Source: Geomicrobium halophilum (lineage in GTDB: Bacteria; Bacillota; Bacilli; Bacillales; Marinococcaceae). Taken from it: a stretch of 64,000 nucleotides of DNA. Shown here piece by piece: positions 1 to 64,000 of the stretch. The stretch lies in NCBI RefSeq assembly GCF_014207655.1, contig NZ_JACHHJ010000001.1, forward strand, positions 62,001 to 126,000, given 5' to 3'. Numbering within the stretch: the first letter of the stretch is position 1; the number at the start of each line of letters is the position of its first letter. A model generated the notes under the pieces. The model ran no database searches. It was not told the DNA's origin and saw only the letters and a list, made by a program, of their open reading frames with translations. The translations under genes and the position numbers were made by a program.

Positions 1-548
1 CAAAATCTTGGGACAACCGTTACGGGGTAGGTTTATCAATGGAACTATTAAAAGAAGTGAAAGACGAGACGTTACCCAATACATTGTATTCAGGAGCAAC
101 GGTACAGGAAGAGGTTGGCCTTCGAGGGGCTCAGACGGCTGCAAATATGATCCAGCCGGATATTTTCTTTGCTCTGGATGCCAGTCCGGCAAGTGATACA
201 ATTAAGAGTCAGGCTGAATTTGGGCAGCTTGGCAGCGGAGCTCTCTTACGTATATTTGATGGTACCATGATTACTCATCGCGGTATGCGTGAATTTGTGT
301 TAGATACAGCGGAGAGCGGGGATATTCCCTATCAGTATTTTGTCTCACCAGGGGGGACGGATGCAGGTAAAGTTCATATCTCAGGAGATGGCGTTCCCTC
401 GGCCGTTGTAGGCGTATGTGCACGTTACATTCATACAGGCGCTTCCATTCTGCATGTCGATGATTATGAAGCGGCGAAGGAACTGATCACCACATTGGTT
501 CGCAAAGCTGATCGTCAAACCGTCGAGGCGATCCACAACCAAAGTTAA
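1..548 (+). CDS. ytoP: M42-family glutamyl aminopeptidase, 3' part (YtoP-like)
   Basis: The frame is open from the left edge, so the true start lies outside the window and only the C-terminal ~180 residues are seen. The visible part carries the M42 metallopeptidase hallmarks: an AWDNR-like segment (SWDNRYGVG) supplying a bridging aspartate, the VQEEVG motif with catalytic and metal-binding glutamates, and ALDASP. Later blocks ([21 protein letters not shown]) also fit the family. These enzymes are cytosolic, di-metal aminopeptidases that trim peptides, often removing N-terminal Glu/Asp. The assignment to YtoP rests on similarity plus its position beside ytoQ and ytpP. A cellulase M or endoglucanase label, sometimes given to this family, would be misleading. 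Confidence 0.9.
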
Positions 549-554
549 TAAAAA

Positions 555-598
555 ACCGATCAGTGGATGAGGGGTGCCTCTCTCTGATCGGTTCAGAT
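555..598. terminator. Bidirectional intrinsic terminator between ytoP and ytoQ
   Basis: A 9-bp perfect stem (ACCGATCAG at 555-563 with CTGATCGGT at 584-592) has A-rich sequence on its left and T-rich sequence on its right. It can therefore end both the rightward ytoP transcript and the leftward ytoQ transcript. Confidence 0.75.
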
Positions 599-1045
599 TT
601 ATTTTTTTTGGAAGATATAAGCAATCGCTTCCATGGCTTGATCCAGATTTTCAACGACGACTTGCGCTTGATTGGCCATTTCTTTTGCTGGATGATGTAA
701 TGATTCAGGTCGAACTAAAATTAGCGGCTTATTGAGCGCTGTTGCTGCACCTACATCCATGGCTGCGTTCCACTGTTTGTATTGATCGCCGAATAAGGCA
801 ATAACAATATCCGACTTATGCATCAATACATTCGTGCGTAAGTTGTTTAAGGCGGAAGCAGCTTCGTCTTTAAAAATCGCATTCGGTTGTTCTCCGAGAA
901 TTTCTTCGCCAATATGATCGGATCGATCATGATTAGTCATTGGCTCGAAAAACTGAATGGGGAGCTCCTTTTCCATTGCTTTCTTCTTGGCTGTTTCTCT
1001 CCAGTCATCATGAATTTGTCCGGCTAAATACACGGTAAGTTCCAT
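599..1045 (-). CDS. ytoQ: YtoQ family protein (nucleoside deoxyribosyltransferase-like fold)
   Basis: A 148-residue protein starting at ATG 1045. It opens with a YLAGQIHDDWR segment and has an internal run in which a charged/asparagine stretch leads into DIVIALFGDQYKQWNAAMD, ending in alternating hydrophobic strands. This matches the conserved YtoQ family, which resembles nucleoside 2-deoxyribosyltransferases in overall fold. The catalytic activity of YtoQ is not established to my knowledge, so no reaction is assigned. It is transcribed opposite to its neighbours and sits between ytoP and the ytpP cluster as in Bacillus. Confidence 0.85.
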   Translation of the reverse strand: MELTVYLAGQIHDDWRETAKKKAMEKELPIQFFEPMTNHDRSDHIGEEILGEQPNAIFKDEAASALNNLRTNVLMHKSDIVIALFGDQYKQWNAAMDVGAATALNKPLILVRPESLHHPAKEMANQAQVVVENLDQAMEAIAYIFQKK

Positions 1046-1138
1046 CTGATCACCTCATGTTTGATTGTCCTTTATGTTATATCCCCTAGCACGTTGAAAT
1101 TTAAACGGATTTTTGAAAATAGAGAGGTTGGTGATGGG

Positions 1139-2149
1139 ATGCGGACTTTTCTTGCAAAAAAAGGGATTGAGTTATCTTGGCGTACATATGTGCTGACGGC
1201 TTTAAGTTATATGGCTCTGGGGTTGTTTTCTTCACTGATCGTTGGACTCATTATCGAAACGATAGGAGACCAGGTGGGTGTTCTTTTTCTTGAAGAGATG
1301 GGAGCACTTGCCATGAGTCTCCTTGGCCCTGCCATTGGTGTGGCTGTTGCGTATGCCTTGGGGGCACCACCGTTAGTGATGTTTTCAGCGGTGGTTAGCG
1401 GCGCCGCCGGTGAAAGTATGGGCGGTCCAGCTGGGGCGTTTATTGCTGTCTTAGTTTCTGTAGAATTTGGAAAACTGGTCTCAAAGGAAACGAAATTTGA
1501 CATTCTCTTAACGCCTTTTGTTACGATCGTTATAGGATATATAATGGCAACGTCTGTCGGACCGGTTATTGCTAATGGATTACAGGCATTTGGTACGCTC
1601 ATTAACTGGGCAACCGAACAAGAGCCTTTAACGATGAGCATTCTCGTGTCTGCCCTGATGGGGATCGCACTTACGACTCCTTTTTCTAGCGCGGCGATCG
1701 CGATCATGCTTGATCTCGATGGCTTGGCTGCCGGTGCTGCAACTATCGGGTGCAGCGCACAGATGGTCGGCTTTGCCATCAGTAGTTTTCGTGATAACCG
1801 CTTTAGTGGCCTTGTATCTCTTGGAATTGGAACGTCCATGTTACAAGTTCCAAACATTATTCGTAACCCATGGATATTGATTCCTCCTACCGTCGCGGGA
1901 ATGATATTAGCCCCTATAGGTACAATCTTTTTTCAGATGTCCAGCAATGCAGAAGGGGCTGGGATGGGAACAAGTGGATTTGTCGGGCAGATCATGACGT
2001 TGACGACAATGGGATTTACGACGCAAGTTCTGCTTTTAATACTCGTATTTCATATCGTTCTACCAGGAATATTGTCATATGTGATCGCTGAAGCCTTACG
2101 CAAAATGGGTCGGATTCACGATGATGATATGACGGTTAAACAAGGATAA
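1139..2149 (+). CDS. PTS-like sugar transporter subunit IIC (PTS_EIIC_2 family), orphan
   Basis: A 336-residue, highly hydrophobic protein. The longer frame begins at 1061, but ATG 1139 follows an AGAGG ribosome site and starts right where family-like sequence (MRTFLAKKGIELSW) begins. About ten membrane-spanning stretches are visible. Glycine/alanine-rich re-entrant segments such as SGAAGESMGGPAGA and ALTTPFSSAAIAIM are typical of the PTS_EIIC_2 family. Classical EIIC proteins move sugars using phosphate relayed by EIIA/EIIB. Neither partner is encoded nearby, and the known phosphocysteine or phosphohistidine domains are absent, so a real PTS role is uncertain. It lies 19 bp before ytpP and may be cotranscribed with it. 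Confidence 0.8.
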   Translation: MRTFLAKKGIELSWRTYVLTALSYMALGLFSSLIVGLIIETIGDQVGVLFLEEMGALAMSLLGPAIGVAVAYALGAPPLVMFSAVVSGAAGESMGGPAGAFIAVLVSVEFGKLVSKETKFDILLTPFVTIVIGYIMATSVGPVIANGLQAFGTLINWATEQEPLTMSILVSALMGIALTTPFSSAAIAIMLDLDGLAAGAATIGCSAQMVGFAISSFRDNRFSGLVSLGIGTSMLQVPNIIRNPWILIPPTVAGMILAPIGTIFFQMSSNAEGAGMGTSGFVGQIMTLTTMGFTTQVLLLILVFHIVLPGILSYVIAEALRKMGRIHDDDMTVKQG

Positions 2150-2168
2150 TTTTAGGAGGAGAGCCAAT

Positions 2169-2489
2169 ATGAAAAATATAGAAAATCAGGAAACATTTGA
2201 GCAAGCGATTCAGGGTGACAGGGTTGTCGTGATGTTTAGCGCCGATTGGTGCCCGGATTGCCGTGTCATCGAACCTGTCCTTCCGCGTATTGAAGCAGAT
2301 TACCCCGAAGTGGAATTTCTATATGCGGATCGGGATCAATTCATAGACGTTTGCAAGCAGTATGACATATTTGGTATACCGAGTTTCATCGGATTTAAAG
2401 ACGGTGAAGAAATCGAACGTTTTGCTGATCGAAATCGAAAAACCGAAGAAGAAATCACGGAATTTCTCGATCGTTATTTAGCAAAATAA
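2169..2489 (+). CDS. ytpP: Thioredoxin-like protein YtpP
   Basis: A 106-residue single-domain thioredoxin fold starting at ATG 2169 behind an AGGAGAG site. The redox centre is CPDC (FSADWCPDCR, about residues 29-32) instead of the usual CGPC. The cis-proline region reads FGIPSFIGF, as expected for the fold. The CxxC pair supports a thiol-disulfide oxidoreductase role in the cytoplasm; the physiological partner is unknown. It heads the ytpP-ytpQ-ytpR run, with a 31-bp gap to ytpQ, in the same order as Bacillus. Confidence 0.9.
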   Translation: MKNIENQETFEQAIQGDRVVVMFSADWCPDCRVIEPVLPRIEADYPEVEFLYADRDQFIDVCKQYDIFGIPSFIGFKDGEEIERFADRNRKTEEEITEFLDRYLAK

Positions 2490-2520
2490 TAATGTTTCTC
2501 TTAAAAAGGAGGACAGCCCT

Positions 2521-3327
2521 GTGGCTAAGAAATCGAAAGTACTCGAACGAATCAAACAACAGTTTTCGGATCATAAAGTAAGCTTCGATGAAGATAACCA
2601 GCAGATCCGTATTGAACACGAGCAGCTGGGAAAAGGATTAACCCTTGACCTCCCGCGCCTTGAATCAAAATATGAGAACAAGGGGGAGGATGGTTTTAAA
2701 GAAACGGTCAACTATATTCAAGAAACATTTCGGGCGATGGAAAAACAAAAATCACTTTCAGGCAAAGAACAGATGATATTTCCGGTCGTTCGCTCTACCT
2801 CTTTTCCAAAGGAAACCGAGGACGGGCGTGCTTTAATATCTGAGGAGCATACTGCAGAAACACGGATTTATTATGCCCTTGATCAAGGAGAGACGTATGC
2901 GCTCATCGATGAAGACCTGCTTGAGCGTGAAGGAATGAGCGAGCAAAGAATGAAGGAAGCCGCTCGTTTTAACATTCGCTCATTACCAGCCCCCCTCAAA
3001 GCTGATGACGTGGCAGGCAATCGATTTTACTTCGTCAATACGAATGATGGCTATGATGCCAGTCGAATTTTAAATGAAGCATGGTTAAAGGAGATGTCAG
3101 CAAGCATTGATGGCGAGCTAGCACTTGCTGTTCCCCACCAAGATGTTCTCATCCTTGCAGATGTTCAAAATGAACATGGCTACGACGTATTAGGACAGAT
3201 GACCTTTCGTTTTTTCGGGGACGGACGAGTACCTATAACCGCATTACCGTTTATGTATGAGGAAGGCAAACTCGACCCCATTTTTATTCTTGCCCGCAAG
3301 AAACCTAAGCAAGATCGAAAATCATAA
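2521..3327 (+). CDS. ytpQ: DUF1444 family protein YtpQ
   Basis: A 268-residue protein starting at GTG 2521, eight bases after an AAGGAGG site; it reads MAKKSKVLERIKQQF. It is soluble, has no signal peptide or membrane segment, and matches the DUF1444/YtpQ family over its length (conserved middle FPVVRSTSFP, C-terminal HQDVLILADV and ITALPFMYEE). The function is not known. It sits between YtpP and YtpR with short gaps (31 and 15 bp), so the three are probably one operon. The YtpQ call rests on sequence and synteny together. Confidence 0.85.
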   Translation: MAKKSKVLERIKQQFSDHKVSFDEDNQQIRIEHEQLGKGLTLDLPRLESKYENKGEDGFKETVNYIQETFRAMEKQKSLSGKEQMIFPVVRSTSFPKETEDGRALISEEHTAETRIYYALDQGETYALIDEDLLEREGMSEQRMKEAARFNIRSLPAPLKADDVAGNRFYFVNTNDGYDASRILNEAWLKEMSASIDGELALAVPHQDVLILADVQNEHGYDVLGQMTFRFFGDGRVPITALPFMYEEGKLDPIFILARKKPKQDRKS

Positions 3328-3342
3328 TTAAGGAGCATATCC

Positions 3343-3969
3343 ATGAACGTTTTCTATAATCAGGAAGGTTTAGGTGATACATTACTTGTCACCTTTCGAG
3401 AGATCAACACGAGTAAACGTAAGTTAGAGACAAAGGGAGATATTGTACGGCTGCTTGATATTGATAGCGGAGAGACAGCAGGATTTCATATTTTTAACGT
3501 CAGCAAGTATGGAACCGTCACAGGGACAGGGATGTTAGCAGTGACGGAGGATTTGATTGACGTGATTAATCAAGCGCTCAAAGCCAATGATTGGGAAACG
3601 CAATTAAATCTTCCAGAGGAATCCCCGTTTGTCGTTGGGTACGTTCAAAGTGTAGAAGCCCATCCGGATGCCGATAAACTGCGGGTATGCCAGGTGGATG
3701 TAGGTCCTGATACTGAACAACTGCAAATCGTTTGTGGAGCTAAAAATGTTCAAGAAGGACTACGAGTAGTTGTGGCCCGAGAAGGTGCCTTTATGCCAAG
3801 TGGGATGGAAATTCGTGTATCAAAATTAAGGGGAGTGCCATCAAACGGAATGATATGTTCGATCAAAGAACTAGCTATCCCTGAAAAACAGGAAATGCCA
3901 GGCATTCTGTCCCTTGATGAGGGCTACCAGGTGGGCGAAGATTTTTTAAAGCAATACCATTCTGAGTGA
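3343..3969 (+). CDS. ytpR: tRNA-binding-domain protein YtpR
   Basis: A 208-residue protein. The first ~95 residues form a Bacillus-specific N-terminal region. The C-terminal half is an EMAP-II/Trbp111-like OB-fold, seen as VGYVQSVEAHPDADKLRVCQ, then IVCGAKNVQEG, GAFMPSGMEI and SNGMICS. This fold also occurs at the N-terminus of phenylalanyl-tRNA synthetase beta and binds tRNA. YtpR stands alone and is presumed to bind tRNA or another structured RNA; no catalytic residues are evident. It follows ytpQ by 15 bp and is followed by a strong terminator, so it closes the operon. Confidence 0.9.
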   Translation: MNVFYNQEGLGDTLLVTFREINTSKRKLETKGDIVRLLDIDSGETAGFHIFNVSKYGTVTGTGMLAVTEDLIDVINQALKANDWETQLNLPEESPFVVGYVQSVEAHPDADKLRVCQVDVGPDTEQLQIVCGAKNVQEGLRVVVAREGAFMPSGMEIRVSKLRGVPSNGMICSIKELAIPEKQEMPGILSLDEGYQVGEDFLKQYHSE

Positions 3970-3978
3970 CAAAGAAAA

Positions 3979-4012
3979 GGACCATAGGGTTTAGAGGCCC
4001 TATGGTTTTTTG
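3979..4012 (+). terminator. Intrinsic terminator after ytpR
   Basis: The stem ACCATAGGG (3981-3989) pairs with CCCTATGGT (3998-4006) around a short loop and is followed by a run of six T. It ends the ytpPQR transcript. Confidence 0.85.
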
Positions 4013-4176
4013 TTGCTCGTTATTTTACCGAAAACCAAGTCTTTCTAAAAAATACAAGACCATTGCAGGAGTTGTTCGTTTGAAAAAGAATTTTGCCTGA
4101 AAATGCTAGTTGTTTTTTCAGTGCTTCTGTACAATAGAAAATGGTCAAGCATTAAAAGAAAAGAAGGGGATTGCTG

Positions 4177-6597
4177 ATGTCCAGAAAGTGGAGCAATATA
4201 TTTAGAAAGCTCAACCGTTACTTTTTCGGCGAGCAATCAGAAAAAGAAGATTTATACGATCCACCTGTAAACCATAATCAAAGAAGGAAGCGGGAGATTA
4301 CGAGTCTTCAGGAGGACTCCGGTCCCAGGGTGATTCACCGATACCCTAAAGGCGGCAATTTTCACTTCCCAATGGATATACAAGCTACGCCAAGAAGGCG
4401 ACGTGAGTATAAAGAGCGGAAAATGGATCAAGTGGAAGAAAAAAGGGAGTCTTACGGTAACTACCGGCAGTCTCATGGTAATTACACACAGAAAGAGGAT
4501 TCTCCAAGACAAGAAGAGGAAAGGCAGTACTTTTCGAATTCATACTTTTCACCAGAACACATCCCATCTCCGGTTTACGGCTTTCAGACGCAACGTTCCT
4601 TAATCAAACAGGAAGAGGACGAAAGTGAAACCCAGTCGGAAGAAAATTCTTATGGAATGATCTCGGAATCATTGACTATTGTTGGTGAAAACGAACCTCA
4701 GTGGGATGAGGATGGGGAGGAAAAAGAAGAGGAGACAAAAAGATCCACGGATATTGAGGAGACTAACTCTTTTTCCATACCTGAAACAGATACTGCCAGT
4801 GAGCAGCATAAGGAAGAGCAGAATACGACTAATCCCCAACCCCAAGCTTCCAATCATGTACGTGAGCAGTCTCAAGCGTCCCAACACCAACAGATGAAGC
4901 ACTCGTCCACGGAAGATAAAAGACGCGAGAAAAAGCAGCGTCGTGCCATGCGCTCCCAGTCTAGGGATAAGAAACGAACCGTAACGCCCTATAATGTTAT
5001 GATGACTCCTTTCGATCGCTTAAACTATGAGCGTAGAAAGGCACGTGAGAAGGAGCAAGCTGAAAGGATCGAGCGGGAGCAGCAGGAAAGCGAATGGAAC
5101 GGAAAAGGGGAGGGAAACGAACCAACCTCACACATTCCCGAAGACAACCGGGAAAGTAGAACGGAAACCTCAACGCCTGCCGTACAACCATCGAAGAATA
5201 GCACCTATGAATTACCGCCGCTAGATTTATTAGCGAAAACCAATGAAACTACGAATACGCATGATGGTATGCTGCAAGAACAGCAGGAGCAGCTGGAAGC
5301 CACTCTTCATCAGTTTCATGTGGATGCTAAAGTAACGAACGTGACGGAAGGACCTTCGATTATCCGTTTTGAAGTACAGCCGGCCCCGGGTGTTAAGGTG
5401 AATAAGATCACGAATTTAAATGACGATATAAAACTAGCAATGGCAGCAACGGATTTGCGGATTGAAGCACCCATTCCTGGTAAGAACGCGATTGGAATTG
5501 AAGTTCCAAAGCAAAACCGGGCCCCTGTCGCTTTGCGGGACCTTCTTGAAACGGAGGCTTTTCAAAGCCATACAAGCCCTCTTGCTGTCGCCTTGGGACT
5601 TGATATCACCGGCGACCCAAGTATTATAGATCTCGGGAGTATGCCACATGGTTTAATTGCAGGTGCGACAGGTTCTGGGAAAAGTGTCTGTATTAACTCC
5701 ATCTTGTTAAGTCTATTGTATAAAGCGGATCCTGAAGAAGTAAAATTATTACTGATTGATCCTAAGGTTGTAGAACTTGCGTTTTACAAAGATATCCCTC
5801 ACCTTGCCGCGCCAGTCGTCACCGACCCGAAAGAAGCAACCATGTCATTAAAATGGAGCGTTGCAGAGATGGAACGGCGATACCAAGCATTTGCGGAGGC
5901 CGGGGTAAGGGATATTCGCGGGTATAATAAAAAGGCCGATGAACCCATGCCTTATCTCGTGATTGTGATTGATGAATTGGCCGACCTTATGATGGTGGCT
6001 CCCCAAGATGTAGAATCATCGATTAGCCGAATTGCTCAAAAAGCAAGGGCATGCGGCATCCATTTACTCGTTGCTACCCAGCGGCCATCTGTTGATGTCA
6101 TCACAGGCCTGATAAAAGCCAATATCCCGACACGTGCTGCTTTTGCGGTTTCCTCCATGGTGGATTCGAGAACCATTTTGGATACTGGGGGAGCTGAGCG
6201 CCTCATCGGAAAAGGCGATATGTTATTGAGTGAAAACGGCGCTTCAAAAGTCGTCCGTTTGCAAGGAACCTTTGTTTCTGACCAGGAGATTGACGATGTT
6301 GCTTCTTTTGTTCGTCAACAAAAAGCACCAAAGTATCTATTTACAAAAGAAGAAGTTTCTAAAGACATTTCGCGTTCGGAAGAAGATGATTTAATTGAGG
6401 AAGTTTCCTATTTTGTTGTACAGCAAGGAAATGCGTCTACATCACTGATTCAACGACGTTTTCATATTGGCTACAACCGTGCGGCTAGGTTAATGGACAT
6501 GATGGAATCGAAAGGGATTGTATCGGAAGCTGTGGGTACAAAGTCCCGGCATGTACTTATGAATGCCGAACAACTTTCCGAGCTTTTTGGAAAATGA
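4177..6597 (+). CDS. sftA: DNA translocase SftA (FtsK/SpoIIIE family, soluble)
   Basis: An 806-residue protein. ATG 4177 is preferred over an in-frame TTG at 4171 because AAGGGG lies seven bases before it. The first ~350 residues are highly charged, Glu/Gln/Arg-rich and probably disordered, with no membrane segment. That separates SftA from membrane-anchored SpoIIIE/FtsK. The motor follows, with the FtsK alpha region, Walker A GATGSGKS at about residues 496-503 and Walker B VIVIDELADLM, then a C-terminal winged-helix gamma domain (about the last 65 residues) that reads DNA polarity. SftA pumps chromosomal DNA away from the closing septum. It is shorter than B. subtilis SftA, and the difference lies in the linker. 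It precedes murC as in other Bacillaceae, with one gene between. Confidence 0.92.
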   Translation: MSRKWSNIFRKLNRYFFGEQSEKEDLYDPPVNHNQRRKREITSLQEDSGPRVIHRYPKGGNFHFPMDIQATPRRRREYKERKMDQVEEKRESYGNYRQSHGNYTQKEDSPRQEEERQYFSNSYFSPEHIPSPVYGFQTQRSLIKQEEDESETQSEENSYGMISESLTIVGENEPQWDEDGEEKEEETKRSTDIEETNSFSIPETDTASEQHKEEQNTTNPQPQASNHVREQSQASQHQQMKHSSTEDKRREKKQRRAMRSQSRDKKRTVTPYNVMMTPFDRLNYERRKAREKEQAERIEREQQESEWNGKGEGNEPTSHIPEDNRESRTETSTPAVQPSKNSTYELPPLDLLAKTNETTNTHDGMLQEQQEQLEATLHQFHVDAKVTNVTEGPSIIRFEVQPAPGVKVNKITNLNDDIKLAMAATDLRIEAPIPGKNAIGIEVPKQNRAPVALRDLLETEAFQSHTSPLAVALGLDITGDPSIIDLGSMPHGLIAGATGSGKSVCINSILLSLLYKADPEEVKLLLIDPKVVELAFYKDIPHLAAPVVTDPKEATMSLKWSVAEMERRYQAFAEAGVRDIRGYNKKADEPMPYLVIVIDELADLMMVAPQDVESSISRIAQKARACGIHLLVATQRPSVDVITGLIKANIPTRAAFAVSSMVDSRTILDTGGAERLIGKGDMLLSENGASKVVRLQGTFVSDQEIDDVASFVRQQKAPKYLFTKEEVSKDISRSEEDDLIEEVSYFVVQQGNASTSLIQRRFHIGYNRAARLMDMMESKGIVSEAVGTKSRHVLMNAEQLSELFGK

Positions 6598-6631
6598 CGG
6601 TGATTTTTCAAATTAAACACGCGGTCTTTAC

Positions 6632-6660
6632 TTGTGAAAATTCACACGATCTAATATGAT
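6632..6660 (+). promoter_or_regulatory. Sigma-A promoter with palindrome over the -35 box
   Basis: TTGTGA (6632-6637) and TATGAT (6655-6660) are spaced by 17 bp. An inverted repeat TGTGAA-AA-TTCACA (6633-6646) overlaps the -35 box, a typical place for a repressor site. It should drive the nicotinate phosphoribosyltransferase gene. Which regulator binds is not known; the repeat has only 4 bases between TGTGA and TCACA, so it is not a standard CRP/FNR site. Confidence 0.55.
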
Positions 6661-6700
6661 AATTCATAACCTTACTCTAAATTGTACGAGGAGCATTGAC

Positions 6701-7804
6701 ATGAAGGAAATCGATTTAAAATTACAAGGGAAGATCAAACGACTAACCAATCAAACGTTTAAATTTGATAAGCGTGTAGGAGAAGGTTGGTTTTCAGCGG
6801 TTTATTTTTTAAAAACAAAAGAAATCATTAAGAAATATAAACCGGACGACATTGTTACCATGCAATTTTTCCAAAAAAAGAATGCGGTATTATGCGGCAC
6901 GGATGAAGTCATTGCGCTCTTGAAGACATTTGCTGATTACCCAGATGAACTGGAAATCCATTCATTGGAGGATGGAGATAAGATTGAGCCTTATGAGACA
7001 GTGTTGACGATTACAGGTCCTTATCAGCACTTTGGCTATTTAGAAGGCGTCATTGATGGAATCCTTGCTCGTCGGTCTTCAGTAGCCACGAATGTTTATG
7101 AAGTTGTCAAGGCGGCAGGAAGCTCGGGCGTGGAAAAGCCGGTGATTTTTATGGGGGATCGTGATGATCATTTTACCCAGCAGGCAGGAGATGGGTACTC
7201 TGCCTATATCGGTGGTTCGAAGGCGCAATCTACCCATGCGATGAACGAATGGTGGGGAAGGGAAGGTATGGGCACGATGCCTCATGCACTCATTCAAATG
7301 TATCACGGTGATCTCGTGGCTGCCAGCCATGCTTATCTGGATATGTATCCTGATGATCGTTTAATGGCATTGGTGGATTATAATAATGATGTTATTACCG
7401 ATTCACTGCGTGTGGCTCGCGAATTTAATCAACAGCTGGATTCTGTAAGAGTGGATACGTCAGGTAGCATGGTCGATCAATACTTTTGTCGAAACCCGGA
7501 AAAAATGGGAGACTTTGACCCTACGGGTGTGAATGCTCCTTTAATTAAAGCTCTGAGGAGGGCGCTCGATGCCGAAGGCTTTCAACATGTTAAAATTACA
7601 GTAAGCGGTGGTTTTAATGCTGAAAGGATCGAAGCTTATGAGGATGCGAATGTTCCCGTTGATTCCTATGGAGTGGGTAGCAGTTTGTTGGAAAAAACCA
7701 TTAGCTTTACAGGCGATAATGTCCTATTGAATGGTCACCATGAAGCAAAAGCAGGGCGTGAATATCGTCACAACCCAAGATTAGAACGTATTGATCAAAT
7801 GTAG
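6701..7804 (+). CDS. Nicotinate phosphoribosyltransferase (short type)
   Basis: A 367-residue enzyme. The frame opens at 6656, but ATG 6701 with GAGGAG eight bases upstream is the likely start (MKEIDLKLQGKIKRLTNQTF). The length and motifs fit the short nicotinate phosphoribosyltransferase group: DGILARRSSVATNVY, MGDRDDHFTQQAGDGYSAY, THAMNEWWG, VRVDTSGSMVDQY and the phosphate-binding stretch ITVSGGFNAERI with VDSYGVGSSLL. It would join nicotinate to PRPP to give nicotinate mononucleotide, the first step of NAD salvage. Between sftA and murC it looks monocistronic, with its own promoter. Nicotinamide phosphoribosyltransferase is a less likely alternative. Confidence 0.87.
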   Translation: MKEIDLKLQGKIKRLTNQTFKFDKRVGEGWFSAVYFLKTKEIIKKYKPDDIVTMQFFQKKNAVLCGTDEVIALLKTFADYPDELEIHSLEDGDKIEPYETVLTITGPYQHFGYLEGVIDGILARRSSVATNVYEVVKAAGSSGVEKPVIFMGDRDDHFTQQAGDGYSAYIGGSKAQSTHAMNEWWGREGMGTMPHALIQMYHGDLVAASHAYLDMYPDDRLMALVDYNNDVITDSLRVAREFNQQLDSVRVDTSGSMVDQYFCRNPEKMGDFDPTGVNAPLIKALRRALDAEGFQHVKITVSGGFNAERIEAYEDANVPVDSYGVGSSLLEKTISFTGDNVLLNGHHEAKAGREYRHNPRLERIDQM

Positions 7805-7944
7805 ATCAATCAGGTATAAAGGAAACATAAGGAAACTTGGAAAGACAATCTCTTTTCATTATCATTCGCATAGAATATTGTTAGGCGACCCCCCTAACTT
7901 CATTTCTTTGTAAAATGATTGATATTTTGTTTCATTGACGTATT

Positions 7945-8005
7945 TGGTATAATAAGGCAGCATGAATTGATGGCTTGCCCCAGAAAGCGTCCGGATGAGG
8001 GGCAA
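7945..8005 (+). promoter_or_regulatory. Extended -10 promoter and leader hairpin of murC
   Basis: TGGTATAAT (7945-7953) is a strong extended -10 element; no good -35 lies at 17 bp. About 20 bases downstream, TTGCCCC (7975-7981) pairs with GGGGCAA (7999-8005), followed by TTTAATTTT and then GGAGGT. The hairpin could be a leader stabiliser or a weak attenuator. Confidence 0.55.
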
Positions 8006-8028
8006 TTTAATTTTGGAGGTCCGGCGGA

Positions 8029-9333
8029 ATGACTAGTTACCACTTTATAGGTATAAAAGGATCCGGGATGAGTGCATTGGCACAGATTCTTCATGATATG
8101 GATGAACCAGTTCAAGGTTCAGACGTCGAAAAGTATTTTTTTACACAAAAACCTCTCGAAGAACGAAACATCCCGATTTATTCGTTTAATAAAAGGAATA
8201 TAACGCCTGAGCATACGATTGTTGCTTCGGCAGCCTACAATTCCGACAATGAAGAAATTAAAGAAGCGGAGTCAGAGGATCTAACGGTGAAGCCTTATCC
8301 TACTTTTCTTGGAGAGTTCGCTTCTCAATTTACATCCATTGCTGTAACAGGGAGCCATGGAAAAACCTCAACGACTGGTTTGCTTTCCCATGTACTAGGC
8401 TCTTACCGCCCAACATCTTATCTTATTGGTGATGGGACTGGAAAAGGAGAAAAAAATAGCACATTTTTCGTTTTTGAAGCATGTGAATATCGAAGACATT
8501 TTCTTAACTATCATCCTGACTACGCGATTATAACGAATATTGATTACGATCATCCCGATTACTTCAAGGATATTAATGATGTTGTGGATGCTTTCGATGA
8601 GATGGCCTCACAAGTGAATAAAGCCATTATTGCTTGTGGGGATGATGAATATTTGCAAACTCTTAATGCCCCTGTACCTATTGTTTATTATGGAATTGAA
8701 GGAAAATACGACTTTAACGCCGAAAATATCGAAAGCGGAGAAAATGGCACCAGTTTTGATGTCACCATTCGGGGCGATTTTTACGACAACTTTACGGTTC
8801 CCGGATTTGGGGAGCACAATGTACTAAATGCACTGGCAGTGATTGCACTCGCTCACTATGAGCAGGTTCCATCAGGGACGATAAAGGAACGGTTGGCTGA
8901 CTTCCCTGGTGTGAAAAGACGTTTTACTGACAAAGAGTGGAGGTCGCAAATCCTCATCGATGATTATGCCCATCATCCCACTGAGATAAAGGCAACGATT
9001 GAAGCTGCAAGATCGAAGTATCCTGATCGGGAAATCGTTGCTGTTTTTCAGCCCCATACGTTTACCAGGACGGTGACATTTCTTCAGGAATTTGCGGCTG
9101 TCTTAAAGCTTGCTGACCAAGTGTATCTGTGTGACATTTTTGGTTCCACAAGAGAACAGGAAGGGCAGCTGACCATCGACGATTTGCTTGATTTAATCCC
9201 AGATGCTCGCTTACTTCAAGAGCCTGATGTTGGTATACTCGCCGGTCATAAAGATAGTGTGTTGCTGTTTATGGGGGCAGGGGATATTCAGAAATACCAA
9301 AAAGCGTACGAAGAACGTTTTACAGGGCTTTAG
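8029..9333 (+). CDS. murC: UDP-N-acetylmuramate--L-alanine ligase MurC
   Basis: A 434-residue cytosolic Mur ligase that attaches L-alanine to UDP-MurNAc with ATP, the first amino acid step of peptidoglycan stem synthesis. The N-terminal UDP-binding Rossmann region carries [14 protein letters not shown]. The ATP P-loop is GSHGKTST at about residues 108-115, and the central and C-terminal Mur ligase domains carry [30 protein letters not shown] and FQPHTFTRT. The length is normal. ATG 8029 sits behind GGAGGT. Its location just before ytxG matches Bacillus. Confidence 0.96.
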
Positions 9334-9338
9334 CGAGA

Positions 9339-9376
9339 AAGCCCCTTCCCATAGGGGGGTGAAGGCTGTTTTTTTA
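9339..9376 (+). terminator. Intrinsic terminator after murC
   Basis: An imperfect stem (AGCCCCTTCCC against GGGGTGAAGGCT) is followed by seven T. Confidence 0.65.
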
Positions 9377-10055
9377 CTTCCCCTAGTGTATACTAACGCT
9401 AAGAGGAAGAAAGAACGTTGGTATTTTGCGGTTTCCATCTCCTATAGTTAGGTAAAGGGACCCTTCTGCTCAAAGTGCAATGGACGTCGATGCCGGCCTA
9501 AACAATGTTGCTGTTCATCAGTAGGAAGGAGGCCGCTTTTCGACGTCGCACATTCGCTTCCTGCCGAAGAAGCATATGCAAAGCGGCTCACTTAAAGAAA
9601 GACGCTGGGCGAAACCTTTACAGTTGCTCCCCTTATCAACTGCAGTAATTGATTGAGAACGTTCATCCTAAAACACCTCAAAGCAGTGGAGGTGCGGAGA
9701 TGTACACAAGAAAAACCGCTGCCGTCATCTCTTTCGCTTTACATTCTACTACTATACGGCTCACTCATGCCATGAGCGGGCTCCCGCCGAAAAAGAGGAA
9801 AGAAGCATCGAATGCAGAAGCTGCCCTTTTGGGACAGCCCCTTGTCAAACCCAATACGTAAAGAGATGAATAAGGCACTCGTGTAAGTTGGTCGTCCCTT
9901 AAACCTTGGACAAGACCTCTTCTTCATTAAAATGGCTAAAAATTTGGTAAAAACACTCGGTCTGCGCTCGTATTTTTACTCCTTGGAGTTTTAAGTTTAG
10001 GCCTTCTCGAATGGTTCGGCTTTTGGTCCTCCTTTTTCAACTCGTACGGATAAAT
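9377..10055. other. Gene-poor stretch with a large inverted repeat
   Basis: About 0.68 kb with no convincing coding frame; the frames present lack ribosome sites and recognisable sequence. The clearest structure is at 9484-9549: GACGTCGA and GGCCT on the left pair with AGGCC and TCGACGTC on the right, giving a long interrupted hairpin. A broken small hydrophobic frame lies at its right end (9932-10053). Nothing else recognisable is seen. Confidence 0.5.
9932..10053 (+). pseudogene. Possible broken small membrane protein
   Basis: ATG 9932 opens as MAKNLVKTLG and then runs out of frame. After a one-base shift the sequence continues as SALVFLLLGVLSLGLLEWFG and ends at TAA 10051-10053, an uninterrupted hydrophobic membrane-like segment. 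No ribosome site precedes the ATG. It may be a frameshifted small membrane protein or chance; no family was recognised. Confidence 0.25.
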
Positions 10056-10081
10056 GTTTGAAAGAATATGGTTTCGGGAAT
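10056..10081 (+). promoter_or_regulatory. Sigma-B-like promoter of ytxGHJ
   Basis: GTTTGA (10056-10061), a 14-bp spacer, then GGGAAT (10076-10081). The sigma-B consensus is GTTTAA - 12 to 15 bp - GGGWAW, so only one base of the -35 differs. It lies 30 bases before the ytxG start. ytxGHJ are general-stress genes in B. subtilis, which agrees. Confidence 0.75.
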
Positions 10082-10110
10082 AATGTGAATTATATTAGGA
10101 GGTGATGTTC

Positions 10111-10545
10111 GTGGTTATTGTATACATAAGCGTAGCGATTGTGGCTATAGCAATCGTTGTACTTATCTTTTATATTATCCAAACGCTTAAGTCTGCACAG
10201 GGGGTGGTTACACAGTTGGGAAACACAGCAGAAGCTGTGGAAAAACAACTGCAAGGTATCACTACTGAAACTGAGCATCTCGTCAAAACGACGAATCGGC
10301 TTGCTGAGGATTTTGAGTCTAAGTCAGGATCACTGGATGGGCTTTTTTCAACCGCTGAGGAGTTAAGTGAAGCTACCGAACGGGTAACAGGCTCCATTCA
10401 AAATATATCCACAACTGTATCTGAGGAAACAGAGCGCAATGCTGGGCAAGTTGCAAAAGCTGTCCAATGGGGCAGTGCATGCCTGGAGCTTTATGACAAG
10501 TGGAAGAGCCGGAGAAATCAAGAAGAGCATGAAGAGCGTAACTAA
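10111..10545 (+). CDS. ytxG: DUF948 stress protein YtxG
   Basis: A 144-residue protein starting at GTG 10111, eight bases after AGGAGG; upstream ATG/GTG codons at 10102-10105 sit too close to that site. One N-terminal membrane helix (about residues 2-24, rich in Val/Ile/Ala) is followed by a long Ser/Thr/Glu-rich amphipathic helix that looks like a coiled coil. This is the DUF948/YtxG family, a general-stress membrane protein of unknown biochemical role. It is the first gene of ytxG-ytxH-ytxJ, with a sigma-B-like promoter directly upstream. Confidence 0.88.
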   Translation: MVIVYISVAIVAIAIVVLIFYIIQTLKSAQGVVTQLGNTAEAVEKQLQGITTETEHLVKTTNRLAEDFESKSGSLDGLFSTAEELSEATERVTGSIQNISTTVSEETERNAGQVAKAVQWGSACLELYDKWKSRRNQEEHEERN

Positions 10546-10562
10546 AATAAGGAGGTTTTAAC

Positions 10563-10997
10563 ATGGGAGACATGAATACAAAAGATCTTTTAATTGGAAC
10601 ATTTATTGGTGGAATTGTAGGTGCATCAACTGCACTCTTATTGGCGCCTAAGTCCGGTAAGGAATTACGAGGAGATATTAGTGAAGGGGCATCCACGGCT
10701 AAAGACAAGACGTACGAACTGTCAAATAAAGCTTATGACAAAGGCAACCATTTTGCCAATACAGCTATGGATAAAACCCAGAATGTAGCTAAAACTGTAT
10801 CGGATCAATCGACCCAAATGGTTGACCGCATCAAAGACGCTGCTGAGCAAATCAAGACGGATACTGACGATGCAAAGAAATCGGCTCAAGAACTTGCGGA
10901 TGACTTATCTGATGAATTTCAATCTTCAAGTGAACAAGTCAAGGATTCGGTCAAACAAGAAGTCACAGATCTAAAAGATGAATCCAAAAATCAATAA
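10563..10997 (+). CDS. ytxH: YtxH domain general-stress protein
   Basis: A 144-residue protein. The N-terminus LLIGTFIGGIVGASTALLLAP is the signature glycine zipper-like membrane segment of the YtxH family, followed directly by KSGKELR. The remaining ~110 residues are a charged, Asp/Lys-rich helical repeat resembling LEA-type stress proteins (recurrent KDKT, DKT, VKDSVKQ patterns). It is presumed to be membrane-anchored with a cytoplasmic helical tail; no enzymatic activity is expected. It lies 17 bp after ytxG behind AGGAGG, in the same stress operon. Confidence 0.88.
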   Translation: MGDMNTKDLLIGTFIGGIVGASTALLLAPKSGKELRGDISEGASTAKDKTYELSNKAYDKGNHFANTAMDKTQNVAKTVSDQSTQMVDRIKDAAEQIKTDTDDAKKSAQELADDLSDEFQSSSEQVKDSVKQEVTDLKDESKNQ

Positions 10998-11038
10998 ATT
11001 CCCGAGCATTAAAGGAATTGTAGGGAGGGAAGGGAGCA

Positions 11039-11359
11039 TTGCAACACGTATATGAGCAAAAGGAACTAATGGATGCCATCGAAGAACATGGGGAAATCCT
11101 CTTGTTCAAAAACAGTACAACCTGCCCGATTAGTGCGAATGCGTTTGATGAGTTAAAGGCATTTGCAACCGAGCATCCAGAAGTTCCTGTTTATTATTTA
11201 AATGTACAAGATGAAAGGCCACTGTCTGAATATGTTGCAACCTTTTGGGATGTAAAACATGAAAGCCCTCAAGCATTGCTTTTAACTTCTTCGGAGGCAA
11301 AATGGCACACTTCACATAGTAAAATTACTGAACAAGTACTGGAGAAAGCTTTAGTATAA
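11039..11359 (+). CDS. ytxJ: YtxJ, bacillithiol-system thioredoxin-fold protein
   Basis: A 106-residue thioredoxin-fold protein starting at TTG 11039 after a GGGAGG-rich site. It has one conserved cysteine in the redox position (FKNSTTCPISANAF), where a thioredoxin would have CxxC, which marks the monothiol YtxJ/bacilliredoxin group. Such proteins are thought to act on bacillithiol-mixed disulfides; this is family knowledge and not shown here. Third gene of the ytxGHJ stress operon; a terminator follows. Confidence 0.85.
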   Translation: MQHVYEQKELMDAIEEHGEILLFKNSTTCPISANAFDELKAFATEHPEVPVYYLNVQDERPLSEYVATFWDVKHESPQALLLTSSEAKWHTSHSKITEQVLEKALV

Positions 11360-11364
11360 TGTTC

Positions 11365-11406
11365 AAAAAGCCATCACGATGTTTTAAGCGGCGTGATGGC
11401 TTTTTA
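11365..11406 (+). terminator. Intrinsic terminator after ytxJ
   Basis: AAAAAGCCATCACG (11365-11378) pairs with CGTGATGGCTTTTT (11392-11405), a perfect 14-bp stem with T tract. Confidence 0.9.
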
Positions 11407-11519
11407 CTATAGGATGTTTAAATAAGGTCAGTGTTCTAATATAGAAACAGCTGCTGTTTCCTCGCAGCTCCCAAAAATTCTTTAACACTTAAAAGCGTTT
11501 AAGAATTAAAGAAAAAGGC

Positions 11520-11548
11520 GTGACATAACGTATAGGATCAGTTATAAT
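11520..11548 (+). promoter_or_regulatory. Sigma-A promoter of aroA
   Basis: GTGACA (11520-11525), 17-bp spacer and TATAAT (11543-11548), about 60 bases before the aroA start. Confidence 0.65.
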
Positions 11549-11606
11549 GGCTCTACTCATAATAGAAGGTTAGAGAAATACGAAACAGAATAGGAGTGGA
11601 TGATCG

Positions 11607-12707
11607 GTGAGTAATGAAGAATTAGAGCAGTTACGTGCATCCCTTGATGAAAAAAACAAGGATTTATTAAAGCTCATTAACGAGCGCGCAGAAATTGTTC
11701 AAAAAATCGGTAACGTAAAAAGTAAGTCAGGCACAAAACGTTATGACCCGGTGCGTGAGCGGAGGATGCTTGACTTGATTGCAGATGAGAATGAAGGACC
11801 ATTTGAAACGAGCACGCTGCAACATCTCTTCAAACAAATTTTCAAGGCAAGTTTGGAGCTTATGGGAGATGATGAGCAAAAAGCATTACTCGTTTCAAGG
11901 AAAAAGCACCCGGATAATACCGTGGTCGATGTAAAAGGGGAAAAAATTGGCGATGGTTTACAGCGTCTTATTGCAGGTCCTTGTTCTGTGGAAAGTGAAG
12001 AACAAGTCTTCGCCGTTGCCGAAGCTTTAAAGAAACGCGGTGTCAATCTGCTTCGCGGTGGTGCTTACAAGCCAAGATCATCTCCATATGATTTCCAGGG
12101 GCTGGGCGTTGAAGGCTTAGAGATTCTTAAAAAAGCTGGCGACCGTTACGATATGGCTGTTATTAGTGAAATTGTGACACCTACAGATGTGGAAAAAGCT
12201 GTTGATTATCTCGATGTCATTCAAATTGGGGCCCGTAATATGCAAAACTTTGAATTATTGAAAGAAGTTGGGTCTACAAAAAAACCTATCCTGCTTAAAC
12301 GCGGGCTATCAGCCTCCATTTCTGAGTTTATACATGCTGCTGAATACGTAATGTCCAGAGGAAACACAAATCTCATGCTTTGTGAACGCGGCATTCGCAC
12401 GTACGAAACGGCGACACGGAATACCCTAGACATTTCTGCAGTTCCCATATTAAAACAGGAGACACACCTCCCTGTACTTGCAGATGTTACCCATTCCACC
12501 GGTAGAAGAGATTTGCTGTTACCGGCTGCTAAAGCTGCTCTTGCCATTGGTGCAGACGCCGTAATGGCAGAAGTGCACCCTGACCCAGCAGTTGCACTTT
12601 CAGACTCCGCCCAACAAATGGATATTGAACAATTCAACACCTTCATTAGCACCTTACGTGATGCGCAATTGCTAAAAGACGGTGTAGAAGATAAAACAAC
12701 GTTATAG
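11607..12707 (+). CDS. aroA: Chorismate mutase / 3-deoxy-7-phosphoheptulonate synthase fusion, AroA(G)
   Basis: A 366-residue two-domain enzyme starting at GTG 11607. Residues ~1-90 are an AroQ-type chorismate mutase ([32 protein letters not shown]). Residues ~105-366 are a type I beta DAHP synthase, with [54 protein letters not shown] and MAEVHPDP. It condenses PEP and erythrose 4-phosphate into DAHP at the entry of aromatic amino acid synthesis. The mutase domain also serves as the feedback sensor for chorismate and prephenate in B. subtilis. It is the usual upstream neighbour of ccpA, here separated from it by a decayed gene and a repeat. Confidence 0.95.
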
Positions 12708-12720
12708 GAGATCATAACCC

Positions 12721-12751
12721 AAACGTCACCCTTTGATGGTGGCGTTTTTAT
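12721..12751 (+). terminator. Intrinsic terminator after aroA
   Basis: AACGTCACC (12722-12730) pairs with GGTGGCGTT (12738-12746), one G-U-type mismatch, followed by TTTT. Confidence 0.8.
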
Positions 12752-12881
12752 AAGCACGGCTTCCACGGCTTTATGGATATCGATAGATCTATTGGTATTC
12801 GTTAAGATGGAGACAGGCGCCTAAAAAATAGGAACAATGGAAGGGATGCCCTCTGTCTGGTATCCTTTCCATTCGTTGTCC

Positions 12882-14037
12882 CTAAATCCACCCACGAGCT
12901 TTTATAGCTTGATCGATATTTTGCAGGGCAAAAATAATAGCTGCATTTCGGTGCGTGGTCTGATATTGTTGAAGTTTGATGTTAATTTCTTTTTCTTCAA
13001 AGTAATGGTGAGTATGATTTTGTACAGATTCTAAATAGGAAACGATGACACCACCGGCATTAACCAGGATATCTGGGAAAACGTGTTGGTGATTTTGCGC
13101 AAGAATATCATCTGCCTCTGGAGCTGTTGGTCCGTTTGCGATTTCCATAATATGGTGCGCTCGAATCTTCGTGGCGTTTTCTTTTGTGATGACATTCCCA
13201 AGAGCCGCTGGAATTAAAAAATCCACCTCTATATAGAGGACATCCTCGTTATTCTCCAGCTTCTCTTTTTCGCCATAGGAGGACAGATTTCTATCCTTTT
13301 TAGCCAAAATTGCACAATCAATGTCCAAACCTTCTTTATCGTGTAACGCAACTTTAGAGTCACTAACCGCGACCACCTTGCAGCCGATATCAGATAGAAG
13401 CTCGCTGCGGTGAGGCCGCACTACCAAAACCCTGAATAGCGATAGAGACATCTTTCTCTTCTCTTTCGATACTTTCTAAGATTTGCTGAATAATATATAC
13501 ACACCCTCTGGCGGTTCCCTCTTGCCTTCCTTTTGATCCTCCAATAACCGGTGGTTTTCCAGTTATAGAACCGGGAGTATACATACCTTCCATTTCCGAA
13601 TATGTGCCCATCATATCTCCCATCAAGGCAGCGTCTGTATGAACATCCGGGGCCATGACATCTTTGGCAGGCCCAACAATGTGATATAGCGCTTTCATAT
13701 ATTCGCGGCTTATGCGCACCTTTTCCTTTTTTGATAAGCGGCTGGCATCACTTCAGGGTCATCCATTTGGCAAGTGCCTTTATCTCATCCGCAGTCACAT
13801 CTGGATGATAACGAATTCCTCCCTTGTAAGGGCCGAGAGCATCCAAGTGTTGGGCTCGATATCCTTCAAAAATGTGAGTAGTGCCATCTTCCATCTTCAC
13901 TGGAAAAGCAACCTCTACCATTCGCTTGTGTGCTTTAATAAGTTTAAAGTGGAGGTTTCAAGGTCAATATAGGATGCAGCAGCTTGCATTTGCTGGTGAA
14001 CACTGTCTAATGCAGGTGATACTTGTTTTTGGCTCAT
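12882..14037 (-). pseudogene. Decayed glutamate dehydrogenase (RocG/GudB type)
   Basis: Read leftward from ATG 14037 (GGAGG upstream), glutamate dehydrogenase sequence is spread over different frames. It runs from the N-terminus through LLK, and after a shift continues RMVEVAFPVKMEDG, YRAQHLDALGPYKGG and ADEIKALAKWMTLK, then stops. After a gap it resumes LSKKEKVRISREYMKAL, VGPAKDVMAPDVHTDA, TGKPPVIGGSKGR and IAIQGFG. After another shift it continues SELLSDIGCKVVAVSDS, PDILVNAGGVIVSYLE and the C-terminus. At least three lesions are visible: frameshifts near 13915 and near 13425, and a deletion near 13745. The deletion removes the PYGGGKGG glutamate-binding block and neighbouring catalytic residues, so no active enzyme can be made. 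Confidence 0.88.
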
Positions 14038-14078
14038 TGATGATACCTCCATAAATACTGAAGAATATATTAATAGAT

Positions 14079-14268
14079 GATGTTCAAAAAAGAATCCAAA
14101 ATGACTCAAGCTCTCAGCTTGTTACGTCTTAACGTATAAACTCCTCACGGTGGAAAAGAGGTTTTTTTCCGAGGAGTCATAGAAGCCGACGTCGTTGCCA
14201 CAGGATGCAGCGGTATTCGTCGGCTTTCACGGGGTTATGCCTGTTGTTTTCCGGGTTTTTTGAACAAC
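14079..14268. repeat. MITE-like inverted-repeat element, copy 1
   Basis: The left end reads GATGTTCAAAAAAG (from 14079). The right end reads TTTTTTGAACAAC (to 14268), whose complement is GTTGTTCAAAAAA. The element is about 190 bp and carries no coding frame, but has an internal palindrome near 14135-14180. It directly follows the start of the decayed glutamate dehydrogenase. Its ends match the other copies at 20293, 29664 and 39150. Confidence 0.65.
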
Positions 14269-14269
14269 C

Positions 14270-14536
14270 TTAATAAAATTTTCGAATAAAAGCTGATAAC
14301 TGGATTCCTGCCATCATTGTTATTAAATAAATTGCAAAGTAAAGCCAGGTTTGCCAAGTGTCAAAGCTTAAATGATTAATCATGACAATGAATAAGAAAA
14401 ATAAAACGGTCACAATGATCCCCGCTACCCATTTGTAAGGTTTCGTTTGCATTAGATTGCCGATAATAAAACCAAGCATGAGAGTAATGATGGGATTAAA
14501 AAAAGCTATTAAAACGAATACGTCGATGTTGATCAC
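14270..14536 (-). CDS. Small multi-span membrane protein, unknown
   Basis: An 88-residue reading starting at GTG 14536; the frame is open further upstream (to 14698) but that part does not look like protein. No clear ribosome site matches the GTG, so the start is uncertain. Three hydrophobic helices are visible: VFVLIAFFNPIITLMLGFII, then KWVAGIIVTVLFFLFIVMI, then WLYFAIYLITMMAGIQL, separated by short polar loops with TKPYK and HLSFDTW. I do not recognise a named family. The hydrophobic pattern and intact frame argue that it is real. It is transcribed leftward, opposite to ccpA, and abuts the repeat at 14079-14268. Confidence 0.5.
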   Translation of the reverse strand: MINIDVFVLIAFFNPIITLMLGFIIGNLMQTKPYKWVAGIIVTVLFFLFIVMINHLSFDTWQTWLYFAIYLITMMAGIQLSAFIRKFY

Positions 14537-14766
14537 CTCAATTTCCGTATTTTTTTTATATCGTTCATAGGCATGAATGTCAAATTTTGGGGAGGTTTGT
14601 AACCAAGAAAGAACGGGGATAATAATAAAGGTGTACGTTTCGGTCCTCCGAAAAGTGAGTGCTTCCATGGTGCAAGCAAGTCCTTTTTGTACATGCACGT
14701 GATGAACAATGTTTTACAAAAACTAAACAATAATGGTCATCTGTCGATATTAAGGGTAGGAATGAT

Positions 14767-14795
14767 TTGCGGACCTCCCTCAGTTATCGTATGAT
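14767..14795 (+). promoter_or_regulatory. Sigma-A promoter of ccpA
   Basis: TTGCGG (14767-14772), 17-bp spacer and TATGAT (14790-14795), 55 bases before the ccpA start codon. Confidence 0.55.
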
Positions 14796-14849
14796 GGCGA
14801 TATATCATATGAAAATAAATGAAAGCCAATATAAGGGAGGAACATTTCA

Positions 14850-15848
14850 ATGAGTACCACCATTTATGACGTTGCCGAGGAAGCTAGTGTATCTATGGCA
14901 ACGGTATCAAGGGTTGTTAATGGTAACCCGAATGTAAAGCCGGCTACCCGTAAAAAAGTGTTAGACGCAATCGAGAGGTTGGAATACCGTCCAAATGCCG
15001 TTGCACGGGGGTTAGCTAGTAAAAAGACGACAACCGTAGGCGTGATTATCCCTGATATTTCCAGCATTTTCTTCTCGGAGCTTGCTCGCGGTATTGAAGA
15101 TATTGCGACGATGTACAACTATAATATCATTCTCTGTAACTCCGACAAGAACAAAGATAAAGAAATTCATCTGCTCAATACATTATTGGAAAAACAGGTG
15201 GATGGAATCTTATTCTTAGGAGGGGAAATTACAGAAGAACATGCTGAGCATCTCCGGCGTTCCTCTGTGCCTGTGGTCCTTGCGGCCACGTTCCATGAAG
15301 AGGGTGAGTTTCCAGCGATTAATATTGATTATGCTCAGGCTGCATTTGATGCGGTCGATCATTTGTTGAAAAAAGATCACAAACACGTTGGGATGTTAAC
15401 GGGAACATTAGAGGATCCTGTGAACGGATATCAGAAATTCAAAGGGTATAAGGAAGCGCTGGAAAACAACAATGTGGCCTTTGATGAATCATTGGTGGCG
15501 GTGTGTGATTATACCTATGACTCTGCGATTGAATCGTTAGAAGGGCTGCTACAATCCAACAACAAGCCAACAGCGATCTTTTCAGCAACCGATGAGATGG
15601 CGCTTGGTGCTATTCATGGTTTGCAAGATCGGGGGATTCGTGTTCCGGAGGATGTTGAAGTGATCGGCTTTGACAATACGAGGTTGGCAACGATGGTTCG
15701 CCCTACCCTAACAACGGTTGTACAACCCATGTATGACATTGGTGCTGTTTCTATGAGACTGCTTACGAAATATATGGATAATGAAGATATTGATGAGCAA
15801 AACGTTGTGCTCCCTCACCGTATCGCATATCGAAACACAACCAAATGA
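14850..15848 (+). CDS. ccpA: Catabolite control protein A
   Basis: A 332-residue LacI/GalR-family regulator. The N-terminal helix-turn-helix and hinge read [33 protein letters not shown] and [15 protein letters not shown]; the remainder is the periplasmic-binding-like core ([61 protein letters not shown]). CcpA with HPr(Ser-P) binds cre sites to repress or activate carbon genes. A cre-like site lies nearby before acuA. The order aroA-ccpA-motPS is the Bacillus arrangement, and motP follows after a long stem-loop. Confidence 0.96.
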
Positions 15849-15864
15849 TAAGAAAATGGTAGCT

Positions 15865-15914
15865 TGGCTAACTCAACGGCTTACGCCTCGTGGCGTAAAG
15901 CCATGAGTTATGGC
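15865..15914 (+). promoter_or_regulatory. Intercistronic stem-loop between ccpA and motP
   Basis: A long imperfect stem: TTGGC plus AACTCA and GGCTTACGCC on the left pair with GGCGTAAAGCC, TGAGTT and GGCCAA on the right, around a TCGT loop. No T tract follows, so it probably limits rather than ends read-through into motPS. A stem-loop at the same place in B. subtilis is known to reduce motPS expression. Confidence 0.75.
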
Positions 15915-15962
15915 CAATGGAAAAACAAAGAACAAGAATGTGTACAGGAGGAGGCGTTTTAG

Positions 15963-16778
15963 GTGAAAAAATTAGATATGTTAACTCCTGTAGGACTCAT
16001 ACTTGGGCTTGTCGTTGTAGGATTAGCTATATATTTTAATGCCGGTATAGACGCTGTCGTATTATTTATACAACTCTCTTCCGTTTTTATTGTCATTGGC
16101 GGCGTTGCAGCAGCGTTACTTATTAATTTTTCAACAAAGGAATTAAGACGTCTCCCAACCATTATCAGAACGGCTTTTCAGGATACGGATTATGATTTAG
16201 AGGAGCTTAATAAAACCTTTGTGAATCTTTCAAAAAAAGCAAGAAGAGATGGGTTGTTAGCCTTAGATACACAATTGGATGAGGAAGTTAAAGATCCCTT
16301 TATTCGAAAGGGTGTCCGTTTGGCTGTCGACGGCATCGAACGGGAATTGATCCAGGATATACTGATGGCAGAAGTTGTATCCATGGAAGAGCGCCATAAA
16401 CGGGGGCGGCAGATGATTGAACGGGCAGGGGATTATGCACCGGCGTGGGGGATGGTTGGAACGATCATCGCGCTTGTGATTATGCTTAATGATTTGAACG
16501 ACCCTGCTACTCTCGGACCGAGCATGGCACTTGCGATGTTAACGACATTATATGGTGCACTAATGGCGAATTTATTTTTTAATCCAATGGCAAGCAAATT
16601 AGAAAATAAAACCGAAACTGAAACCTTTGTCAATCAAATGATGATTGAAGGTGTCATTGGTATTCAGTCTGGACAGAGTCCGAAAGTATTAGAAGAAAAA
16701 TTGGGGGCTTTTGTACGTAAAGAACGAAAACCAAAGCACGAGGGACGTGAAGCAGGGGAACTTGCCAATGAGGCTTAG
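15963..16778 (+). CDS. motP: Flagellar stator protein MotP (sodium-type MotA homologue)
   Basis: A 271-residue MotA/TolQ/ExbB family protein starting at GTG 15963 behind AGGAGGAGG. Four membrane helices are seen: two near the N-terminus (LTPVGLILGLVVVGLAIY, VLFIQLSSVFIVIGGVAAAL), then a cytoplasmic domain of ~100 residues (including GVRLAVDGIERELIQDIL), then APAWGMVGTIIALVIML and a fourth after GPSMALAMLTTLYGAL. It forms the stator channel around the flagellar rotor with MotS. Position after ccpA and pairing with motS identify it as MotP (YtxD), the Na+-driven type. Its stop overlaps the motS start by 11 bases. Confidence 0.92.
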   Translation: MKKLDMLTPVGLILGLVVVGLAIYFNAGIDAVVLFIQLSSVFIVIGGVAAALLINFSTKELRRLPTIIRTAFQDTDYDLEELNKTFVNLSKKARRDGLLALDTQLDEEVKDPFIRKGVRLAVDGIERELIQDILMAEVVSMEERHKRGRQMIERAGDYAPAWGMVGTIIALVIMLNDLNDPATLGPSMALAMLTTLYGALMANLFFNPMASKLENKTETETFVNQMMIEGVIGIQSGQSPKVLEEKLGAFVRKERKPKHEGREAGELANEA

Positions 16779-17505
16779 GAGGTCTTCAGGCAACACACGT
16801 AATGAAAAGAAGTGGCTTGTGACTTTCTCGGATATGATCCTTATTATGCTCGTTTTCTTTATTATGCTCTTTTCGATGTCGGTCGTTGATGCTGCCCGAT
16901 TTCAAGCACTGATGGATTCATTTCAAGGCCAGAACCTATTTAATCATTCTTCAGCAGACGTCGTCGAAGATATGGAAAAATTAAGCGTGAATGATGATTT
17001 TCGTCTTGAACAGGAAAAACAAATCCTAAAGGAAGACGAGCTTGAAACCCTTATGGCAGAGGTGCAAGGGTACATAGAAGAAAATGATCTTGGAGATATG
17101 ATTACAGCCACACGAAAAGAGCGTGGGGTTGAACTGGTTTTGCAAGATCAATTGTTGTTTGATAGCGGAGAAGCTTACATCGTGGATGAGGCTGAAGCAT
17201 TTCTAGACGAAATGATTATTATCCTTGGTAAATTGCCCAATCATGTCGAGGTAGAAGGCCATACCGATGACCGACCGATTGATACCTATCGATATCCTTC
17301 CAATTGGGAGTTATCCAGTGCCCGTGCAAGCAGTGTTATTCGTTATCTTATTGAAGAGGGTGACCTGGAAAGCTCTCGGTTTTTGGCAACGGGCTATGGA
17401 GATACAAGACCGATCGTTTCAAATGATACTACCGAAAATATGCAGCAGAATCGCCGTGTTGTTGTATTGATTACTGATCCAGGATATAACGGCGAGGGAT
17501 CATAA
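16768..17505 (+). CDS. motS: Flagellar stator protein MotS (sodium-type MotB homologue)
   Basis: A 245-residue protein. The frame opens at 16711, but ATG 16768 inside the end of motP is the sensible start, giving a short basic N-terminus (MRLRRSSGNTRNEKKW). One membrane helix follows, VTFSDMILIMLVFFIMLFSM, with the ion-binding aspartate in FSDM. A linker leads to a C-terminal OmpA/MotB peptidoglycan-binding domain (VEVEGHTDDRPI, NWELSSARASSVIRYLI, GYGDTRPI, NRRVVVLI). It anchors the stator to the cell wall and, with MotP, couples sodium flow to rotation. Translational coupling to motP is likely. Confidence 0.92.
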   Translation: MRLRRSSGNTRNEKKWLVTFSDMILIMLVFFIMLFSMSVVDAARFQALMDSFQGQNLFNHSSADVVEDMEKLSVNDDFRLEQEKQILKEDELETLMAEVQGYIEENDLGDMITATRKERGVELVLQDQLLFDSGEAYIVDEAEAFLDEMIIILGKLPNHVEVEGHTDDRPIDTYRYPSNWELSSARASSVIRYLIEEGDLESSRFLATGYGDTRPIVSNDTTENMQQNRRVVVLITDPGYNGEGS

Positions 17506-17511
17506 TATGTA

Positions 17512-17546
17512 AAAAAGGCAGGCCCGATGAGGGGCTTGCCTTTTTC
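17512..17546 (+). terminator. Intrinsic terminator after motS
   Basis: AAAAAGGCAGGCCC pairs with GGGCTTGCCTTTTT, followed by the T run, just after the motS stop. Confidence 0.85.
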
Positions 17547-17624
17547 TAGGATTGTCAATGGGTCAACGTTTACCATAGTTTAGCTCCAGCGAGTCGCTTC
17601 TTCCCCCTGGACTTAGAACGCCTC

Positions 17625-18812
17625 TTAACTTCGGCGTACGTGGGAATACCTCAATTCACGCTGTATATAATAGAGTGATTTTTCCAATGTCTGAGCATTT
17701 TTTTCGTTAATTTCTGGCCGGCGTGGAACACAAGGTACAAGATCCTTTCGTTCTTCCCAGTATTCAGGGAGTGGATCACTCGCCTTGGTCATCCAATGAT
17801 TGCGCCATTCTTGCGGCAATGCGCCTTGTGCTAATTCCGAACAGCCGCTCATCTCCAGCCAAACATAAGACCATGCAAGAGGAACGACACGCCAGATGTC
17901 GTAACCACCGCCACCAACTGCGACCCACCTACCCTCACAATAAGTATGCGCCATCTGATGAGCAAGTTTAGGAATCATTTTAAAAGTGTGAAGTGTGGAG
18001 GCTAAATGGGTGAGCGGGTCTAAATAGTGAGCATCGGCGCCATTTTGCGTAACGATTACGTCTGGTTGAAAGAATGCACACGCTTCCTCGACAGCGATTT
18101 TATAACATTCTAGAAAAGATTCATCTTCAGTAAAGGCATCAAGTGGTATATTGAGCGTATACCCATACCCAGCCCCTGTTCCTTTCTCAGTAATGGCTCC
18201 TGTCCCTGGGAATAAATACCGCCCGGTTTCGTGAATCGATAGCGTCATCACGCTTGGATCATCATAGAAGGCCCATTGTACCCCGTCCCCGTGATGAGCA
18301 TCTGTATCGATATAAAGGACACGTGCGTCATAATATTTACGAAGATACTGGATGGCAATGGCACTGTCGTTATAGATACAAAACCCGGAGGCTTTTCCGC
18401 GAAACCCATGGTGAAGTCCGCCTCCTAAGTTTGCTGCATGTTTGTAACGGCCTTCCATTACCTCTTCTACCGCTTGAATCGTGCCGCCAACGAGAAGAGA
18501 TGAGGCCTCATGCATATTTGCAAAGATCGGGGTATCATCTGTTCCAAGACCATAGTTATCGGCGGTTCCTGGTGGCAGTTCTCCACGGCCTCCTTTTTTG
18601 ACAGCTTCAACATAATTTTTTTCGTGAAACAAACAGATTTCCTGATCTACTGCCTTTCGGGGGGCAATCATTTCTTCACTCGGCAATGCTCCTAATGTTT
18701 GCAACAAATCAACGGTTAATTCCAGCCTTGTTGGGTTAAAGGGATGCGTATCGCTGAACTTGTAGGCTAACTGCTCTTGGTTAAAAATAAAGGCTGCGTT
18801 CTTCTTTGTCAT
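17625..18812 (-). CDS. acuC: Acetoin utilization protein AcuC (class I histone-deacetylase-like)
   Basis: A 395-residue zinc-dependent deacetylase. ATG 18812 overlaps the acuB stop as ATGA and follows GGAGTGGGG. Class I HDAC motifs are present: HPFNPTRLELT, NLGGGLHHGFRGKASGFC with the paired histidines, DTDAHHGDGVQ with zinc-binding Asp/His, VTQNGADAHYLDPL and GGGGYD near the C-terminus. In B. subtilis AcuC removes the acetyl group that AcuA places on acetyl-CoA synthetase, keeping it active. It is last in the acuA-acuB-acuC operon, divergent from acsA. Confidence 0.94.
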   Translation of the reverse strand: MTKKNAAFIFNQEQLAYKFSDTHPFNPTRLELTVDLLQTLGALPSEEMIAPRKAVDQEICLFHEKNYVEAVKKGGRGELPPGTADNYGLGTDDTPIFANMHEASSLLVGGTIQAVEEVMEGRYKHAANLGGGLHHGFRGKASGFCIYNDSAIAIQYLRKYYDARVLYIDTDAHHGDGVQWAFYDDPSVMTLSIHETGRYLFPGTGAITEKGTGAGYGYTLNIPLDAFTEDESFLECYKIAVEEACAFFQPDVIVTQNGADAHYLDPLTHLASTLHTFKMIPKLAHQMAHTYCEGRWVAVGGGGYDIWRVVPLAWSYVWLEMSGCSELAQGALPQEWRNHWMTKASDPLPEYWEERKDLVPCVPRRPEINEKNAQTLEKSLYYIQRELRYSHVRRS

Positions 18813-19453
18813 GTTCCCCACTCCGGAATTGACGGGCCCGCAAGCTCATAGCCTTTCTCCTTGAGTGAAGCGATTGCTGGTCGGGCATCCATCGTCTGTA
18901 TTCGAAATGCGAGGATCTTGCTGCTCGACTTTTTGTCAGGATAGATAAGCATGCTCGTTACATTGATCCGGTGATCTTTGAAAACCGTTGCTACATCCGC
19001 TAGTTGACCGCTGACATCGGAAACTTTCACTTCCAGCTGGGTGCTTGGTTGATCAGCACCTGTGAGTTGTACGAGTGTATCAAGCAAATCACGGCCTGTA
19101 ATCATCCCTACTAGCTTGCGGTCAACGGTTACAGGGGCCCCGTTGATTCTTTTTTCGCTTAGCATAGAAGCTACATCAGAGACAAATTCAAGCGGGTGCG
19201 TTGTAAAGACTTCTGTCTTCATAATGAGCTTAACCGGCTTTTGCAGTACGTCGGGAAGGGGGTTATCGCTAAAAATCGAGTATCTTGCATCACGGACATC
19301 CCGGTCAGAAATGATACCAATCAAGGTGTCATCATTCTCGACGATCGGAATATGACGAAGACGTTCTTTCTCCATCATATGGACGGCTTGTTCAATCGTG
19401 TCTGCGGGTGTTAGCTTATAAATGTTTGTTCTCATCATATCTTCTACAATCAT
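18809..19453 (-). CDS. acuB: Acetoin utilization protein AcuB (CBS-ACT)
   Basis: A 214-residue protein with two CBS motifs in the first ~130 residues (MRTNIYKLTPADTIEQAV, IGIISDRDVRDAR, FTTHPLEFVSDVASMLSEKR, VGMITGRDLLDTL). A C-terminal ACT-like domain follows (TQLEVKVSDVSGQLADVATV, INVTSMLIYP). CBS pairs usually bind adenine nucleotides, so AcuB is probably a nucleotide sensor; its exact effect is not known. It lies 23 bp after acuA and overlaps acuC by four bases, all on the minus strand. Confidence 0.92.
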   Translation of the reverse strand: MIVEDMMRTNIYKLTPADTIEQAVHMMEKERLRHIPIVENDDTLIGIISDRDVRDARYSIFSDNPLPDVLQKPVKLIMKTEVFTTHPLEFVSDVASMLSEKRINGAPVTVDRKLVGMITGRDLLDTLVQLTGADQPSTQLEVKVSDVSGQLADVATVFKDHRINVTSMLIYPDKKSSSKILAFRIQTMDARPAIASLKEKGYELAGPSIPEWGT

Positions 19454-19476
19454 TACGACAATGCCACCTCCTTGAT

Positions 19477-20109
19477 TTAAAACATGAATCGGTTGCTAAA
19501 ACGGACGTTGTCAAAGGTTTGTATATCTTCCATCGTTACACGGCTTCCAATTCTCACCATCAAACAGTTAGCTGGGTGGGCACTGATTTCAGGATCATCT
19601 GTTGCCATCCACTGTAAGCCGCCCTTATTCATCATTTTTTCCATCACTTTACGGTACTCCCAAACAGAAAGTCCGCTATTTTTCAAGTCCCAATGCCAAT
19701 AATATTCAGTTGTGATGATGATATAATCTTCCATTGCATCATCATACATCGACAGCTCTAATAGGTGGCTGCCAATTTTACTGCTTCGGTATTCATGAGC
19801 GACTTCAATCGCACCGAGCTCAAGCAAGTTCTCTAATGGGCTTTCCGACCAACGTTCAAGTGGATCAGGGTAAACAAACGTAATGTAGCCAATGATCATT
19901 CCGTCTTCGACGGCAACGTTAATTCGTCCTTCCGGTAGATCTGCGATCCCCATCAACGCCTTTTTTTGATCTTTTGGCTGGCGAAATGCTGTAAGTCCTG
20001 GGTGGTAATCATAGCGATCGATTTGTTCACTTGAAATCGGTCCTTCAAGCAAAAGTTTTCTCCCATTAATGTGAATTTCCTCGCTATAATACGTTTGGAT
20101 ATGCTTCAT
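19477..20109 (-). CDS. acuA: AcuA, GNAT acetyltransferase of acetyl-CoA synthetase
   Basis: A 210-residue protein from ATG 20109 (GGTGG upstream; an in-frame TTG at 20112 is less likely). The GNAT core shows INVAVEDGMIIGYITFVYP, then LLELGAIEVAHEYRSSKIGS with the acetyl-CoA-binding R-x-x-K-I-G-S loop, then LLELSMYDDAMEDYIIIT. In B. subtilis AcuA acetylates the catalytic lysine of AcsA and switches it off, and AcuC reverses this. First gene of acuABC, divergent from acsA. A cre-like site lies between its start codon and a TATACT -10 box. Confidence 0.94.
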   Translation of the reverse strand: MKHIQTYYSEEIHINGRKLLLEGPISSEQIDRYDYHPGLTAFRQPKDQKKALMGIADLPEGRINVAVEDGMIIGYITFVYPDPLERWSESPLENLLELGAIEVAHEYRSSKIGSHLLELSMYDDAMEDYIIITTEYYWHWDLKNSGLSVWEYRKVMEKMMNKGGLQWMATDDPEISAHPANCLMVRIGSRVTMEDIQTFDNVRFSNRFMF

Positions 20110-20127
20110 CAAGGACCACCTTTACAT

Positions 20128-20141
20128 TGAATGCGTTAACA
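20128..20141 (-). promoter_or_regulatory. cre-like CcpA site upstream of acuA
   Basis: TGAATGCGTTAACA matches the cre consensus TGWAANCGNTNWCA at 13 of 14 positions. It lies 19-32 bases before the acuA start, downstream of a TATACT -10 box (20144-20149 read on the minus strand), where a bound protein would block transcription. Confidence 0.75.
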
Positions 20142-20292
20142 TCAGTATACATGAAGAGCTGGGGAAACGGGAAACGTTTTTTGTCACGAAAGAGTGAAGA
20201 AAGGGAATTGAATGAAATTCTTATACGTCTTGTGTTGGTAAGAACGTTGAGGAATCACTGAGATTTTTTCAGCGAAAGATAGGATATAAGAG

Positions 20293-20456
20293 GACGTTCA
20301 AAAAGTCCGGGAAAAATAGCCGTCGTACCCCTTCGTCGTTTGCTTCTGTGCTCATCACGTATGAAACCATATCCTCGAAAAAGAAACGATTCATTCTCAT
20401 ACATAGTGGGAGCCGCGAAGCGTCTTGAGTGTTTTTGTGCCCACGTTTTGAACATC
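20293..20456. repeat. MITE-like inverted-repeat element, copy 2
   Basis: The left end reads GACGTTCAAAAAGTCCGG and the right end GTTTTGAACATC; both sit inside TA-rich flanks (TATAAGAG on the left, TTTCTATA on the right). The element is about 164 bp. Internal block 20350-20385 recurs almost exactly at 50590-50620. Confidence 0.7.
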
Positions 20457-20500
20457 TTTCTATAAATGGAAAATTTAATAAATTATCTAACCATAATAAA

Positions 20501-20529
20501 TTGATTCATTTTTCATAAACTAGTATACT
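20501..20529 (+). promoter_or_regulatory. Sigma-A promoter of acsA
   Basis: TTGATT (20501-20506), 17-bp spacer and TATACT (20524-20529), 33 bases before the acsA start codon. Confidence 0.75.
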
Positions 20530-20561
20530 ATCTTTAGCGTTAATTTTGGAGGTGAAGAGAT

Positions 20562-22289
20562 TTGTCTATCGAATTGCAACCGCTTCCGCCCAAGGGTGGA
20601 GATTATAACCTTGAAAACTATGAAGAAACAGCAAAACATTTTGATTGGTCAGAGGTCGAGAAAGCATTTACGTTCCACAAAACTGGGAAAGTGAACTTGG
20701 CTTATGAAGCAATCGATCGATTTGCTGAAGATGAAAACAAAAAAGATCAAATTGCTCTCTATTACAGCGATGCAAGCCGGGATGAATCTTATACGTTTGC
20801 AGAAATGAAGAAAATGTCAGATAAGTCTGCGAACGTATTGAAAGAGGCAGGTATTGAAAAAGGGGATCGCGTCTTTATTTTCATGCCGCGTTCACCTGAA
20901 TTATATTTTGCGGCGCTCGGTGCTATTAAGATTGGCGCCATTATTGGTCCGTTATTTGAAGCCTTTATGGAGGGGGCAGTAAAAGATCGTCTGGAAAATA
21001 GTGAGGCTAAGGCGATCGTAACGACGCCAGCTCTATTGGAGCGCGTCCCTGTATCGGATTTGCCTGCCTTGGAAAAGGTGTTTATTCAAGGAGACGATGT
21101 GAAAGAAGATGGAGTGTACCTCGATTTTCAATCACGTTTGGAGCAGGCATCAGAGACGCACGATATTACGTGGGTCGATCGCGAGGACGGACTGATTTTG
21201 CACTATACTTCCGGATCCACAGGCATGCCGAAAGGGGTGCTTCACGTACATGGGGCAATGCTTCAGCATTATCAAACGGGTAAATGGGCCCTTGATTTGA
21301 AGGAAGGTGACGTTTACTGGTGTACAGCCGACCCAGGGTGGGTCACCGGGACTTCCTATGGGATCTTCGCTCCTTGGTTAAATGGTGTCACAAATGTCGT
21401 GCGCGGTGGGCGGTTCAGCCCTGAGGATTGGTACGCCACGTTGGAAAAATATAAAGTATCCGTTTGGTATAGTGCCCCGACAGCATTTAGAATGCTGGCG
21501 AGTGCAGGGGATGAAGTCGTAAAAAATTATGATCTTTCTAACTTAAGACATATATTAAGCGTCGGTGAACCGCTAAATCCTGAAGTCGTGCGTTGGGGTG
21601 AACAAGTGTATGGATTGCGTATTCACGATTCATGGTGGATGACAGAAACGGGCGCAATCATGATTACAAACTTTCCAACCATGACCGTGAAGCCCGGATC
21701 CATGGGGAAACCATTCCCGGGAATTACAGCAGCCATTCTTGATGACCAAGGGAACGAATTACCTCCAAATCGCATGGGGAACCTGGCATTACGTGAAGGC
21801 TGGCCTTCTATGATGCGCTCGATCTGGAATAACGAGGAAAAGTATAAAGGCTATTTTGAATTTCCAGGCTGGTATGTATCCGGAGATTCTGCGTATAAAG
21901 ACGAGGACGGATATTACTGGTTCCAAGGCCGGGTCGATGATGTCATTATGACTTCCGGTGAACGTGTTGGACCATTTGAAGTAGAAAGCAAGCTTGTGGA
22001 ACACCCGGCCGTAGGAGAAGCTGGTGTGATCGGTAAACCGGATCCGGTACGCGGGGAAATTATTAAAGCCTTTGTCTCCCTTCGTGAAGGATATGAAGTT
22101 TCCGATGAATTGAAAGAAGATATACGAGTATTTGTCAAAAACGGCTTGGCTGCCCATGCAGCTCCGCGAGAGATAGACTTCCGCGATAAGCTGCCGAAGA
22201 CAAGAAGTGGAAAGATTATGCGCCGTGTTCTCAAAGCATGGGAGCTTGATTTACCGACAGGTGATTTATCAACCATGGATGATGATTAA
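20562..22289 (+). CDS. acsA: Acetyl-CoA synthetase (acetate--CoA ligase)
   Basis: A 575-residue ANL-family enzyme starting at TTG 20562 after GGAGGTG. It activates acetate to acetyl-AMP and then acetyl-CoA. The nucleotide loop YTSGSTGMPKG is at about residues 215-225. Other family blocks are IHDSWWMTETGA, YVSGDSAYKDEDGYYWFQGR, DDVIMTSGERVGPFEVE and the C-terminal PKTRSGKIMRRVL, with catalytic lysine about residue 551. That lysine is the target acetylated by AcuA and deacetylated by AcuC, whose genes are just upstream on the other strand. Strong similarity to B. subtilis AcsA throughout. Confidence 0.96.
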   Translation: MSIELQPLPPKGGDYNLENYEETAKHFDWSEVEKAFTFHKTGKVNLAYEAIDRFAEDENKKDQIALYYSDASRDESYTFAEMKKMSDKSANVLKEAGIEKGDRVFIFMPRSPELYFAALGAIKIGAIIGPLFEAFMEGAVKDRLENSEAKAIVTTPALLERVPVSDLPALEKVFIQGDDVKEDGVYLDFQSRLEQASETHDITWVDREDGLILHYTSGSTGMPKGVLHVHGAMLQHYQTGKWALDLKEGDVYWCTADPGWVTGTSYGIFAPWLNGVTNVVRGGRFSPEDWYATLEKYKVSVWYSAPTAFRMLASAGDEVVKNYDLSNLRHILSVGEPLNPEVVRWGEQVYGLRIHDSWWMTETGAIMITNFPTMTVKPGSMGKPFPGITAAILDDQGNELPPNRMGNLALREGWPSMMRSIWNNEEKYKGYFEFPGWYVSGDSAYKDEDGYYWFQGRVDDVIMTSGERVGPFEVESKLVEHPAVGEAGVIGKPDPVRGEIIKAFVSLREGYEVSDELKEDIRVFVKNGLAAHAAPREIDFRDKLPKTRSGKIMRRVLKAWELDLPTGDLSTMDDD

Positions 22290-22299
22290 GGGTGAATTG

Positions 22300-22335
22300 A
22301 CCGATAGAGCTATATTCAAGCTTTATCGGTTATTT
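22300..22335 (+). terminator. Probable terminator after acsA
   Basis: ACCGATA (22300-22306) with an inner AGCT pairs with AGCT and TATCGGT (to 22330), then TTATTTC. The T tract is short, so strength is uncertain. Confidence 0.5.
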
Positions 22336-22427
22336 CATTGGGTACAACGTAAAGAACCGTTGTACCAAAACATTAGGGAATTTTTCGTTATTCATAAGTG
22401 AAAAGGCAAATGGGTAAATGTCCGCAG

Positions 22428-22459
22428 TTGACACTTTGTTTCTTCTTATGGTATAAAAA
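22428..22459 (+). promoter_or_regulatory. Promoter of the tyrosyl-tRNA synthetase T-box transcript
   Basis: TTGACA (22428-22433) is followed by an extended -10, TGGTATAAA (22451-22459). The 20-bp spacing is long, but the extended -10 compensates. It lies just before the T-box leader. Confidence 0.55.
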
Positions 22460-22464
22460 AACCA

Positions 22465-22692
22465 TTCATAAATATACAACGTTGAAGGTAACGAAGTAGC
22501 TATTTTGACTAGGCTCAGAGAATCGACGGTTGCTGCGAGTCGATCCGGTCATCAGCGGCGAATTACATTACTGGAGTTTTCTGCATGATAAACGGACGTA
22601 TACTCTGCGTTAAAGAGCCGAGTGGAAGACTTATGTCTTCAACAAGGGTGGTACCGCGACAAAGCTCGTCCCTTACGGGGCGAGCTTTTTTG
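22465..22692 (+). ncRNA. T-box leader (tyrosine) upstream of tyrosyl-tRNA synthetase
   Basis: The T-box core AAGGGTGGTACCGCG (about 22644-22658) precedes an intrinsic terminator, AGCTCGTCCC pairing with GGGGCGAGCT then TTTTTT (22663-22690). Upstream is a long structured Stem I with a GAATTACATTAC stretch (22560-22571) offering UAC triplets, the tyrosine specifier. Uncharged tRNA-Tyr would stabilise the antiterminator and switch on the downstream gene. Confidence 0.93.
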
Positions 22693-22718
22693 CGTCCAAA
22701 AATAGAGGAGGAATTCAA

Positions 22719-23960
22719 ATGTCAGAGGAATTAAAGGCAACACCTGAACAGGAAAAAGAAATTGATCGGCAAGTTGAGGCGTTGCAACGAGGAATCGTAG
22801 AAATCGTTCCAGAGGAGGCATTTCGCGAAAAAATTAAAAAAGCGGTAGTGACTGATCAGCCGCTTAAAATTAAGCTGGGAATGGATCCGTCAGCGCCAGA
22901 CGTACACGTTGGCCATACAGTTGTCCTTCACAAGCTGCGCCAATTCCAGGAATTCGGTCATGAAATTCAAATGCTTATCGGAGACTTCACGGGTAAAATT
23001 GGAGATCCTAGCGGGAAGAGTGAAACGCGCAAGCCTTTGTCTACAGAAGAAGTGGAAGCGAACGCGCGGACGTACGTGGAGCAATATGGAAAAGTGTTAG
23101 ATATGGATAAAGCGACCCTTTATTACAATTCGGAATGGCTTAGTGAGTTAACATTCGAGGATGTTATTAAATTAGCCGGGAATCTTACGGTTGCCCGTAT
23201 GCTCGAACGGGAAGATTTTCATAACCGCTATACGTCGAATAAACCGATCTCTGTTCATGAATTTTTCTATCCATTGATGCAAGGGTACGATTCCATAGCG
23301 ATGGATAGCGATATCGAGGTAGGCGGTACAGACCAAACCTTTAACTTAATGATGGGACGCCAGCTCCAGGAAGCTTATGGAAAAGAAAAGCAAGTGGCCC
23401 TTACACTACCGCTTATTGAAGGTTTGGACGGCGTACGTAAGATGTCGAAGTCCTTGAATAATTACATTGGTGTTGATGAAGATCCAAATGAAATTTTTGG
23501 AAAATCAATGTCGATTCCAGACGAACTAATGATCAAGTACTACAAACTCGCAACAGATGTCCCGCTTACAGAGATTAACAAATTGGAAAAAGATATTGCT
23601 GATGGTTCCGTTCATCCCCGTGATGCGAAACAAGCGTTGGGACGTAAGTTTGTGTCCATGTATCATGGTGAGGAAGCCGCAGACGAGGCCCAGCGTTACT
23701 TTCAAACCGTCTTTCAGAAACGGGCGCTGCCTGAGGATATTCCAGAGGTTGAATGGAAGGGCGAAGCAACGGCTTCTATCATTGACCTCCTCGTTGAATT
23801 AGGCATGCAGCCTTCCAAAGGAGAAGCCCGCAAAATGATTAAAAATGGCGGAGTAAAAATAAACGAAGAGAAAGTGAGTGACATTAAAACGGAGGTCACC
23901 ATTGAGGATGGGATGATTGTCCAAGTTGGTAAGCGGAAGTTTACGAAACTAAGCGTATAA
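22719..23960 (+). CDS. Tyrosyl-tRNA synthetase, TyrZ type
   Basis: A 413-residue class I synthetase. The HIGH-type motif is HVGH at residues 63-66 (in [13 protein letters not shown]) and the second signature is a full KMSKS at 241-245. These features and the length fit the TyrZ-like subgroup; the classical Bacillus TyrS has a KFGKT variant instead. An S4-like RNA-binding domain closes the protein ([20 protein letters not shown]). It charges tRNA-Tyr. It occupies the acsA-rpsD slot where B. subtilis has tyrS, and is controlled by the T-box leader directly upstream. The gene symbol is left blank because tyrS and tyrZ are both used for such genes. Confidence 0.93.
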
Positions 23961-23979
23961 AAGGAACCGCGTTTTTTTG

Positions 23980-24016
23980 ATCCCTATATGGCAAAGGGCC
24001 CATATGGGGATTTTAT
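23980..24016 (+). terminator. Intrinsic terminator after tyrosyl-tRNA synthetase
   Basis: ATCCCTATATGG pairs with CCATATGGGGAT (one bulge), followed by TTTTAT. Confidence 0.75.
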
Positions 24017-24125
24017 ATGGAGAATCGTAAAGAGGGCGAAGGAAATGACAACCCAAAATGAAATACGGCGCCTATTACATAGGGCTTTGATGATGGAAGG
24101 GAAGCTGGTGTGAAGGGGAGAGCAT

Positions 24126-24156
24126 TAAAAAAACAACCCCCAAAAGGAGGTTGTTC
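24126..24156 (-). terminator. Intrinsic terminator of rpsD
   Basis: On the minus strand, AACAACC and GGTTGTT flank a CCCC/GGGG-containing loop and are followed by a run of seven T (plus-strand A run at 24127-24133). Confidence 0.85.
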
Positions 24157-24168
24157 GCCCCGCTGATA

Positions 24169-24771
24169 TTAACGGGAATACCACTCAACGATGAGGGCTT
24201 CAGTAACTTCGGATGGGAGCTCGGAACGTTCTGGTAAACGTGTATAAGTCCCTTCCAATTGGTCACCATCGAAGTTGATATACTCAGGTGTAAAAGCCAA
24301 TGCTTCACGAGCATCTGCGATGACATCCAAGTTGCGGGATTTTTCACGTACACCAAAGATTTGGCCCGGCTTTAGGGTATAAGATGGAATGTCTACACGG
24401 CCACCGTCTACAGTGATGTGGCCATGATTAACCAATTGACGGGCACCACGACGGGTACGTGCAAGACCAGCACGGTAAACGAGGTTGTCCAAGCGACTTT
24501 CAAGCAAGATCATAAAGTTCTCACCGTGAACACCTTTCATTTTACCGGCTTTTTCAAATGTGCGTACGAATTGACGCTCATTTAAACCGTACATATATCG
24601 AAGTTTTTGCTTCTCTTGAAGTTGTGCACCATATTCTGATAGTTTCTTACGTTGTGTTGGGCCGTGCTCACCCGGCGGGTAAGGGCGCTTTTCTAATTCT
24701 TTTCCCGTTCCGCTAAGTGAAACACCAAGACGGCGGGACTTTTTCCAGGTTGGACCTGTATAGCGAGCCAT
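24169..24771 (-). CDS. rpsD: 30S ribosomal protein S4
   Basis: A 200-residue primary-assembly protein of the small ribosomal subunit. It begins [20 protein letters not shown] and includes [17 protein letters not shown], the S4 RNA-binding domain ([33 protein letters not shown]) and C-terminal VEWYSR. It lacks the zinc-ribbon cysteines of the alternative S4 form. Monocistronic, on the minus strand, with a long leader and strong promoter. In Bacillus, S4 represses its own synthesis through the leader, so the same is likely here. Confidence 0.97.
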
Positions 24772-24968
24772 TATAGCTCCTCCTTTATCACGTTTATTGC
24801 GTGAAAAAGAACAACGGTAGGCAATCTCCTATAACGCTCATTTTGCTTTCACACATCTTCGCTCCGACAGCAGGGAGTTACGGGATGCACCTCGAAGTTT
24901 CAGCCGCGGTCGAGGAACAAAATGATAGAGTGCACGCTATAAGTTCACCATTGCTGTCTTTTAACACA
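24772..24968 (-). ncRNA. rpsD 5' leader, probable S4 autoregulatory RNA
   Basis: The predicted transcript starts near 24968, giving a leader of roughly 195 bases before rpsD. Firmicute rpsD leaders of similar length fold into an S4-binding pseudoknot that represses translation. No open frame fills it. The call rests on position and length; I did not fold it. Confidence 0.5.
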
Positions 24969-24974
24969 ACCTAC

Positions 24975-25003
24975 ATTGTATAGTGAAAAAGAGGGAAAGT
25001 CAA
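24975..25003 (-). promoter_or_regulatory. Sigma-A promoter of rpsD
   Basis: Read on the minus strand, TTGACT (25003-24998), exactly 17 bp, and TACAAT (24980-24975). A near-consensus promoter. Confidence 0.8.
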
Positions 25004-25065
25004 CTGACGGTTTGTCTTGAACATGGTAAAATACTCTAAAAGGAAAAGAAAGGTTGAGATCATCT

Positions 25066-25740
25066 ATGAATAAACAGGAGCTAGCTTCCTATATTGATCA
25101 TACACTGTTAAAACCGGAAGCTACAAAAGAGGATATACTGATCCTTTGCCAAGAGGCGAAAGAGCATCAATTTGCGACGGTCTGTATTCACCCATATTGG
25201 ATGACAGCCGCTGTACAAGCCTTAGAAGGTAGTGGTGTCGGTGTAACAACGGTTATTGGTTTCCCGCATGGGATGAACACGTCAGCTGTAAAAGCGCATG
25301 AGACAGAGAAAGCGATTGCAGAAGGTGTAGCTGATGTTGACATGGTAATAAACGCTGGGGCGTTGAAATCAGGAGATGATGAAGCTGTACAAGAAGACAT
25401 TGCCGAGGTCGTTAAGGCAAGCGGGGGACGAGCCCTCGTTAAAGTCATTATTGAAACGAGCAGGCTTACCGATGAGGAAAAAAGAAAAGCCAGTCAACTC
25501 GCTGTTGCAGCAGGTGCTGACTATGTAAAAACATCAACTGGTTTTCACACCGGCGGCGCGACTCTTGAGGATATCAAATTAATGAAGGAAGCCGTAGCGG
25601 GAAATACCAAGCTAAAAGCGGCCGGCGGTGTAAAGAACGAAGAAGACGCCAAAGCCTATATCGAAGCAGGAACCGATCGAATTGGCACCAGTTCAGGTAT
25701 TGCCATTGTTACAGGGGCCGATGGAGGAAACGCTTATTAA
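25066..25740 (+). CDS. deoC: Deoxyribose-phosphate aldolase
   Basis: A 224-residue class I aldolase starting at ATG 25066; an in-frame TTG at 25054 lies too close to the AAAGG site. It cleaves 2-deoxyribose 5-phosphate to glyceraldehyde 3-phosphate and acetaldehyde. Family blocks are IDHTLLKPEATKEDI at the N-terminus, VIGFPHG, DVDMVINAGALKSG, LVKVIIETSRL and DYVKTSTGFHTGGAT. The Schiff-base lysine is about residue 155. KAAGGVKNEEDA and GTSSGIAIVTG complete the barrel. It stands alone here, without the deoR-nupC-pdp genes that accompany it in B. subtilis. Confidence 0.94.
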   Translation: MNKQELASYIDHTLLKPEATKEDILILCQEAKEHQFATVCIHPYWMTAAVQALEGSGVGVTTVIGFPHGMNTSAVKAHETEKAIAEGVADVDMVINAGALKSGDDEAVQEDIAEVVKASGGRALVKVIIETSRLTDEEKRKASQLAVAAGADYVKTSTGFHTGGATLEDIKLMKEAVAGNTKLKAAGGVKNEEDAKAYIEAGTDRIGTSSGIAIVTGADGGNAY

Positions 25741-25752
25741 TTCGTATGTATC

Positions 25753-25791
25753 AAAGACCGGTACGTGATCCGCACCGGTCTTTATCTTTAT
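25753..25791. terminator. Terminator between convergent deoC and panD
   Basis: AAAGACCGGT (25753-25762) pairs with ACCGGTCTTT (25774-25783), followed by T-rich sequence. It can serve deoC, and the A/T flanks may let it serve panD as well. Confidence 0.8.
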
Positions 25792-26171
25792 CGAACGGTA
25801 GAAGGCGGCTCGGTTTTAAGCATTTCGACAATACGGTTCTCTTCATTCAAGATGGCTACTCTGGGTTGATGCCTTCTTGCCTCTTCATCTTCTAATTGAA
25901 CAAAAGATAAAATAATGATCACATCATCTGGCTGAACGAGCCGGGCGGCTGCACCATTTAGGCAGATATCGCGCTTCCCCCGTTCCCCCTTGATGACATA
26001 GGTTTCAAAACGTTCACCATTGTTATTATTGACGATCTGAACTTTCTCATTTTCCAACAGATCCACAGCATCCATTAAGTCTTCATCAATAGTGATGCTG
26101 CCCACGTATTCAAGATTTGATTCGGTGACACGTGCCCGGTGAAGCTTGGCTTTCATCATCGTACGCTCCAT
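25788..26171 (-). CDS. panD: Aspartate 1-decarboxylase (pyruvoyl-dependent)
   Basis: A 127-residue proenzyme, the same length as B. subtilis PanD. ATG 26171 overlaps the panB stop (TGATG), and GGAG lies inside the start region; [16 protein letters not shown] aligns well. The self-cleavage site Gly24-Ser25 sits in [11 protein letters not shown]; cleavage creates the pyruvoyl group. [19 protein letters not shown] and [10 protein letters not shown] follow. It makes beta-alanine for pantothenate and CoA synthesis. It is normally the third gene after panB and panC, but here it follows panB directly. Confidence 0.95.
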
Positions 26172-27022
26172 CAATTTCCCTCCCCAACGAAGCGACCGCT
26201 ATATAGCTCTTGCAGCTGATCTTCTTTCATTGTGTACGTGTGCTTTTGTTGTGGAAACGCGCATTCTTTTACGTCATTTACATATCTTGCTAGGCCTTGC
26301 TCAATTAAAGAGGAAATATTCGTATATTGGTGAACGAACTTAGGGACGTTTTCAGATTCATAGCCAATCACATCATGATAAACAAGGACTTGACCGTCTG
26401 TATCTGCCCCTGCACCGATTCCAATGACTGGGATGTTCAACCTCTCTGTCATTACCTGGCCAAGCTGGCGTGGCACGCATTCAATTACAATAGCAAAAGC
26501 TCCTGCATCTTCAAGTGCTTGAGCTTCACGGATGAGCTTCTCAGCGTCAGGAGACTGTTTGCCTTGTACTTTGTATCCTCCAAGTACACCTACAGATTGC
26601 GGCGTTAAGCCGAGATGCCCCATAACAGGAACACCCGCTTGTACGAGCTTCTTCACTGTTTCTGTAACTTCCATTCCGCCTTCCAGTTTTACAGCATCAG
26701 CCCCGGCTTCCTGGGTCAAACGTTTGACATATCCTGCTGTCTCAGAAAAATCTGAATGGTAGGAAAGGAAGGGGAGATCAGTGACGACAAAGGTTTCACG
26801 AGCACCCCTTTTGACTGCTTTCGTATGAAGCACCATATCGTCGACGGTAACAGGAATGGTAGAATCATAGCCAAGGACAACCATTCCTAAGGAGTCTCCG
26901 ACTAAAAGCAAGTCGACACCTGCCCGCTCAGCTAAACGTGCAGACGGAGCATCATAAGCAGTGAGCATAGCAATCGGGTCATTGTCTCGTTTCATTTTCC
27001 TGAAATTCGCTGTTGTTTTCAC
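26171..27022 (-). CDS. panB: 3-methyl-2-oxobutanoate hydroxymethyltransferase
   Basis: A 283-residue enzyme that makes ketopantoate from alpha-ketoisovalerate. The open frame reaches 27181, but GTG 27022 is chosen because GGAGGG precedes it and [20 protein letters not shown] aligns with the B. subtilis N-terminus. Family motifs are [57 protein letters not shown] and [17 protein letters not shown]. The stop overlaps the panD start by one base, so translation is coupled. panC is not between them nor elsewhere in this window. Confidence 0.95.
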
Positions 27023-27298
27023 ATTCTTTCCCTCCAGTTTCATGTGTTCGAAGAACTGCATGAAACGGCAAAAAACCTTCTTCCAAGGGAATGAAGGCAG
27101 AAAAATAGCGCATGCGGAAAAAAGCGTTATTGTGCTGTCCTGGTTCATGGCAGAATCCAGGCTGCTTAGCTTTTTTTGCATAGTTCACTACAATTGGTGC
27201 CGTTCTTAAAGATACAGCCCTTGTGACATAAGTATAGCACAAAGTGAAAAAACAGAAAACGATGGAGGATGGCCATCACTTTCTGTTCCTAATCCCAT

Positions 27299-27784
27299 TT
27301 AGCCTTGGATATATGGTTTGATTCCATTTACAAACGTCTCCAGTAATGCTCCTTCCTCTTGAGAAAAACGACCTTTCTCCGGAGAGTCAATGTCGAGCAC
27401 CCCAAAAAGTTGATCATTGACCACAATGGGGACTACCACTTCAGATTCGGACTGGGCATCACACGCAATGTGTCCTGGAAATTGATGAACGTCTTCAACG
27501 ACTTGGGTTTCCCTTGTTTCGGCTGCTGTTCCACAAACCCCTTTACCCAGCGGGATACGGATGCATGCAGGTAATCCCTGGAAAGGGCCGAGAACGAGTT
27601 CACCTTCTTTATAAATGTAAAAGCCGACCCAATTCGTACGGTCGAGAAACTGATTCAAAAGAGCCGCTACGTTAGACAAATTGGCGACCTGATCACTTTC
27701 GTCGGCAAGCAATGCTTCTGCTTGTTTCAATAACAGTTCGTATTTTTCCTGCAAATTACCTTTATAACTGACAGGTTCAAACAT
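27299..27784 (-). CDS. ytsP: Free methionine-(R)-sulfoxide reductase (GAF domain, YtsP)
   Basis: A 161-residue single GAF domain, ATG 27784 behind GGAGAG. It carries the three conserved cysteines of the fRMsr family in order: PACIRIP, GKGVCGTAAET and GHIACDAQSE, plus VVPIVVNDQLFGVLDIDS. Such enzymes reduce free methionine-R-sulfoxide in the cytoplasm using a cysteine relay recharged by thioredoxin. All three cysteines are present, so it should be active. It is monocistronic, divergent from refZ. Confidence 0.9.
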   Translation of the reverse strand: MFEPVSYKGNLQEKYELLLKQAEALLADESDQVANLSNVAALLNQFLDRTNWVGFYIYKEGELVLGPFQGLPACIRIPLGKGVCGTAAETRETQVVEDVHQFPGHIACDAQSESEVVVPIVVNDQLFGVLDIDSPEKGRFSQEEGALLETFVNGIKPYIQG

Positions 27785-27933
27785 CTATATTCGCTCTCCT
27801 TTTTTAGTCACTGTCTGCTTTTATTATAACATGCCGAATCTCCTTATTAGTAGTCGAGAAGTATTTGCAGGAAAGTAAAAGATCGAGAAGAATCATAGAA
27901 ATATACCCTAATAGAAACAAGGAGGCGACGAAG

Positions 27934-28578
27934 ATGGCAAAGAATCAAGGAACCAAAGACAGGGTCGCCGAAGCAGCTATTGATTTGTTTATGACGAAAG
28001 GATTTAGTGGAACTTCTGTACGTGCAGTTGCGGATCGCGCGGGTGTGAACGTTGCCCTTATCTCCTATTATTTTGGCGGAAAAAAGGGACTGCTTGAGCA
28101 CTTGCTCAATCGTTATCTCGAAGGGTATTTAGCCGAACTTGAAAAAGCGTATAACACGATGGGAGGTAGCCTGCAGCGCTTGCTGAACATCGTGGAATCA
28201 GCGTTAGTTTATCAGCAAGAACAGCATCGAATGGCCCGGCTTGTTTTACGGGAATTAACGCTTGATTCAGTCCTCGTTCGTGAAGTGATGGCGAGCTATT
28301 ATATGAAGGAAAAACATCTATTTACACAAATATTAGAAACCGGTAGAAAAGAAGGTGAATTTAAGGGGATACGTAAAGAATGGGCGATTCTCCATTTACG
28401 TGGGATGATTACGATGCCATACCTGCATGCACAATACATCCGGGAAGTTTTTCATCTGGAGCCTCGTAATTCAGCATTTCTAAACCATTATATGAAACAT
28501 GTGCGGCAATTTGTAGAGGTGCAAATATGTGAGCCCCAGACGCCGCCCCAGCCCATGCCATTAACCATTTCCTCATGA
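27934..28578 (+). CDS. refZ: TetR-family regulator RefZ
   Basis: A 214-residue TetR-type DNA-binding protein. ATG 27934 follows AAGGAGG, although the frame opens at 27865. The N-terminal helix-turn-helix is TKDRVAEAAIDLFMTKGFSG, TSVRAVADRAGVNVALISYYF. The rest is helical and resembles RefZ (YttP). RefZ binds sites near the origin and inhibits FtsZ during early sporulation to place the polar septum. Its neighbourhood (ytsP, hisK, ezrA) is that of B. subtilis refZ. A less specific TetR label is the alternative. Confidence 0.82.
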   Translation: MAKNQGTKDRVAEAAIDLFMTKGFSGTSVRAVADRAGVNVALISYYFGGKKGLLEHLLNRYLEGYLAELEKAYNTMGGSLQRLLNIVESALVYQQEQHRMARLVLRELTLDSVLVREVMASYYMKEKHLFTQILETGRKEGEFKGIRKEWAILHLRGMITMPYLHAQYIREVFHLEPRNSAFLNHYMKHVRQFVEVQICEPQTPPQPMPLTISS

Positions 28579-28585
28579 GAACTAT

Positions 28586-28617
28586 AAACCAACTAGGTTT
28601 ACTGGTTGGTTTTTTCT
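28586..28617 (+). terminator. Intrinsic terminator after refZ
   Basis: AACCAAC pairs with GGTTGGTT around an 8-12 base loop, followed by six T. Confidence 0.7.
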
Positions 28618-28728
28618 GTTAAAAATAACCCCGGAAGTGGCTGGGGGATCGCAGGGGTGATTCTGGGAAATCCCGCCAGGAATAACGTAACGCAACCGGT
28701 AATCGAACAGAAAATAATCTAAGGTTGA

Positions 28729-29544
28729 TCAAGGAGAAGAAAAAGCCACCTGCGGTAATGCTTCGCTTCCTTGTCCTAATCCATCTGGATGATGGGCGTC
28801 GGAACCATATACGAGAGGGATTCCCAGGTCGTGTGCTTTTTGAATGAAATGTAGCGGCGGGTAAGTCTCACCGCACAATGGTTTCACTACGCCTGCTCCG
28901 TTAATATCTAATGATAATCCTGATTTTTTAACTGCATGTAAAACCTTTTCGAGCCATTGTTCATCCGAAGGGAGGTTAAATTCCTTCTGAAATTTTCGTA
29001 CAAGACTCATGTGACCGAGACGGCGGGGTTTATATTTTCCGAGATCAGCTTCTATCGATTGGAGCAACGTTTCGTAGTAGCGATGGACCAATGGCTCAAT
29101 TCCTCCTATTTTTTGTGCTAACGTTTGGAAGGCATCGACACTATAATCAAGAAGTCCAAAGCTTCCCTCCGCTTTGATGAAATGAACAGAAAGAATGGAA
29201 TCGTCGAGGTAAGGGCCATAATGGTTGAGAAGTTGTTGTGTTTCACTTTCATACCCTTCTATGAAATCAACTTCTAAGCCGATTCGAATGGTAATGTCAT
29301 TCTTATAACTCTTCCGAACATCTCGGATTGTTTTGATATACGCTTCTAATTCAGACAGGGCCATGCTGCTGTCTTTTTTTGGTGTTGGATCGGGGAAAGA
29401 GTTCGGAAGCGGAGCATGTTCGCAAAAGCTTACTCCCTTATATCCATGTTGAATCGCTGTTTCAATATATTGTTTAAAGGGAGCCTGACTCCCATGCGGG
29501 CAAAAGGGAGTATGGACATGGCCGTCATATTCTATGATTTTCAT
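28729..29544 (-). CDS. hisK: Histidinol-phosphatase, PHP family (HisJ/HisK)
   Basis: A 271-residue PHP-domain phosphoesterase. Metal-binding motifs appear in the family order: DGHVHTPFCPHG at the N-terminus, SFCEHAPLP, GLEVDFIEGY, SVHFIKAEG, RLGHMSLVRKF and the C-terminal YGSDAHHPDGLG. It removes phosphate from histidinol phosphate in histidine synthesis. It sits alone, away from other his genes, exactly as in B. subtilis where it lies between refZ and ezrA. The 115-bp gap to refZ shows no further feature. Confidence 0.92.
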   Translation of the reverse strand: MKIIEYDGHVHTPFCPHGSQAPFKQYIETAIQHGYKGVSFCEHAPLPNSFPDPTPKKDSSMALSELEAYIKTIRDVRKSYKNDITIRIGLEVDFIEGYESETQQLLNHYGPYLDDSILSVHFIKAEGSFGLLDYSVDAFQTLAQKIGGIEPLVHRYYETLLQSIEADLGKYKPRRLGHMSLVRKFQKEFNLPSDEQWLEKVLHAVKKSGLSLDINGAGVVKPLCGETYPPLHFIQKAHDLGIPLVYGSDAHHPDGLGQGSEALPQVAFSSP

Positions 29545-29663
29545 AATCTGACCTCCAATATTATCACATTCATACGTCTTTCCATGTTATCATAGAATAG
29601 ATGACAGTTTTTCTTATGAACATAAAGGATTTTGCTTTTTTATGACGAAAAAAATTATAGTGC

Positions 29664-29858
29664 GTGTTCAAAAAGAAGGACAAAAAGAGCCGAGAAGTTT
29701 TAGAAAAGGTTAGCTTGTCGCCAAGGTGGCGAGTCTAGACACCCCGCAAGCTGACGAAGAAATTCGACGGCTCTAGAATCCCCTCCCTTGAATTATCCTC
29801 GCACGAAGAAAAAGTGACGTTCTTTTTCGAGGAAGTTTTCCTGGACTTTTTGAACATC
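29664..29858. repeat. MITE-like inverted-repeat element, copy 3
   Basis: The left end reads TGTTCAAAAAG after TATAGTGCG. The right end reads CTTTTTGAACATCCTCTTATA, the complement of the family left end TATAAGAGGATGTTCAAAAAG. The element is about 195 bp, noncoding, between hisK and ezrA start regions. Confidence 0.7.
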
Positions 29859-29898
29859 CTCTTATACATGAAATGCACGGATAACTGGAGTGAAAGAA

Positions 29899-31614
29899 AT
29901 GGTATATGTCTTTTTAGGAATCGTGGTAATCATCGCTCTGGTGGTTGCCTATGGGATTTATAAACGACGACAAATTTATAAAAGTGTAGATGAACTGGAT
30001 CAACGAAAAGATAAGGCATTGAATGAGCCTGTAGCTGATGAAATTAGCCGCGTAAAAGGATTGACGATTTCTGGTGAAACAGAAGAAAAGTTTGAGAAAT
30101 GGCGTGAGGCATGGGATGAGCTCGTAGAGGACCGCTTACCTGAAATTGAAATGTATTTACTTGACATTGAGGACACCGCTAATAAATACCAATTTCGACG
30201 GGCGAAAGAGAAAATAGCTGCTGCAAAAGAGCACATGGACTCTATTGAAAAGGAAATTTCAGCCATCCGTCAGGAAGTAGATCAGCTCATCAATAGCGAG
30301 GAGAAGAATCGTGAGGAAATTGACACAGTCACACAAGCGTATAAAGATGTCCGTGCTTTGTTATCACGTCAATGGCAAGCGTTAGACGAAGCGGGGCCTG
30401 CCCTAGAAAAGGAATTGGATAACTGCCAGGAAGAGCTGGAAGCTTATCATTCTGAAATGGAAACTGGAAACTATATGAGTGCCCGTGAGCGTTTACTGGC
30501 TTTACAGGAAACGTTAGAACGATTACAAACGCAAATCACAAAAGTACCGCAGCTTCTGGTCGACATTGATGTTGATATACCAGAACGATCGAAAGAATTG
30601 CGCCAGGGCTTACAAGAGATGAGGGAGCAGGGATTCTCTTTTGTACATTACAAGGTTCAAGAAGATCTCAATGAAATTGAATCGGAGTTAGAACTACTCA
30701 AAAAAGGTGTATCGGAATTAATGCTCGACGACGTAAGTGAACAGGTTGAGCAAAATAAGGAAACGATCGAGCAAATTTATGATTCATTAGAGGAAGAAGT
30801 AGAAGCAAAACAATGGGTGGAAAAACAAATTTCCCAGATCCACAACCGTCATGCACAATTGGATGATCTGCTTGAAACACTAGCTGAGGAACGTAGTCGT
30901 ATAGAGGAAAGTTACCAGCTGCCGGAGGAAGACAAAAACTTGCATGAGGACGTGGAAAAAGAGTTAGAAGAGGTCGATAAAGACCGTCGTGTGTTCAAAG
31001 ACCTTCATACCCATCGAAAGCAATCATTTGTTGATTTAAGAAAAATGTTGGAAAATCTGGGTGACCGGATGGACGCAACCGAAGAAAAGATACGCCGATC
31101 ACTAGAACGTCTCCAGGAGCTTCGAGGGGAGGAAACGCGGGCGATCGAGCAACTAAAGGACTTACGAACATGGTTAATGGAAACGCAATTAAAACTCCAA
31201 AAAAGCCAATTGCCCGCTGTTCCTGAAATCCTTATTGAGCAGCTGGACGATGCTCGCAAAGAACTTGAAAAAGCGACGGCGTTGCTTGAAATGACACCTT
31301 TAGAAATGACGCGGGTACATGATGCCCTCCAGCAAAGCCACCATCAGGTAGAGAAAGCGTCTCATACCCTCAACGAAACGATGGATCGCTCTGAATGGGC
31401 AGAACGCTTATTGCAATTTGGGAATCGTTATCGAACGGAATATACGGAATTAATTCCTGTGTTAAACGATGCGGAATGGCAATTTAGAAATGGGTACTAT
31501 GAAGACTCCATTCAAAATACGTCTAAAGCGTTTCAACGACTAGTCCCCTATGCATTCAGTAGCCTGGAAGAAGAATGGTACAATCAGAGTGAACAGCAGA
31601 CAGTAAAAACCTAG
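29899..31614 (+). CDS. ezrA: Septation ring formation regulator EzrA
   Basis: A 571-residue protein; ATG 29899 is eight bases after GGAG, so the GTG at 29890 is less likely. A single N-terminal membrane helix (VYVFLGIVVIIALVVAYGI) is followed by about 545 residues of spectrin-like coiled coil, Glu/Gln/Arg-rich, with typical EzrA segments (EKFEKWREAWDELVEDRLPE, ANKYQFRRAKEKI). EzrA restrains FtsZ polymerisation away from mid-cell and interacts with divisome proteins. Its usual partner locus nifZ-thiI follows downstream, as in B. subtilis. Confidence 0.95.
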   Translation: MVYVFLGIVVIIALVVAYGIYKRRQIYKSVDELDQRKDKALNEPVADEISRVKGLTISGETEEKFEKWREAWDELVEDRLPEIEMYLLDIEDTANKYQFRRAKEKIAAAKEHMDSIEKEISAIRQEVDQLINSEEKNREEIDTVTQAYKDVRALLSRQWQALDEAGPALEKELDNCQEELEAYHSEMETGNYMSARERLLALQETLERLQTQITKVPQLLVDIDVDIPERSKELRQGLQEMREQGFSFVHYKVQEDLNEIESELELLKKGVSELMLDDVSEQVEQNKETIEQIYDSLEEEVEAKQWVEKQISQIHNRHAQLDDLLETLAEERSRIEESYQLPEEDKNLHEDVEKELEEVDKDRRVFKDLHTHRKQSFVDLRKMLENLGDRMDATEEKIRRSLERLQELRGEETRAIEQLKDLRTWLMETQLKLQKSQLPAVPEILIEQLDDARKELEKATALLEMTPLEMTRVHDALQQSHHQVEKASHTLNETMDRSEWAERLLQFGNRYRTEYTELIPVLNDAEWQFRNGYYEDSIQNTSKAFQRLVPYAFSSLEEEWYNQSEQQTVKT

Positions 31615-32051
31615 GGCAGAGCATCTGACATGAAAGATCACCATTGGAAGGGGCCCCCTTGTAGATTAATGAGTAGCTTGAGATGCCTAGATATGAATTA
31701 TTTTGACAATAGTGGTATGTAAAAGGTTTATGGCACTACTTAGAGGAATTATTGATCAAAAAGAGGTGTCATGGACGGACGGCAAAGCATCGGAACATCC
31801 GGTGCTTTTTTTGTGGAGTTTGGAGGGTTGCACAACCGCTCGTGCCTTCACACTGCATAAGCCCAACGTTGTCAGATTCTCGACGAAAATGCCCGTACAT
31901 GACTTGCTCCACAAAGCGTCCCCCCCATTCCACATCGGCTTCCTGAAAACGCAGAATTCCAAATGATGTTGACTTTATGCTATAATCTAAGGTCGGGTCA
32001 ACATGAAACACCAACTATAGGTTCATCATTTTTTGAACGAGGTGAACAACA
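31615..32051. other. Intergenic region between ezrA and nifZ
   Basis: A 437-bp gap. A stem near 31788-31806 (GCATCGG with CCGGTGC, one mismatch) followed by seven T is a probable terminator. TGCTATAAT (31978-31986) is an extended -10 promoter for nifZ. A short minus-strand frame (31769-32014) has no recognised sequence and no ribosome site, so it is not called a gene. Confidence 0.6.
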
Positions 32052-33203
32052 ATGATCTATTTGGACAATAGTGCAACGACTGTCCCTTATCCCGAAGCAC
32101 TTGACACGTATCAAAAAGTAGCCACCCGCTATTTTGGTAATCCTTCTTCACTACATGATTACGGCTCCGAAACGGAGCATTTGTTACGACAAGCTCGACA
32201 GTCGATAGCGGATATTTTAGAAATAAAAACAAATGAAATTACGTTCACTTCAGGGGGAACTGAAGGGAATAACCTCGCGATTAAAGGTGTTGCCTTTGCC
32301 CGGCGGCATCGTGGCAATCACATCATTACATCTGCAATCGAACATCCATCAGTGCTGGAAACGTGCCGTTATTTGGAAAAACAAGGATTCGAGGTCACGT
32401 ATCTCCCTGTGGATCATAAAGGGTGTATTAGTCTTCAGAGTGTAAAAGACGCGTGCCGAGAAGGAACAATTCTCGTCTCGATTATGCATGTGAATCACGA
32501 AACTGGAGCGATTCAGCCTGTGGAAGAGGTCGGTGAGTGCTTAAAATATCATGAAAAGATTCGTTTTCATGTGGATCATGTCCAAGGAGCCACAAAAGTG
32601 CCGTTAGATCTTAAGAATAGCGGTGTAGATCTTTGCACTTTTTCCGGTCATAAATTCCACGGCCTTAAAGGAACGGGGATGTTATATGTTCGTGAAGGGG
32701 TTCAGCTGGATCCGTTAATTCATGGCGGCGGTCAAGAGCAAAACCTTCGCTCAGGCACTGAGAACCTCCCAGGGATCGTAGCACTCGCGAAGGCATTTCG
32801 GCTTTCCAATCAGAACTACTCGAAGGCAAAAAACGACTTAGCTGCTCTTAAAACCGAACTGATTCAGGAGTTGCAGCAACGTGAAGGCTTTCATATAAAT
32901 ACACCGGAAAACAGTAGTGCACCGCATATTATCAACGTCTCAATTTTAGGAGTACGACCCGAAATTGTCATTCAAGCGCTTACGAAAAAAAATATACACG
33001 TTTCATCGAAATCGGCCTGCTCCTCCCGTTTACAGTCGGCCAGTGAAGTGCTCGTCGCTCAGCATGGCCCAAAGGAACGTGCAGAAACAGGTTTACGTTT
33101 TAGCTTCGACTACGATACCGATAAATCGGACATTGATCCATTGATAGAAGCACTAGACGAAATTGTGCCGAACATTCGCAAGATAAAAGAGGTGAAATCA
33201 TGA
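32052..33203 (+). CDS. nifZ: Cysteine desulfurase NifZ (IscS/NifS-like)
   Basis: A 383-residue PLP enzyme of the NifS/IscS group. Landmarks are [15 protein letters not shown] at the start, [57 protein letters not shown], the PLP lysine in [18 protein letters not shown] and the active-site cysteine loop [11 protein letters not shown]. It takes sulfur from cysteine and hands it on as persulfide. Its stop overlaps the thiI start (ATGA), marking it as the dedicated sulfur donor of ThiI for 4-thiouridine, as known for B. subtilis NifZ. Confidence 0.93.
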
Positions 33204-34402
33204 ACGTTGATCATATCCTTGTCCGTTATGCAGAGCTGGCCCTTAAGGGAAAGAACCGTGCTGAATTTGAACGCACCCTTAAAGGAAATATCAATCGTGC
33301 TCTTGCGCCTTTTCCTTCTGCAAAAGCAAAGCGTACCTTTGGCCGCTTAATCGTAGAAATTCATGATGAAGATGCAGAAGCGATTATGGAAAAACTACAG
33401 CGCATTTTTGGGATTGCTTCCCTTTCGTATGCATTAAAAACCAATCATGAACTCGTTAATATTCAAGCGACTGCGTTGGAATTGATGAATCAGCATGAAT
33501 CTGCAAAGACGTTCAAAGTTAGTGCTCGTCGCTCCTATAAATCATTTCCTATCCGCTCGCAGCAGTTAAATCATGAAATCGGAAGTTACGTCTTAACAAA
33601 TACGGAGAATATAAGCGTTGATGTCCATACTCCTGACGTTGAGTTAAGCGTGGAAGTACGAGAACAAGGTGCGTATATTAGTGCCGGCAAAATTCCAGGA
33701 CCTGGGGGATTACCGGTCGGGACTTCTGGGAAGGTAATGCTTATGCTCTCTGGTGGAATCGATAGCCCGGTGGCTGGTTATTTGGCGTTAAAACGCGGGG
33801 CACAGGTGGAAGCCATTCATTTCCACAGTCCTCCATTTACAAATGAACGAGCGAAGCAAAAAGTGGTTGATTTGAGTCATATAATCGCAGAGTATGGTGG
33901 ATCTATTCGCTTGCATGTGATTCCATTCACTGAAATCCAGCAGCACATTCACGCTCAGGTACCAGCAAGTTATGAAATGACGATCATGCGACGGATGATG
34001 ATGCGTATTAGTGAACAGGTAGCTGCAGAACAGGAAGCACTCGCACTTGTAAACGGGGAAAATTTAGGGCAAGTGGCATCCCAGACGCTGGAAAGTATGA
34101 ACACGACTGAAGAAGTTGTGAATACGCCGGTGTTCCGACCGTTAATAACGATGGACAAGATCGAAGTCATGGATATCGCAAAGCAAATCGGGACTTATGA
34201 AACCTCAATTTTACCGTATGAAGATTGCTGCACCATTTTCTTGCCTGCTGAATCGACAACGAAACCTTCACGGAAAAAAGCGAATCACTTCGAATCGTAT
34301 TTGGAAGTAGAAGAAATGGTTACAAAAGCGGTTTCCAACCGGGAATCGTTTACGGTTCAAGCGAATGACCGCTCAGACGAAGAATTTTCCGACTTGTTAT
34401 AA
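33200..34402 (+). CDS. thiI: tRNA 4-thiouridine synthase ThiI
   Basis: A 400-residue protein with an N-terminal ferredoxin-like and THUMP region ([39 protein letters not shown]) and a PP-loop ATPase domain ([45 protein letters not shown]). It adenylates U8 of tRNA and adds sulfur. It lacks the C-terminal rhodanese domain of E. coli ThiI, as is usual in Bacillus, so sulfur comes from NifZ encoded just upstream with overlapping stop/start. Confidence 0.95.
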
Positions 34403-34537
34403 AGGATATTTAAAACCTGAAAAAAGGCTTTTTTGTCTTTCTGTTAGCGCTTGTGCTATGAACGACATTCATTGCATTTTAAAGGTGGTTTTGGGAAAAT
34501 AGTATTTTAGAACATCACAAAAGAATGGGGATAGGCA

Positions 34538-36121
34538 ATGGGAATTCTATGGTATAACGGAGTGGTCTGCACGATGGAGCATAAGCATGAACGTGCGGAA
34601 GCCGTTTTTACAGAAGAAGGTTTCATTGTTGCTGTAGGTCATGTGCAGGAGCTTGAGAAAGATTATGGCCACAGGATTTCATCGCGAAAAAATTTAAATA
34701 AAGGCGTAATGTTTCCGGGGTTCATTGACAGCCACGCGCATATGTTGGGATTTGGCCAAAACTTGCTGCGGCTGGACATATCTGAAGCCAGAACCCCCCT
34801 TTCCCTTCTTCGTCAGTTGGAAGATAAAGAGAAGACATTAGATGATGAATGGTTGATCGGTGAAGGGTGGAATGAGAATAATTTCCAAGATCAACATATC
34901 ATTCATAAACGGGAGTTAGATGATCGTTTTCCCGATCGCCCCGTAATGCTTACGCGTATCTGTCGTCATGCGATCATCGTAAATAGTAAGGCCCTTAAGA
35001 TGGCCGGTATTGATGATACCACTCCCAACCCAGAAGGAGGGGTGATCGTTAAAGACGAAGAAGGAAAAACGACAGGTCTTTTGCTGGAAAATGCCCAAGA
35101 TTTGATTTACGATGTCAGTCCTGCTCTTACGGAAAATGCCATGAAGCGCGCATTATCCGTAGCCTTTAACCATATGGTTGAGAGAGGACTTACAGGCGTA
35201 CATACTGAGGATCTTGCGTATTACGGAAATTTTGAGCGAGTTCTGCATGCTTATAAGGAAACCATCGATGGGAAAAAAAGAAAATTCCGGATCCATCATC
35301 TTGTTAATCACCATGTACTTGATGCATTCATGGATTCAAGTCAAAAAGCAATGGAGTTTCAAACATTCGGGGCAGTTAAAATTTTTGCTGATGGCTCATT
35401 AGGGGGACATTCTGCCTGGTTAATCGAGCCCTATTTAGATAACCCAGAAACAAAAGGAGTAGCTATACATTCTGAGGAAGGTTTAAAAGCGCTCGTGAAA
35501 CACGCGCGCGCTCAGGGGCTGCCAGTTGCCGTACATGTGATTGGCGATGCAGCATTGATGCAGACCCTTGATGTGATTGAAGCGTATCCCCCGCCTGAAG
35601 GAAAAAAAGATCGATTAATACACGTACAAATTGCAAATCATGAACTGATCGAACGGATGCAAAAACTCCCCGTAGTTCTCGATGTACAGCCACAGTTCAC
35701 TGTTTCGGATTTCCCCTGGGTTGAACATCTTGTCGGTAAGGAGCGTCTAACGTATTCGTACGCATGGAAAACGTTGTTGGAAAAAGGTATCGATTGCGCT
35801 GGAGGATCGGATGCACCGATTGAACCTCCCGACCCGTTATTAGGGTTGCACGCGGCTATTACACGCCGTAAGCCCGGTGAGACGCACGCGGGCTTTTTAC
35901 CGGATCAGAAGTTGACCGCTTTTGAAGCTGTACAACTGTATACAGAGGGAAGCGCAAAAGCGAGTGGTGAAGAAAGCCAATATGGACGAATTCAACCGGG
36001 TTATCGTGCAGATTTTACAGTATTAAATAAAGATCCGCTGACGATGGAAGATCCGGATGAACTTCTACGTACGAGGATTCTAATGACAATTATAGATGAA
36101 AGTATCATGTACGAAGGATAA
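34538..36121 (+). CDS. Amidohydrolase, YtcJ-like (amidohydro_3)
   Basis: A 527-residue metal-dependent hydrolase of the amidohydrolase superfamily. The first metal motif is PGFIDSHAHMLGFG near residue 65. Further blocks are RICRHAIIVNSKAL, GLTGVHTEDLAYYG, KIFADGSLGGHSAWL, VAVHVIGDAALMQTL and CAGGSDAPIEPPDPL before a C-terminal beta sandwich (QYGRIQPGYRADFTVLNKDP). This is the YtcJ-like group, cytosolic and of mostly unknown substrate. No neighbouring pathway gene hints at one. It is not part of the conserved thiI-sppA order that I recall for B. subtilis, so it may be an insertion. Confidence 0.9.
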   Translation: MGILWYNGVVCTMEHKHERAEAVFTEEGFIVAVGHVQELEKDYGHRISSRKNLNKGVMFPGFIDSHAHMLGFGQNLLRLDISEARTPLSLLRQLEDKEKTLDDEWLIGEGWNENNFQDQHIIHKRELDDRFPDRPVMLTRICRHAIIVNSKALKMAGIDDTTPNPEGGVIVKDEEGKTTGLLLENAQDLIYDVSPALTENAMKRALSVAFNHMVERGLTGVHTEDLAYYGNFERVLHAYKETIDGKKRKFRIHHLVNHHVLDAFMDSSQKAMEFQTFGAVKIFADGSLGGHSAWLIEPYLDNPETKGVAIHSEEGLKALVKHARAQGLPVAVHVIGDAALMQTLDVIEAYPPPEGKKDRLIHVQIANHELIERMQKLPVVLDVQPQFTVSDFPWVEHLVGKERLTYSYAWKTLLEKGIDCAGGSDAPIEPPDPLLGLHAAITRRKPGETHAGFLPDQKLTAFEAVQLYTEGSAKASGEESQYGRIQPGYRADFTVLNKDPLTMEDPDELLRTRILMTIIDESIMYEG

Positions 36122-36168
36122 GTGCAGGTTTATCATGATTTGTAGTGAATTGAATAAGGAGGATTTAC

Positions 36169-37167
36169 ATGACGGTCAAACGTTGGGTAGCTTTGGCGAT
36201 TGCTGCTGCTGTTTTAGGGGTTTCTTTGATCTTTAACATGTTTGCGACAATCGCGACTGCGGATTTCGAGGAACTATTTGATGGTGCAGCAGGAAACGAT
36301 ACCTATGTTGAGGAAGTGGAAGAGACGGGGACAGACGGCAACATTGTTGTTTTAGAAATTGATGGTCAATTGATCGATACTGGTACAGATGATGTGTTCG
36401 GCGGTGCCGGCTACAATCATCGGGAAACTCTTGATATGTTGGATAATGCTGTGGAGGATCCTACTGTGGATGGAATCATTCTTGAAGTGGATACCCCAGG
36501 CGGCGGCCTTATTGAAAGTGCAGATATTCATAAGAGAATTGTGGAGGCCCAAGAAGATTATGGTAAGGACGTGTATGTATCAATGGGAGAGATGGCCGCA
36601 TCCGGAGGTTATTATATCTCGGCACCGGCAGATTACATAGCCGCCCATCCATCGACATTAACGGGGTCTATTGGCGTCATAATGCCAGCGTTTAATTTCT
36701 CAGAGCTTGCAGACAATCTGGGGATTGAGGATAACTCAATTACAACCGGACCTTATAAGGATATTATGAGCATGACAAGTGAGATGGATGATGAGGAAGC
36801 AGAGATCCTGCAAACCATCGCAGATGAAATGTTGGATGAATTTGTTGAAGTGATTGTTGAAGGCCGGGATATGTCAGAAAGCACTGTTCGGGAGCTGGCA
36901 GACGGCCGTATCTTTACCGGAAATCAGGCTCTTGATGTTGGACTCGTTGATGGGGTAGGCGATCTTGATCAAACGATTGACACGATGGCTGATAATATGG
37001 GACTCAGTGACCCTACGGTTATACGTTATCAAAGTCAGCAGAGCTTTGGTTCATTATGGGGAATGACGTTAGAAACGTTATCAGGACAACAGCCTGGCCT
37101 GGCAGACCTTAGAACAATGATCGAAGAAGGAAGCTCACCAAGGTTTATGTATTTATATCAACAATAA
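36169..37167 (+). CDS. sppA: Signal peptide peptidase SppA
   Basis: A 332-residue membrane-anchored serine protease of family S49. One N-terminal helix (WVALAIAAAVLGVSLIFNMF) is followed by a strongly acidic linker. The protease core shows VVLEIDGQLID, EVDTPGGGLIES, MGEMAASGGYYISAPAD with the catalytic serine, STLTGSIGVI and TGPYKDIMS with the lysine of the Ser-Lys dyad. It degrades cleaved signal peptides and other membrane-linked peptides. It lies 14 bp before yteJ, the usual Bacillus pair. The acidic composition fits adaptation to high salt. Confidence 0.94.
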   Translation: MTVKRWVALAIAAAVLGVSLIFNMFATIATADFEELFDGAAGNDTYVEEVEETGTDGNIVVLEIDGQLIDTGTDDVFGGAGYNHRETLDMLDNAVEDPTVDGIILEVDTPGGGLIESADIHKRIVEAQEDYGKDVYVSMGEMAASGGYYISAPADYIAAHPSTLTGSIGVIMPAFNFSELADNLGIEDNSITTGPYKDIMSMTSEMDDEEAEILQTIADEMLDEFVEVIVEGRDMSESTVRELADGRIFTGNQALDVGLVDGVGDLDQTIDTMADNMGLSDPTVIRYQSQQSFGSLWGMTLETLSGQQPGLADLRTMIEEGSSPRFMYLYQQ

Positions 37168-37181
37168 AGGAGGGGTGATTC

Positions 37182-37727
37182 TTGGACATTTCATATGATG
37201 AAGAAGAGGAACTTACAAGACGCAGGTTGGATCAAGAAGACGAAAAGCCGAAAAAAGAGTCGTCCAATACAGTGGAAATCAGTATGTATGCGGGGTTTTG
37301 GATGCGTCTTTGGGCCTATGCCGTTGACTGGATCCTTGTTGTTGCATTAAATGCATTGTTAATCTCACCGATTTTTATGTTCCTGGACGCCTCTCCAGAA
37401 TTGTTCGGGATCATAACCATTCACTCCATTTTAACGTCCGTGGTCGCCTACGTTTATTTCGCGATCATGACAAAGCTCACAGGGCAAACGCTCGGAAAAA
37501 TGATCTTTGGCATACGCGTGCTAAGAGCAGATGGCTATCAGCTAACATGGGGAGACACATTTTTTAGAGAAGTGGCAGGGCGGATTCTTCACCGTACGCT
37601 TGTCATTACAAATGTGATGTATATCGTTGTTGGGGTTCACCCCCAAAAAGCAGGTGTCCATGACTTGCTGGCCGATACACGCGTCATTCTCGATCGTCGT
37701 AAAAAGAGTGTAATGGAAGGAGAATAA
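37182..37727 (+). CDS. yteJ: RDD family membrane protein YteJ
   Basis: A 181-residue protein starting at TTG 37182 behind AAAGGAGGGG. A highly charged N-terminus of ~35 residues precedes three membrane helices and a conserved RDD-domain pattern: GFWMRLWAYAVDWILVVALN, MTKLTGQTLGKMIFGIRVL and HDLLADTRVILDRR. RDD proteins are presumed membrane transporters or accessory factors; YteJ partners SppA in Bacillus and is thought to regulate it. Same operon as sppA. Confidence 0.9.
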   Translation: MDISYDEEEELTRRRLDQEDEKPKKESSNTVEISMYAGFWMRLWAYAVDWILVVALNALLISPIFMFLDASPELFGIITIHSILTSVVAYVYFAIMTKLTGQTLGKMIFGIRVLRADGYQLTWGDTFFREVAGRILHRTLVITNVMYIVVGVHPQKAGVHDLLADTRVILDRRKKSVMEGE

Positions 37728-37803
37728 GAAAGGGAACTTTACAAAAGTCATTTTCGAAATGTAAATCTCTGCTTTGTTCGTTAAAATCATCTCAAAATAA
37801 AGG

Positions 37804-37838
37804 TCCCGTAACACTTTTCAAGTGATACGGGATTTTTT
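37804..37838 (+). terminator. Intrinsic terminator after yteJ
   Basis: TCCCGTA and CACTT on the left pair with AAGTG and TACGGGA on the right, followed by TTTTTT (37833-37838). Confidence 0.85.
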
Positions 37839-38019
37839 GTAAGGATTAAGTCAACGGTGTACACCCGCTTGACATTCGTTTCTTGAAGCAATTTTTTTGC
37901 GAAAGAAGTCTCGCAGCCTAAAAAAATTCTTCCTCCCATCCCTCTTCTATGATAAGGCAGACGAGGAAAGCGGTGAATCCGTTAAAAATCCTAAACAATG
38001 ATGAATTTCGTGTAATAAA

Positions 38020-38045
38020 AAAGATGCGCTGGTGCAGCACATCTT
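38020..38045 (-). terminator. Intrinsic terminator for the DUF2892 gene
   Basis: On the minus strand, AGATGTGCTG pairs with CAGCGCATCT around a short loop, followed by six T (plus-strand A run at 38017-38022). Confidence 0.75.
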
Positions 38046-38052
38046 CCCTCTG

Positions 38053-38349
38053 TTAATAACCCTGGTTTTCCGAACCATAGCTGCCGGTCCCATTTTGGGG
38101 GTACGACTTATTTTGGGAATTTTGCTCGGAATCTTGGGTTAAAAAATTCTCGCTATCTACATTGAATAAGTCTAAAAGCGGGCAGTATTTTGTAATCCCT
38201 TCCCCTACTTTCATTGCTGAATACATGGTAACGACTAAAGGCATCAGCTGCTCAGAATGCTTAACCATTTTTGAGGTTCCCCAAGCTACCCCTGTTAAAC
38301 CACACGTGATGCGCATGATCGCATCGAATGTTCCTACATTTTGTTTCAT
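38053..38349 (-). CDS. DUF2892 (YgaP-like membrane domain) protein
   Basis: A 98-residue small protein. It opens MKQNVGTFDAIMRITCGLTG, the DUF2892 start, with two short hydrophobic helices (AIMRITCGLTGVAWG, LMPLVVTMYSAMKVGEG) and a KYCPLLDLFNVDS core. The tail is Asn/Gln/Ser/Gly-rich and polar. The fold is seen in the membrane part of YgaP and in many stand-alone bacterial proteins of unknown role. The ribosome site GCAGGAGG is good. The gene is monocistronic, leftward, in a cluster that interrupts the yteJ-ytfI order. Confidence 0.85.
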   Translation of the reverse strand: MKQNVGTFDAIMRITCGLTGVAWGTSKMVKHSEQLMPLVVTMYSAMKVGEGITKYCPLLDLFNVDSENFLTQDSEQNSQNKSYPQNGTGSYGSENQGY

Positions 38350-38470
38350 GAATAAACCTCCTGCATCTAAAGTAAGTGCTGCATGTAGTATGGCTTAACA
38401 TAACAATGAACACGCTGGTAAGTAGTGTAAAACCACCACTTAAAGATCTTTTTACAAACAACAAGAGGTT

Positions 38471-39070
38471 TCACTGAAGCCTTTCTGGAACGTTAGAGGA
38501 ATTGTTGTCAATGGTTTCTGAAAAAATGTTCTTCTGAGATGAAGAAGACGAGGTTTGTTGCGGTGGCATTTGGCCGTTTTGAATCAATTGGATCAGGATT
38601 TGAATGTCTTCTTTCGTTGCAGGTTGTTTTTCTTGTTTTAAAGTATAGCCTAATTGTCCGCTCGACTCGATCGTTGCATACTGAACATCTTGAATAGAAG
38701 CTATACCTGCTTCCCGAAGACGTGCTTCCACTTTATCCGCGGGCAGCATAAGTTTCTTTAAGTTTTTTTCATTTAACTGACCGTTTTCAATCACCGCTAC
38801 TGCTTTTCCAGAAAGAAAAGACTCTGCAAGGTCAACTTTTAATTGAAGAATTTCGGTTACTATAAGACATAGAATTAAAACGAAAGCTATGATTAAAGTG
38901 ATCCATGTACCATTGCCCGTGAGTGGCTGAATAATTAATGAGCCGATCCCAATCATAATAGCGGTTTGAGGGATCGTCATTTGGGAGATTGATCTTCTTC
39001 CGCTAATTCGTAAGATCAATACACCGCCGATATAAATCACAATCGCTTGTATTATCAAGGTGAGATCCAT
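38471..39070 (-). CDS. DUF421 (YetF-like) membrane protein
   Basis: A 199-residue protein. Three N-terminal membrane helices (LTIIQAIVIYIGGVLILRIS-like region, QTAIMIGIGSLIIQPL, WITLIIAFVLILCLIV) are followed by a cytoplasmic DUF421 C-terminal domain. That domain begins FLSGKAVAVIENGQLNEKNL and continues LPADKVEARLREAGIASIQD and VQYATIESSGQLGYTLK. The extreme C-terminus is Gln/Ser-rich. The family includes YetF and YdfS, often linked to spore or membrane physiology, but function is unknown. It lies 121 bp upstream of the DUF2892 gene on the same strand. Confidence 0.87.
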   Translation of the reverse strand: MDLTLIIQAIVIYIGGVLILRISGRRSISQMTIPQTAIMIGIGSLIIQPLTGNGTWITLIIAFVLILCLIVTEILQLKVDLAESFLSGKAVAVIENGQLNEKNLKKLMLPADKVEARLREAGIASIQDVQYATIESSGQLGYTLKQEKQPATKEDIQILIQLIQNGQMPPQQTSSSSSQKNIFSETIDNNSSNVPERLQ

Positions 39071-39149
39071 CTTGCAAATTCCTTTCTGTATATGAGGAAG
39101 TGACTAGGTATAAGTTTATCCGTATTGTGACGTGACTATACTGATGAAG

Positions 39150-39296
39150 AATGTTCAAAAAGCCGGGGAAATATAGCCTTGTAATAAAGGATTGAAATCC
39201 GGGGAGTCCTGTAATAAACGCCGGCTCTGCCGTAAATTCGTGCAGCATGTATTGAGGGGACAACCTTTCTCTTTTAGTCCGTCTTTTTGAACACTA
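39150..39296. repeat. MITE-like inverted-repeat element, copy 4
   Basis: The left end reads ATGTTCAAAAAGCCGGGG. The right end is GTCTTTTTGAACACT, with complement AGTGTTCAAAAAGAC, next to ACTATA on the outer side. The element is about 147 bp, noncoding, between the DUF421 gene and ytfI. Confidence 0.7.
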
Positions 39297-39323
39297 CTAT
39301 AATAAGTTAAAGCGGAGATGCTT

Positions 39324-40016
39324 ATGTACTGGGTAGTCATTGGCCTTATCATTATTGTAATTTTATTGATGTTGCTATTTATTCGCGTGACGGTACATCT
39401 TAGCTATATTCATCAGGATCAAGATGATGAAGGAAGCCTTACGGTCTCTATTTTTGGCGGACTAATTAAGAAGAAATGGACAGTCCCAACTATAAAAATA
39501 GATGATGACTCCTTTTCCGTTGATTATGAAGTCTATTCATCGAGTGTAGTACGTCACAAAGAGGAGACAAATAAAAAGCAAGAAAAGAAAGGAACACCCC
39601 ATGATGCGGAAAACCAGAAAGATAAGGCACAATCCGCCCTTACCCATGTTGTCGGGTTGACGAAAATTATCCATCGGTTTCTAAAAAAGATTCATGTACG
39701 GGAATTCCAATGGGAGACCGCTCTTGGAACGGGAGATGCTGCATCGACAGGCACCGTTTCAGGTCTTGTATGGTCTGGGAAATCAGCGGTGTTTGCGCTC
39801 ATTGCTACATTGATGAAGGTGAAACATTTGCCCCATTTACAAGTTACACCTGTGTTTCAGGCTTCTTTTTTTCGAACCTCTCTTTCCTGTATAGTATCAT
39901 TTTCACTTGGAAATGCTATACGTGCGCTGATCCAGGTTTTGATGCATACCCGAAAAACAGGCAATCGTCCTGTTAAAAACAACCTTAAGGATCGAAACGT
40001 TTCGAAGGAGGCATAG
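39324..40016 (+). CDS. ytfI: DUF2953 membrane protein YtfI
   Basis: A 230-residue protein; ATG 39324, six bases after GGAG, is preferred to ATG 39318. One N-terminal membrane helix (VVIGLIIIVILLMLLFIRV) is followed by a beta-rich domain, then a charged Lys/Glu linker, a helical region, and the FQWETALGTGDAASTG segment typical of DUF2953. Function is unknown, although in B. subtilis it is adjacent to, and probably cotranscribed with, the spore gene gerW/ytfJ. The same order holds here with a 4-bp gap to gerW. Confidence 0.82.
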   Translation: MYWVVIGLIIIVILLMLLFIRVTVHLSYIHQDQDDEGSLTVSIFGGLIKKKWTVPTIKIDDDSFSVDYEVYSSSVVRHKEETNKKQEKKGTPHDAENQKDKAQSALTHVVGLTKIIHRFLKKIHVREFQWETALGTGDAASTGTVSGLVWSGKSAVFALIATLMKVKHLPHLQVTPVFQASFFRTSLSCIVSFSLGNAIRALIQVLMHTRKTGNRPVKNNLKDRNVSKEA

Positions 40017-40020
40017 GTTC

Positions 40021-40452
40021 ATGTCTGAGCACCCAATTCAAGGTTTGATGAAAACAGCCATGGAAAACATTAAAGAAATGGTTGATGTGAACACGATTAT
40101 CGGAGACCCAGTGGAAACGCCGGATGGGAGTGTGATTATCCCTGTTTCAAAAGTGGGTTTTGGTTTTGCGGCCGGAGGAAGTCAAATTGTAACTGATAAA
40201 CTCAGTTCCTATGAAGAAGAGGACGCTTATCCATTTGGGGGTGGAAGCGGCGGAGGTGTATCAATCACCCCGATTGCTTTTCTCGTTGTGGGTACGCAGG
40301 GAATTAAAATGATTCACCTTGATAATCAAACACACTTTTATGAGAAGTTGCTTGAGTTTGCGCCACAAGTGGTGGAGAAGATTAAGCAGCTAGTGCAAGG
40401 GGATCATGATACACAAGGTCCTAGCGATCATCATTATCCTCATATCGATTAA
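40021..40452 (+). CDS. gerW: Sporulation protein YtfJ (GerW family)
   Basis: A 143-residue protein fully matching the GerW/YtfJ family: PIQGLMKTAMENIKEMVDVN, IIGDPVETPDGSVIIPVSKV, GFGFAAGG, a glycine-rich loop PFGGGSGGGVSITPIAFLVV and a hydrophobic C-terminal helix region. In B. subtilis the gene is forespore-expressed and needed for proper germination with L-alanine. Its presence supports endospore formation. It follows ytfI by four bases. Confidence 0.93.
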   Translation: MSEHPIQGLMKTAMENIKEMVDVNTIIGDPVETPDGSVIIPVSKVGFGFAAGGSQIVTDKLSSYEEEDAYPFGGGSGGGVSITPIAFLVVGTQGIKMIHLDNQTHFYEKLLEFAPQVVEKIKQLVQGDHDTQGPSDHHYPHID

Positions 40453-40486
40453 AAAAGTAGAAACAGCAAAAAATAGTCTCCAAATC

Positions 40487-40512
40487 GTTTAAGGAGCGGT
40501 AAGATCGGGAAT
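40487..40512 (+). promoter_or_regulatory. Sigma-B-like promoter of tpx
   Basis: GTTTAA (40487-40492), 14-bp spacer, GGGAAT (40507-40512): a full match to the sigma-B consensus GTTTAA - 12 to 15 bp - GGGWAW. It lies 48 bases before the tpx start. Confidence 0.75.
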
Positions 40513-40560
40513 ATAGCTCATGGAGAGAAAGAACGATTTTTTGGAGGAGGCAGCTGTTTT

Positions 40561-41061
40561 ATGGCAAAAGTAACATTCAAAGGAAGTCCGGTAACATTAA
40601 TTGGAAGTGAACTAAATAAAGGGGATCAAGCCCCGAACTTTACTGCGCTCGATACCGATTTACAGGAGAACTCCTTGGGTCACTATCAAGGAAGTGTCCG
40701 TGTGATCAGTGTCGTCCCTTCTGTGGATACAGGTGTATGTGCACAGCAGACACGTCGTTTTAATGAGGAAGCAGCGAATTTGGATAATGTCCAAGTTTTA
40801 ACGATTAGTGCGGATTTGCCTTTTGCCCAAAAACGTTGGTGTGCGGCAGAAGGAATCGAAAATTTAACGATGTTGTCTGATCATCGGGACTTCTCATTTG
40901 CTGAAGCGTTTGGCATTGGCATTCAAGAAATGCGCTTACTGGCAAGAGGTGTTTTTGTGCTGGATAGTAATGGAAGAGTCACCTATGCTGAGTATGTACC
41001 TGAAGCGACTGAGCACCCAGACTATGATGCAGCCATTGCTGCTGCCAAAGAAACGGAATAA
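40561..41061 (+). CDS. tpx: Thiol peroxidase
   Basis: A 166-residue atypical 2-Cys peroxiredoxin. The peroxidatic cysteine is residue 60 in SVDTGVCAQQTR and the resolving cysteine residue 94 in QKRWCAAEG, the standard Tpx spacing. FTALDTDL and GIGIQEMRLLARGVFVLD also fit. It reduces hydrogen and organic peroxides with thioredoxin. ATG 40561 follows GGAGGAGG. It is monocistronic with a terminator, and the upstream sigma-B-like promoter predicts stress induction. Confidence 0.95.
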   Translation: MAKVTFKGSPVTLIGSELNKGDQAPNFTALDTDLQENSLGHYQGSVRVISVVPSVDTGVCAQQTRRFNEEAANLDNVQVLTISADLPFAQKRWCAAEGIENLTMLSDHRDFSFAEAFGIGIQEMRLLARGVFVLDSNGRVTYAEYVPEATEHPDYDAAIAAAKETE

Positions 41062-41077
41062 ACGAATCCCCTGCTGC

Positions 41078-41107
41078 GCCTCAGCCTATTGCTGGGGCAT
41101 TTTTTGT
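41078..41107 (+). terminator. Intrinsic terminator after tpx
   Basis: GCCTCAGC pairs with GCTGGGGC, followed by ATTTTTTG. Confidence 0.75.
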
Positions 41108-41160
41108 GTATACCTCATGTGGAGTTTGCGGCTTCACCATGATAAACTTGAGAGAGCGAG

Positions 41161-42162
41161 GTGAACGAATTGACAGAACAAAACGATGTAGAGCAGCTAT
41201 TTTATTCACTAGATGGGATGGCTGCGTCGATCAGTAAAGAAAGTGAAGTTACATATTTAGACGCGCTGGCAGATGCCGGTGACATGGTATTTCAAGGGCA
41301 TGTCGATCAAACTCTATCTGAAGCTCTTCAAGGGCAAGTGAAAGCTTTTTTAAATGAAGCACCTAAAGGTGATTTAGAACGTGAAACCGTTCGTAAAGCT
41401 TTTCAACTCGCGATCATAAAAGGGATGAAGAAAAACGTTCAGCCCCATCACGCGATGACACCTGACGGGGTGGCGCTATTTGTCTCTTATTTAATGAATA
41501 AAATGATCGGGGATGAAGAGAATATTCGTTTATTTGACCCCGCGATGGGTACGGCGAACCTACTGACAGCGATTTTAAATGAAACCGATCAAGTGGAGGC
41601 TGCCATTGGGGCAGAGGTCGACGATTCTTTGGTAAGGATCGCTTTTTCAATGGCAAACTTACAACGGTATTCATTGCAGCTGTTACAAATGGACAGTGTC
41701 AAACAAACCGGAGTCCCAGAGGTTGATGTGATTGTTTCTGATTTGCCTGTCGGCTATTATACCTATGATGAAGTAATAGCAAATTTCCGGACGAAACCGG
41801 ACCAGGGGAGAATGCCTGCGGAATACGCAGTCTTTGAAAATGCGTGGAAGGCCCTGAAACCAGGAGGATATGCGCTTTTCCTGATTCCGAATACGATGTT
41901 TACGCGGGAAGGATCTGATCATCTTCATGCCTTTGTAAAATCAGAGGCGGTTACACTTGGGCTTTTACAATTACCAGAGACAATGTTTAAATCCAATCAG
42001 CATGCAAAAAGCATTTGGATGCTGCAAAAAAATGGACCAGGCGTGCAAGCTCCACCACAGGCATTGTTTGCTGAACTCCCGTCTTTTTCGCGTGCTGAAG
42101 CTCTCAGCGATATGGTCTCAAGAATCAATGATTGGTTTGAGCAGTTTTTCAACCGAGGTTAG
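41161..42162 (+). CDS. ytxK: Class I SAM-dependent methyltransferase YtxK
   Basis: A 333-residue protein. GTG 41161 opens the frame, but TTG 41170 (MTEQNDVEQLFYSLD), six bases after AGGTG, is equally likely. A helical N-terminus is followed by an N6-adenine-methylase-like core. SAM motif I is LFDPAMGTANLLTAIL, motif IV is SDLPVGYY in the place of NPPY/DPPY, and PGGYALFLIPNT follows. The weakened catalytic motif suggests the target is not an ordinary DNA adenine, and no restriction partner is near. The tpx-ytxK order is standard for Bacillus. Confidence 0.88.
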   Translation: MNELTEQNDVEQLFYSLDGMAASISKESEVTYLDALADAGDMVFQGHVDQTLSEALQGQVKAFLNEAPKGDLERETVRKAFQLAIIKGMKKNVQPHHAMTPDGVALFVSYLMNKMIGDEENIRLFDPAMGTANLLTAILNETDQVEAAIGAEVDDSLVRIAFSMANLQRYSLQLLQMDSVKQTGVPEVDVIVSDLPVGYYTYDEVIANFRTKPDQGRMPAEYAVFENAWKALKPGGYALFLIPNTMFTREGSDHLHAFVKSEAVTLGLLQLPETMFKSNQHAKSIWMLQKNGPGVQAPPQALFAELPSFSRAEALSDMVSRINDWFEQFFNRG

Positions 42163-42182
42163 GTGAAAGGAGGAAGAGGCTC

Positions 42183-43034
42183 ATGTCTTCACCCGAGCAA
42201 ATTCAGCGGCGTTTAGAAGCGCTTCAGGAATGGGAGGAACATTATTTCCAGACTAGGGACACTCATTTCCGGTCGCTGGAAGCTTTACAAGCGGAGACGA
42301 TATCCCGGATCCCACGGAGATGGAATCAGAAGTTGATGGATGCTGTGGACCGTTTCCTATTTTATACACAAAGTATGATTTTAAATACTGGGGTACAGCG
42401 GGAGATCGAAGAACGGATCCTCACGACAGCGCGTGTATTTCGTGATGATATTGAAGGCATTGCAGATGTAGGGAAGCTAAGGGTTGAAGAAAATAAATTT
42501 ATTCTCTCTCAAGTCATGGCCAAGCAGCGCTTGCTAGCTTTTGGTCAAGGAGGGATCACAGGGTTTGGCGGACCGTTTTTGTTAGCTTCTGATATTCCTC
42601 TTCTTATGGCGATAAATTTAAGAACCGTACAATTGTCTGCACTCTCTTTTGGGTACGACTTGCGGCATCCAGCGGAAATGATGATTGCTTTAAAAGTGTT
42701 TCAAGTGGGCTCAACACCTCATTCCCTGCAATATCAAGGCTGGCAGGAACTCGAATGGGAAAAGGGAAACATCGTTAAAGAGTTCCCTGGGCTATACGAG
42801 GGAGATGAACAAATCATTGATGAGGATTGGCTTCAGCAGCCACTTCGCCAAGTCGGAAAGCTAACGATGATTATGTTGTTGCGCAAAAAGCTCATTCAAG
42901 GTGTTCCGTTGATTGGGATTGCATACGGAGCGTATAGTAATTATCGATTCGCAAGACAGGTTTCGGAAATAGCAAGTGGATACTATGAGAAGCGTAATTT
43001 ACTGGAGCGCTGGAACAACAGCGGATTTGCATGA
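42183..43034 (+). CDS. EcsC family protein
   Basis: A 283-residue protein similar to the EcsC family, which is named after the third gene of the ecs ABC transporter locus. The conserved core is ADVGKLRVEENKFILSQVM, then a glycine-rich hydrophobic stretch GQGGITGFGGPFLLASDIP, LRTVQLSALSFGYDLRHPAE and a terminal helical region VPLIGIAYGAYSNYRFARQ. It may associate with the membrane. No ecsA or ecsB gene is beside it, so its link to that transporter is unclear. It follows ytxK by 20 bases and is likely cotranscribed. Confidence 0.85.
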   Translation: MSSPEQIQRRLEALQEWEEHYFQTRDTHFRSLEALQAETISRIPRRWNQKLMDAVDRFLFYTQSMILNTGVQREIEERILTTARVFRDDIEGIADVGKLRVEENKFILSQVMAKQRLLAFGQGGITGFGGPFLLASDIPLLMAINLRTVQLSALSFGYDLRHPAEMMIALKVFQVGSTPHSLQYQGWQELEWEKGNIVKEFPGLYEGDEQIIDEDWLQQPLRQVGKLTMIMLLRKKLIQGVPLIGIAYGAYSNYRFARQVSEIASGYYEKRNLLERWNNSGFA

Positions 43035-43161
43035 ATAATGGTTGTTATAAAGCCCTTTTATTTACGGAGAACAAAGATAAATAACATACATTTTTATAAA
43101 AACTTATGTATAAGTATTGAGTTTCAGCCATAAGGATGATAAAGTAAAAGCATAGCAAAAT

Positions 43162-43190
43162 CAAAGAGGAGCTCTTCCTCTTTTTTTAAC
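43162..43190 (+). terminator. Intrinsic terminator before argG
   Basis: AAAGAGGA pairs with TCCTCTTT around GCTCT, followed by seven T. It isolates argGH from the ecsC transcript. Confidence 0.85.
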
Positions 43191-43214
43191 AACAATTGTA
43201 TAAAAATAACCATA

Positions 43215-43232
43215 AAAGAATTTTTATTCGAA
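43215..43232 (+). promoter_or_regulatory. ArgR/AhrC box upstream of argG
   Basis: An 18-bp near-palindrome centred on GAATTTTTATTC matches the Arg box pattern WNTGAATWWWWATTCANW at 16 of 18 positions. It lies about 30 bases before the argG start. Arginine-loaded ArgR would repress argGH here. Confidence 0.65.
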
Positions 43233-43260
43233 AATAAATCACATTCATAGGAGGTGGACG

Positions 43261-44493
43261 GTGAGTAAAAACACTCACCGGTATGATATGAATAAACAAA
43301 AGGTTGTATTAGCCTATTCTGGTGGATTGGATACATCCGTTGCTGTGCGTTGGTTGATCGATCAAGGGTATGAAGTCGTTGCTGTTGGATTGGATGTTGG
43401 TGAAGGAAAAGATTTGGAGACGATCAAACAAAAAGCTCTAGACGTTGGGGCGAGCCAGTCATATACGATTGATGCAAAGAAGGAGTTCGCTGATGAGTTT
43501 GTCTTGCCGGCTCTTCAGGCGCAAGCCATGTATGAACAGAAGTACCCCCTTGTCTCAGCACTTTCCCGTCCTCTGATTGCGAAAAAGCTCGTTGAAATCG
43601 CTCAGCAGACTGGAGCAGGTACGATCGCTCATGGCTGTACTGGAAAGGGAAATGATCAAGTCCGTTTTGAAGTTTCTATCCAAGCCTTAAATCCGGAGTT
43701 TGATGTGATAGCACCGGTACGTGAGTGGGGCTGGTCGCGTGACGAGGAAATTGAATATGCAAAGCAGCATAACATCCCGGTCCCAGTAGATCTCGACAAC
43801 CCGTATTCTATAGATCAAAACCTTTGGGGACGCAGTAATGAGTGTGGGGTTCTTGAAGACCCTTGGGCTACACCGCCTGAAGGTGCCTATGATTTGACTA
43901 CCGCTCTCGAAGAAACGCCTGACACACCAGATGTTGTGGAAATCGACTTTGTAGAGGGAAAACCTGTTGCTGTCGATGGAGTGGGTTATGATCTTGACCA
44001 GTTAATTCTTTATTTGAATGAAAAAGCAGGAAAGCATGGCATTGGACGTATTGATCATGTGGAAAACCGTCTCGTAGGCATTAAATCGCGTGAAGTTTAC
44101 GAATGTCCAGGTGCAATGACGTTGCTTACAGCGCATAAAGAATTGGAAGATTTAACGCTGCCTCGCGAGATGGCCCATTTTAAACCGGTCGTATCCAAGG
44201 AACTAACAGAACTTATTTATAAAGGACTCTGGTTCTCATCTTTAAGACCAGCACTTGAGGCATTTTTGAAAGAGTCACAGAAAAGCGTAACCGGAAAGGT
44301 TCGTGTAAAACTGTTTAAAGGGCATGCGATTGTTGAAGGTCGTACATCTCCTTATTCTCTCTATGATGAGAAGCTGGCTACGTATACGACGGAAGATGAA
44401 TTTGATCACAGCGCAGCCGTCGGTTTTACCCAATTATGGGGACTTCCAACGAAAGTGCACAGTAAAGTGAACAAGAATGGTGTAGAAGTATGA
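43261..44493 (+). CDS. argG: Argininosuccinate synthase
   Basis: A 410-residue enzyme that joins citrulline and aspartate using ATP. The P-loop is [18 protein letters not shown]; other blocks are [33 protein letters not shown] and [19 protein letters not shown] 43261 lies after AGGAGGTG and gives nine residues before the usual start; the ATG at 43288 has no ribosome site. The first 18 bases form an inverted repeat (GTGAGT/ACTCAC). Overlaps argH as ATGA and is preceded by an Arg box. Confidence 0.95.
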
Positions 44494-45872
44494 CAAAGCT
44501 ATGGGGCGGTCGATTTACAAAAGAGGCAGAAGCGTGGGTGGATGAATTCGGTGCGTCGATTTCATTCGATCAAAAGCTTGTTGCCTATGACATTAAGGGG
44601 AGCATGGCACATGCGGCCATGCTTCGTTCTTGCAATATTATCAGTGAAGAAGAAGGGCAAAAGATTCATGACGGTCTCGTTAGGTTAGAAAAGAAAGCGA
44701 AAAATGGAGAACTCGATTTTGATGTAAAATATGAAGATATTCATATGAACATTGAAAAGTTATTAACCGAAGAAATTGGGGAGGTTGCCGGCAAACTTCA
44801 TACCGCACGCAGTCGAAATGACCAAGTGGCTACGGATATGCACTTATATATGCGTGAAGAGACGAAGGAAATCATTTCAATCATTCGTGATCTACAGCGT
44901 GTGATTGTGAGCCGTGCCGAGGAGCATGTGGAGACGATAATCCCTGGTTACACCCATTTGCAACGAGCGCAGCCGGTTTCGATGGGTCATCATTTACTCG
45001 CCTATGACGCAATGCTTGACCGTGATGCGGACAGACTCACGGATAGCTTAAAAAGGATCAATATTTCTCCGCTTGGGGCCGGTGCGCTCGCGGGGACGAC
45101 GTTTTCGATCGATCGTCGTCAAACGGCCGAAGGTCTTGGGTTTGACGGCATCTATGAAAACAGTTTAGATGCCGTCAGTGATCGTGATTATGTAATTGAA
45201 TTTTTAAGTGTCGCCTCGACGATTATGATGCATTTATCGCGTTTAGCAGAAGAATTGATTCTTTGGTCCAGTCATGAGTTTGGTTTTATTGAACTCGATG
45301 ACACGTTCGCAACAGGCAGCAGTATTATGCCGCAGAAGAAAAATCCTGATATGGCTGAGTTGGTCAGGGGAAAAACGGGTCGTGTATATGGAAGTCTTTT
45401 TAGTTTATTAACTACTTTAAAGAGCTTACCTCTGGCTTATAATAAAGATATGCAGGAGGATAAAGAGGGCGTTTTTGACGCGGTTATAACTGTAAAAGGT
45501 TCTTTAAAGATTTTTACTGGAATGATAGATTCTATGATTATTCACGAAGACGTCACAGAGAGGTCAATTGCATCGGATTTCTCCAATGCAACTGAAATCG
45601 CTGATTATCTTGCCGCCAAAGGGATGCCTTTCAGAGAAGCCCATGAAATCGTCGGTAAACTTGTTCTCTATTGCATAGACAATGACATTGTGCTCACCCA
45701 ATGCCCGTTCTCAAAATTTGAAGAATCTAGTTCTTTATTTGAAAAAGACATTTACCAGACACTGGATCCCCGTGAAGGGGTGGCTCGCCGCAATAGCGAG
45801 GGGGGCACAGGGTTTACACAAGTTGGGAAGGCAGTTCAAAAACGCAAAAAACAATTGGATATGTTGAATTAA
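44490..45872 (+). CDS. argH: Argininosuccinate lyase
   Basis: A 460-residue member of the fumarase/aspartase superfamily that releases arginine and fumarate. Motifs: [60 protein letters not shown] and the superfamily signature [20 protein letters not shown]. Length is normal. The ATG shares bases with the argG stop, so the two arginine genes are translationally coupled. Confidence 0.96.
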
Positions 45873-46016
45873 GATGCGAAAAACGGTCGCTCTGCCAAAC
45901 CGCTACATCGTGTAACACCGCGTTACTAGCGCTTTATGCGCCTTGGGTCTATGCTTACGTATTTCCATCTTCTGCTCTTTTTGTCCTCTTTTAAACACCC
46001 TCTCAAGGACAGCCGT

Positions 46017-46496
46017 CTACGATTCCGTAGGCGGTTCTTCTTCTGCACTTGGTAGTGAACGATTCCATCTGACGATAAGCACGTCACAAGCTGCTTGTCG
46101 GACAATGGCTTCGGAAACACTGCCAATCACCATTCGTTCCACTCGATTCGCTCCTGTTGCACCGGCCATAATTAAATCGATGTCATATTTTGGTGCAATA
46201 TGACGGGTAATCCTCACCTTCGGAGACCCAAAATCAAGAATGGTTTCGACGTTCTCTACTCCTTGATCCAACGCTTTCTGTTTAAAGTTTTTAAGTGTTT
46301 CGTGGCCTTGTTCTTCTGCTCGTTTCACAATTTGACGATCAAAACGTTCGATCGTTGCAAACGTTTTTGTATCAATGACAGTCGTAATAAAAAGGGTCGC
46401 TCCTTGATCAATGGCGAATTCACAAGCCTGTTCAAATGTGTAGCTTGACTCATTTGAACCATCGACCCCCACAAGAATTCGATTGTAACGGCGCAT
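46017..46496 (-). CDS. Universal stress protein, UspA family
   Basis: A 159-residue USP domain: RYNRILVGVDGSNESSYTFE at the start, AGATGANRVERMVIGSVSEA with the G-2x-G-9x-G nucleotide-binding loop, and VIVRW near the end. The ATP-binding loop is complete, so it is probably of the nucleotide-binding type. It is monocistronic and leftward, with a good AGGAGG site. Role is general stress adaptation; the specific partner is unknown. Confidence 0.9.
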   Translation of the reverse strand: MRRYNRILVGVDGSNESSYTFEQACEFAIDQGATLFITTVIDTKTFATIERFDRQIVKRAEEQGHETLKNFKQKALDQGVENVETILDFGSPKVRITRHIAPKYDIDLIMAGATGANRVERMVIGSVSEAIVRQAACDVLIVRWNRSLPSAEEEPPTES

Positions 46497-46590
46497 AGAG
46501 GTTCCTCCTTCAAATGTATAAAATATTGGGTTAAGAACAAACTACAAAAGCATTGCAAGAAAAATATATACCTCTAGGTAGGTGTTTCCT

Positions 46591-46737
46591 TTGAAGGATG
46601 ATTTTAAACCTAAAAATGGCGCAAAAGCAAATAATGAGGGTGTAGATGTGACCCACGATCAAGTGATGAGAAGCTATCAGATTGCAAGCGATGAACAAAA
46701 GATAGCAGAGCAGAACAAGGAAGAGAAGAAGGATTAG
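46591..46737 (+). CDS. Small hydrophilic protein, unknown
   Basis: A 48-residue frame starting at TTG 46591, six bases after AGGTAGGTG, and ending at TAG 46735. It reads MKDDFKPKNGAKANNEGV, then DQVMRSYQIASDEQKIAEQN and a charged Glu/Lys end. Composition is very polar with no hydrophobic core, like small stress or spore-associated proteins. It is divergent from uspA. No family was recognised; the ribosome site and codon pattern support it. Confidence 0.5.
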   Translation: MKDDFKPKNGAKANNEGVDVTHDQVMRSYQIASDEQKIAEQNKEEKKD

Positions 46738-46875
46738 ATGTAGATGATACTCCCGCGTTCGAAGAAGTTATGGGAACATGTCCTCTATCCTCCTCTCACT
46801 CAAAAGGGTCTGAGAACTTTTTTTCCATTGGAAAACGTAGTAAAATCTAAGGAAAGAAAGCAGGAGGACGACAAA

Positions 46876-47640
46876 ATGAAGCACGCAATTGTAACTGCGG
46901 GGGCAAAAGGGCTTGGGCGTAAAGTAACCGAAGCCCTTTTGTATGAAGGCTATAGCGTGACGGTGAGTTACCGGAATGACTATCAGTCAGTCATTCGACT
47001 TCGCGAGGAATTGGGGCTCGATGAACATCGCCTACATGCCTTACAGGTAGATGTGACGGATCAGGAGGAGATTAAAAATTTATTTACCGAAACGATTCGG
47101 CGTTTTGGACGTTTGGACGTTCTTGTCAACAACGCAGGTCCATACATATTTGAACGGAAAAAAATCAATGATTATGAATTTGATGAATGGGGAGAGATGG
47201 TTGACGGGAATTTAACCGCAATGTTTACGATGCTAAAGTACGCCTTGCCGCAAATGCGGAAGCAGCAATTTGGCCGTATCATTGCCTATGGCTATCAAGG
47301 AGTGGGGAGTGCTCCCGGGTGGTTGTATCGCGGCGCGTATGGGGCGGCAAAAGCAGGACTTGCTTCTCTGATCAAAACGGTATCCTTGGAAGAAGCGGAG
47401 TATGGGATTACTGCGAATATGGTCTGTCCAGGGATGATCGTGGGTGAATGGAAAGAAAGTACGATTGCGGAGAGTCGAAAACAACATGATCCGAAAACTC
47501 CTGTGGGCCGCCCTGGTACAGGGGAGGACATTGCGCGTACTGTTCTTTATTTTGCAAGTGAAGACGCGGATATGGTAACAGGAACCATCCTTGAAGTAAC
47601 TGGTGGGGTCGACGTGATTCATCGTCGTCGTCATGAATAA
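46876..47640 (+). CDS. ytkK: Short-chain dehydrogenase/reductase YtkK
   Basis: A 254-residue SDR oxidoreductase; ATG 46876 behind AGGAGGACG, although the frame opens at 46744. The cofactor loop is TAGAKGLGRKVTEAL, with LVNNAGPYIFERKK and the catalytic YGAAKAG. The usual catalytic serine region reads IIAYGYQGVGSAPGW, as in B. subtilis YtkK. A C-terminal TGTILEVTGGVDV closes the fold. FabG-like by family, but substrate unknown. Near ytkL and ald, as in Bacillus. Confidence 0.87.
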   Translation: MKHAIVTAGAKGLGRKVTEALLYEGYSVTVSYRNDYQSVIRLREELGLDEHRLHALQVDVTDQEEIKNLFTETIRRFGRLDVLVNNAGPYIFERKKINDYEFDEWGEMVDGNLTAMFTMLKYALPQMRKQQFGRIIAYGYQGVGSAPGWLYRGAYGAAKAGLASLIKTVSLEEAEYGITANMVCPGMIVGEWKESTIAESRKQHDPKTPVGRPGTGEDIARTVLYFASEDADMVTGTILEVTGGVDVIHRRRHE

Positions 47641-47681
47641 AAAGCTTATGAATGGTCACCTTATACACTGAGGTGATGAGT

Positions 47682-48068
47682 GTGAAAAGAGTTATTTTTA
47701 TCATGATGGTTGTTTTGCTTTTGCTAACATCGATCGTCGGTCAAGCGAATGCCGATGAATTAATGGAGATGTTTTCTTTAAGGATTACCATTGAAGCGGA
47801 TGAAGAAGTTTACCAATGGAAGTACGATAGCCCCGATTATTATGAATTTCAGCATCAAGATCGGGTCTTGCGTGAAGGGGAAGCTGAAGACCAGGTGAAC
47901 AATATGAATGAACTTGTGAATGTTCATGAGGAGGCTTCTTCAGAAACATTGGCGAAAAGAATTAAAGAAGAATTCCCGAAACTTGAAAGCATGGATATCC
48001 GTTGGCGTAACGGAGATAGCGAGTTGTATACATGGAGATGGAAGAAAAACGAGCCGTCCGTTGAATAA
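47682..48068 (+). CDS. Small secreted protein, unknown
   Basis: A 128-residue protein; GTG 47682 lies five to seven bases after GAGGTGATG, while ATG 47676 is too close. It has a clear signal peptide: KR, hydrophobic VIFIMMVVLLLLTSIVG, and a probable cut after QANA. The mature ~105 residues are acidic with several Trp/Tyr (VYQWKYDSPDYYEF, MDIRWRNGDSELYTWRWK). I do not recognise a family. It is in the ytkK-ald gap, same strand. Acidity fits an extracytoplasmic protein of a halophile. Confidence 0.7.
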   Translation: MKRVIFIMMVVLLLLTSIVGQANADELMEMFSLRITIEADEEVYQWKYDSPDYYEFQHQDRVLREGEAEDQVNNMNELVNVHEEASSETLAKRIKEEFPKLESMDIRWRNGDSELYTWRWKKNEPSVE

Positions 48069-48089
48069 TTTCTATGAATCGGCTATGGT
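48061..48089 (+). promoter_or_regulatory. Sigma-A promoter of ald
   Basis: TTGAAT (48061-48066), 17-bp spacer, TATGGT (48084-48089), 40 bases before the ald start and overlapping the end of the preceding gene. Confidence 0.6.
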
Positions 48090-48128
48090 GGAAGTAAGAG
48101 TTAATAAACCGTAAAGGGGCGTGGGGAA

Positions 48129-49250
48129 ATGCAAATTGGCGTACCCAAAGAAGTCAAAAATCAAGAAAATCGAGTGGCCTTGACACCAGCAGCCATCGTT
48201 TCCTTGCAACAAAAAGGGCATACCGTTTTCGTTGAAACAGGGGCAGGAGAAGGCTCAAATTTTACAGATGAACAATATGAAGAAGCAGGGGCACAGATTG
48301 TAAAGACAGCCGCAGAGGTATGGGAAGCAGAGATGGTTGTCAAGGTGAAAGAGCCAGTGCAATCGGAGTATGAATATTTTAGAAAAGGTCAGTTGCTGTT
48401 TACATATTTACACCTTGCCGCTGAACCAGAGTTAACGCGAGCGCTTATGAAACATGAAGTGACGGCTGTGGCTTATGAAACGGTTCAATCTTCTGATGGG
48501 TCATTGCCGTTATTAACACCGATGAGTGAAGTCGCCGGTCGAATGTCTACGCAAATGGGAATTCAATATCTCGAAAAAACAAAAGGCGGTAAAGGAATTC
48601 TAATTGCTGGTGTTCCGGGCGTTGAACGCGGGAAAGTAACCATTATCGGTGGAGGCGTGGCAGGAACAAATGCAGCGAAGATCGCACTGGGTATTGGGGC
48701 AAATGTTACGATTCTCGATCTTAGCCCGCAAAGGTTACGTGAGCTAGATGATTTGTTCGGTTCAGACGTTAACTTGCTGATGTCCGATCCTGTATCGATT
48801 GAACAGTCGGTAAAGGAAGCGGACCTTGTTATCGGGGCGGTTCTTATCCCTGGTGCGAAAGCTCCTAAACTGGTCAGTGAAGAGGTTGTCAAAGGGATGC
48901 AGCCAGGTTCAGTATTGGTAGATATCGCCATCGACCAAGGTGGAATTTTCGAAACGACTGACCACATTACTACCCATGATGATCCGGTATATATCAAACA
49001 CAATGTTGTTCATTACGCAGTTGCGAACATGCCAGGGGCCGTTCCGCGGACAGCAACGATGGCATTGACGAATGTTACCTTGCCCTATGTAGAAGCCCTT
49101 GCAAGCAAAGGGGTAGTTCAAGCTATGAATGACGATCCTTATTTGAAAAAAGGGTTGAATACCATCGCAGGCAAGTTGACCTATCAAGCAGTTGGACAGG
49201 CGCAGAATATTGAAGCTGCAGATGTGGATGACAGCTTGACTGCTTATTAA
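48129..49250 (+). CDS. ald: Alanine dehydrogenase
   Basis: A 373-residue NAD-dependent enzyme that interconverts L-alanine and pyruvate plus ammonia. The start [20 protein letters not shown] and the substrate block [20 protein letters not shown] fit the family. The NAD loop is [19 protein letters not shown]; later come DVDDSL and the [16 protein letters not shown] signature. In spore formers it supplies pyruvate from alanine and aids sporulation. Its own promoter lies just upstream. Confidence 0.95.
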
Positions 49251-49256
49251 AAACAA

Positions 49257-49281
49257 GTTTAAATACCAACGAAAGTGGTAA
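49257..49281 (+). promoter_or_regulatory. Possible sigma-B promoter before ytkL
   Basis: GTTTAA (49257-49262), 13-bp spacer, TGGTAA (49276-49281): the -35 is perfect, the -10 has one mismatch to GGGWAW. Weaker than the ytxG and tpx sites. Confidence 0.35.
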
Positions 49282-49319
49282 TAGAACATAGAATAGAATG
49301 ATAAAAGGGTGATGCTAGA

Positions 49320-50000
49320 ATGAAATTAACGTTTCATGGCCAATCCTTTGTCGAAATTGAGACACCGGATGCCAATGTTTTAATCGATCCATTTATTACT
49401 GGAAACGGTACGTGTGATATTTCGCCAGAAGATGTAGAGCCTGATGCGATTTTACTTACTCACGGTCACCAAGATCACCTCGGCGATACCGTTGATATTG
49501 CTAAAAGAACGAATGCACTTGTGGTTGCCCCCCATGAACTTGCAGGTTATCTTGGCTCGAAAGGGCTTGAAACCCACCCGATGAACATCGGGGGAAGCTA
49601 CCAATTTAATTTTGGGCATGTTAAATTTACACAGGCATTTCACAGCTCTTCTTATGCGGAAGAGGACGGTCAGATTATTTATACCGGTATGCCTACAGGT
49701 ATTTTGTTCACTGCTGACAATAAGACCATTTATCATGCCGGAGACACCAACCTTTTCTCTGACATGAAACTCATTGGTGAGCACAATGATTTAAGCGTTG
49801 CTTTATTGCCGATTGGGGACAACTTTACGATGGGGCCGGATGATGCGAAAATTGCTGCTGAATGGATTAATCCTGAACTCGTCATCCCTATCCACTACAA
49901 TACGTTCCCGCTCATTGAGCAAGACGGGCAAAAATTCGTCGATGAATTATCCCCAATTAAAGGACGCGCACTTCAGCCGGGAGAAAGCGTGGACTTTTAA
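49320..50000 (+). CDS. ytkL: Metal-dependent hydrolase YtkL (UPF0173, MBL fold)
   Basis: A 226-residue metallo-beta-lactamase-fold protein of the UPF0173 family. The metal motif is [58 protein letters not shown] and [10 protein letters not shown] complete the signature. It is cytosolic, and the substrate is unknown. ATG 49320 follows GGGTG. The gene is followed by a strong terminator. Confidence 0.92.
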
Positions 50001-50013
50001 AAGAAAATGCAAG

Positions 50014-50056
50014 GGCTCGAGACAACCCATAAGGTTGGTTCTCGAGCTTTTTTACA
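50014..50056 (+). terminator. Intrinsic terminator after ytkL
   Basis: GCTCGAGA and ACC on the left pair with GGT and TCTCGAGC on the right, followed by six T. Confidence 0.85.
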
Positions 50057-50214
50057 ATATTATTGGGTCTAAGTCTGGAGCAAAAATCACTGAGGGTAGA
50101 AATTTTGGAGAATGTGAATCTACATATATTCAGAATTGTACCCGCTGCTCGCAACTGTGTATTGAGCAGATGAGACCTGCTTCCCCCTGAGAACCCAACT
50201 TACTGGGATAATGA

Positions 50215-50334
50215 TTAAAACAATGGTAACCGTTTCATGTCCCCATGTTTATTTTTGTAGAACCATTTTCCACTGTTGGCATGTTTGTAGATCTCTACGC
50301 CTAGCATGTTAAGTTTATGGATATAGTTCAACAC
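50215..50334 (-). CDS. Possible 39-residue small protein
   Basis: GTG 50334, eight bases after AGGGAGG on the minus strand, opens MLNYIHKLNMLGVEIYKHAN and then SGKWFYKNKHGDMKRLPLF, ending at TAA 50215. The ribosome site is strong and composition protein-like (Lys/His/aromatic). No family recognised. A small regulatory or spore protein is possible. Confidence 0.45.
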   Translation of the reverse strand: MLNYIHKLNMLGVEIYKHANSGKWFYKNKHGDMKRLPLF

Positions 50335-50552
50335 TCTTTTTCCTCCCTTATGAACCTTTTGACGATGAATGTCTAGTATGCTTACACAGAAATATTTTAT
50401 TCATTCATTGTTTCCTTGCTCAGTCTATTCGTCCTGGTTGTTCAACTTTTTTATAAAAAAGGGAAGTAGGTGGGGGATGCAGGATTTGTAGAAGAGGGGT
50501 TTCTAAGACACGGATGGATGGCGTGGAGGTTATCAAATGAAAAATCTCTCGG

Positions 50553-50640
50553 TTGAGCTTATATTAAGAGGATGTCCAAAAAGTCCGTGTGCTCTCACGT
50601 ATGAAACCATATCCTCGAAAAAGATCCCCCTTCGAATACG
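50553..50640. repeat. Partial copy of the MITE-like element
   Basis: TATATTAAGAGGATGTCCAA begins a family left end. The block at 50588-50622 (CACGTATGAAACCATATCC then TCGAAAAAG) matches the interior of the copy at 20293-20456. No right inverted end is found, so the copy is truncated. Confidence 0.65.
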
Positions 50641-50650
50641 CTCTAAAAAA

Positions 50651-50686
50651 GGCTCCGCACAAAAAGGTGCGGAGCCTATATGCTAT
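50651..50686 (-). terminator. Intrinsic terminator of the Gln-rich gene
   Basis: AGGCTCCGCAC pairs with GTGCGGAGCCT; on the minus strand it is followed by six T. It lies 26 bases after the stop of the minus-strand gene. Confidence 0.85.
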
Positions 50687-50711
50687 TAGAGGTTGCTCAG
50701 ACAGCTTTCGG

Positions 50712-51017
50712 TTATTGTCCAGACTGATTTTGAGCCTGTTGTAGTTGTTGGCTTGCTTGCTGCAACTGTTGCTGGGCTTTTTGGATTTGTGGTTGTTGAG
50801 TGGGCTGAGCATTGGTTCCTGCTTGCTGCAATTGTTGCTCAGCCTGTTGCAGCTGCTGTTGAGCCTGCTGCATAGATTGAGGATCTGCCTGTTGAACGGC
50901 TTGTTGAACCGTTTGATCAGCTTGTTGAGCAGCCTGTTGAGCTTGTTGTAATGCTTGATCTTGCTGTTGTTGCGGGTTTTGTTGCTGTTGTGGATTTTGC
51001 TGATTTTGCTGAGGCAT
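50712..51017 (-). CDS. Glutamine-rich low-complexity protein
   Basis: A 101-residue frame from ATG 51017 (an in-frame ATG at 51038 is also possible; AAGGAG lies between). By count 53 of 101 residues are Gln, the rest mostly Ala, Leu, Pro, Asn and Asp. After an Asn/Pro/Gln head it turns into heptad-like units such as MQQAQQQLQQAEQQLQQA, consistent with an amphipathic helix or coiled coil. Only one Lys is present. No family is recognised; a spore-storage or coat-associated role is conceivable by composition only. It has its own terminator, so the gene is probably real. Confidence 0.7.
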   Translation of the reverse strand: MPQQNQQNPQQQQNPQQQQDQALQQAQQAAQQADQTVQQAVQQADPQSMQQAQQQLQQAEQQLQQAGTNAQPTQQPQIQKAQQQLQQASQQLQQAQNQSGQ

Positions 51018-51339
51018 AAGTGACCTAGCTCCTTTCATATAGATCCCGCCTCTGTTTCCTCTTTTATGCCCACCTTGAGAGAAGACAGAAGCTGTATGAG
51101 TAAATTACCAAAGTTAAATGGAAGTTATTCATTCCAACGTTTTTTCTAAGACCTTTATTATATGGATGTCGTTCATTGTGACATTAACTTGGGTGAAGAC
51201 TGCAGATCTTTTGTTAACCTGCTATTCCATTAATTGGAGAAAAAGTAAAAAAAGAAGGGTTTTTAGGATGCAACTAGAATGATATAGGGGAGATGAAATG
51301 GAAAAAGGCGTGGGAAACGAAGGTGACTCCAGGGTTAAG

Positions 51340-51392
51340 AAATATATGTAACAGGATGTTCACCAAGTCCGGGAAAAATGTCATGAATTGTA
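51340..51392. repeat. Partial end of the MITE-like element
   Basis: TATATGTAACAGGATGTTCA at 51342 onward, then CCAAGTCCGGGAAAAATG, matches the left end of the repeat family (compare 20293). No right end is seen. Confidence 0.5.
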
Positions 51393-51541
51393 ACAAAAGA
51401 AGGCACTTCAATTCTCGGGCTGAAATCATTGAATTATCAGTAAAATACAACTAAGAAATATCCCGTGTCAAAAATCATTTAATATCCAAGAATAAGCATA
51501 GTGTCCAAAACAATAGCTAAAAAAGGGGGAGGAGAAAAACG

Positions 51542-53065
51542 ATGTTTAAAAATCAGGTGTCCCCACGGTGGGTACTCGTATCACTATTGCTCGGGGGCGT
51601 GGTTAGTTTTCAAATACAGCAAACCGTCGATTCAGAATCTGAACCCACAGCAAAGCAGGAGCTTGAGGCGGATTTACATGAAATTCTTAATGATCCCCGT
51701 TTGGAAAGTGCAGTATCGAGCGTACATGTCCGTTCTGCAGAATCCGGAGAGGAGATTTATGATTATCAAGGTCAAACGAGTCTCGGCCCCGCATCAGGGC
51801 AAAAAATATTGAGCGGTACTGCCGCCCTTGACGTGTTAGGACCGGAGTATACGTTCAATACAGGCGTCTACACAGAAGGACATCAAGTTGGAAGTATCCT
51901 AAGGGGGGATCTCTATCTAAAAGGAGAAGGGGATCCTACAATGCTTCCATCCGATTATGAGGACTTTGCAAAAGAACTTGCCGATCAAAATATTAAGCTC
52001 GTACAAGGCGATATTATCGCTGATGATACATTCTTTGATGATACACGTTTATCTCTTGACCTTTCCTGGTATAACCAAAGAAGACATACAGGTGCACAAG
52101 TTTCGGCATTGAGCGTGGCCCCTGACGCTTCACTTCTTTCCTCCGATGCGCTTGATCGTTACAATACAGGTTCGGTCTACATTGAAATTCATCCTGGAGA
52201 TCATCCGGGGGATCAAGCTGAAATCGAAGTAACGCCTGATTCTGATTATTTCACCATCCATAATGAAGTGGAAACGGTTCAAGCGGATGATACGAGAAGT
52301 TTAACGGATTGGGGGCGTGAGCATGGGAGCAATGAGATTTTCTTTGAAGGTACAATACCGGTGGGTGATAACCCTCTCACCCAATATGTTGCGATTTGGG
52401 AGCCTACAGAATTAGCGCAGCAGATTTTTTATGATGCGTTGGAGGAGCATGGAATTCTGGTAACAGGTGATGCAGTGACGGGGATAACCCCCGACAATGC
52501 GAATGCTCTTGTGGAGAGAGAGTCCATGCCTTTAGAAGAGCTGTATTTTCCATTCATGAAATTGAGTCAAAACAATCATGCTGAACATTTAACCAAAACA
52601 TTGGGCCGAGAGGTTCATGATGAAGGGAGTTGGGATGAAGGGCTTGAAGTCGTAGAGAATTACTTGGATGAAGCGGGCGTTGACACAGATATTCTCCAGT
52701 TGCGTGACGGTTCGGGAATGTCCCATCTAAATATGATTCCTGCCCAAGAAATGACGCATTTGCTCCATCATGTCCAGGAGGAAGACTGGTACGAAGTGTT
52801 TTATGAGTCGTTACCTTTGGTTGGGGAGGATGATGAAATGATAGGAGGTACACTGAACACGCGCATGCAGGGGACAGAAGCAGAAGGAAACGTGCGCGCG
52901 AAAACAGGGACGACAACTTCTAAAAGTTCACTTTCTGGTTATGTGACGACCCAGGATGACGAGGAATTCATATTTTCTGTCATTATTAATAACTTCACTG
53001 GTCATTCACCTAAAGATATTGAGGATGATATAGCGATTCGATTAGCAGAATTCTCTCGGGACTAG
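51542..53065 (+). CDS. D-alanyl-D-alanine carboxypeptidase, class C (DacB/PBP4 type, peptidase S13)
   Basis: A 507-residue exported penicillin-binding protein. A hydrophobic N-terminal stretch (WVLVSLLLGGVVSFQIQ) is the signal or anchor. Active-site motifs are Ser85-Gly-Gln-Lys88 (PASGQK), Ser342-Gln-Asn344 (KLSQNNHAE) and Lys454-Thr-Gly456 (AKTGTT), in the S13 order with a long insert after the first motif (TGAQVSALSVAPD is the family hallmark). It trims or cleaves peptidoglycan stem peptides outside the cell. The mature protein is very rich in Asp and Glu, as expected for a high-salt environment. RBS GGGGGAGG. Confidence 0.92.
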   Translation: MFKNQVSPRWVLVSLLLGGVVSFQIQQTVDSESEPTAKQELEADLHEILNDPRLESAVSSVHVRSAESGEEIYDYQGQTSLGPASGQKILSGTAALDVLGPEYTFNTGVYTEGHQVGSILRGDLYLKGEGDPTMLPSDYEDFAKELADQNIKLVQGDIIADDTFFDDTRLSLDLSWYNQRRHTGAQVSALSVAPDASLLSSDALDRYNTGSVYIEIHPGDHPGDQAEIEVTPDSDYFTIHNEVETVQADDTRSLTDWGREHGSNEIFFEGTIPVGDNPLTQYVAIWEPTELAQQIFYDALEEHGILVTGDAVTGITPDNANALVERESMPLEELYFPFMKLSQNNHAEHLTKTLGREVHDEGSWDEGLEVVENYLDEAGVDTDILQLRDGSGMSHLNMIPAQEMTHLLHHVQEEDWYEVFYESLPLVGEDDEMIGGTLNTRMQGTEAEGNVRAKTGTTTSKSSLSGYVTTQDDEEFIFSVIINNFTGHSPKDIEDDIAIRLAEFSRD

Positions 53066-53136
53066 GTGTTCGCTTTCTAACGTGGACGGGTCATACAATG
53101 GTCAGCCTCGCATACGATAGATAAAAAAGGGGGGGT

Positions 53137-53397
53137 ATGATGCGGTTCCGCTTAATTCTTTCACTGATGATCGCCGGTTTTCTCCTTTGGCATGCCTTTG
53201 ACCAGTTTTCGATACAGGCAGGAGGACTAGGAGGCATTTTTGCTACTGCTTGGTTTGTATTTGCGCTGCTTGTCGTGGGCGGGAACCTCTCTGCCTTGTT
53301 ACATGAGCGGCATAGGAAGAAAAGCGCTGCGATCGATACACGGACGATTCTTGAAAGTCGTCAGTCTGTGCAAACGCGCGAGCGTGTTCGAGCTTGA
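53137..53397 (+). CDS. Small two-helix membrane protein, unknown
   Basis: An 86-residue protein (ATG 53137, or ATG 53140 for better spacing from the G-rich site). Two membrane helices, RLILSLMIAGFLLWHAFDQF and ATAWFVFALLVVGGNLSAL, with a basic C-terminal tail (HERHRKKS, QTRERVRA). No family recognised. It sits between the carboxypeptidase and ytoI on the same strand. Confidence 0.65.
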   Translation: MMRFRLILSLMIAGFLLWHAFDQFSIQAGGLGGIFATAWFVFALLVVGGNLSALLHERHRKKSAAIDTRTILESRQSVQTRERVRA

Positions 53398-53474
53398 TCC
53401 CATGCACTCTCCACCTTTATAATAGAAACAATAGGCGATTCGTGCGAAAACTTGGTGGTTAGCCAAGTTTTTTC
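53394..53474 (+). promoter_or_regulatory. Promoter and leader terminator before ytoI
   Basis: TTGATC (53394-53399), 18-bp spacer and TATAAT (53418-53423) form a promoter. About 25 bases further, AACTTGG (53449-53455) pairs with CCAAGTT (53463-53469) and runs into TTTTTT, an intrinsic terminator ahead of the ytoI ribosome site. It may be an attenuator, or may simply end upstream transcription. Confidence 0.55.
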
Positions 53475-53506
53475 ATTGGCTGAAAATATTTTAAGGAGGT
53501 GACAAA

Positions 53507-54814
53507 ATGTCAACGAAACACGAACAAATTCTGCAGCATATTACTCATCTAGGGATCGGTGAGAAAATCTCCGTCCGCCGGATTGCTAAATCCTTAAATG
53601 TGAGCGAAGGTACCGCTTATCGCGCCATCAAGGAGGCGGAAAACCAAGGGCTCGTTACGACGATCGAGCGTGTCGGAACGATCCGGGTTGAGAAGAAAAA
53701 AGAAAACTTCGAACATCTTACATTTGCTGAAGTGGTGAATATCGTGGATGGACAAGTCCTCGGCGGACGGGATGGCTTACATAAAACATTGCAGCGATTC
53801 GTCATCGGGGCAATGAAAATGGAAGCGATGATGCGCTACGTAGAACCCGGCAACTTACTTATAGTGGGAAATCGTTATCAAGTACACCAGCTGGCATTGG
53901 AGGCAGGAGCGGCAGTTTTAATTACGGGCGGCTTTGATACGAATGAAGAAACCATTGCATATGCCAATGAATATTCTCTTCCGGTCATTACCACAAGCTA
54001 TGATACGTTTACTGTTGCCAGCATGATTAACCGTGCGATCTACGATCAATTGATTAAAAAAGAGATTGTCCTTGTCGAGGACATATTGATTCCACTTCAG
54101 GAAACGTATTTTCTAACGACCGAACATATGGTTGAACGCTGGCATCAACTAAATAGCGATACGAGTCACAGCCGTTTTCCAGTTGTAAGCAATGATATGA
54201 AGGTAAAAGGGATGGTTGCAGCAAAAGACATTTTGTCCATGAAAGAAAGTGCTCCGGTTGAGAAAGTCATGACGAAAGAACCCATTACAGTTAACGCTCA
54301 TACCTCATTAGCATCAGCAGTACATGTGATGGTGTGGGAGGGGATTGAATTGCTCCCCGTTGTTGATGACCAGAGCCATCTGATCGGGGTTATTAGCCGG
54401 CAGGATGTATTAAAGGCACTACAGGTTGCTCATCGGCAGCCACATGTCGGGGATACGCTTGATGATGTGATCACCGGGCGTGTGGAAGAAGCGCCAATGG
54501 GATCGGTATATGACTATGTTTGCCATTTGTCGCCGCAAATGACGAATCCAATTGGAATGATTTCCTATGGGGTATTGTCGACGTTGGTAACAGAAGTAGG
54601 CAGCCGTCTGCTCCGCCGCCATCGAAAGGGAGATCTTGTCGTAGAAAATCTATCTCTTTATTTTTTGAAGCCAGTACAAATTGAGAGTAAAATTGAGATG
54701 AGAGGCAAAATCCTGGAAGTCAGCCGCAAGAGCGGAAAAGTCGACGTTGAATTGTTCTTTGAAGACGAACTTGTAGGCAAAGGGTTAATGATGGCGCAAT
54801 TGTTAGAAAGATAA
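53507..54814 (+). CDS. ytoI: YtoI: HTH-DRTGG-CBS-thioesterase-like protein
   Basis: A 435-residue multidomain protein. Residues ~1-65 are a DeoR/GntR-like winged helix (VRRIAKSLNVSEGTAYRAIK). A DRTGG domain follows (FVIGAMKMEAMMRYVEPGNL, LITGGFD). Residues ~195-310 are two CBS repeats (SRFPVVSNDMKVKGMVAAKD, LLPVVDDQSHLIGVISRQDV), and the C-terminal ~120 residues are hotdog thioesterase-like (MGSVYDYVCHLSPQMTNPIG). CBS domains suggest a nucleotide ligand. Function unknown. Its usual neighbour ytpI is next, convergent. Confidence 0.9.
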   Translation: MSTKHEQILQHITHLGIGEKISVRRIAKSLNVSEGTAYRAIKEAENQGLVTTIERVGTIRVEKKKENFEHLTFAEVVNIVDGQVLGGRDGLHKTLQRFVIGAMKMEAMMRYVEPGNLLIVGNRYQVHQLALEAGAAVLITGGFDTNEETIAYANEYSLPVITTSYDTFTVASMINRAIYDQLIKKEIVLVEDILIPLQETYFLTTEHMVERWHQLNSDTSHSRFPVVSNDMKVKGMVAAKDILSMKESAPVEKVMTKEPITVNAHTSLASAVHVMVWEGIELLPVVDDQSHLIGVISRQDVLKALQVAHRQPHVGDTLDDVITGRVEEAPMGSVYDYVCHLSPQMTNPIGMISYGVLSTLVTEVGSRLLRRHRKGDLVVENLSLYFLKPVQIESKIEMRGKILEVSRKSGKVDVELFFEDELVGKGLMMAQLLER

Positions 54815-54823
54815 TAGAAAAAA

Positions 54824-54854
54824 GCATGACCTAGGGATAGGACATGCTGCATTT
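54824..54854. terminator. Terminator between convergent ytoI and ytpI
   Basis: GCATG and CCTA pair with TAGG and CATGC around a short loop; A/T flanks on both sides allow use from either strand. Confidence 0.6.
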
Positions 54855-55163
54855 TCATTCCGCACGTAGTGTTTCAGCTTCTTCTTTCGCAGCAGGGAGG
54901 ATCATTCGGTACGATTTAATCCCGAATATCACGTAAACGAGCCCGAGTGCTGCGAAAATAAGCCCTACGATGAACTCAACGACACTAAATGGCGGGAGGA
55001 CAAATAAGATCCCCGGAGCCAGAATAAATGCCCCGAGAGAGGTCATCGCTTTTGTTTGATACCATTGTTTAACAGCTTGACCAGAAACGCGGAATCTCTT
55101 AAATTTATAAAAAACATAAAGCGCTAATGCGATCGTCATGATTATAATCGCAACGACACCCAT
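54855..55163 (-). CDS. ytpI: YtpI family membrane protein
   Basis: A 102-residue protein; ATG 55163 is seven bases after AGGAGG, ATG 55169 too close. Three hydrophobic helices (VVAIIIMTIALALYVFYKF, SLGAFILAPGILFVLPP, FIVGLIFAALGLVYVIFG) and the conserved QWYQTKAMTSLGAF stretch match YtpI of Bacillus. Function unknown. Leftward, between ytoI and nrnA. Confidence 0.88.
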   Translation of the reverse strand: MGVVAIIIMTIALALYVFYKFKRFRVSGQAVKQWYQTKAMTSLGAFILAPGILFVLPPFSVVEFIVGLIFAALGLVYVIFGIKSYRMILPAAKEEAETLRAE

Positions 55164-55255
55164 CACCATTCCTCCTTACAAGTCTAGTGTACCGTTTTTA
55201 CAGCCTTAAAGAAAGCGTAAAGCAAAAGATGACAACAAAAAAGAGGAGCTAAAAA

Positions 55256-56203
55256 ATGCAACAGGAACTATTTGATACAATAGCTGCCCATGAGCGTATT
55301 ATTATTTGCCGTCACGAACGACCGGACCCGGACGCTATCGGTTCACAAGCCGGTCTTGCCAGGTTAATCGAAATCAATACTGGGAAAAAGGTAATGCTTG
55401 CCGGAGAAGAGGAACCTTCCCTTCGCTTTTTAGCGAGGATGGATCATATCGAGGATGCTGATTTTACGGAGTCGCTTGTTATCGTTTGTGACACAGCGAA
55501 TACGGGACGGATTGATGATCAACGATACAAACTTGCGAAGGAGTTGTTTAAAGTTGATCATCACCCAGAAACTGATCTTTATTCCAAACTTGCCTGGGTA
55601 GATCAGTCCTTTAGTTCAACATCGGAGATGATTGTCCAGTGGTATATGCAAGTGGCAGCTGAACACGACTGGAAGCTCGATGACGAATGCGCCCGCCTTT
55701 TATACGCGGGGATCGTTGGAGATACGGGGCGTTTTATGCACCCGAATACGACCGCTCGCACGTTCGAAGCCGTTCAACTCCTATTTGAACGGACGTTTGA
55801 CATCCGGGAGTTATTCAATGAAATGTATAAAAAACCCCTTTCGCTTTTACGTCTTGAGGGAGAGGTGCTCTCGAATTTTACGTTAAGTGAAAACGGGGTT
55901 GGAGTCATTACGTTGCATCAAGACCAACTTCAGCGATATCAAATCAGTGTGAATGAATCATCGGCACTTGTCCATTCCGTTTCCTCGGTTGAAGGGGTCG
56001 TTGCCTGGGTTACTTTTGTTGAACTGGAAGACGGGAGCTATCGGGTGAGGTTACGGTCAAAAGGGCCTGTAATTAACGAACTTGCCGCCCGTTTTCAAGG
56101 AGGCGGACATCCGCTCGCTGCGGGTGCTTCTGTGAAAAATGAAGAGGAGCAAAAGCAAGTCATAGAACAACTTGAGCAAATTTGTGCCGCTTATCATTCA
56201 TAG
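55256..56203 (+). CDS. nrnA: Bifunctional oligoribonuclease and PAP phosphatase NrnA
   Basis: A 315-residue DHH-DHHA1 phosphoesterase. DHH motifs: RHERPDPDAIGSQAGL, VIVCDTANTGRIDD, VDHHPETD, LYAGIVGDTGRFMH. The C-terminal DHHA1 domain ends FQGGGHPLAAGASV. It degrades nanoRNAs and dephosphorylates 3',5'-pAp, and also acts on c-di-AMP-derived pApA in family members. ATG 55256 is used. Convergent with ytrI, only three bases apart, with no clear terminator. Confidence 0.95.
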   Translation: MQQELFDTIAAHERIIICRHERPDPDAIGSQAGLARLIEINTGKKVMLAGEEEPSLRFLARMDHIEDADFTESLVIVCDTANTGRIDDQRYKLAKELFKVDHHPETDLYSKLAWVDQSFSSTSEMIVQWYMQVAAEHDWKLDDECARLLYAGIVGDTGRFMHPNTTARTFEAVQLLFERTFDIRELFNEMYKKPLSLLRLEGEVLSNFTLSENGVGVITLHQDQLQRYQISVNESSALVHSVSSVEGVVAWVTFVELEDGSYRVRLRSKGPVINELAARFQGGGHPLAAGASVKNEEEQKQVIEQLEQICAAYHS

Positions 56204-56206
56204 AAT

Positions 56207-56725
56207 TCAATCCTCCGAAACAGGTACAATCTCTACATGGAGTTCAAGCGTTCGATAGAGCGTCACTTGCTTGACAAGAAGATTATATTCATAGTCATTA
56301 GAAGGAAAGCGTTTATTTTCTATTGTACTGAGGAGAAGTTCACGATTTTCAGCAACGCTATCGACTTCTTGTTCTAATAGGTGTTCAAGCTCTTCGATCG
56401 CTTGTTGTTCGAGATCATAGAGCGCAAGCTCACTAAGGCGGCTCTCGTTTTCATTTTCGAAGATAATTGAGATCTCTTCAATAATAAAGGGGGATTCCCC
56501 TTCTTCGTTTGTTTCATTATTTTCCTCTTCCCGTTCCCTGAGCAGTTCAAGGTTGCCCTCCAGTTGATTAATGGTTAATTCATTTTTCCGAAGCTCAACT
56601 ACCATATCTTCCTGGGTTTTGCCAAACTGATAAAGGAAGACGCACCAACCAATGAGGGCGCCAATGATTACACCTGCTAAAAATCTTTGCCAGCCGGGGC
56701 GGCGATAATAGGGCGGGATTCTCAT
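56207..56725 (-). CDS. ytrI: Sporulation membrane protein YtrI
   Basis: A 172-residue protein; ATG 56725 overlaps the ytrH stop (ATGA). A basic N-terminus (MRIPPYYRRPGWQRF) and one membrane helix (LAGVIIGALIGWCVFLYQFG) are followed by a Glu-rich coiled coil and a beta-rich C-terminus. The position after ytrH and the single-helix design match Bacillus YtrI, a mother-cell protein needed for efficient sporulation. Exact role unknown. Confidence 0.88.
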   Translation of the reverse strand: MRIPPYYRRPGWQRFLAGVIIGALIGWCVFLYQFGKTQEDMVVELRKNELTINQLEGNLELLREREEENNETNEEGESPFIIEEISIIFENENESRLSELALYDLEQQAIEELEHLLEQEVDSVAENRELLLSTIENKRFPSNDYEYNLLVKQVTLYRTLELHVEIVPVSED

Positions 56726-57060
56726 GGATACATCTGTTCCTGTGTAATCCATTGAATAATCAGCGTTCCGGCGTTTGCTCCTGATAATGCGGCCAAAAGC
56801 ATGCATACCGTTTTATAAATATCGATGTGTGTACCGTAAAATAGCCCGCGTTCCAGGCTGGTAATCGCATCAAAAGTCCCGCCAATTGCAGCAACAAGCG
56901 CCCAAATTTTTAAGCTGCCAGCTAGATCGTGGATCGTTGTGAGTGGCGGTTTCCCTATGATGAAAGCCCCAATTCCGCCGATAAGCGCCCCCCCTAAAAC
57001 GACGCCAAAGGCAACGAAAAAATCAACAACCAATGTGGCAGCAAAATCCCGGTTAAACAT
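56722..57060 (-). CDS. ytrH: Sporulation membrane protein YtrH
   Basis: A 112-residue protein with three membrane helices (DFFVAFGVVLGGALIGGIGA, LKIWALVAAIGGTFDAI, TVCMLLAALSGANAGTLII). It matches YtrH of Bacillus, which with YtrI is expressed in the mother cell under sigma-E. Together with ytrI and gerW it marks a spore former. It starts at ATG 57060 and is coupled to ytrI through a four-base overlap. Confidence 0.92.
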   Translation of the reverse strand: MFNRDFAATLVVDFFVAFGVVLGGALIGGIGAFIIGKPPLTTIHDLAGSLKIWALVAAIGGTFDAITSLERGLFYGTHIDIYKTVCMLLAALSGANAGTLIIQWITQEQMYP

Positions 57061-57164
57061 AATGAATGCCCCTTTCTGTTGAAGCCAGCAAATTGCTCAA
57101 CTGAGCAAGGACCGTCTTCTTTCATGTATAATCTACATTAGGCCAAGTTATGCTTATCTACTTT

Positions 57165-57262
57165 TAGAGGATGTTTAAAATACATGACGTGTGAGACCCG
57201 GTGCTAGCACTCTCTGAACGTCACACATACGTATGAGAAAGATCAGCTTTTTCCGTCGTGCG
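57165..57262. repeat. Degenerate copy of the MITE-like element
   Basis: TTTTAGAGGATGTTTAAAAT resembles the family left end, with substitutions. An interior stretch (CATACGTATGAGAAAGATC, then TTTTTCCGTCGTGCGAG) resembles interiors of other copies. The right end is not clear; it lies just before dnaE. Confidence 0.4.
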
Positions 57263-57332
57263 AGAATTTTACTTTCGAAATAACTTATGTCCTCCAATTT
57301 GCATAAACACTTTTAATCAAGGTGGGTTCCCC

Positions 57333-60300
57333 GTGGATGATTTTATTCATGTACAAGTGCGAAGTGAGTATAGTTTACTGACGAGCACGTGCCGCATTGA
57401 CGAACTCATTGACCAAGCGGCTTCTCTCGGTTTTTCTGCGCTTGCGCTCACAGATCGAAATGTCATGTACGGCACTCACAAGTTTTTCGAACGCTGCAAA
57501 CAAAAAGGGATCAAGCCGCTCCTTGGCTTGGAATTAGATGTCCAATTTCAAAACGGAACCACTGGGTTGTTTCTTTTACAAGCCATCAATCTTAAGGGAT
57601 ATCAACAATTGCTGAGGTTGTCGTCGCATGCCCAATCTACGCCGGCATCTGGTGTACAGGCTGACTTTTTTTACCAACATTGCAGTGATGTGATGATCAT
57701 TCTCCCGGAGAAAACCAGCTTTCTTGCGCATGTGCTGCAAAAAGAGGGAAGGGAAGCAGCGAGGGAAGCGGTCCGTGAGCTGAAGGAGAAGTTGGGGGAT
57801 GAAGAACGGTTGTATGCCGGCTGCCTACCGCCCTATGTACTGGAGGATGCAGAGCATCGGGATTGGGTGACGTTTATCGAGGATGTCAATATAAAACGTG
57901 TGGCTTGCGGCAATGTTGCTTTTTTAAAAGAGGAGGATGAAAAGTGGAGGCGTTGTTTAGAAGCGATTCGCTCTAATCGTCCTATTGAAAAGGTAAGTCC
58001 GTTGGAATGGCAAGAAGAAAATCATCTTTTTTCCAAATCCTTTGCGAGCGAGGCATGGGCAAAGGATGAAAAAGCACGCTTAAATACAGTCGATATTGCC
58101 CGTCGATGTACCGTTGATCTCCATCAATTAAAAACAACGCTTCCATCATTTGAGGAGAATGCAAAAGATAAATTAAGGTCGCTATGTTTTCAAGGTGCCA
58201 CCGAACGCTATGGGAAAATGACCGACGAAGTGGCCCAGCGTTTACATCATGAACTTGGTGTTATTTCAAAAATTGGTTTTGAGGATTATTTTCTTATCGT
58301 TTGGGATTTTATGGATTATGCCAGAAAGGCGGGAATATTAACGGGGCCTGGAAGAGGGTCGGCAGCTGGATCGATCGTTGCTTACTGTCTTTACATAACC
58401 GATGTTGATCCACTTGCTTTCGGCCTTTTGTTTGAACGATTTTTAAACGAATCGCGTTCCTCTTCATTGCCGGATATTGATATTGACTTTCCTGACCACC
58501 GCCGTGAAGAAATCATTTCGTATGTCCGTAATAAATACGGCTCTCAACACGTGGGTCAAATTATCACCTTTGGTACATTTGGAGGACGTGCAGCACTGAG
58601 GGATGCTGGAAAGGCGTTGGGGACACCGCAAAAGCTTCTTGAGAGAATTCTGCGCATGCTTCCCCCATCCAGTCAATTTTCATCACTAACAGAATATCGA
58701 AAGAAAGATGAAAAGCTGCTGGAATTGTTAGGTGAAAACGACCTTGCGTATACACTCTTTCAATATGCTGAAGCCATCGAAGGTCTCCCCCGGCATACGT
58801 CATTGCATGCGGCTGGGGTGGTCTTTAGTAAGAAGCCGATATCAGAGCTGATCCCTACGGTTCAGGGACAATTAACTGAAGTCACACAATTTCCCATGGG
58901 TGATTTAGAAGCCTATGGTTTGTTAAAAATCGATTTTCTTGGTTTGAGAAACCTGACACTATTGGAACATCTTCGTGATCGAATCAAAGATAAATATAAC
59001 GTAAACGTTAACCCGAAGTTCATTCCTATTAAAGATCCGAAAACGTTCCGCATGCTCGCAGCGGGTGAAACGACCGGAATTTTCCAATTTGAATCGACGG
59101 GAATGCAACAAGTGTTGAAAAAATTGCAACCGACGACATTTGAAGATTTAGTAGCGGTAAATGCCCTCTATCGACCGGGGCCGATGCGGCAAATCGATGT
59201 GTATATTGATGGCAAGCATGGACGTAGGATGATTCAATATGTTCATCCCGATCTAAAACCGATTCTTTCATCCACCTATGGAGTTATGGTGTATCAAGAA
59301 CAAATTATGCAAGTAGCTGCTCAAATCGCCGGGTATTCGCTTTCGCAAGCCGATTTACTCCGTAGAGCCGTAAGTAAGAAGGATCGAGCAGAGCTGGAAA
59401 AAGAAAAATCCACGTTCATTGCGGGGGCCTTGAAAAATGGTTACCATCAGGCGACGGCGGAACAAATTTATTCCTGGATTTTACGTTTCGCCGAATATGG
59501 ATTTAATCGCAGCCACGCGGTGGCCTACAGTTTTATTGCTTATCAGTTGGCGTATGTCAAAGCGCATTACCCACTTGTTTTTTTCTCTGCCTATATGAAT
59601 ATGGTAGAGAATGACAACGAACGATTGAATCGAGCCATGAGAGAAATCAAGCAGCAAGACTTTAAGATGTATCCACCATCGATTAACAAGAGTACTGATC
59701 ACTTTGGGATTGAGGAAAATGGCTTGCGATTTCCCTTGCAAATCATCGCTGGTGTCGGCCGCCAAATGACAAAACAGATCATCAAGGAAAGAAAGAATGA
59801 GGCTTTTACAAGTTTTATCCAATTCTGTGAACGTACCGCACATTTATCGATTCATCACCGTATGCTCACGAATCTCGTTAAAGCAGGTACGTTTGATGAG
59901 CTTCATAGCGACCGGGCAATGCTGCTCGCTTCTATCGACCGTGCCCTTGAGTTTGTCGATTTTCATAAAGATTTAGGACAACTATTTCAGCAGGGCACTG
60001 GTGATTTCCGCTATGCTGACGCGACCCCTTTGCGTTTGGAAGAACGTTATTCCTTCGAGAAAGAAGTGACGAACTTTTACATGAGTGGCCACCCGCTTGA
60101 TCAATACACAGATATTATAAACATGCGTGACGCTCTTGCTATCGTCGATGTAGAGAGTGCTCCTGTTAACCAACACATTTGGATCATCGGCTTTATTGAC
60201 TATGTTAAGCAAATCCGTACGAAAAACGGGCAAACGATGGCCTTCCTGCAACTAAGCGATGAGAGTGCTGTGTGCGAGGTCGTCTTATTCCCGGACGTTT

Positions 60301-60665
60301 ATCGAAAAGTAAACCCATTATTGCAAGAACACTATTATGCATTTGTATGCGGGAAACGAACGGTCGATCAGTATGGGAATAAAGTGATCGCAGAAACTTT
60401 GCACCCTGTGGAAAGGGCTCAAGAAGACGCAAAAACCGCCCTCTATATTAAATTAGAAGATACCTCTGATACAGCTGTACAAGTTAGGAAGCTGAAAGGT
60501 ATGCTTCAGAAACAGCCCGGTTTTTCCCAAGTACGAGTGTTTAACGAAACAAAACAACGATTATACGCGTTAGATGACCACTACCGCGTACACATTAACG
60601 ATGAGCTTCGTGCTAACTTAAAGCGGTTTTTCGGTGAAGAAAATGTGGCTGAACAAGCGATTTGA
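57333..60665 (+). CDS. dnaE: DNA polymerase III alpha subunit DnaE
   Basis: A 1110-residue replicative polymerase. GTG 57333 after AAGGTGGG gives MDDFIHVQVRSEYSLLTSTC, the normal N-terminus; the longer frame from 57258 is not used. Domains in order: PHP (HVQVRSEYSLL, ALTDRNVMYG), polymerase palm with PDIDIDF at about residues 380-386, GPGRGSAAGSIVAYCL and FPMGDLEAYGLLKIDFLGLR, then a helix-hairpin-helix region and C-terminal OB-fold (IGFIDYVKQIRTKNGQTMAF). It extends primers, mainly on the lagging strand, in concert with PolC. Length agrees with B. subtilis DnaE. Confidence 0.96.
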   Translation: MDDFIHVQVRSEYSLLTSTCRIDELIDQAASLGFSALALTDRNVMYGTHKFFERCKQKGIKPLLGLELDVQFQNGTTGLFLLQAINLKGYQQLLRLSSHAQSTPASGVQADFFYQHCSDVMIILPEKTSFLAHVLQKEGREAAREAVRELKEKLGDEERLYAGCLPPYVLEDAEHRDWVTFIEDVNIKRVACGNVAFLKEEDEKWRRCLEAIRSNRPIEKVSPLEWQEENHLFSKSFASEAWAKDEKARLNTVDIARRCTVDLHQLKTTLPSFEENAKDKLRSLCFQGATERYGKMTDEVAQRLHHELGVISKIGFEDYFLIVWDFMDYARKAGILTGPGRGSAAGSIVAYCLYITDVDPLAFGLLFERFLNESRSSSLPDIDIDFPDHRREEIISYVRNKYGSQHVGQIITFGTFGGRAALRDAGKALGTPQKLLERILRMLPPSSQFSSLTEYRKKDEKLLELLGENDLAYTLFQYAEAIEGLPRHTSLHAAGVVFSKKPISELIPTVQGQLTEVTQFPMGDLEAYGLLKIDFLGLRNLTLLEHLRDRIKDKYNVNVNPKFIPIKDPKTFRMLAAGETTGIFQFESTGMQQVLKKLQPTTFEDLVAVNALYRPGPMRQIDVYIDGKHGRRMIQYVHPDLKPILSSTYGVMVYQEQIMQVAAQIAGYSLSQADLLRRAVSKKDRAELEKEKSTFIAGALKNGYHQATAEQIYSWILRFAEYGFNRSHAVAYSFIAYQLAYVKAHYPLVFFSAYMNMVENDNERLNRAMREIKQQDFKMYPPSINKSTDHFGIEENGLRFPLQIIAGVGRQMTKQIIKERKNEAFTSFIQFCERTAHLSIHHRMLTNLVKAGTFDELHSDRAMLLASIDRALEFVDFHKDLGQLFQQGTGDFRYADATPLRLEERYSFEKEVTNFYMSGHPLDQYTDIINMRDALAIVDVESAPVNQHIWIIGFIDYVKQIRTKNGQTMAFLQLSDESAVCEVVLFPDVYRKVNPLLQEHYYAFVCGKRTVDQYGNKVIAETLHPVERAQEDAKTALYIKLEDTSDTAVQVRKLKGMLQKQPGFSQVRVFNETKQRLYALDDHYRVHINDELRANLKRFFGEENVAEQAI

Positions 60666-60773
60666 GCATACCCAGGTTGATGTTTGGAGCTCTGTAATGT
60701 AATCCTAATAAGAATAAATAGACAATAGAATTGTGAATCTGAGACGAAAAAGGGTGAATGGCTTGGTCGTCTT

Positions 60774-60782
60774 TGTTATACT
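60774..60782 (+). promoter_or_regulatory. Extended -10 promoter of the malic enzyme gene
   Basis: TGTTATACT (60774-60782) is an extended -10 element. GTGAAT at 17 bp upstream is a poor -35, which an extended -10 can tolerate. About 87 bases before the start codon. Confidence 0.55.
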
Positions 60783-60868
60783 ATCAGAAAGTACAAACGA
60801 TCTTGATAGTTGAAAACGAACTGGAAACTGCACAAACCATGGATTGAATCAAAAGGAGCGTGGACATA

Positions 60869-62107
60869 TTGGCTACTACACGAGAAGAAGCGTTACATCT
60901 CCATAGACTTAAAAAAGGGAAACTAGAATCTAAAGCAAAAATTCCAGTTCGGAATACTCGTGATCTCAGTCTGGCTTATTCACCCGGGGTTGCTGAACCA
61001 TGTAAAGAAATTTTTGATGATCCCCAAAAAGTATTTGACTATACAATGAAAAGTAATATGGTGGCTGTCGTATCAAATGGGAGCGCTGTGTTAGGATTAG
61101 GCAACATAGGGGCAGATGCATCTTTACCTGTTATGGAAGGGAAGGCGGTTCTATTTAAATCTTTCGCTGGTGTTGATGCATTCCCCATTTGTTTAGATAC
61201 ATCTGATAACGAGAAAATCATTGAAACCGTTAAATTAATGGAGCCATCATTTGGCGGGGTGAACCTTGAAGATATCGCTGCCCCGCATTGCTTCATCATT
61301 GAAGAACGTTTGAAGAAAGAGACGAACATCCCTGTGTTCCACGATGATCAACATGGCACGGCAATTGTTACCCTCGCCGGACTGATCAACGCTTTGAAGG
61401 AAACAGGTAAAAACCTTTCTGATATTAAAGTCGTTTTAAATGGTGCAGGCGCTGCGGGGATTGCGATTATTAAACTTCTAAAGAGCATGGGTGTACGCGA
61501 AATGATTATGTGTGATACCCGTGGTGCTATTTATGAAGGAAGACAAACTGGGATGAACGATGTTAAGGAAAACGTAGCAAAAGTCACCAACCTTGCGAAA
61601 AAAGAGGGGTCATTATCGGAAGTGATCGAAGGAGCCGATGTCTTTATCGGGGTTTCTGTAGAAGGAGCTTTGACCAAAGAAATGGTTGCGTCTATGAGTG
61701 ATAATCCGATTATTTTCGCAATGGCAAACCCAGTTCCGGAAATTATGCCTGAAGATGCCAAGGCAGTCGGCGCAAGTGTGATCGGAACTGGACGTTCAGA
61801 TTTTCCAAATCAGGTTAATAATGTGCTTGCCTTTCCGGGAATCTTCAGGGGGGCGCTCGATGTCAATGCTACACATATTAATGAAGAAATGAAACGGGCG
61901 GCCGTGTACGCGATTGCAGACCTGATTGCTGACGAGGAGAGGTCCGCCGATTACGTCATCCCCGCTCCGTTCGATCCGCGAGTAGCCCCTGCAGTGGCAG
62001 CCGCAGTGGCGAAAACGGCGATGGAAACGGGCGTGGCCCGAAAAAATGCCGACCCCGCTGAAATTGCTGAGCGTACACGTAGAGAAGCTTTAATTGAAGA
62101 AGAATAA
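60869..62107 (+). CDS. ytsJ: NAD(P)-dependent malic enzyme (YtsJ type)
   Basis: A 412-residue enzyme. TTG 60869 is chosen: AAGGAG is ten bases upstream, whereas GTG 60860 is too close. MATTREEALHLHRLKKGKLE aligns with YtsJ. Motifs: SLAYSPGVAEPCKEI, SNGSAVLGLGNIGADASLPV, PVFHDDQHGTAIVTLAG, LNGAGAAGIAIIKLLKSMG and FAMANPVPEI. It decarboxylates malate to pyruvate, supplying NADPH. YtsJ in B. subtilis prefers NADP. The gene order dnaE-ytsJ-accD-accA is conserved. A terminator follows. Confidence 0.92.
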   Translation: MATTREEALHLHRLKKGKLESKAKIPVRNTRDLSLAYSPGVAEPCKEIFDDPQKVFDYTMKSNMVAVVSNGSAVLGLGNIGADASLPVMEGKAVLFKSFAGVDAFPICLDTSDNEKIIETVKLMEPSFGGVNLEDIAAPHCFIIEERLKKETNIPVFHDDQHGTAIVTLAGLINALKETGKNLSDIKVVLNGAGAAGIAIIKLLKSMGVREMIMCDTRGAIYEGRQTGMNDVKENVAKVTNLAKKEGSLSEVIEGADVFIGVSVEGALTKEMVASMSDNPIIFAMANPVPEIMPEDAKAVGASVIGTGRSDFPNQVNNVLAFPGIFRGALDVNATHINEEMKRAAVYAIADLIADEERSADYVIPAPFDPRVAPAVAAAVAKTAMETGVARKNADPAEIAERTRREALIEEE

Positions 62108-62119
62108 ACATCGCTCGAT

Positions 62120-62150
62120 AGCGATCGTCGGTGAAGGCGATCGCTTTTTC
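62120..62150 (+). terminator. Intrinsic terminator after ytsJ
   Basis: AGCGATCG (62120-62127) pairs with CGATCGCT (62138-62145) then TTTTT. Confidence 0.85.
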
Positions 62151-62192
62151 AAGGGATAGATGCCACGTTTTGTGAAAAAAGAGGTGAGGATT

Positions 62193-63068
62193 TTGTTTAG
62201 GGACTTGTTTTCCAAAAAAAGGAAGTATGCAACAATTCCTTCAGAACGTACGCAGCCAACGAAGATGAACGAGGGAGTCATGACAAAATGTCCCAACTGT
62301 AAGACCATCGTGTATTCCCGTGAGCTGAAGAAGCAGTTAAACGTTTGTTCTGAATGTGGACATCATTTTCGTATGACGGCCCACGAGCGTATTCAAAGTA
62401 TCGTTGACTTCGGTACATTCAAGGAAATGGATGCGGCTATGTTCTCAGGCAACCCTTTAGATTTTCCTGAGTATGAGGAAAAGCTGAACCGAGACCAACA
62501 GAAAACCGGTTTAAATGAAGCGGTTGTGACGGGTGAAGGGGAGATCGAAGGTTATCCAGTCGTTCTCGGAGTGATGGACGCCCGTTTTCGGATGGGAAGT
62601 ATGGGGGCTGTCGTTGGGGAGAAAATATCAAAGGCTATTTTGCAGGCTGAGGAAAAGAGAGCACCCCTGATCTTATTTAGTGCTTCGGGTGGGGCGCGGA
62701 TGCAAGAAGGTGTGATCAGTCTTATGCAAATGGCGAAAACAAGTGTTGCTTTGGAACGATTAGATGAAGCGAGGGTTCCATTTATCTCGATCATGACCCA
62801 CCCAACTACGGGCGGGGTGTCGGCGAGCTTTGCATCCCTCGGAGATTATAATTTTGCAGAACCGGGAGCCCTGATTGGTTTTGCTGGGAGAAGGATTATT
62901 GAACAAACGATTCGGGAAGAACTCCCTGATGATTTCCAGACTGCAGAATTTCTATTAAAGCATGGACAGCTGGATCGTGTCATTCACCGCTCGGAGTTAA
63001 AAGCTACGCTTATTAAGGTTCTAAAAATGCATGCCCGTACACCGGATGAGGAAGGAGGCCAACGATGA
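62193..63068 (+). CDS. accD: Acetyl-CoA carboxylase carboxyltransferase subunit beta
   Basis: A 291-residue protein; TTG 62193 after GAGGTGAGG gives [18 protein letters not shown], aligned with B. subtilis AccD; the frame start at 62160 is less likely. A zinc ribbon has cysteines 33, 36, 52 and 55 (CPNC, CSEC). The carboxyltransferase core shows [55 protein letters not shown] and [13 protein letters not shown]. With AccA it transfers carboxyl to acetyl-CoA, giving malonyl-CoA for fatty acid synthesis. Overlaps accA as ATGA. Confidence 0.95.
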
Positions 63069-64000
63069 GCCAAAACCTCCCTTTCGAAAAACCAGTAGTA
63101 GAACTGCAAAATAAAATTAATGAATTGAAGAATTTTACAGAGGAAAAGGATATCAATCTTGAAGAAGAAATCACCCATCTTGAGACGCGTCTGCAAGAGT
63201 TAGAGGAACAAATTTACGATCAATTAAATCCGTGGGAACGTGTGCAAATCGCCCGGCATGCTGAACGTCCAACAACATTAGATTATATTGATTACTTGTT
63301 CACCGATTTTATTGAACTCCACGGAGATCGTCTGTACGGGGATGACGAAGCCATCGTCGGCGGGATTGCAAATTATAAAGGGCGACCGGTGACAGTCATT
63401 GGTCATCAAAGAGGGCGAAATACGAAAGAAAATATTCGCCGGAGCTTTGGAAGTCCTCATCCGGAAGGATACAGAAAAGCTTTACGTTTAATGAAGCAGG
63501 CGGATAAATTTGGGCGCCCTATCATTTGTTTGATTGATACGAAAGGAGCATTTCCTGGGAAAGCGGCGGAAGAACGGGGTCAAAGTGAAGCGATTGCCCG
63601 TAACTTATTGGAAATGGCAAGTTTTCGTGTACCGTCTATAGGCGTTGTTATTGGAGAGGGCGGGAGTGGTGGTGCGCTTGCTCTTGGCCTTTGTAACCAT
63701 ATGTACATGCTTGAGAACTCGACGTACTCTGTCATTTCTCCGGAAGGGGCGGCTGCTATTCTTTGGAAAGATGCTTCCCAAGCTAAGCATGCTGCTGAGA
63801 CGATGCGCATTACTGCACCTGACTTGAACGAATTAGGTATTATTGACGGGGTTATCCCGGAAATTCGCGGGGGCGCTCATTATGATATAGAAAAACAGGC
63901 TGGATTTATTGACCAAACGCTTGAAAGCAGCCTTAAAACGCTTGAACGTTTAACAGCAGAGGAATTAAAACAACAGCGTTTTAAGAAGTATAATGCTATC
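63065..64000 (+). CDS. accA: Acetyl-CoA carboxylase carboxyltransferase subunit alpha, 3' end cut
   Basis: The frame opens at ATG 63065, overlapping the accD stop, and stays open to the window edge: 312 codons with no stop. The full protein is usually ~320-325 residues, so only the last few are missing. A helical N-terminus ([20 protein letters not shown]) is followed by [73 protein letters not shown] and [16 protein letters not shown]. It is the partner of AccD in the carboxyltransferase heterotetramer. Confidence 0.95.

Follow-up and report, generated by a model that had tools for sequence, protein, structure and literature searches.

The 64,000 nucleotides of Geomicrobium halophilum DNA analysed here (referred to as the window) carry four short elements with similar inverted ends, scattered between genes. 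This raises the question whether they are mobile elements and, if so, how they insert, what may move them, and what their interior represents. The original prediction described them as a dispersed, non-coding, MITE-like family with insertion at TA sites.

Elements in the window

All four elements were recovered, the spans first assigned to them being 2-4 bases too short at each end. A covariance model based on 42 copies (5 from the G. halophilum genome, 4 from the related genome G061, 33 from named genomes, and none from the window) finds all four as well as three weaker remnants. The borders of elements A to D listed below were refined by us from their 5-bp flanks; E-values are those of the covariance model.

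14076..14270, minus strand: element A, 195 bp, flanked by TAATA at 14071-14075 and 14271-14275 (E 2e-4)
20290..20460, plus strand: element B, 171 bp, flanked by TATAA at 20285-20289 and 20461-20465 (E 3e-11)
29660..29861, minus strand: element C, 202 bp, flanked by TTATA at 29655-29659 and 29862-29866 (E 4e-14); the best preserved of the four
39147..39298, plus strand: element D, 152 bp, duplication gone (E 1e-7)
45828..46002, plus strand: degenerate full-length copy (E 2e-4), overlapping the 3' end of the ORF at 44490-45872
9940..10047, plus strand: probable short degenerate copy (E 1e-3)
50568..50643, plus strand: probable truncated copy (weak, E 0.04) with intact left end (C1:112567), partial interior, and no right end

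The degenerate copy at 45828-46002 contains a decayed hairpin (CTACATCGTGTA) that resembles by eye the hairpin of the Bacillaceae-1 RNA (see below); the Rfam scan gave no match at this site. With 2 mismatches allowed, 29 occurrences of ATGTTCAAAAAG were counted in the window, compared to a mean of 13.5 and a maximum of 22 in 100 shuffles. An exact occurrence at 11359-11405 (L002) was rejected as a candidate, being the start of a short terminator-like hairpin.

The claim that the elements always lie between genes holds for the four window elements when compared to the ORF list, element A touching one ORF end by a single base. It does not hold genome-wide. A looser caller, for which a flank match formed part of the selection, yielded 68 elements for the window together with the fetched stretches of the same genome, and 24 of these overlap a mechanically defined ORF (at least 80 aa) by more than 20 bp.

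Three further features of the window were recorded. The truncated copy adjoins a 108-aa ORF (50712-51038, minus strand) with a CTGTTG-like repeat stretch, by eye glutamine-rich on the minus strand. A T-box leader (RF00230, E 3.5e-24) is found at 22473-22676 on the plus strand, and a pan motif (RF01749, E 1.5e-4) at 27131-27221 on the minus strand.

Termini and copy number

The family is bounded by GAGG[A/T]TGTTCAAAAAG on the left and CTTTTTGAACACGCAC on the right; the terminal inverted repeats are imperfect (GAGG[A/T]TGTTCAAAAAG / GTGCGTGTTCAAAAAG). Searches of the whole G. halophilum genome, each compared to the reversed pattern, bear out a dispersed family. For the left end AGAGGATGTTCAAAAAGTC, with at most 3 mismatches, there are 120 occurrences versus 3 for the control; for the core, with at most 1 mismatch, 249 versus 57; and for the right end AGTGCGTGTTCAAAAAG, 171 (a number that includes some left ends) versus 22. 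Among the matches listed, 54 of 100 left ends face a listed right end at a distance of 80-452 bp. The genome is estimated to carry roughly 70-120 copies, and the copies that were measured have a length of 65-635 bp. Judging by titles, a full-text literature search with the end sequences retrieved no paper on bacterial repeats.

Target-site duplication

Identical 5-bp flanks of the form TWNWA were found for 110 of the 176 elements in four sets. For this count, borders were set from the ends alone, and 200 random re-pairings of flanks served as control. Identical flanks were seen in 18 of 44 elements from G. halophilum (permuted mean 2.6, maximum 8), in 33 of 42 from G061 (mean 3.8, maximum 10), in 8 of 13 from the related genome G035 (mean 1.5, maximum 5), and in 51 of 77 from named genomes (mean 5.4, maximum 16). 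For the named loci, a less strict count put this at 65 of 102. Among the 110 perfect duplications, the first base is T in 107 and the last base is A in 108, while positions 2 and 4 are nearly always A or T. Perfect duplications are absent in 26 of the 44 G. halophilum elements; within the window they are present at elements A, B, and C.

When borders are shifted by 1-2 bases, the flank match drops from 0.87 to 0.35-0.45. Insertion at TA sites, as had been proposed, must therefore be replaced by duplication of a 5-bp TWNWA word. The elements are short and non-coding and have terminal inverted repeats, many copies, and a target duplication of fixed length, which are features expected of a MITE.

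Filled and empty sites in viral contigs

A copy of 215-216 bp adjoins a gene in a group of viral contigs. Using this neighbouring gene, 40 loci were collected, one of which was dropped at 27% identity. Of the 39 compared, 6 are filled and 33 lack the element. The filled site reads CTTCTATTA, then the element (GAGGTTG...TGCAC), then TTTTAAGAGTGGTTCC, its flanks differing at one base (TATTA/TTTTA). The closest empty sites are, for example, CTTCTATTAAAGGTGGTTCC (L471) and CTTCTATTAAGGGTTGGTTCC (L463); other empty sites are more diverged. Insertion is the simpler reading, and precise excision would give the same picture. On chromosomes of the G. halophilum lineage, no such pairing of filled and empty sites was seen. 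It had been considered from the outset that the ends might belong to ordinary terminators, and these empty sites speak against that. Together with the copy number and the 5-bp duplications, the filled and empty contigs uphold the view of a dispersed, non-coding, inverted-repeat family that is mobile.

Distribution across genomes

The left-end pattern is present in 18 of 81 genomes (G. halophilum and relatives). Counts are high in G. halophilum (70), G035 (72), and G061 (124), the other positive genomes having 1-7. In named genomes, at least 111 stretches carry a left end; the genera among the matches listed include Oceanobacillus, Lentibacillus, Evansella, Paenibacillus, Brevibacillus, Sporolactobacillus, Priestia, Fictibacillus, and Cytobacillus. 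The sizes of 102 named-genome elements cluster near 154, 216, 276, and 335 bp. Among viral contigs, there was a single exact match of 19 bases; a shorter pattern occurred in 19 stretches, 6 of which are paired with a close right-end match. In plasmid records, clear matches came from a single Paenibacillus, at 15 places on one replicon and 2 on another, the remaining matches being short or poor.

Search for a mobiliser

No transposase-bearing copy with the family ends was found among the listed ends and transposases described below, in agreement with the original prediction, which had left the mobiliser unnamed. Neither the listed ends of G. halophilum nor those of the named loci and G061 enclose a coding element with family ends. 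Transposases of the families PF13751, PF01609, and PF01526 were inspected in three to six genomes, and none of those listed is flanked by both family ends. At 12 named loci, and in a set of 30 G061 loci, the left ends that have no partner show no transposase by eye. The few end pairs more than 700 bp apart proved, in the parts of the stretches that were read, to be ends of different short elements or ends without a near partner. These searches yielded no autonomous copy and hence no enzyme that can be assigned to the ends. G. halophilum has one weak, broken match to PF01609 and none to PF13751, so its copies may be fossils.

The G. halophilum genome does contain a broken Tn3-type transposase within a few hundred bases of a family member (L263 2356-2508; G000:C2:321485-321887; L523, L526). 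The elements might be miniature Tn3-family derivatives (TIME-like), moved by a Tn3-type transposase. Duplications of 5 bp in AT-rich targets are typical of Tn3, and TIMEs, which derive from Tn3, share with our elements both such a duplication and the lack of coding capacity. In addition, a Tn3 transposase or a piece of one is present in all three high-copy genomes and absent from two low-copy genomes. The matches are broken in G. halophilum, five in number in G061 (three with an open frame), and in G035 a single weak one below the cut-off. Copy number appears to correlate strongly with Tn3 pieces, but this involves five genomes and we do not take it as evidence beyond this alternative.

It is the ends which disagree. 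Tn3-type elements end in a 38-bp repeat which begins with GGGG and contains TAAG. The family ends begin with GAGG and GTGCG, and such a repeat is absent from them. Of the three intact Tn3 elements in G061, two have GGGG ends unlike those of the family, by which the family also differs from TIMEs, and the third shows no family-like ends. We therefore consider a Tn3 origin unlikely.

A conserved hairpin scaffold

A conserved scaffold, folded and with exchangeable modules, makes up the interior of the elements; this goes beyond the differing interiors with shared blocks that had been described initially. Elements of the class of about 155 bp can be aligned across Bacillales genera and G. halophilum. 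Their consensus fold is one long hairpin from end to end, with conserved internal loops. Compensatory changes on both sides occur at 21 of 34 pairs. Pairing is retained in 96.0% of the alignment cells, versus 85.2% after shuffling and 28-52% with slid partners; as these very sequences also served to derive the structure, some of the advantage over the slid versions is to be expected. Cells changed on both sides number 166, compared to 46.6 in shuffles. Arm-to-arm copying within a palindrome could also be a source of such double changes, but the conserved unpaired loops argue against it as their only cause.

Modules and the Bacillaceae-1 RNA

Larger copies carry extra blocks of about 60 bp, arranged as hairpin-stem-hairpin, whose loops read AGGAY on one strand and RTCCT on the opposite one. 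An Rfam scan of 8 loci identified this block as Bacillaceae-1 RNA (RF01690). Scores exceed the gathering threshold, with 19 matches in 20 G061 loci and 20 matches in 18 named loci.

In the G061 loci, which had been chosen by element ends, 18 of the 19 matches lie inside bounded elements. The 18 named loci (144 kb) were taken from the 111 stretches, mostly for copies exceeding the scaffold length; 17 of their 20 matches are inside elements, with 12 loci having a match inside an element and 6 having none. At two loci (L101, L149) the flanks match at just 1-2 of 5 bases. The G035 sample was ranked by Rfam rather than selected by element ends: of the best 20 of at least 53 RF01690 matches, 16 lie inside elements and 4 outside bounded ones, two of the latter being close to contig ends.

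Modules in opposite orientations were observed directly in the sequences. As the two ends cross-match each other, the automatically assigned element strand is unreliable and we have drawn no orientation count from it. The module structure, drawn by eye from the alignment, shows changes on both sides at 14 of 16 pairs (43 of 51 modules, 40 of them distinct), and 94.3% of the cells pair, versus 71.0% in shuffles.

The window, its elements included, has zero RF01690 matches in the Rfam scan, and the G. halophilum genome has one in all, so the link to this RNA rests on the relatives. RF01690 matches occur in 50 of the 81 genomes, with counts of up to at least 54, and also in genomes with few or no family ends (e.g., G005, G014, G019, G060). 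In 40 fetched stretches, the module was seen by eye in other dispersed repeats with other ends (AAGAAAAGCGCAAGCGCC...; GTTGATTGTAACGGAAGGCGGCGACTCC...).

These other-ended repeats with RF01690 modules are found at L402-L440 (genomes G060, G019, G005, G014, G024, G004, G037, G020, G002, and G012). In genome G070, an RF01690 match is located directly upstream of the 16S rRNA start (L441 501-567), and two further matches of equal score may belong to other rRNA operons. A larger module (CTCGAGGTCATAAGC...GCTTATGCTTGTC) is common to elements of G061 and Cytobacillus depressus (L319, L336, L337, L169); the Rfam scan named no family for it.

Bacillaceae-1 has been an orphan RNA motif since 2010 and is listed as a probable RNA of Bacillaceae in the accessible part of its description (PMC2864571). 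Eight structures are annotated in Bacillus subtilis, according to the accessible text of PMC8208703. The accessible portions of the literature naming Bacillaceae-1, RF01690, or Bacillus repeats draw no link to transposons. A 2022 paper in Gene reportedly sets rRNA-linked copies of the motif apart from intergenic ones. Our module of about 60 bp matches the Rfam model above its cut-off. It differs from the motif as described in being a transposon building block that occurs in either orientation, and also in other repeats and upstream of a 16S rRNA. As one module is the Bacillaceae-1 motif, a good part of its dispersed copies in G035 are transposon pieces rather than separate RNA genes, and the other samples indicate the same elsewhere.

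RNA or DNA level

Selection on a one-strand RNA should tolerate G.U more readily than A.C. Across 42 sequences and the 26 scaffold pairs that lie outside the terminal helix, we counted 14 G.T versus 15 A.C; for the module, 7 versus 17. The share of G.T among standard pairs is 1.4% in the scaffold and 1.2% in the module, compared to 6.2% in 57 distinct tRNAs from the collected loci, for which the tool seems to mark standard pairs exclusively, so that its A.C count is no control. As G.T is not commoner than A.C in the stems, a one-strand RNA role is disfavoured. The symmetry does not fit one-strand RNA selection in most copies; arm copying and neutral decay of copies are compatible with it, as is a fold maintained at the DNA level or on both strands.

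This bears on the possibility that the elements are a mobile regulatory RNA family, a CsrA-binding sponge whose transcript is the main product. Their modules have AGGAY hairpin loops, and the reverse complement of Bacillaceae-1 has been proposed to sequester CsrA, with a published match to the CsrA-binding motif (accessible part of PMC4333381). Of six genomes tested, five have one CsrA match each, but there is none in G. halophilum with its many copies, so that CsrA cannot be needed to keep copies there, though it may play a role in other genomes. Further points against a sponge are the symmetry of G.T and A.C, the modules being oriented either way, and the 155-bp class having no module. We regard it as improbable that a transcript is the main product.

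Nature of the elements

We consider it likely that the elements are one non-autonomous family of Bacillales DNA transposons, consisting of a hairpin scaffold and modules that include Bacillaceae-1, and mobilised in trans. A transposase acting in trans would recognise the element ends, as suggested by the duplications and by the sites lacking an element. Insertion would proceed via a 5-bp staggered cut in an AT-rich TWNWA target; the cut is deduced from the duplication, which is observed. Hairpin modules of about 60 bp and more are built into the conserved scaffold of about 155 bp. The fold would probably be maintained at the DNA level or on both strands alike.

It is very unlikely that the elements are ordinary bidirectional terminators or non-mobile REP-like repeats. 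They do fold well (element A as DNA, z = -5.3) and lie mostly in gaps between genes. However, they have defined ends with 5-bp duplications, viral contigs occur both with and without a copy, and the same scaffold is found across many genera. Their gene contexts (68 elements: 36 tandem, 17 divergent, 15 convergent) follow the background (217 gaps: 123 tandem, 52 divergent, 42 convergent). A MITE of a TA-targeting IS630/Tc1-type element, as guessed originally, is hardly credible, since the targets are AT-rich with T first and A last but the duplicated word has 5 bp instead of the 2-bp TA and its match is lost upon shifting the borders.

The non-autonomous transposon family thus preferred resembles prokaryotic MITEs, which according to the accessible part of PMC10969869 are usually <500 bp and have inverted ends, target duplications that fade with age, AT-rich intergenic targets, and a stable fold. 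The difference lies in the interior, a conserved scaffold with exchangeable structured modules that is recognisable across many genera. The bcr1 repeat of the Bacillus cereus group is likewise a short, folded, dispersed repeat with mobile features; it is reported as confined to that group.

More tentatively, it is conceivable that Bacillales share a pool of structured modules, Bacillaceae-1 among them, which are mixed within unrelated families of miniature transposons. Their hairpins, single-stranded or cruciform and from either strand, might serve to recruit a factor of the host or of transposition; the copy preceding the 16S rRNA might be the source or a domesticated descendant.

Modules of miniature transposons would account for many of the copies of this orphan Rfam family that are scattered between genes, and annotation and testing of Bacillaceae-1 would change accordingly. 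With a MITE family that has a conserved, folded, and modular body, the question whether such a fold acts as RNA or as DNA becomes testable.
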